21,288 bases of DNA from a virus, in IMG/VR virus record IMGVR_UViG_3300030012_002816, positions 1 to 21,288 of that record; one strand, given 5' to 3'. Within the stretch, counting starts at the first letter, position 1. Each line of letters starts with the position of its first letter. Below, in pieces: positions 1-21,288 of the stretch. Below the pieces are notes generated by a model. It saw only the letters and a list, made by a program, of their open reading frames with translations, had not been told where the DNA came from and searched no databases. The position numbers were made by a program, and so were the translations under genes.

Positions 1-1928
1 CAACCATGTCTTGCTCTAAAACTTTTTCTTCTTTCTGGGTCATCTCTTTTAATTTCCATGTTTGGGTCACCAAAATTAACTTTTACAACTTTACCTTTCG
101 GACCCATTGTATATACAGAAAACTTTTTAGGACCTTCAGATGTTCTGAAAGGGTCGTTTAGTTTTACTTTTTTTCCTTGATATTCTGCTTCAGTTATTTC
201 CTCTTCTTCCTCATATATCTTTTTCGCTCTTTGAGTACGAATATCATTTAACACGTTTAATACTGTATCTGCTGAATATTTTGCAGTTACTAAATCAGGA
301 TTCTGTCCTGGTGTTTCTCTAGCATAAGCGATTCTAGAAGCATCAGTTCCTAATTCTACTCTCTCATCAAGTTCCAATTCTTCTTTTTTACTACTCCTCA
401 CTTTATCAGCTAAGTCTTTATCAGCTTTACCCCATGTTCCTTTGCCTTTTGTTATAAAAGAATTGACTCTTGCAAAAGCCCATTGCTGTTGAGATGCTCC
501 AGGTCTATGACCTCCTTTCCAAGCGGCCATTCCTCTATTGTAAACTTGTTTCAAAATACTATATGATATTCCTGATTTTTCAGCTTTTTTAACTAGACCT
601 GCAATTTTAGATTCATTCATAATATTATGAAATTCTTGATCAAACTCCTCTTCTTCAAGCATTTCTTCATAAATTGCTTCGACTTCTTCTTCTAGTTCGT
701 AATCAAGTTCTAATTCTTCTAAACTTTCTCCGATATCGTCAGAGTTATTTAAACCTTCAAACTCTAAATAATCTCTTGCTGACTCTATATAATCAGTAGC
801 TTTAGCTATTTTTGAAAGAACCCATTGCTCAGGCTCTTCTTGCATATTCATAAACATCTCTTGCAAATCTTCCACATCTTGTTCTAAATTAGCAAGTTCA
901 ATTCTTGCCATACTTATACCATCAGTTGCAACTCCCTCATTGTAGTCTTCAGTAACCATCTTTGCTAGAGTTCTAGCATCTACGTTGAAATATTTTTTTG
1001 CAATTGCGGCGGCAGAAGATATGACACTATTTTTAGGGCTTTTCTTCATCAAATCTTTTAATTCTTTTTGTGCTGATTTATACTGTGCTTTATGAATTAA
1101 AGGACTTAATCTTTTAGTTATTCCAAAAGGATCTTCTTTTAATTTAACTTCTTCTGTATACATGTTAAGTTCATATCTTTTATTATCAAGATTTGTAACT
1201 TGCACTTGAACTGCTTTTTTACCAGTCTTATCTAATAATCTGTAAGCATTCGCTTTACCTGAAGAAGGTCTTTTAGGTCCTGTCGCAACTTTTCTATCAA
1301 TGTCTCTAGGATCAATTTCAATTTTATATTTCTTTTTCGCAAAATCATAAGCATGTTGCATAGCTGAAGAAAAATCTTTATGATAAAGTTCATAACCTGT
1401 TCCAGATTTAGCCTCATTGACTTCAACTTCTTCTTTAGGAACACAATTAGGCACCATTCTATTACCTTTCTTTTTCATTCCTTTTTGCACATGAGTGTCC
1501 CAGCAAGGGTCATCTTCTTGTATTCTTCCTTTATGTTTTTGATATCCTTGTTTTGCTTGTCTTTTTTTATCTGTATGTTTACCAGCACCAGATTTAGGAG
1601 CATTTAAATGAACTAAATTTCTTTGTTTATTTTCTTTCTCTTTTTGTTCTCCATACATTTGTCTATACTTTTCAGTATGCTTTGACGTTTTTAATTTTCC
1701 CTTTTCTCTAGCCTTTTTATCTCCAGGAGCATCTTTGTATGCACTAGCATCTGAATCAGACTTATCGGCCTGTCTGTCAAAATGAGAAGCCCTAGAGACT
1801 TTCTTCTCTTTTGAAAGACCTTTGTAATACTTTTTAGGTTGAGTGCCGTCTCTCTTAGAGACATGAGGATCTTGCTCTACCTCTGTTTTTTCTAAAAGAA
1901 AATCTGTATATTTTTTAAATAACATCAT
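1..1928 (-). CDS. Large multi-domain marine-phage protein, C-terminus beyond window edge
   Basis: This frame stays open for 642 codons from an ATG at 1928 (a second ATG follows at 1925) to the left edge, with no stop. The first ATG overlaps the stop of the GT17 gene as ATGA. Visible segments: a Lys/Arg-rich N-terminus with CWDTHVQKGMKKKGN and NCVPKEE near residues 145-165; a conserved-looking segment containing KVATGPKRPSSGK near 213-226; a helical region near 267-330; a very acidic stretch near 400-430; MAAWKGGHRPGASQQQW near 465-482, which resembles the DUF5824-type domain of marine phages; and, at the edge, RRKSFRARHG near 630-640, a tail motif I recall from cyanophage and pelagiphage proteins. 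It lies in the probable late block, so a head- or virion-associated role is possible. That is inference, and the function is unknown. Confidence 0.85.
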   Translation of the reverse strand, partial: MMLFKKYTDFLLEKTEVEQDPHVSKRDGTQPKKYYKGLSKEKKVSRASHFDRQADKSDSDASAYKDAPGDKKAREKGKLKTSKHTEKYRQMYGEQKEKENKQRNLVHLNAPKSGAGKHTDKKRQAKQGYQKHKGRIQEDDPCWDTHVQKGMKKKGNRMVPNCVPKEEVEVNEAKSGTGYELYHKDFSSAMQHAYDFAKKKYKIEIDPRDIDRKVATGPKRPSSGKANAYRLLDKTGKKAVQVQVTNLDNKRYELNMYTEEVKLKEDPFGITKRLSPLIHKAQYKSAQKELKDLMKKSPKNSVISSAAAIAKKYFNVDARTLAKMVTEDYNEGVATDGISMARIELANLEQDVEDLQEMFMNMQEEPEQWVLSKIAKATDYIESARDYLEFEGLNNSDDIGESLEELELDYELEEEVEAIYEEMLEEEEFDQEFHNIMNESKIAGLVKKAEKSGISYSILKQVYNRGMAAWKGGHRPGASQQQWAFARVNSFITKGKGTWGKADKDLADKVRSSKKEELELDERVELGTDASRIAYARETPGQNPDLVTAKYSADTVLNVLNDIRTQRAKKIYEEEEEITEAEYQGKKVKLNDPFRTSEGPKKFSVYTMGPKGKVVKVNFGDPNMEIKRDDPERRKSFRARHG

Positions 1929-2785
1929 GCCTCTGATTCCTCTTTGTATATGTAATTTTTAAACTTATCTAAATTATTCTGAACAAAAGTAGGGTAACTT
2001 AAATACGCTGACTCTACTAATGTAGGTTCATAATCTGAATACAATCTTTCTACTGCTTCTTCTTTCGTATCAAAATCAAACTTAGTTTTCTTATTTGCAT
2101 AAACATCTTTAGAATGTGCCCAACTCTTTTGTTTTAATAATACGTTTTCTCCATCTGTACTATCTAAAAATGTGTAATGCCAACCTGCATTTTCAATATA
2201 TTTGTCTCCTAAATTCATTTGTCTAATGACTGCTGGAGATAACTCCTTTAGTTTTTTAAAAGTTGTCATACAACCTGCGGCCGTAACATTTGTTTTGTGA
2301 AGTAAATTTAATTTATAAACATACAAATCTGTATTAAATCTAACTATTTCATCTTTTCCACAAAACTGCGTAGCTTCTTCAATACTTTGTTCTTTCAGTA
2401 TTTCATCTACACAATGACCTAAAACTAAATCATTATCACTAGCTTTTAAATAATCTAATATTATACAAACATAATTCACTTGAAACGCTTCTCTTTTCCA
2501 ATCATCAATATTTTGATGAGACTGCACTACTTCTTCTAAAACTTTGACGTTGAAAAAATTAGGAAACTTTTTCATTTCTTCCTCAAAGTTATTTATTCTT
2601 ATGTAAACGATTTTATCTTCATACTTTTTAAATCTATCTACATCAAAATTAAAAGACTTTTTTAATCCTGTGTGTGTTTGACCTGCTTCACACACTATAA
2701 ACTTATCAACTACATTCCAATGAGCATTTAATTTAACTTCAAATAAATCATTCTCATTCAAAAACATACAATAATCATAAATCAA
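1925..2785 (-). CDS. GT17-family glycosyltransferase, TTG start
   Basis: This is probably a glycosyltransferase of family 17 (the beta-1,4-N-acetylglucosaminyltransferase family), acting on host surface glycans or on a virion protein; the substrate is unknown. Family-like motifs are IYDYCMFLNENDLFE at residues 2-16, EAGQTHTG at 33-40, WKREAFQVN near 97-104, VDE at 126-128 in the position of the family's DVDE metal site, and GWHYTFL near 202. The first Asp of DVDE is Cys here (HCVDE), so the metal site may be altered. The start codon is TTG, seven bases after a clear AGGAG. The next in-frame ATG would remove the conserved IYD start. It sits two bases after the basic protein gene and overlaps the large downstream gene by four bases. 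Confidence 0.8.
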   Translation of the reverse strand: MIYDYCMFLNENDLFEVKLNAHWNVVDKFIVCEAGQTHTGLKKSFNFDVDRFKKYEDKIVYIRINNFEEEMKKFPNFFNVKVLEEVVQSHQNIDDWKREAFQVNYVCIILDYLKASDNDLVLGHCVDEILKEQSIEEATQFCGKDEIVRFNTDLYVYKLNLLHKTNVTAAGCMTTFKKLKELSPAVIRQMNLGDKYIENAGWHYTFLDSTDGENVLLKQKSWAHSKDVYANKKTKFDFDTKEEAVERLYSDYEPTLVESAYLSYPTFVQNNLDKFKNYIYKEESEA

Positions 2786-2788
2786 TTT

Positions 2789-3112
2789 TTATCTCCTAGC
2801 TAATTCTTTCTTTCTAACTGTAGGCATTAGTCTTGTTGCTAGTTTTTTTACTGCACCTTTAAACTTACCTAACCTCCTATCAATTTGCATCTTTGCAGAT
2901 GTTCCCAACTGAGCATATGATTTACCTCCTGCAAGTCTTTTTTTAAAGAAACCTCTTGCAGTTCTAGTTGCTCTTTTACTTAATCGACTTCTATCTGCAA
3001 ATCTTTTCATTTGTAGAGTTCTTGCTCTTTGTACTCTTTTTTGAAGTCTCTTAAATCTCATTGCTCTTTGTCTTCTTTGAGCCATGTCTAATACTTCGTT
3101 TTGATTTTCCAT
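2789..3112 (-). CDS. Very basic small protein, unknown function
   Basis: This 107-residue protein is dominated by Arg and Lys, with an almost continuous run of basic helices (RRQRAMRFKRLQKRVQRAR near residues 12-30) and a C-terminal part ending RLMPTVRKKELARR. It resembles a basic segment I recall in marine T4-like phage structural-region proteins, where LLPKVRxAE-type endings are common. No enzyme motif is visible. It starts one base after the upstream stop and lies in the probable late block. The charge suggests nucleic-acid binding, a scaffold role or packaging, but this is inference. The Shine-Dalgarno site is weak (GCGAG), so translation may be coupled to the gene before it. Confidence 0.75.
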   Translation of the reverse strand: MENQNEVLDMAQRRQRAMRFKRLQKRVQRARTLQMKRFADRSRLSKRATRTARGFFKKRLAGGKSYAQLGTSAKMQIDRRLGKFKGAVKKLATRLMPTVRKKELARR

Positions 3113-3113
3113 A

Positions 3114-3467
3114 TTAATACTCGCTAGAATCGTAAGCCGCAGTTTTCCTCAAGTATAAAACTGTTGTATACTTGTGAGAACCATTTGTAGGAGTAATTCT
3201 TATAGGAGAAGTAGAATTTGCACTATCAACCCAAGAATCGTATTTGAAAGACCCTGTACCTGCTAAATTGTATAAAAGAGTGTTGCCACGAAATAATTGA
3301 ACAATATTTGTGGTGCCTTCATTAGAATAATGAACTTCTTTTATGTGATATTCAGTAGGTGTCACAGTATCTTTTGTGCTGTCGGCAAAGGCCACGTTTG
3401 CCGTAGACTCTGAGGTAATTCTAACAACTACCTCAGTATCAGTATTTTTGAGAACATCTTTTGACAT
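3114..3467 (-). CDS. Small probable late protein, unknown, beta-rich
   Basis: I do not recognise this 117-residue protein by a firm family match. It is rich in Thr, Ser and Val with alternating hydrophobic residues, which suggests beta strands, and has no signal peptide or membrane segment. It is the first gene after a TATAAATA late promoter (3503-3510), which fits a structural or assembly role. The start is fixed by an AGGAG six bases before the ATG. That AGGAG lies in the right arm of an 8-bp inverted repeat (3474-3502), so its translation may depend on where the mRNA begins. Confidence 0.75.
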   Translation of the reverse strand: MSKDVLKNTDTEVVVRITSESTANVAFADSTKDTVTPTEYHIKEVHYSNEGTTNIVQLFRGNTLLYNLAGTGSFKYDSWVDSANSTSPIRITPTNGSHKYTTVLYLRKTAAYDSSEY

Positions 3468-3473
3468 TAAAAT

Positions 3474-3502
3474 CTCCTATATTGTTCGTTTTTCTATAGG
3501 AG
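3474..3502 (-). promoter_or_regulatory. Inverted repeat that can sequester the Shine-Dalgarno site of the 3114-3467 gene
   Basis: On the minus strand CTCCTATA (3502-3495) pairs perfectly with TATAGGAG (3481-3474) across a 13-nt loop. The right arm contains the AGGAG that serves the ATG at 3467. The left arm directly follows the TATAAATA box, so a late transcript starting about six bases after the box (near 3497) lacks most of the left arm. This mirrors the published behaviour of T4 genes e, soc and 49. Pairing and position are seen in the sequence; function is inferred. Confidence 0.65.
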
Positions 3503-3510
3503 TATTTATA
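3503..3510 (-). promoter_or_regulatory. T4-type late promoter box TATAAATA
   Basis: An exact match to the T4 late -10 consensus TATAAATA, in the intergenic gap 36 bases before the ATG at 3467. By T4 spacing the start site would be near 3497. It separates the replication genes from the probable structural block. The motif alone occurs by chance in AT-rich DNA, but the intergenic position and the gene class downstream support it. Confidence 0.7.
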
Positions 3511-3514
3511 ATTT

Positions 3515-3667
3515 TTAATATGTCACCATTCTCGATATTGCTACTAATTTAGAAGATGTTGAATATATTATTGTAGAATTCCTAACTAAGTAATACATAC
3601 CACTTTTTTTGTAAATTCTAATCCTAGTCAATCTACTTTCTTCAACTAGATGTGTAGGATTAAACAT
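3515..3667 (-). CDS. Small 50-residue protein, unknown
   Basis: A complete 51-codon frame (ATG at 3667, TAA at 3515-3517) fills most of a gap that otherwise has no gene. It begins nine bases after the stop of the preceding gene. The product is basic, with strand-like segments (RIRIYKKSGMYYLVRN near residues 15-30), and I do not recognise it. No strong Shine-Dalgarno site precedes it, so expression would rely on coupling to the gene before it. The late promoter box lies just after its stop. It may be the last gene of the helicase operon or a chance frame. Confidence 0.5.
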   Translation of the reverse strand: MFNPTHLVEESRLTRIRIYKKSGMYYLVRNSTIIYSTSSKLVAISRMVTY

Positions 3668-3675
3668 GTCTACTG

Positions 3676-4047
3676 TTAAGGTCTGTACTGGTTTGGAAAT
3701 GGAAATTGGACTACGTTCTTCACTTCGTCCTCTACTTCTTGTAATTTTAAATTCTCCTCATCAAAATCAAATTTTAATTGTAAATTGTTCATTTCGTCTT
3801 CATTCATAACTAAAGATGTTTCTGTTGCACCTGAACCTGAATCGTATATAGACGTTTCCTTTACATTTTCATACAAATCGTAAGTTTCACGAACTTCATT
3901 ATCTAAATTCACAGTTGAAGTGTAAATTGATTGACTCCAATCTCTAGGACATTCTATTCTATCAACAACATCTTCAACTTCTTTAATTGACTTTTTCAAA
4001 TTGTTTAAAGTAATTTTCAAATCGTCTAAGTTTCTTTCGTTTATCAT
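3676..4047 (-). CDS. Small acidic coiled-coil protein, unknown
   Basis: This 123-residue product is not recognised. The N-terminal 30 residues (LDDLKITLNNLKKSIKEVED) look like an amphipathic helix or coiled coil. The rest is acidic, ending in a proline-containing tail (FPFPNQYRP). The ATG overlaps the stop of the helicase gene by four bases (ATGA), which implies translational coupling and production at the same time as the helicase. A replisome accessory role is a guess from context only. Confidence 0.7.
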   Translation of the reverse strand: MINERNLDDLKITLNNLKKSIKEVEDVVDRIECPRDWSQSIYTSTVNLDNEVRETYDLYENVKETSIYDSGSGATETSLVMNEDEMNNLQLKFDFDEENLKLQEVEDEVKNVVQFPFPNQYRP

Positions 4048-5411
4048 ACTTTGAACCCCTTAAATTTATCTTCTTTAGTTTCAGGTTGACCGCTGTCAGA
4101 TACATCATTCTGAGCAGTCTGCTCTACATCATAAATTCGCATTTTAGGTTTATCTATTCCAACAATAAATCTTTTATTTTTATTAGGATCACTATATCTA
4201 TTCTTCAGTTGTTTTATTAGAACTTGATTCAATTCTGACAACTGCTCACTAGATATTATAGCAAACATAAAATCAGCAGTAGCAGGTAATCCAAAAGATT
4301 CTGACGTATCTTCTAATCCTACATCAGTATTTGTATATCCTGACCTTGTAGATTGTGTTGCTGATATTATAGGAACACTATATTCTACTGCTAATCCTCT
4401 CAATTCTTCTGCAATGGCTTTTACATATGTATACGAATTCACATTTGAGCCAGGTTTTATTCTTGAAGATGTACATATGTTTATGTAATCAATGTAAATA
4501 ATATCTGGAACAAATTGTTTTTTCAATCTCAATTCATCTAATAATCTTTTGAAATGTAGTGGGTTTGCTGTCGCTGTAGGATATTCTTTAATAATCAATT
4601 TACCAGCAGTCTTCTCTCGTATTCTTTCTATCTTTTTCATGTAAGAATCTTTAGGTAATGCTACTAAATCATCTAACTTAACATTCATCAAGTTTGCATC
4701 AACTCTTTCAGCGATTCTTTCTTCAGACATTTCTAAGGTAATGTATAAAACATTTTTACCCATAGCCATATTAGCAGAGGCACAATGACACATAAACAAA
4801 GATTTACCTACGCCTGTACCTGCAAGTATTACGTTTAAAGATTTTTCAGGCACTCCTCCTTTTGTTATCTTATTTAACATTTCAATATCAAAAGGAACTT
4901 TCTTTTCAACTAAATGATAATATTCATGTCGTTGTTCAGCATCTTCTACGAGGTCGTGACCTATATGATTATCAAAAGATACTGCTAGTGCATCAGTTAA
5001 TATTTTAGGAATAGCACCTAAATCCAAGTGATTTCTATCTTTATCATTTTCATCTACTATTTGAATACTCTGCATTAAACCATTGTATATTGCTTTTTGT
5101 TTACAAAACTTTTCAGTTGTATCTATTAACCAATCTGAATCTTGAATATCAGAATTTATAGTAACTTCTTTTACAAGAGTTTGAGTTTCTTTATGTAAAT
5201 TTTCTGATAAAGATGAATTTTTATCAATCTGTATCAAAAGAGATTCTTTAGTGGGTCTAGATTTATACTCATGAATATGTTTATAAATTTCATCAAATAA
5301 AGTTATTTCAGCAGTTTCGCTAAAGTATTCTTTTTTAAGAAAAGGCAAAACTGTACGAGTATATTCCCCATCAAAAATCAAATGCTTTAATATTTTATGT
5401 TCTAGTTTCAT
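4044..5411 (-). CDS. 41: Replicative DNA helicase (T4 gp41 / DnaB family)
   Basis: This is the hexameric 5'-3' helicase that unwinds the phage replication fork and recruits primase. At 455 residues it is close to T4 gp41 (475). An N-terminal helical domain (about 1-150) precedes a RecA-like C-terminal domain. Walker A is GTGVGKS at 198-204, and a Walker B-like IIYIDY lies at 304-309, followed by SATQSTR in the position of the DnaB-family sensor/H3 motif. It overlaps the 104-residue gene before it by 17 bases and the gene after it by four bases. It follows uvsX as in T4. No primase (gp61) gene is present in the window. Confidence 0.93.
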   Translation of the reverse strand: MKLEHKILKHLIFDGEYTRTVLPFLKKEYFSETAEITLFDEIYKHIHEYKSRPTKESLLIQIDKNSSLSENLHKETQTLVKEVTINSDIQDSDWLIDTTEKFCKQKAIYNGLMQSIQIVDENDKDRNHLDLGAIPKILTDALAVSFDNHIGHDLVEDAEQRHEYYHLVEKKVPFDIEMLNKITKGGVPEKSLNVILAGTGVGKSLFMCHCASANMAMGKNVLYITLEMSEERIAERVDANLMNVKLDDLVALPKDSYMKKIERIREKTAGKLIIKEYPTATANPLHFKRLLDELRLKKQFVPDIIYIDYINICTSSRIKPGSNVNSYTYVKAIAEELRGLAVEYSVPIISATQSTRSGYTNTDVGLEDTSESFGLPATADFMFAIISSEQLSELNQVLIKQLKNRYSDPNKNKRFIVGIDKPKMRIYDVEQTAQNDVSDSGQPETKEDKFKGFKV

Positions 5412-5709
5412 TCGACTCCTTTGAACTTATTTCCAATAAATTTTCCTCTAGTATAGAGTTTAATATATTTCCTAGTATGTTTTCAAATCTTTTTTTCTTT
5501 TCATCATCGAAAGTAGATTCAATATTTTCATTTTCATTTATAGTCTCGTATTCAAAAGAAATTGTATATGTTCCATCTTCATTTGGCTCTTTTGCTGGTC
5601 TTATTGTATTGAAATAAAAGTCTATATTTCTAAATTCAGGCTCTTCTATTTTTACGATAGTAGTATTTCTTTTTGAATCAAACTCAGTTAATTTAAACAA
5701 CGGCTTCAT
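5395..5709 (-). CDS. Small protein between uvsX and 41, unknown
   Basis: This 104-residue protein is not recognised. It has a mixed-charge N-terminal half with strand-like segments ([19 protein letters not shown]) and an acidic helical C-terminus. The ATG overlaps the end of uvsX by 17 bases and follows a good AGGAG six bases upstream. Its own end overlaps the helicase start by 17 bases. In T4 the small gene 40 sits between uvsX and 41, but I see no similarity that would justify that name. Tight packing implies co-translation with recombination and helicase functions. Confidence 0.75.
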
Positions 5710-6739
5710 CTTCTTCTCCTACAGTTTCATGCCCATACAAAAATTCTTTTTTACAAACATTATCTATTTGTTGCAAAATATCTTTGGTAAAATATTTTTC
5801 AGGCGATTGATTTATTGCTTTTCCAAATACTTTTGTTCCATCAGGCAATTCATATCGTGTAGAAACTTTTTTTATTATATTATATTTCTCAGCTATATCT
5901 AACAAACCATAATATCTATCTAATCCTTTATCGTAAGTTAATTTAGTTTCTATTATTTTATTTTCTTTTGTAATTCTACTTTTGTGTAGTTTTGCTTTTA
6001 CAATATTTCCTATAATTTCAGTTCCATCTTTTTCTTTTTTCTTAGTTAAATATACAATCGTACTAGCTGTATATTTGAGACCGCTACCTCCTGACATTTC
6101 TTTCATTGGAATGTAAGAACCTACAACATCGTACACATGATTAGTAACCATCAATGGAACATTAACTTTAGCTAACTTTAAATTTAGAACTCTAAACGTA
6201 GCTTTAAGAGTTTGAGATTTAGTCATGTCTCTTGTTTCTTTTCCCTCAGACGTATCTTCCATTTCTTTCGTAGAGGACAACTGACCTAAGGAATCTAAAA
6301 TCATAATCATAGGTTTTCTTTTATCTTCAGGTTGCTCAGAATATTTTTCAATAATCTGAAGTGCTGTATGTCTAAATTTTTGAATTGTATCTGGCTCTGA
6401 TATAACGACTCTGCTTGTATCAATTCCTCTTTGAGTCATCATTTTATTAGTTACAGCGGCCTCAGTATCAAAGTAAACCACACCGCCTTCAGGATTGTCC
6501 TCTAAAAATCTTTTCGCTACTCCTAAAACAAAAAATGTTTTTCCTGTGGCAGATTCGCCTGCAAAAGTAGTAACTTTGTTATTAGGAACACCTCCATGAA
6601 TAGTTCCTGACAACAAGGCATTAAGTGCATATGAACCAGTATCAATATAACCACTAAACTCTGAAGATGCATTTTGTAAACTAGCAATTGTTGTATCTTC
6701 ATCTTTTAACTGCTCAACTAAATTTGTAAAAAAATTCAT
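5693..6739 (-). CDS. uvsX: UvsX RecA-like recombinase
   Basis: This is the phage strand-exchange protein, which forms filaments on single-stranded DNA and drives recombination-dependent replication and repair. At 348 residues it fits the UvsX family. Walker A is GESATGKT at 61-68, the YFDTE motif that follows RecA-type Walker A is near 90-94, and Walker B IMILDS is at 145-150. [11 protein letters not shown] and [13 protein letters not shown] match the core and DNA-binding-loop regions of the family. AGGA precedes the ATG. It lies between a membrane protein gene and a small gene leading into helicase 41, as expected from T4 order. Confidence 0.95.
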
Positions 6740-6748
6740 AACTATCCT

Positions 6749-7564
6749 TTAAGAAATTTTATCTCGTAACTCTTTCAATTCATTTTTATCAACAGGTACA
6801 GGCCACGGTGTAGATGCACCTATTTTTTTCTTTGTAATTTTTTTCCTTGTCGGTTTTTTTAAAACAACTTTTTTTGTTACTGGTACTTCTCCTTTTAATT
6901 GCTTAAATGAATAATTTGAAGCAACAACTAATAATACTGCTAATGGATCAAATACAAATACTAATAACATTATAACAAATCTAACAGCAGAATCAAAGTG
7001 CGATTCCACATCATCTCCATAAATTAACTCCGCTATATATTTAAGAGGTCCTACTTCTGCCATCTGTTTATTTTCTTCTCTCATCAAAGGCAACTGTTCA
7101 AGTTTAATTTTTTGCAAATCATCTTGAGTTTCTAAGATGGCTCTATTTGTTGCTCTAGCTATTTTTTCAGGGTCATCACCTGCTTTTTTATAAAGATATT
7201 GTAATCTTTCATTTAGCATTAACTCACGCTCTTTCAGTATTTTCAATTGTACTGAAGTTTCTCCCACATTTATGTTTGCTTCTAAATGTGCTTTTGAAAG
7301 AAATCCAAATATTCCTACTGAAGTTATGAATACTAAAATAACTACTGCTATCGTAAAATAGTATTTCATAGCCTTAGGTGCATTATCCCAATTCTTATAT
7401 AACCAACTAGCTGTTATAAGTTTAGCTACCTCTAAAGATGCTCCCATAATAGCTATAGGGGCAGGACTAGCGGCGAATATAGCTATAAGTCCTATGATGG
7501 AATAGTAAGCCGCAATCGCTGAGACTGATAATGCACTAAGCAACATCAATATAACAAAAAACAT
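6749..7564 (-). CDS. Conserved-looking membrane protein with central coiled coil
   Basis: This 271-residue protein has two close hydrophobic segments near residues 1-45, a third near 68-90 and a fourth near 193-218. A charged helical stretch (about 95-165, with QLKILKERELMLNERLQYL) looks like a coiled coil between the third and fourth. The C-terminus is a Lys-rich tail (KKVVLKKPTRKKITKKK) ending in an acidic helix. I recall similar proteins in marine T4-like phages but know no function. It lies nine bases before uvsX inside the replication block. By the positive-inside rule the basic tail should be cytoplasmic, so a role in tethering replication to the membrane is possible but is only inference. 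Confidence 0.8.
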   Translation of the reverse strand: MFFVILMLLSALSVSAIAAYYSIIGLIAIFAASPAPIAIMGASLEVAKLITASWLYKNWDNAPKAMKYYFTIAVVILVFITSVGIFGFLSKAHLEANINVGETSVQLKILKERELMLNERLQYLYKKAGDDPEKIARATNRAILETQDDLQKIKLEQLPLMREENKQMAEVGPLKYIAELIYGDDVESHFDSAVRFVIMLLVFVFDPLAVLLVVASNYSFKQLKGEVPVTKKVVLKKPTRKKITKKKIGASTPWPVPVDKNELKELRDKIS

Positions 7565-7567
7565 AAT

Positions 7568-7975
7568 TTAATCTCTAGTCAATTCTAAAACTTTATCCAC
7601 TTGTTCTTGTAACTTTTCAATTCTGTTAGGCCAGTAAATATATTCTTTCTCAGGATTCTTCATTAGATTTACTAATAAAGGCATTATTAACTGTTCTATT
7701 TTAACTAGTTTAGATGCAACTTCCTCTTCCATTTGTTTTCTTTCAGCATCTAATCCTAATTTATTTTTATTATAAAGATTGACAATACTGTCTATTTTAT
7801 TTTCTAACTTTGATATATTTTCATTAGATGTAGAAATTGAGTTTGCAATAACTTCAGTTTCCAATGTGTCAGGATTTACTGTAGTCTGAAGTGATGATTC
7901 ATCTACAGCACTAAATCCATAGTCATCTTCTTTTCTAAATTTTAAATATTCTTCTGGTATGTTTCTTATGCTCAT
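7568..7975 (-). CDS. Conserved-looking phage protein with coiled coil, unknown
   Basis: This 135-residue protein starts MSIRNIPEEYLKFRKE and has a coiled-coil-like region (about 50-100) and the C-terminal motif EYIYWPNRIEKLQEQVDKVL. I recall this kind of ending in marine T4-like phage proteins of unknown function. The ATG at 7975 overlaps the polymerase stop as ATGA, with GAGGGG upstream. A start 42 bases further upstream would lie inside the polymerase gene and is not supported. Coupling to gene 43 suggests a replication-related job, which remains unproven. Confidence 0.75.
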   Translation of the reverse strand: MSIRNIPEEYLKFRKEDDYGFSAVDESSLQTTVNPDTLETEVIANSISTSNENISKLENKIDSIVNLYNKNKLGLDAERKQMEEEVASKLVKIEQLIMPLLVNLMKNPEKEYIYWPNRIEKLQEQVDKVLELTRD

Positions 7976-10452
7976 GAGAAAAACCCCTCTAGTGTATTTA
8001 CTTTTTCTGTTGTCCAATCGATCTTATCTACAATAATATTCAAAGGCTCTAAAAACGCCTTTTCAAATTGTAGCTGATAATCAATATATTTTTCAAGTTT
8101 AAATTCTTTAGGTAATATGTTATTTATAGCTAAAACATTCTCTTGAATAGGGTTAGGAAGTTTTAAGTAACAAAATTTAACTTTACTTCCATTTCTTATA
8201 ATTTCATATTTTTTCTCTAATTTATTTTTTCCAATTAGTGAATTAAATAACAACGCACCTCTTACATGAATAGGAGTGCCTTTTCCATAAACATGAGTCT
8301 TATCTTTAAATTTCTCAATATCTGAAACACTTCTAGGAAAAGCAATGTCTTCAAAAGACAATTTATTAAATTCATTCTTAGCAGTTTTAATAAAAGAATG
8401 AAACTCATCTTGTTCACCTCTCATAACAACTTTTAGTGCCTCTTTAATTTTTTCTCTACATGCATAAGGAGTTGACGATTTAACAGCTTCTATTCCTGAC
8501 ATTTTTAATTTAGCAGAACCATATCGTACACCTTCACTATCCCAAACATTTAAGATGTATCTTTTCTTAGCTGTCCATATTCCTTTGTCAGCTATAACTT
8601 CTCTTTTCATAATCATCTTTTGCGAAAAAGCATTTTGTCTTTTCGCTAATTTTTCATAAGAGTTATCAATGAATGGTTCTATTTTTTCGGAACATGCTTT
8701 ATCTAAAAAATCTACAATTTTATTTTTATCAGTTTCATTCTTAAAAACTTTTGAAACTAATGGTCCAAAGTTTATATAAACGGAATCAGTATCAGAGGCT
8801 ATAACATAATCGTTATCCTTTGTCTCTAATAAATTATTTAAATATTTGTTTAAATCATTAGCAATCCATCTAATACTTAACTGACCTGACAACGTAATTG
8901 CTTCAGCTTGTCTAACATCAAAAAATCTAAAATACTCATTACCTAAGGCACCATAAGCTGAATTTAGTTGAATCTTTTTTGCCATTTGAATATTCTTGTA
9001 TCTAGAAATATCATTAACTAAACTTTTATCTTTAGTTTTTTCATATTCTTTTTCAGCTAAAATCATTTTCTTTTTGTATTCCGACCTTTCTGTATACATG
9101 CTTTCCATCATTTCAGGTAAGAAACCTTTTTTAGTTTTAGAAAAACAAGTTCCATTTGCCGCCACAGAATACTCGGTTTTTGTTATTTGATTTGAGGAGT
9201 TAAGATAGTGTTCAATATTTGTAGGCATACTAGACTCGCTCATAATTGTTTCAGGCGAAATATTATATTGCATAATCAAGTGAGGGTATAAACTATTCAA
9301 GTCAAATGAAGCAATCCAGTCGTGCATTCCTACAATTGGGTCTTTCACATATGCACCTGCATATTGTACGTCTTTTCTTGTAACTCTTTTTTGAGGAACT
9401 ACAATATTTTTATCTATCAAATAATTATGAATTAAACAATCCCACATTCTAACTTGAGTAAATACATCTGTATAATTTGTTTTAGCATCATAAGCCAAAG
9501 CAAGTGCAAGTTCTATCAATTTCATTTTATTTTCTAAAGCATCAACTAACTCAACATCTTTTATATTATAATCAATAAATTTTTGATAGTCATTTTTATA
9601 CAAAGTATGTAAAGATTCATACTCAGAGTAATCTAATTTTTTTTCTCCCAACTCAACAAATGCAATATGGTCTAACTTATAACTTTCTTGTTGAGCATAT
9701 GTAAACTTTTTGTAGAGTTCGTAATAATCTAAAGTTGTTATCCCATAAATGTTGTAGGCACTTTGTTCATTACCTCTAATGAATATATTATCTGCTTCGA
9801 CTATCTTCCATGGCGATAAATGTTTAGACTCTGACTCACCTAGAATTTTACACATACGATTATACAAGTAAGGAATATCAAAAAATCTTACATTCCAACC
9901 TGTAACAACATCTGGATTATATTTACTCCACAACTGTAAAAACTTTTTTAATAGGTCAGATTCCGAATCACATTTATAGTATTCTACATTTTCCTTACTG
10001 TTAGAATATTCATCGCAACCAAACACATGAAAAGTGTTTTCTAATTTAATTGTAATTGATATAACTTCTTCCGATGCTAAAGCAACGTGAGGAAATCCAT
10101 TTTCAGATGCAACTTCAATATCTATGTTAGCAACTCTAATTTGAGATACGTCATAGTTAATTTTTCCTGAGTATGTTTCATTAATGTAAACATAAGGAAA
10201 ATTAGTAGAACCATAAACTTGATAGTTCTCTATCTCGTTATAATTCTTAACAACTCCTAATGCACTTTTGATATTTGCTTGAGGAACAGGCTTTACATAT
10301 TCGCCGTGTAAGGTTTTAAATTTAGTTTTTTCTTTTGTGGGAAAATATAATATAGGATTATATTCAACTTTGTCGCTGAATTGTTTTCCATTACTATATC
10401 CTCTAATAAAGATTCGATTGCCGTATCTTAAAAAATTAGTATAAAATTTCAT
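7972..10452 (-). CDS. 43: Family B DNA polymerase (T4 gp43)
   Basis: This is the replicative polymerase with 3'-5' proofreading. At 826 residues it is somewhat shorter than T4 gp43 (898). Exonuclease motifs are complete: Exo I DIE at 111-113, Exo II GWNVRFFDIPYL at 185-196 and Exo III YNIKDVEL with D299. Polymerase motifs are A, SFDLNSLYPHLI at 382-393 (D384); B, KKIQLNSAYGALGN at 492-505; and C, SDTDS at 553-557. The C-terminal tail (TLEGFFS) resembles a clamp-binding peptide, as at the T4 gp43 terminus. It is not split by an intron or intein. It has its own promoter after the hsp20 terminator and overlaps the next gene by four bases. Confidence 0.97.
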   Translation of the reverse strand: MKFYTNFLRYGNRIFIRGYSNGKQFSDKVEYNPILYFPTKEKTKFKTLHGEYVKPVPQANIKSALGVVKNYNEIENYQVYGSTNFPYVYINETYSGKINYDVSQIRVANIDIEVASENGFPHVALASEEVISITIKLENTFHVFGCDEYSNSKENVEYYKCDSESDLLKKFLQLWSKYNPDVVTGWNVRFFDIPYLYNRMCKILGESESKHLSPWKIVEADNIFIRGNEQSAYNIYGITTLDYYELYKKFTYAQQESYKLDHIAFVELGEKKLDYSEYESLHTLYKNDYQKFIDYNIKDVELVDALENKMKLIELALALAYDAKTNYTDVFTQVRMWDCLIHNYLIDKNIVVPQKRVTRKDVQYAGAYVKDPIVGMHDWIASFDLNSLYPHLIMQYNISPETIMSESSMPTNIEHYLNSSNQITKTEYSVAANGTCFSKTKKGFLPEMMESMYTERSEYKKKMILAEKEYEKTKDKSLVNDISRYKNIQMAKKIQLNSAYGALGNEYFRFFDVRQAEAITLSGQLSIRWIANDLNKYLNNLLETKDNDYVIASDTDSVYINFGPLVSKVFKNETDKNKIVDFLDKACSEKIEPFIDNSYEKLAKRQNAFSQKMIMKREVIADKGIWTAKKRYILNVWDSEGVRYGSAKLKMSGIEAVKSSTPYACREKIKEALKVVMRGEQDEFHSFIKTAKNEFNKLSFEDIAFPRSVSDIEKFKDKTHVYGKGTPIHVRGALLFNSLIGKNKLEKKYEIIRNGSKVKFCYLKLPNPIQENVLAINNILPKEFKLEKYIDYQLQFEKAFLEPLNIIVDKIDWTTEKVNTLEGFFS

Positions 10453-10482
10453 TAGTAGCTTTGCTTATTTAGATTAGACTCA

Positions 10483-10516
10483 TACAATACATATTGTACA
10501 TGAGTACACAACTCAT
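10483..10516. repeat. Overlapping palindromes across the gene 43 promoter, candidate operator
   Basis: Three short inverted repeats overlap here: TACAATA-CA-TATTGTA (10483-10498), TGTAC-ATGA-GTACA (10495-10508) and ATGAGT-ACACA-ACTCAT (10500-10516). They cover the -10 element, the spacer and the start region of the gene 43 promoter. Such symmetry is typical of operators for dimeric repressors. No ligand can be named; the phage ribbon-helix-helix and HTH_39-like proteins encoded about 0.6-1 kb upstream are candidates by proximity only. Confidence 0.45.
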
Positions 10517-10521
10517 ATCAA
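10493..10521 (-). promoter_or_regulatory. Sigma-70 type promoter for gene 43
   Basis: On the minus strand TTGATA (10521-10516, 5 of 6 matches) and TACAAT (10498-10493, 5 of 6) are separated by exactly 17 bases. They lie after the hsp20 terminator and about 40 bases before the polymerase ATG at 10452. This gives gene 43 and the genes after it an entry point independent of the upstream operon. Confidence 0.6.
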
Positions 10522-10531
10522 TACTAATTAA

Positions 10532-10559
10532 AAAAGGGGAACATTTTTGTTCCCCTTTT
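10532..10559 (-). terminator. Rho-independent terminator after hsp20
   Basis: A perfect 12-bp stem (AAAAGGGGAACA at 10532-10543 and TGTTCCCCTTTT at 10548-10559) with a 4-nt loop lies just past the hsp20 stop. On the minus strand it ends in a run of six T. It isolates hsp20 from gene 43. Confidence 0.9.
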
Positions 10560-10561
10560 GG

Positions 10562-11047
10562 CTACTTCTTTTCTATTTTCTTAGAACTTGCAACATCACT
10601 AGTTTCATCTCTTACATCAATCTTTCTAGGTTTCTTATGTTCTGGAATAATTCTTTCCAGAAAAACTTTAAGTAACCCATTTAACATTTCTGCATCTTTT
10701 ACCTCAACTTGGTCGTCAAGTGCAAAAGAACGAGTGAAAGTTCTATTTGCTATTCCTTTGAATAAGAAGTTTTCTGAGGAATCTTCAACAGTCTTTCCAG
10801 TAATCTTTAGCATATTCTCCTCTAGAAGAATTTCTAAGTCTTGTTTTGCGAACCCTGCCAAAGCAAGTTCAATAACATACTTATTATCTTCAACCTTACG
10901 AATGTTATAAGGTGGATAGTTTGGAATATTCTTGGTTAAGTCATCATGAAGTTTATGCATATTATCATAAACTGAATCACTACCAATAAAAGATTTTGAG
11001 AATTTGTCAAAGACATCGCCAAAAGGCTGTAATGCTAGGTTTGTCAT
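10562..11047 (-). CDS. hsp20: Small heat shock protein, Hsp20/IbpA type
   Basis: This is an ATP-independent holding chaperone of the alpha-crystallin family, a common accessory gene in marine T4-like phages, where it may assist folding of virion proteins. At 161 residues it has a typical length. The crystallin domain spans about 45-137, with VIELALAGFAKQDLEILLEE and the family signature region LNGLLKVFLE, followed by an IP motif (ERIIPEH) that in this family docks between subunits. AAGGAG lies seven bases before the ATG. It sits alone between two terminators and is preceded by a TATAAATA box, so it is probably made late, unlike the replication genes around it. Confidence 0.93.
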   Translation of the reverse strand: MTNLALQPFGDVFDKFSKSFIGSDSVYDNMHKLHDDLTKNIPNYPPYNIRKVEDNKYVIELALAGFAKQDLEILLEENMLKITGKTVEDSSENFLFKGIANRTFTRSFALDDQVEVKDAEMLNGLLKVFLERIIPEHKKPRKIDVRDETSDVASSKKIEKK

Positions 11048-11082
11048 AATAGTCTCCTTAAATTAAGCGAGTTAATAAAATA

Positions 11083-11115
11083 AAAAGCGATACCCTTACT
11101 AGGCGTATCGCTTTT
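11083..11115 (-). terminator. Rho-independent terminator after the regA-HTH operon
   Basis: A perfect 11-bp stem, AAAAGCGATAC (11083-11093) with GTATCGCTTTT (11105-11115), has an 11-nt loop. On the minus strand it is followed by a T-rich run. It should end transcripts arriving through the HTH gene. Its minus-strand left arm begins at the last base of a late promoter box. Confidence 0.85.
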
Positions 11116-11122
11116 ATTTATA
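11115..11122 (-). promoter_or_regulatory. T4-type late promoter box TATAAATA for hsp20
   Basis: An exact TATAAATA box lies between the HTH gene and hsp20, 68 bases before the hsp20 ATG. T4 spacing would put +1 near 11109, inside the left arm of the terminator stem. The late RNA would keep only five of the eleven stem pairs and should escape termination. Confidence 0.65.
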
Positions 11123-11129
11123 ACAAAAA

Positions 11130-11330
11130 TTAGCGTGAAACTATAGAATATGCAGTTTTTCCTACTCTATTTTTCACTTTTCTTACCTTATAACCAGCTT
11201 GTCTTATCTCGCTAATTCTAGCAGGTAAGTTTTTAATCTTAAATCTCTGCATGGCCTGAGACCTTGTCAGAGTACGTTTTTTGCCTCGCAAATAACCGAG
11301 GACTTTTTGAAACTGGGACTGCTTTTTCAT
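11130..11330 (-). CDS. Small helix-turn-helix protein (HTH_39-like)
   Basis: This 66-residue basic protein resembles the HTH_39 family of small phage helix-turn-helix proteins: FQKVLGYLRGKKRTLTRSQA, then RFKIKNLPARISEIRQAGYK with a likely recognition helix, and a beta wing (VRKVKNRVGKTAYSIV). AGGAG stands six bases before the ATG. It is the last gene before the terminator at 11083-11115. It probably binds DNA and may regulate phage or host transcription. The target is unknown, and the palindromes at the gene 43 promoter are one candidate by proximity. Confidence 0.75.
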   Translation of the reverse strand: MKKQSQFQKVLGYLRGKKRTLTRSQAMQRFKIKNLPARISEIRQAGYKVRKVKNRVGKTAYSIVSR

Positions 11331-11351
11331 AAAAACTCCTATGATATAAAA

Positions 11352-11564
11352 TTAAGAAAAAATACCGCTCAATGGATCAACTACTACACCCTTCTGGGTT
11401 CTTACATCTCTTTCTAAATTAGGAAGAGATTGATTTAAGATTTCTCTCACAACTTGAGAAGGCTTGACATTTTTTTGGTCAGCCACAAAGTCTAATGCAT
11501 CTCTTTGTTTTTTTGTGATTCTCAAGTGCAAATCGCAATCATAAACTTTTTTATTATTAGCCAT
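11352..11564 (-). CDS. Small ribbon-helix-helix-like DNA-binding protein
   Basis: This 70-residue protein has the layout of a MetJ/Arc/CopG-type fold: an N-terminal strand (VYDCDLHLRITKKQRDALDF), a helix-turn, and a second helix containing KPSQVVREILNQSL. Such proteins are dimeric repressors that bind palindromes. It follows regA with a short gap and precedes the HTH gene, so a small cluster of regulators sits at the end of the clamp-loader operon. The Shine-Dalgarno site is weak (TAGAG). The fold call rests on pattern only. Confidence 0.65.
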   Translation of the reverse strand: MANNKKVYDCDLHLRITKKQRDALDFVADQKNVKPSQVVREILNQSLPNLERDVRTQKGVVVDPLSGIFS

Positions 11565-11595
11565 AACTATACTCTACAAAAAAAATATTATAAAA

Positions 11596-12003
11596 TCAAG
11601 ACAAGTTTTCTCGTTTTTTCCCTATATTATATTTAGCCACAAGATTCCATTCATGTTTATCTTTGTGCGATATAATTTTTATTTGAGATAAAGGAGCGAC
11701 AGGTTCTTCAGTTATATTTTGATTTACAATCTTTACCAAATTCCATTCTGCTAGTAATTTAGTTATTGCATTTCTTCTAGATAAATCATTATCTGTAAAA
11801 TCTGTAGACTTTCCATCTAACCCAAACAACTCTTTAAAATGCACTATGTAGTATTTACCTCTCTTATGTAATATATGACAAGACTGATAAAGAGTCTTAT
11901 CTTTTCTAGAAGCGACACCTATTCTAGTAAGAGTTTCTCGTACTTTTAAAAAATCATCTTCTTTAACTAATTCAACTTCTAATAAATTTTCTACCCCAAT
12001 CAT
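11596..12003 (-). CDS. regA: RegA translational repressor
   Basis: RegA binds the start region of certain phage early mRNAs, including its own and the clamp and clamp-loader messages in T4, and blocks translation. This 135-residue copy aligns clearly by eye with the 122-residue T4 protein: LVKEDDFLKVRETLTRIGVA, KDKTLYQSCHILHKRGKYYI, VHFKELFGLDGK and KHEWNLVAKYNIG each correspond to T4 segments. It has a short N-terminal addition and a C-terminal extension. It lies directly after gene 62 as in T4, with eight bases between stop and start, so it is probably made from the clamp-loader mRNA that it may repress. Confidence 0.95.
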   Translation of the reverse strand: MIGVENLLEVELVKEDDFLKVRETLTRIGVASRKDKTLYQSCHILHKRGKYYIVHFKELFGLDGKSTDFTDNDLSRRNAITKLLAEWNLVKIVNQNITEEPVAPLSQIKIISHKDKHEWNLVAKYNIGKKRENLS

Positions 12004-12011
12004 ATTTTTAC

Positions 12012-12377
12012 CTATTGTTGTTCTTTTAGTAGTGAGATTTGTTCAGGACTTAAAACATTTAAGATTTGTTTAGACTTTTTATGACTATAACCATAATGTT
12101 CTGAAATCCACTCAACATCTTTCTCTTTATCTTTTTTAAACCATTTAGAATATCTTTTTCTAGGTCTAACACTATTTAGCAAATAGAGGTATTGTGCTTT
12201 TTTATCTAACTCAAAAGCCATATTCATATCATTTGCAAATATAATTGTATCTATAAAATAAGATAGACCTTTATTTACTATGAACGAATTGTATTCTTTT
12301 TCATTGAACTCGTCATTTTTAATCATATCTTTTTTATTATGATTTATTGAGTTTAAGTAATCAAAAACATTTTTCAT
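12012..12377 (-). CDS. 62: Clamp loader small subunit (T4 gp62)
   Basis: gp62 joins four gp44 subunits in the loader that opens and places the sliding clamp. This 121-residue protein is much shorter than T4 gp62 (187) but keeps recognisable parts: NKGLSYFIDTIIFANDMNMA corresponds to the region around NALSQF...AMNL in T4, and QYLYLLNSVRPRKRYSKWFK to NYLMAAVPRGKRYGKW. The missing part is C-terminal. The start overlaps the stop of the nuclease-like gene as ATGA, and regA follows. Position between 44 and regA supports the call. Short gp62 versions seem to be common in marine relatives. Confidence 0.85.
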   Translation of the reverse strand: MKNVFDYLNSINHNKKDMIKNDEFNEKEYNSFIVNKGLSYFIDTIIFANDMNMAFELDKKAQYLYLLNSVRPRKRYSKWFKKDKEKDVEWISEHYGYSHKKSKQILNVLSPEQISLLKEQQ

Positions 12378-12838
12378 ATGTCGTTCACACTCAATTCTTC
12401 CATTTGTTTTAGAATTAAACTATCTGAAATTTTATGGACTAATTTAACAGCATCTTGTTCTATGGGTAAAACTTTCATTGTTCTTACTCCTGTATTCTTG
12501 TCGTAAAAAACAGTTCTAGTTCTCCATCTTGCATTTTTTGGGTCTACTTGGTAGACATTACCTCCATAGTAATCAGTAAACCTTCCTTTAGTATTAGGAA
12601 CTGCAACAAAAAACAACATATCGACACTTCTGCATTTTTTTAATTGATTAGGTCTAATCGTAAATCCGCCCTCTGAAAAGAAAGGCATTTGAGTTTTGAC
12701 CTCTATAAATTTTCCATCTACAGTAAAATCTTTTTCATGGTCAAAAGTATTTACAGATTTTTTTACTTTATATCCCTCATCAATCAAATAGTTTTGAACT
12801 ACAGCTTCACCTAGTTGACCTAGCATTTGATGTTTCAT
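12374..12838 (-). CDS. PD-(D/E)XK nuclease-like protein inside the clamp-loader operon
   Basis: This 154-residue protein has the sequence pattern of the restriction-endonuclease-like fold: a first helix with a conserved Glu (GQLGEAVVQNYLIDEGYKV near residues 6-24), then KDFTVDGKFIEVKTQ with D and ExK as the metal-binding core. Length and layout fit small Holliday-junction, Mrr or VRR-type nucleases, but the exact family is not clear. The ATG at 12838 is chosen because GGTGGA lies just upstream; an earlier GTG would overlap gene 44. It overlaps gene 62 by four bases. Interposition between the two clamp-loader subunits suggests work on clamp-loaded or forked DNA, which is inference. Confidence 0.75.
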   Translation of the reverse strand: MKHQMLGQLGEAVVQNYLIDEGYKVKKSVNTFDHEKDFTVDGKFIEVKTQMPFFSEGGFTIRPNQLKKCRSVDMLFFVAVPNTKGRFTDYYGGNVYQVDPKNARWRTRTVFYDKNTGVRTMKVLPIEQDAVKLVHKISDSLILKQMEELSVNDI

Positions 12839-12842
12839 ATTA

Positions 12843-13787
12843 TTATCCACCAGAGACCTCACAATCTGCCATGACTTCAGTTAAAAACGCTACCATATTT
12901 ACTTCTTGATCTGCCACAAAAGCAGATTGATATTGATATTTTGCCAAGTGCAAAACGAATTGAGGAACAGAATTAGGCTTTAATTGCTTTATAAAGTTCT
13001 CATATAAATTTTTAAACACTTCGTTTACATCATTATCAAGATTTTCTGAAACCCACTTTCTCATTGAAGAAAAATTTTTTTCATGCATAGACTTGACTAA
13101 AGGTGCTAAAGAGATATCTTTTACATCTTGTAGTATGTCTTTACCTATGTTTCCATCATATGAATGTCTCTGACATTCATTTAAAACTCTTCGCCAATCA
13201 GGAAAATATTTCATTATCAACTGTGCTAATACTTTTTCATCGTAAGAAATATTTTCTAAAGATAGTATGTTTTTTAATCTATTCAAAAAACTAAATGCCA
13301 GCTTTGCTTTTTCTTTAGAATTGATTTTGAAATTTATTACTGAACATCTACTATGAAGAGGATTTATAATTCTATTTAAAAAATTACAGGTAATTATAAA
13401 ACCACAATTAGATGAAAACTCTTCCATAAAATTTCTCAAAGCAGGTTGTGTGCTTTGAGCATTTAGATAATCACCCTCATCTAAAATGACATATTTTCTA
13501 TCACCTGTAAATGACATGGTAGATGCAAAGTTTTGAATATCATTACGCAAGGTATCAATGTTTCCATTTAACGACCCGTTGATTACGATATAGTTTGCGT
13601 TCAACTCCTCTAAAACGGCTCTAGCTATAGTTGTTTTTCCAACACCAGAGCCACCTGATAAAATTAAATTAGGAATTTCTTTTTGCTCTACAAACTTAGA
13701 AAAAGTTTTTTTTAAATTTTCAGGTAATATAACTTCGTCAATTTTTTTAGGACGATATTTTTCCACCCATAAAATGTCTTGTAACAT
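12843..13787 (-). CDS. 44: Clamp loader ATPase subunit (T4 gp44)
   Basis: This is the AAA+ ATPase of the sliding-clamp loader, related to RFC small subunits. At 314 residues it matches T4 gp44 (319). It begins with the RFC-type WVEKYRPKKIDEVI, has Walker A GGSGVGKT at 45-52, Walker B ILDEGD at 101-106 (a DExD variant), sensor 1 around ITCN, and the SRC arginine-finger motif at 146-148. GGAG stands before the ATG. It follows gene 45 by 17 bases. Its stop lies four bases before the nuclease-like gene. Confidence 0.95.
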   Translation of the reverse strand: MLQDILWVEKYRPKKIDEVILPENLKKTFSKFVEQKEIPNLILSGGSGVGKTTIARAVLEELNANYIVINGSLNGNIDTLRNDIQNFASTMSFTGDRKYVILDEGDYLNAQSTQPALRNFMEEFSSNCGFIITCNFLNRIINPLHSRCSVINFKINSKEKAKLAFSFLNRLKNILSLENISYDEKVLAQLIMKYFPDWRRVLNECQRHSYDGNIGKDILQDVKDISLAPLVKSMHEKNFSSMRKWVSENLDNDVNEVFKNLYENFIKQLKPNSVPQFVLHLAKYQYQSAFVADQEVNMVAFLTEVMADCEVSGG

Positions 13788-13804
13788 AAAAACTCCATAA
13801 TATA

Positions 13805-14476
13805 TTATTCACTAAATTCAGAACCTGCTTCATTGGCAAGCCAATATTCAATCTTTCCACTCACATTTTTAAAATGAGAAAAACCTTTTGTTGTGATAGA
13901 AACATCATAATCTCCAGCAATCAGTTTTAAATTCTCAGTAGCAAAATAGAATACAAACTCAGCATTAGTATTTCCTACTTTTATTTTAAACTCATCGCTG
14001 TTAGAATCTTTTTGGTCTAGAGTAGCTAAGTATATACTTTCTCTATCCCCAATAACAGCTATGTTTGGAAGTCCTAAAACAGAAGATGACCTTACAACTT
14101 GATTTAAGTCATTTTGTTTTAATTTAAACTCAACCTCAGGAGCAACTAAATCAATATCTTTTTCTGGTGGAGCAATAATCATACTCACATCAGATAGTCT
14201 AATTTTGCTATTAGTCGAACTAGACTTTACGTTTAAAGTTTTCTCAGTTGAGTTAACTTCTATCTCAGGGTCTTTTAGCATTCCAACAAGACCTAGAAAT
14301 TTATTCAAATCATACAAAACAATTTCATTATCAAAAGTCTCATTGATTGTAGCTTTGGCTAAAACATTTTTCATTTTAGAAATAGTTCTAACTGTAGACC
14401 CTGGTTTTATTTGTATGCCTTCATTTATCATGGCACAATTTTTCAAAATAGAAATCGTATCTTCACTTAATTTCAT
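13805..14476 (-). CDS. 45: Sliding clamp (T4 gp45)
   Basis: gp45 is the trimeric ring that tethers the polymerase to DNA; in T4 it also activates late transcription with gp33 and gp55. This 223-residue protein is close to T4 gp45 (228): MKLSEDTISILKNCAMINEG matches the T4 start, and IVLYDLNKFLGLVGML and the late GDYDVSITTKG segment also align. The ATG at 14476 is chosen because AAGGA stands nearby upstream; an in-frame GTG six bases earlier is less likely. It overlaps the end of the DUF3310 gene by 14 bases. If the late promoters here work as in T4, this protein links replication to their use. Confidence 0.95.
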   Translation of the reverse strand: MKLSEDTISILKNCAMINEGIQIKPGSTVRTISKMKNVLAKATINETFDNEIVLYDLNKFLGLVGMLKDPEIEVNSTEKTLNVKSSSTNSKIRLSDVSMIIAPPEKDIDLVAPEVEFKLKQNDLNQVVRSSSVLGLPNIAVIGDRESIYLATLDQKDSNSDEFKIKVGNTNAEFVFYFATENLKLIAGDYDVSITTKGFSHFKNVSGKIEYWLANEAGSEFSE

Positions 14477-14750
14477 TATCACTTCCTTTCTCTAGATTAT
14501 GAACGTGTAACATTATTATCGCATAATGAATAACTTTTAGTAAGTCATTTTTATCCTTACCATTCTTTTTTCCATATCGTTGAGCATACTTCATAATATT
14601 TCCAATACAGAAACCTTCACCATGACCGCCGTCAATTATAAATTCAGTAGCCTGAAAATTATTTTTTGAGTAATGTTGGCTATAAGTTTTATCAATATAT
14701 TTCTCTATTTCTTTTAGAGAAATATTTTCATTATATTTGTAGTCTATCAT
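14463..14750 (-). CDS. DUF3310-like protein
   Basis: This 95-residue protein carries a motif typical of DUF3310: FCIGNIMKYAQRYGKK followed by DKNDLLKVIHYAIIML near residues 47-82. The family is widespread in phages; the T7 nucleotide kinase gp1.7 is the usual functional reference, so a nucleotide-related role is possible but not shown. It overlaps the glycosyltransferase stop by four bases and gene 45 by 14 bases, so it is made from the clamp message. Confidence 0.75.
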   Translation of the reverse strand: MIDYKYNENISLKEIEKYIDKTYSQHYSKNNFQATEFIIDGGHGEGFCIGNIMKYAQRYGKKNGKDKNDLLKVIHYAIIMLHVHNLEKGSDNEIK

Positions 14751-15586
14751 TTTTTAGGCACACTTGAATCTGCTGTAGGCGATGCTCCAATAGTTGCTAA
14801 CGCTTGTAACGAACCTCCAAATATATAAGTACCTGCATGTTTTAAATTTAACCATGGTAACATAAAGACTTTAACTCCGGCTTCTCTTGCCCATTGACAA
14901 AACATGTAATCTTCAGATAAATATCTTTTAGTCTTTGGGTCGATAACGCAATCAAAGTATGCCATTATTTCTCTACTACCATCAAATGCTTTTGTTCTAA
15001 CATGGTCAGGTTTATAAGATTGTTGAGGATATTTTTTAGCAAATTTATCAAATGCTGACCTAGTCACTAACATAAATCCTGTTCCACCTTCTTTAACTTC
15101 TACAGGTTCGTCAATTCTAAATGATGTAATTCCGTCAGCAGGATTAAATACATAATCACCTACAAAGTTATCTAAAGCATTTGGGTCTTTGTCAGCATAA
15201 CCTTTATCAACTGCTAATTTTATTTTTTCCCATGAGATTGCTTTTTTAGGATAAGGTCCACAAACAATTTCCATTTCAGGTTTAGTTGTAGCGAAATGGG
15301 ATAAAAGAATTACATCTTGTGCCTCAAAGTGTATATCGCTATCAATAAAAATTAAATAATCATATCCGCTTCTTATAAACTCATCAGCTAAATAATTTCT
15401 GGCTCTAGTAATAAGTGATTCATTGAATATAAAAAATAACTTACATTCAATTTCATACTTTGTACATAAGACCATAAAGTCGCTTAATGATTTAGCATAA
15501 ACACCTGAACACATTCCGCCATACATTGGAGTTGCTAAAAACAATTTTTTATTTCTTAACAACTCAATATTCATTTCAATCTGCAT
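14747..15586 (-). CDS. GT-A fold glycosyltransferase (GT2-like)
   Basis: This 279-residue protein transfers a sugar to an unknown acceptor. It has KKLFLATPMYGG at the start of the nucleotide-binding fold, ITRARNYLADEFI near 59-71, the metal-binding DSD at 82-84 (in YLIFIDSD), GTGFMLVTRSAFDKF in the middle, and SEDYMFCQWAREAG with a candidate catalytic Asp/Glu pair. It ends LKHAGTYIFGGSLQAL. Similar proteins are common in marine T4-like phages. Possible roles are DNA or virion modification or changing host surface glycans; none can be chosen here. GGAG stands before the ATG at 15586. It is the first gene after the terminator at 15625-15657. Confidence 0.85.
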   Translation of the reverse strand: MQIEMNIELLRNKKLFLATPMYGGMCSGVYAKSLSDFMVLCTKYEIECKLFFIFNESLITRARNYLADEFIRSGYDYLIFIDSDIHFEAQDVILLSHFATTKPEMEIVCGPYPKKAISWEKIKLAVDKGYADKDPNALDNFVGDYVFNPADGITSFRIDEPVEVKEGGTGFMLVTRSAFDKFAKKYPQQSYKPDHVRTKAFDGSREIMAYFDCVIDPKTKRYLSEDYMFCQWAREAGVKVFMLPWLNLKHAGTYIFGGSLQALATIGASPTADSSVPKK

Positions 15587-15624
15587 TATAACTCCATTTT
15601 AAATATGACACACTTTCTATATAT

Positions 15625-15657
15625 AAGAAAAGACCTCAGCTTACGAGGTCTTTTCTT
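15625..15657 (-). terminator. Rho-independent terminator after the AAA+ gene
   Basis: A perfect 13-bp stem (AAGAAAAGACCTC at 15625-15637, GAGGTCTTTTCTT at 15645-15657) with a 7-nt loop lies ten bases after the AAA+ stop. The minus-strand 3' arm ends TTTTCTT. It separates the CobS/CobT region from the replication operon. The symmetry would let it act in both directions. Confidence 0.9.
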
Positions 15658-15667
15658 AAAAAGTTTA

Positions 15668-16840
15668 CTACTCAGCAAATACGGCAGACTCTTCAGTAGA
15701 AGTCTCTTCAACATCAACACCAGCATCTATTTTGGTATAGAGGTCAAAGAAAGATTCTTTAGACTCGTCATCAAATCTAGCGATACAGTATTTAATCGAA
15801 TCTACTTTTGAAAACATAGTTGATGCCTCAACAATATGAATCAATCTTCTAGTAGAAATAATCTCATCAACTCCGCCTTCTTTATAAGTCTTACGAATAA
15901 TATTTGCCCACTTGACAAGATTAGTCGCCCACTCAGTATCTTGTATATTGAGAGACTCCATTTTCTTGTTAATGATTTTCATTTCTATTTTTTCATTAGC
16001 GTACTCTTGCTCAACAGTAATTGGAAATCTCTCTAAAAAAGCATCATCGAGAATTGTTGCGGCCATGTACTTACCACTATCATCACCTTTACCTTTAGTG
16101 TTTGCGGTAGCAACAACATTAAAACCTTGAACTGGCTCAACATACTCTCCAGTTTTTTTGATGATTACTCCTTTACCTTCCATAACACCTTGAATACATA
16201 AAAGAGCATTAGAACCTCTATCTATCTCATCAAGAATAAGAACAGCACCAGACTTCATTGCTTGTACTACAGGACCATCAAACCATTTTGTTTCACCGTT
16301 AATTAATCTGAAACCTCCTAACAAATCATCTTCATCAGTTTCTTTTGAAATGTTTACACGAATGCACTCACGTTTGGCTTTGGCACATGATTGTTCTACC
16401 ATAAATGTTTTACCATTACCTGAGAGACCTGAAACAAATACAGGATAAAATCTTTTACTCGCAATCAGTTTTGTCATACTCTCAGAAAATCCAAATGGAA
16501 CATATAAAGAATCTACTGTAGGAATAATATCACGCTCTACATGAGATACAGAACTGATAACAGCTTTACTAACAGGCTTAATGTCAACTACTTGTGCCAT
16601 AGCGTTTAGACTGTCATTCGACTGTGCAGGCTCATTTACATCATTCAAAACGCTTGAGTAATTATAAGTTCCTCTAGAAACTTTAAACTCTTTAGCCGTT
16701 AACTTGTTATAGTCTGGCCAAGAAATTCTAAGGGAAGTAGGAGTTCTACCATCACGAAAAGTTTCCATGATTTGTTTGTTAGTGACAACATCACCATACT
16801 TTGTTACTAACTCATTTACTTGGTCAAGATTCACATTCAT
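15668..16840 (-). CDS. cobS: CobS/MoxR-type AAA+ ATPase
   Basis: This 390-residue ATPase resembles CobS, the AAA+ subunit of aerobic cobaltochelatase, and the wider MoxR group, which remodels partner proteins together with VWA-domain proteins. Walker A is GLSGNGKT at 138-145 and Walker B VLILDEID at 200-207; ATAN is the sensor 1 position, and LERFPITVE holds the arginine-finger region. The N-terminal 100 residues are a separate domain. The ATG at 16840 is chosen because AGGAGA stands ten bases upstream; an in-frame TTG 18 bases earlier is rejected. The CobT-like partner is just upstream. No CobN gene is visible, so a role in cobalamin synthesis is not shown by the sequence. Confidence 0.9.
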   Translation of the reverse strand: MNVNLDQVNELVTKYGDVVTNKQIMETFRDGRTPTSLRISWPDYNKLTAKEFKVSRGTYNYSSVLNDVNEPAQSNDSLNAMAQVVDIKPVSKAVISSVSHVERDIIPTVDSLYVPFGFSESMTKLIASKRFYPVFVSGLSGNGKTFMVEQSCAKAKRECIRVNISKETDEDDLLGGFRLINGETKWFDGPVVQAMKSGAVLILDEIDRGSNALLCIQGVMEGKGVIIKKTGEYVEPVQGFNVVATANTKGKGDDSGKYMAATILDDAFLERFPITVEQEYANEKIEMKIINKKMESLNIQDTEWATNLVKWANIIRKTYKEGGVDEIISTRRLIHIVEASTMFSKVDSIKYCIARFDDESKESFFDLYTKIDAGVDVEETSTEESAVFAE

Positions 16841-16890
16841 AATATAATTTCTCCTCAAAAATAAAATAATATAATTAACTACTTAAAAAC

Positions 16891-16918
16891 AGTATATCAA
16901 ACTGACTGAGAATGTCAA
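16891..16918 (-). promoter_or_regulatory. Near-consensus sigma-70 promoter for the AAA+ gene
   Basis: On the minus strand a perfect TTGACA (16918-16913) is followed after 16 bases by TATACT (16896-16891) with an upstream TG (TGATATACT, extended -10). The start site would be near 16884, about 45 bases before the ATG at 16840. It is the best host-type promoter in the window. Confidence 0.75.
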
Positions 16919-16919
16919 C

Positions 16920-16949
16920 AGAAAATGTAGCAATTAAGCTACATTTTCT
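16920..16949 (-). terminator. Perfect 12-bp hairpin spanning the CobT-like stop codon
   Basis: AGAAAATGTAGC (16920-16931) and GCTACATTTTCT (16938-16949) form a perfect stem with a 6-nt loop that contains the TAA stop of the CobT-like gene. The minus-strand 3' side is only moderately T-rich and runs directly into the TTGACA of the next promoter. It may be a weak terminator, an RNA end-stabilising hairpin, or an operator. Confidence 0.45.
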
Positions 16950-19246
16950 ATTATTTTTGATAAAAATACTCTGTTAGTTAATCTTCCCTTATTCATCTTT
17001 TTGAACGCTGAAGTAATTTTTCTAATAGAATCTTCAGAACTAACTAACTCATCAAGGCTATCATTCTCTAAATTCAAAGCAGTACTAGGAATTATGATTA
17101 CTTCATCATATCCAAAATCATATACTGAAGTTTGTTTTTTTGCTCTAAACTCTTTAATTGGATCTACATCAGAGCCATAAGTATAAACTTTAATACCATG
17201 TCTTCTAAAACAATTTTCTATCTCATATGATTTATTAGGAATGATAAAGAAGTTGATGATTGTAGAATTTGTTCTATCTCTTAGTCTATCAACAATTGTA
17301 GGAGTTATACTTTTCTCATGAGTCTTGTATATCTTGCCAGACTTACTATCTTTAATGTATGAAACATTTTTTCCGATAGAAGGTGAAATATTTTCTTGAC
17401 TTCTCTCGTAGTCGGCTTCTGCATCATAGATAAAACCATAATCATAATCGTGACCATCACTAACAAGTAAAATAGTATGCTTTTCAATTCTATTATCAGT
17501 CTTAAACTTGTTAATCATCTTAACAGCACCACCCATAAGTGTGTTTAATGGAGTACCTCCCAAATGGAAGTTCCAATACCAGTTACTATAGTAACGATGC
17601 TTATCAAAAACTGAATGAACGCTAACACTATTTCTGTTTATTAGTTTGTTATAGTTAACACTTAAATGAGCAACATCTAATAAATCATCAGCCATTTTTC
17701 TATATTGAGTGTTTGTCATTTTACTAGACAAAATATTCATCATAAAAATATCACTTAAATTATCTCTAAGCGTTAGGTCGTTATCTTTATACTTAAGACC
17801 AGATTTGTTTGCCATTTCATTTCTATCAATGTTAAACTCTGCATCTAGTTTTCCATTTCCAGTAGTGAAAGTATGTACTTCAAAAGGTATACTTACTTTT
17901 CTTAAGAAGTGTGTAACTGTAACTAATTGCTCAATCGTAGGCTTAATTAAATCATGCATGGAGCCAGATAAATCTAGAAACAAAGTAACGCCATGATTTT
18001 TTCCCTCAGGCGTAATTCCAATTTTACGAAAAATGTCATCATTGAATTTGTAGCTATGTAACTTATTAGGATTGATAGAACCTGTATTAGCTACCTGTGT
18101 TCTTTTATATTCTGCCGCCTTTTTCCTCATCTCAAATTCTTTTACAAGATAATTGATGGCAGACTTATTTTCCTTTTCAAATCTTAGTAATGTATTTTCG
18201 TTAGAATATCTTTTCTTAATATCATAGTACTCATCTCTAAGAAGTTTAACTTTTTTCCAAGGTATAATCATGCTACTAATATCATACTCAGGAAATACAG
18301 CGTTTGTTATTTCTTTATCGCTTGTAGCATCAACTAGAGATTGTGAAAAAGAAGTATCAGTATGAGATACTACTTCGCTATGGTCATAACCTTTACTATA
18401 TGAAGTTTCTTGAGTTTGCTCAACATCTTCTTCAGTATCATCATTTGAATTAGATATGCTACTGGAAGAAGTATCTTCAGTTTGCTCATCAGAACTTTCG
18501 TCAGACTCATCAGAATTTTCATCAGACTCCTCAGAGTCATCAAAACTTTCAGTAGACTCATCAGAACCTTTACCTTCTAACTGATTGTCATCTCCATCTT
18601 CATCTTCATCTTCATCTTCAAAGTCTAAATCATCATCAGCCATTTGTTGAGCAAGTTCTTCTTCTTTTTGCTCTTGCTCTTTTTTACAGTAATCATAAAT
18701 TTCTTGAGATAAAGAAATAACTTCATCTTCATTACATACTGAAACACGGTCAACAAAAACTTGCTCTTCATCAGTAAAGTTTACGTTGAAGTTAATTCCT
18801 AATTTAAATCTAAGATTGATTCTATCAATTAAAAGAAAGTCGTTAGGATTTTTTCCATTGAGTTTAAAAAAATCTCTATCCATAAAATCTTGATAACCTT
18901 TTATCATGACTTTAGCGAGACCTGGATAATCTTGTTTTATCAATCTTTCTATTCTTGCATCTTCAACAACATTAACAAAACTTTTTATCTTAGAATCAAT
19001 GTATGTGTACTTATTATTGTCAATGTGAGATGGGTCGAATGACCATGTAGTAGGAGTATACTTTGCATGAGAACTTTCATGACCTCCTAAAGTATCTTCC
19101 ATAGCAGGAGTCATATCATCAAACTCAGGCATAGTAATTGTTCTAGTCTTTATATTGAATGAAGCAGTATCAACTTTTTTACGAACTACGTTAATATTCT
19201 CTTCAGAAAATAATTTATAAAGAATGTTTTTTTGCTCTAAATTCAT
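16934..19246 (-). CDS. cobT: CobT-like protein with HExxH motif and VWA domain
   Basis: This 770-residue protein pairs with the AAA+ gene after it. The N-terminal domain has HESSH at about 56-60 in GGHESSHAKYT, a zinc-peptidase type motif, followed about 30 residues later by VNVVEDARIERLI, which matches the ExARxE pattern of CobT. A low-complexity Asp/Glu/Ser linker spans about 200-282. The C-terminal VWA domain (about 418-710) has the metal-binding DLSGSM near 425-430 and a Thr/Gly-containing LGGTPLNTLMGG. The ATG at 19246 is preferred because GAGAG lies upstream and the likely transcript starts near 19278; an ATG at 19276 has no ribosome site. Whether it cleaves proteins is unknown. Confidence 0.85.
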   Translation of the reverse strand: MNLEQKNILYKLFSEENINVVRKKVDTASFNIKTRTITMPEFDDMTPAMEDTLGGHESSHAKYTPTTWSFDPSHIDNNKYTYIDSKIKSFVNVVEDARIERLIKQDYPGLAKVMIKGYQDFMDRDFFKLNGKNPNDFLLIDRINLRFKLGINFNVNFTDEEQVFVDRVSVCNEDEVISLSQEIYDYCKKEQEQKEEELAQQMADDDLDFEDEDEDEDGDDNQLEGKGSDESTESFDDSEESDENSDESDESSDEQTEDTSSSSISNSNDDTEEDVEQTQETSYSKGYDHSEVVSHTDTSFSQSLVDATSDKEITNAVFPEYDISSMIIPWKKVKLLRDEYYDIKKRYSNENTLLRFEKENKSAINYLVKEFEMRKKAAEYKRTQVANTGSINPNKLHSYKFNDDIFRKIGITPEGKNHGVTLFLDLSGSMHDLIKPTIEQLVTVTHFLRKVSIPFEVHTFTTGNGKLDAEFNIDRNEMANKSGLKYKDNDLTLRDNLSDIFMMNILSSKMTNTQYRKMADDLLDVAHLSVNYNKLINRNSVSVHSVFDKHRYYSNWYWNFHLGGTPLNTLMGGAVKMINKFKTDNRIEKHTILLVSDGHDYDYGFIYDAEADYERSQENISPSIGKNVSYIKDSKSGKIYKTHEKSITPTIVDRLRDRTNSTIINFFIIPNKSYEIENCFRRHGIKVYTYGSDVDPIKEFRAKKQTSVYDFGYDEVIIIPSTALNLENDSLDELVSSEDSIRKITSAFKKMNKGRLTNRVFLSKIIENVA
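18595..18618 (-). repeat. Tandem hexamer repeat in the acidic linker of the CobT-like gene
   Basis: Four perfect copies of CATCTT (AAGATG on the coding strand) encode an alternating Glu-Asp run. Imperfect Ser-Asp-Glu repeats follow in the same linker. A unit of six keeps the frame, so copy number can change without breaking the gene. Confidence 0.8.
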
Positions 19247-19284
19247 ATTGTTTTTTCTCTCGTTTGTTGTTGTCATATAGATAT

Positions 19285-19313
19285 ATTATCATAGCTAGAC
19301 ATAAATGCAACAA
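19285..19313 (-). promoter_or_regulatory. Possible sigma-70 promoter for the CobT-like gene
   Basis: On the minus strand TTGTTG (19313-19308) and GATAAT (19290-19285, 5 of 6) are 17 bases apart, in the 66-base gap after the deformylase gene. The start site would be near 19278, which supports the downstream ATG at 19246. The -35 match is weak. Confidence 0.4.
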
Positions 19314-19342
19314 CTTTTTTACGATATTGTGTAAAAACAACA

Positions 19343-19849
19343 CTATTTTTTAAGTTTTCTCTTTAAAATCATACGTTTTCGTAACGCTCTTTCGCTCTCA
19401 AACTTATGTGCAACATTTGTAAAGACTTGACCTTTCAGGTGATCGTACTCATGTAAAATCACTCTAGCAGTCATTCCTGTAAAAGTATTTGTCATCGTAA
19501 TTCCTTTTTCATCTTCATATCTAATCTTAACAGCATCAGGTCTTTTTACTTTTAAAAACAACAAAGGAAAACTTAGACAGCCCTCTTGCATTGAAACTTT
19601 GTTTTTAGATATGTCTACAATTCTAGGATTAAAAAATGCACATGGAGTTTCATCTTCAACTCTTACAACAAATACTTTATATGATAGACCTACTTGATTA
19701 GCTGACAGACCTAATCCTTTATTATGGATCATAGTCTCATTTAAATCTTTAGCTAATTCTATTGGGTCAGTTTGAGGATTTTCAAAATTAAAATCTTCAC
19801 ACTCTTTAAATAATATTGAATTTGTTTCTTTCACTAAATTTAATTTCAT
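19343..19849 (-). CDS. def: Peptide deformylase
   Basis: Peptide deformylase removes the formyl group from the first Met of new proteins, in the cytoplasm beside the ribosome. All three family motifs are present: GLGLSANQ at 45-52, EGCLS at 89-93 with the metal-binding Cys, and HEYDH at 133-137 with two metal His residues and the catalytic Glu. At 168 residues it is full length; unlike some marine phage versions it keeps a basic C-terminal tail (RALRKRMILKRKLKK). Phage copies are thought to speed maturation of phage proteins in infected cells. AAAGG precedes the ATG. It follows the DUF1353 gene by 14 bases. Confidence 0.96.
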   Translation of the reverse strand: MKLNLVKETNSILFKECEDFNFENPQTDPIELAKDLNETMIHNKGLGLSANQVGLSYKVFVVRVEDETPCAFFNPRIVDISKNKVSMQEGCLSFPLLFLKVKRPDAVKIRYEDEKGITMTNTFTGMTARVILHEYDHLKGQVFTNVAHKFESERALRKRMILKRKLKK

Positions 19850-19863
19850 AATATAACCTTTAT

Positions 19864-20457
19864 CTATTTACCAATTTTAGCATTTACTTTTCTATGTTTA
19901 TTCCACGCAACAAAACCTGCCAATCTTAAAGAGTAATATGCTAAGTAGTTCATTAAAAAGAATCCATTTATTTCTATGTTAATATCTCTAAAAATTTCAT
20001 CTGCTTTTTTTTGAGATACAATTCCCATTGTATCTTTTTTATTTGCTTTTAGCAACGTCTGATATTTGTAAGCATAATCATGTATTAAACCTCCTATCAA
20101 AAGAACGCCTACAGGAGATAAAAAAGTATGTAAAAATTTAGGTATACTTGCTCCATCAAATTTGAAGCCTGCTGGTATTACATATCTTCTACCTTTTAGT
20201 GAGTAAGTAAAATCTTTCACTACTTCCCAATGTCTAACGCCAAATATCCACATGAGAATCATTTTAAAAAATCCTTTACCTTTTGTTTTTATAGGTATGG
20301 GTTTCATGTGCGGAAAAGCTGTATATTTAAAATTTATTCTGTTATCTATTTTTTTATCAAATAGATTAATTAAAAATCCTATTGCAATTAAAACAATTAA
20401 AACTGTCCATTGCCAGAAGTCTACAGCTAAAGATATTATAAATTCATTTATTTCCAT
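19864..20457 (-). CDS. DUF1353 protein with N-terminal membrane anchor
   Basis: This 197-residue protein has a hydrophobic segment near residues 13-32 (WTVLIVLIAIGFLINLF), a basic linker, and a DUF1353 domain from about 75 on: WEVVKDFTYSLKGRRYVIPA, then GFKFDGASIPKF, IGGLIHDYAYKYQ with His-Asp, and a helical end with YYSLRLAGFVAWNKH. The family is common in phages and has no established function. The ATG overlaps the end of the nuclease fusion gene by 14 bases. A membrane-tethered form next to an exported protein hints at work at the cell envelope, which is inference. Confidence 0.85.
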   Translation of the reverse strand: MEINEFIISLAVDFWQWTVLIVLIAIGFLINLFDKKIDNRINFKYTAFPHMKPIPIKTKGKGFFKMILMWIFGVRHWEVVKDFTYSLKGRRYVIPAGFKFDGASIPKFLHTFLSPVGVLLIGGLIHDYAYKYQTLLKANKKDTMGIVSQKKADEIFRDINIEINGFFLMNYLAYYSLRLAGFVAWNKHRKVNAKIGK

Positions 20458-21079
20458 CTATCATCTTCCTATTTTTTAAATGTTGTTCTTGTATATCCTC
20501 TTTTGATTGACCATGATATTTTACTGCATGATGTTTTTCCACCATCATCTCATTCAAAGATTGATTGTTACAACTAGGTAATACAAAATCTCCTAAGACT
20601 CTTCCATACTTACCAACACCATCTTTCATGGTACTTAAAATTTGATTACTTCCTATTGGCATCATTTCTAGTACAAATTTTTTAGATGCAAGACCATATT
20701 TTTTTTCTTCTTTGTCGCTTGTTCTAGATTCAGGTGCATCTATTCCATATAAACGCACTCTCTCATTTCTTATCCATATTCCAAATCCAAGATCAATATC
20801 ACTTAAAGGTTTAGCCATCATTATCATTAGTGCTGAATTAGGTCCTATCTCTTGACCGCTTCGATAAGTCTTCAATTTATCAATCGTATATTCTACTGAA
20901 TTTCCAGATACTTTAGGATAACTTGCCATTCCCATTCCAGCTGGACCATGACATTGTTTACAATTCATTTTAAATTTAGCTTCACCTAATTTAGCATTTC
21001 CGCCATATGATGGTGTGGAATAAATTAAAATCAGTAAAAATGCAAAACAAATACCTAAACCTAAATAAATTTTATTCAT
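20444..21079 (-). CDS. Exported cytochrome c-thermonuclease fusion
   Basis: This 211-residue protein joins two domains. Residues 1-25 are a signal peptide or anchor (LGLGICFAFLLILIYSTPSY). Residues 28-96 look like a small class I cytochrome c: the heme site CKQCH at 40-44, and MAKPLSD with M88 in the axial-ligand position. From residue 97 it becomes a staphylococcal-nuclease domain: RVRLYGIDAPE with R109, D114 and E117, and GKYGRVLGDF with R160, matching nuclease R35, D40, E43 and R87. The cytochrome lacks its final helix, and the nuclease lacks its first strand with the usual DGD aspartate. The ATG at 21079 follows GGGAG; an earlier GTG would overlap the IscA-like gene. Confidence 0.85.
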   Translation of the reverse strand: MNKIYLGLGICFAFLLILIYSTPSYGGNAKLGEAKFKMNCKQCHGPAGMGMASYPKVSGNSVEYTIDKLKTYRSGQEIGPNSALMIMMAKPLSDIDLGFGIWIRNERVRLYGIDAPESRTSDKEEKKYGLASKKFVLEMMPIGSNQILSTMKDGVGKYGRVLGDFVLPSCNNQSLNEMMVEKHHAVKYHGQSKEDIQEQHLKNRKMIDGNK

Positions 21080-21089
21080 TATTTCTCCC

Positions 21090-21288
21090 TTAATATGCAA
21101 AACTAGAACCACAACCACAAGTAGATGTTGCTTGAGGATTACGAATTACAAATGATGAACCTTGTAAAGGATCATCTTTATAATCTATTTCAGCACCCCA
21201 CATATATTGATAACTCATGTTATCAACAACTACACTTGCACCAGACTGTTCAACTTTAGTGTCATCTTGCTCAAGCTCTTCTGCAAAT
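21090..21288 (-). CDS. IscA/ErpA/HesB-type Fe-S cluster protein, N-terminus beyond window edge
   Basis: The last 65 residues of an A-type Fe-S carrier are visible, ending at the TAA at 21090-21092. The C-terminal [10 protein letters not shown] carries the two conserved Cys of the family, and [20 protein letters not shown] and [11 protein letters not shown] match the family core. About 45 N-terminal residues, including the first conserved Cys, lie outside the window. In bacteria these proteins pass Fe-S clusters to target enzymes. Phage copies are known in marine viruses and may support host or phage Fe-S enzymes during infection. The stop is 11 bases before the cytochrome-nuclease fusion, so the two are probably co-transcribed. 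Confidence 0.9.

Follow-up and report, generated by a model that had tools for sequence, protein, structure and literature searches.

A probable start-site-dependent translational lock ahead of a 117-residue protein gene in a T4-like marine phage

A gene for a 117-aa protein in the 21,288-nt stretch of viral DNA analysed here (IMG/VR record IMGVR_UViG_3300030012_002816, positions 1 to 21,288; hereafter the window) is probably controlled by a translational lock that depends on where the RNA starts, of the kind found in T4 (e/soc/49/I-TevI). The mechanism is already known from T4, where e, soc, 49 and I-TevI are precedents of the device (PMC3014915), and the window site is a further example, from a marine phage that is T4-like and related to Pelagibacter phage HTVC008M. 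Read on the minus strand, the site has the order GTGACATATTAAAAAT TATAAATA CTCCTATA GAAAAACGAACAA TATAGGAG ATTTTA ATG (Table 1). In the proposed mechanism, polymerase reading through from the gp41 operon would produce an RNA carrying both hairpin arms, in which the Shine-Dalgarno sequence AGGAG is paired, and early on the 117-aa gene would be poorly translated. Late, gp55 polymerase would start at 3497, leaving CTCCT untranscribed so that no hairpin forms, and the 117-aa gene would then be translated. A gene embedded in a replication block would in this way be made strictly late, presumably to the benefit of the phage.

Table 1. Features at and around the box-hairpin-gene site of the window.
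Feature	Position	Strand	Basis or remark
Late promoter box TATAAATA, gp55-type (very probable)	3503..3510	-	Exact match; kept in G001 and G002
Predicted late RNA start (+1)	3497	-	Inferred from T4 numbering
Hairpin 5' arm CTCCTATA	3495..3502	-	Sequence, fold
13-nt loop GAAAAACGAACAA	3482..3494	-	Fold; invariant in three genomes
Hairpin 3' arm TATAGGAG, holding Shine-Dalgarno AGGAG (3478-3474)	3474..3481	-	Sequence, fold
ATG of the 117-aa gene	3467-3465	-	Sequence
117-aa gene, presumed controlled by the device	3114..3467	-	Low-confidence beta-rich fold, no named family
50-aa ORF, on the read-through transcript	3515..3667	-	Kept as ORF in G001 and G002; L093 9954-10106
gp41-type DnaB-like replicative helicase, upstream, same strand	4044..5411	-	PF03796, phrog_19
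107-aa gene, next in line, homologous to HTVC008M gp142	2789..3112	-	phrog_23027
Glycosyltransferase family 17-like gene	1925..2785	-	PF04724
DUF5824-containing gene (cytidyltransferase-type PHROG), extending past the window edge	3..1928	-	

The preliminary description of this DNA had stated that TATAAATA abuts an arm pairing perfectly with the arm that contains AGGAG, and this layout is real and exact: there is no gap between the box and CTCCTATA, and CTCCTATA and TATAGGAG pair perfectly over 8 bp. The ATG lies 35 nt downstream of the exact TATAAATA, with AGGAG at normal spacing from the gene start. T4 late boxes span -13 to -6 (PMC2988020), and because this numbering starts at -13 the predicted +1 falls at the position given in Table 1, downstream of CTCCT, the first five bases of the 5' arm. 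The same late start, with CTCCT absent from the late RNA, had been proposed in the preliminary description, which had also correctly cited T4 e, soc and 49 as users of this arrangement (PMC3014915).

Taken by itself the octamer TATAAATA was not unusual in the window, with three copies observed and 4.4 expected, and since it is no commoner than chance, its status as a promoter has to be established by other means. In G001, a near relative of 144 kb, 9 of the 20 copies of TATAAATA sit 12-60 nt ahead of a start codon with a Shine-Dalgarno sequence, compared to 2.7%, the median for 56 octamers of identical composition. The corresponding gene-preceding counts were 7/21 in HTVC008M and 17/32 in T4, and in all three genomes TATAAATA ranked first of the 56 octamers for position ahead of genes. 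The G001 genes that it precedes match gp8, gp13, gp18, gp22 and gp23, and G001 encodes a gp55 homologue 56% identical to HTVC008M gp55, a gene that does not lie on the 21-kb window fragment. Position in these genomes and conservation thus support the original assignment, and in the lineage of the window phage TATAAATA very probably acts as the late promoter. As a separate observation, the octamer serves as a late-promoter predictor in the pelagimyophage-like genomes G001 and HTVC008M; in a published survey of pelagimyophages, late-promoter prediction had failed (PMC7029224).

The genes on both sides of the site are co-directional and those upstream are tightly packed. Between the box and a 123-aa gene sits the 50-aa ORF, which is too short for the first ORF list, with its 60-aa cut-off, and whose stop (3515) lies 4 nt ahead of the box. 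Since the flanking genes are co-directional and this ORF ends so close to the box, there appears to be a clear opportunity for read-through into the 117-aa gene. The position of the stop, together with the chance-level frequency of the octamer in the window, would also suit a reading in which the TATA box is unused and the stem either damps expression constitutively or is melted by ribosomes translating the 50-aa ORF (translational coupling). We consider this very unlikely, as the box is kept in three genomes and is placed like the other late boxes of G001. As for coupling, we estimate, from the usual toeprint distance of some 16 nt measured from the first base of the P site, that a ribosome positioned at the stop codon would extend to about 3504 and not quite touch the arm.

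The 71-nt leader gave a predicted fold of -11.2 kcal/mol, compared to a shuffle mean of -4.75 (z -3.0), and 58 of 200,000 leader shuffles produced an 8-bp arm that both adjoined the box and covered GGAG. In the read-through RNA (start at 3560 or 3640), AGGAG is predicted to lie wholly inside the 8-bp stem and to require 10.3 kcal/mol for opening, versus 2.2 kcal/mol in RNA truncated at the predicted late start 3497, where the hairpin is lost. Late starts from 3499 to 3494 gave predicted values of 2.2-2.7 kcal/mol, and at 15 C the gap widens to 14.4 kcal/mol for the read-through RNA against 2.8 for the late RNA. Folding of the two leaders, which the preliminary description had put forward as a check, thus returned a paired AGGAG in the former and a free one in the latter. 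Access to the ribosome-binding site was further surveyed in 92 late-box/gene pairs from 12 T4-like genomes, using a gain of 5 kcal/mol as threshold. Only the known examples T4 I-TevII (11.0) and T4 gene e (10.3), together with T4 26/51 and the G001 copy of the site (7.4), reached it, and the T4 26/51 gain comes from a divergent pair with palindromic overlap of its two promoters. Among the 71 pairs from the 11 genomes other than T4, the window-type site alone reached at least 5 kcal/mol, the next best being 3.2; none of 158 control-octamer sites did so, and no late box of HTVC008M showed an effect on access. T4 soc scored low (0.9), because the measure covers access to the Shine-Dalgarno sequence alone and the soc helix covers the start codon side.

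The main rival to the translational lock holds that the hairpin is chiefly a weak intrinsic terminator of the helicase operon, beyond which the late promoter restarts transcription, with occlusion of the ribosome-binding site being incidental. The stem contains four G-C pairs, and behind it comes ATTTTAAT, in which 5 of 8 bases are T, but this T tract is short and interrupted, the loop measures 13 nt, and the site was not listed by the terminator scan, whose loop limit is 8. A second TATAAATA in the window abuts a terminator-like hairpin (-21.4 kcal/mol), T-rich tails occur in 20 of the 73 recurrent cases described below, and a TATAAATACTCCT hairpin that looks more terminator-like, ending in TTTTTT, is found in the helicase-related locus L004, where the motif lies 2.8 kb after gp41 and ahead of another gene. 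Against this, the 3' arm at the window site includes the normally spaced AGGAG of the gene itself, a feature for which a terminator has no use, and we judge this explanation unlikely; weak termination may add to the effect of the lock. The second hairpin is of some interest in itself: at 11122-11080 on the minus strand, TATAAATA is directly followed by AAAGCGATACGCC...GGGTATCGCTTTTT, upstream of an Hsp20-like gene (11047-10562), and the box and first arm are kept in G001 and G002. The late RNA would there lack part of the arm, so this hairpin may be a promoter-linked terminator.

When the viral collection was searched for relatives of the 117-aa gene, only two were found (97% and 85% protein identity), and a profile search for further relatives returned no more. 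The leader is identical letter for letter in the window and the two relatives, and lies inside a 114-nt invariant run (3537-3424) of a region whose three-way identity averages 88%. This invariance supports constraint and cannot show pairing: no base varies in the three genomes, making a test for compensatory changes impossible at the leader, and conservation does not single out pairing because the loop is conserved as much as the stem. Further invariant runs of 100 nt are found in the neighbouring glycosyltransferase gene. An invariant loop would also be compatible with the paired AGGAG acting as a protein operator (for a RegA-like repressor) or as a nuclease shield (against RegB-like GGAG cleavage) instead of a timing lock. 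RegA is present in G001, and the cleavage of GGAG by T4 RegB is prevented by secondary structure (PMC3014915), but neither role needs an arm abutting a late promoter, and we regard both as most improbable.

The lock favoured here had been placed at the replication-to-late boundary in the preliminary description. In G001 the site (at 89311) is flanked by gp41 and primase 61, with nrdA, nrdB, RNaseH, PhoH and gp32 lying further on. Because replication and nucleotide genes thus continue past it, the site is a late island inside an early/replication block and not its boundary. Nor did the idea of a conserved switch at this position hold: TATAAATACTCCT was found in 0 of 12 contigs with gp41 relatives and HTVC008M showed no box effect, and conservation at the gp41 boundary was accordingly rejected beyond near relatives. 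Across phages, the recurring thing is the device and not its gp41-side location.

The 117-aa protein gave no Pfam or PHROG match and no phage record, and comparison to Pfam and PHROG revealed no recognisable endonuclease. Its structure model (pLDDT 61) suggests that the product is probably beta-rich, with weak beta-sandwich matches, and for these reasons we claim no function for it. It is the box alone that suggests the gene to be late. The glycosyltransferase family 17-like gene is probably in the same late transcript. Further along, the N-terminus MMLFKKYTDFLLEK (window 1928-1880, minus strand) looks by eye like MIRFRDFLVES (L004:7744) and MRFKEYITEA (L156:10728), and all three resemble MKTYQEFIAEA, with which the T4 internal head proteins IPII and IPIII begin, hinting that these could be capsid-targeted late proteins.

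Recurrence of the layout was assessed by scanning IMG/VR for the pattern TATAAATA-CTCCT-(4-30)-AGGAG-(4-10)-ATG. The scan returned 99 stretches, versus 17 with CTTCC, which has the same composition and is non-complementary, and the layout is thus over-represented about six-fold in viral contigs relative to the non-pairing control. In 73 unique matches among the loci analysed, pairing continues at the next two positions inward in 51% and 60%, versus 14% and 16% one register off, and in 26 of the 73 the TATA box itself takes part in the stem for 3 bp or more, versus 0 of 13 controls. A reversed-octamer control (ATAAATAT-CTCCT, 14 stretches) was set aside as not clean, as it may overlap genuine TATAAATAT boxes. 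Five individual matches (L107, L118, L120, L137 and L176) have a stem that enters the TATA box (AAATACTCCT...AGGAGTATTT), and in these a single palindrome comprises the promoter, the lock on the ribosome-binding site and a T run resembling that of a terminator.

An upstream ORF is co-directional in 63 of the 65 matches that have one and lies within 60 nt in 51, so read-through is possible at the recurrent sites. The genes downstream include about 20 homing endonucleases as well as HNH nucleases, endolysins, two Soc proteins, one endonuclease VII, and head-neck and tail genes, types that match those of T4 and Aeh1 (e, soc, 49, I-TevI-III, segB and mobE; PMC3014915, PMC2988022). Homing endonucleases of phrog_314 follow 10/28 strong and 10/36 weak hairpins; with rates this similar, gene type cannot be predicted from the length of the stem. 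gp55 turned up in 6 of 20 of the longer match contigs (and in 3 of 12 control contigs), and some matches are therefore not proven gp55 phages. Tentatively, the late-box/anti-RBS hairpin might be a cassette that is widespread in T4-like and related phages and has repeatedly come to front genes residing within other transcription units (genes for homing endonucleases, for lysis, and for head and neck), the stem in many cases entering the TATA box so that promoter, lock and sometimes terminator are one palindrome.

Among the known systems, T4 gene 49 (endonuclease VII) shares the abutting layout of the window site: there the box AATAAATA is directly followed by CCCTTA, pairing with TAAGGG just ahead of the ATG; gene 49 differs in its variant box, its other arm sequence and in being an endonuclease gene. 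In T4 gene e (lysozyme), the ribosome-binding site is likewise sequestered in read-through RNA and freed by late initiation, with an effect of about 100-fold (PMC3014915), and the opening-energy gain given above was obtained by the same computation. Unlike the window site, gene e has a tandem pair of late boxes, of which the second lies within the hairpin, and controls lysis. A late promoter upstream of a hairpin hiding the ribosome-binding site is also found in the leaders of T4 I-TevI, I-TevII, I-TevIII and segB and of Aeh1 mobE (PMC2988022), which control mobile endonucleases, whereas the window gene is no recognisable endonuclease. T4 soc likewise has a late box, with a 9-nt arm beginning no more than 2 nt after it, but its helix does not cover the Shine-Dalgarno sequence.

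The site would extend the T4 late-translation lock to a pelagimyophage-like virus, from a group whose late promoters went undetected in one survey (PMC7029224), and it offers a sequence rule for spotting late genes that are nevertheless placed in early operons. Judging by the recurrence scan, phages seem to take up the device for genes located within some other transcription unit, those of homing endonucleases being frequent among them.
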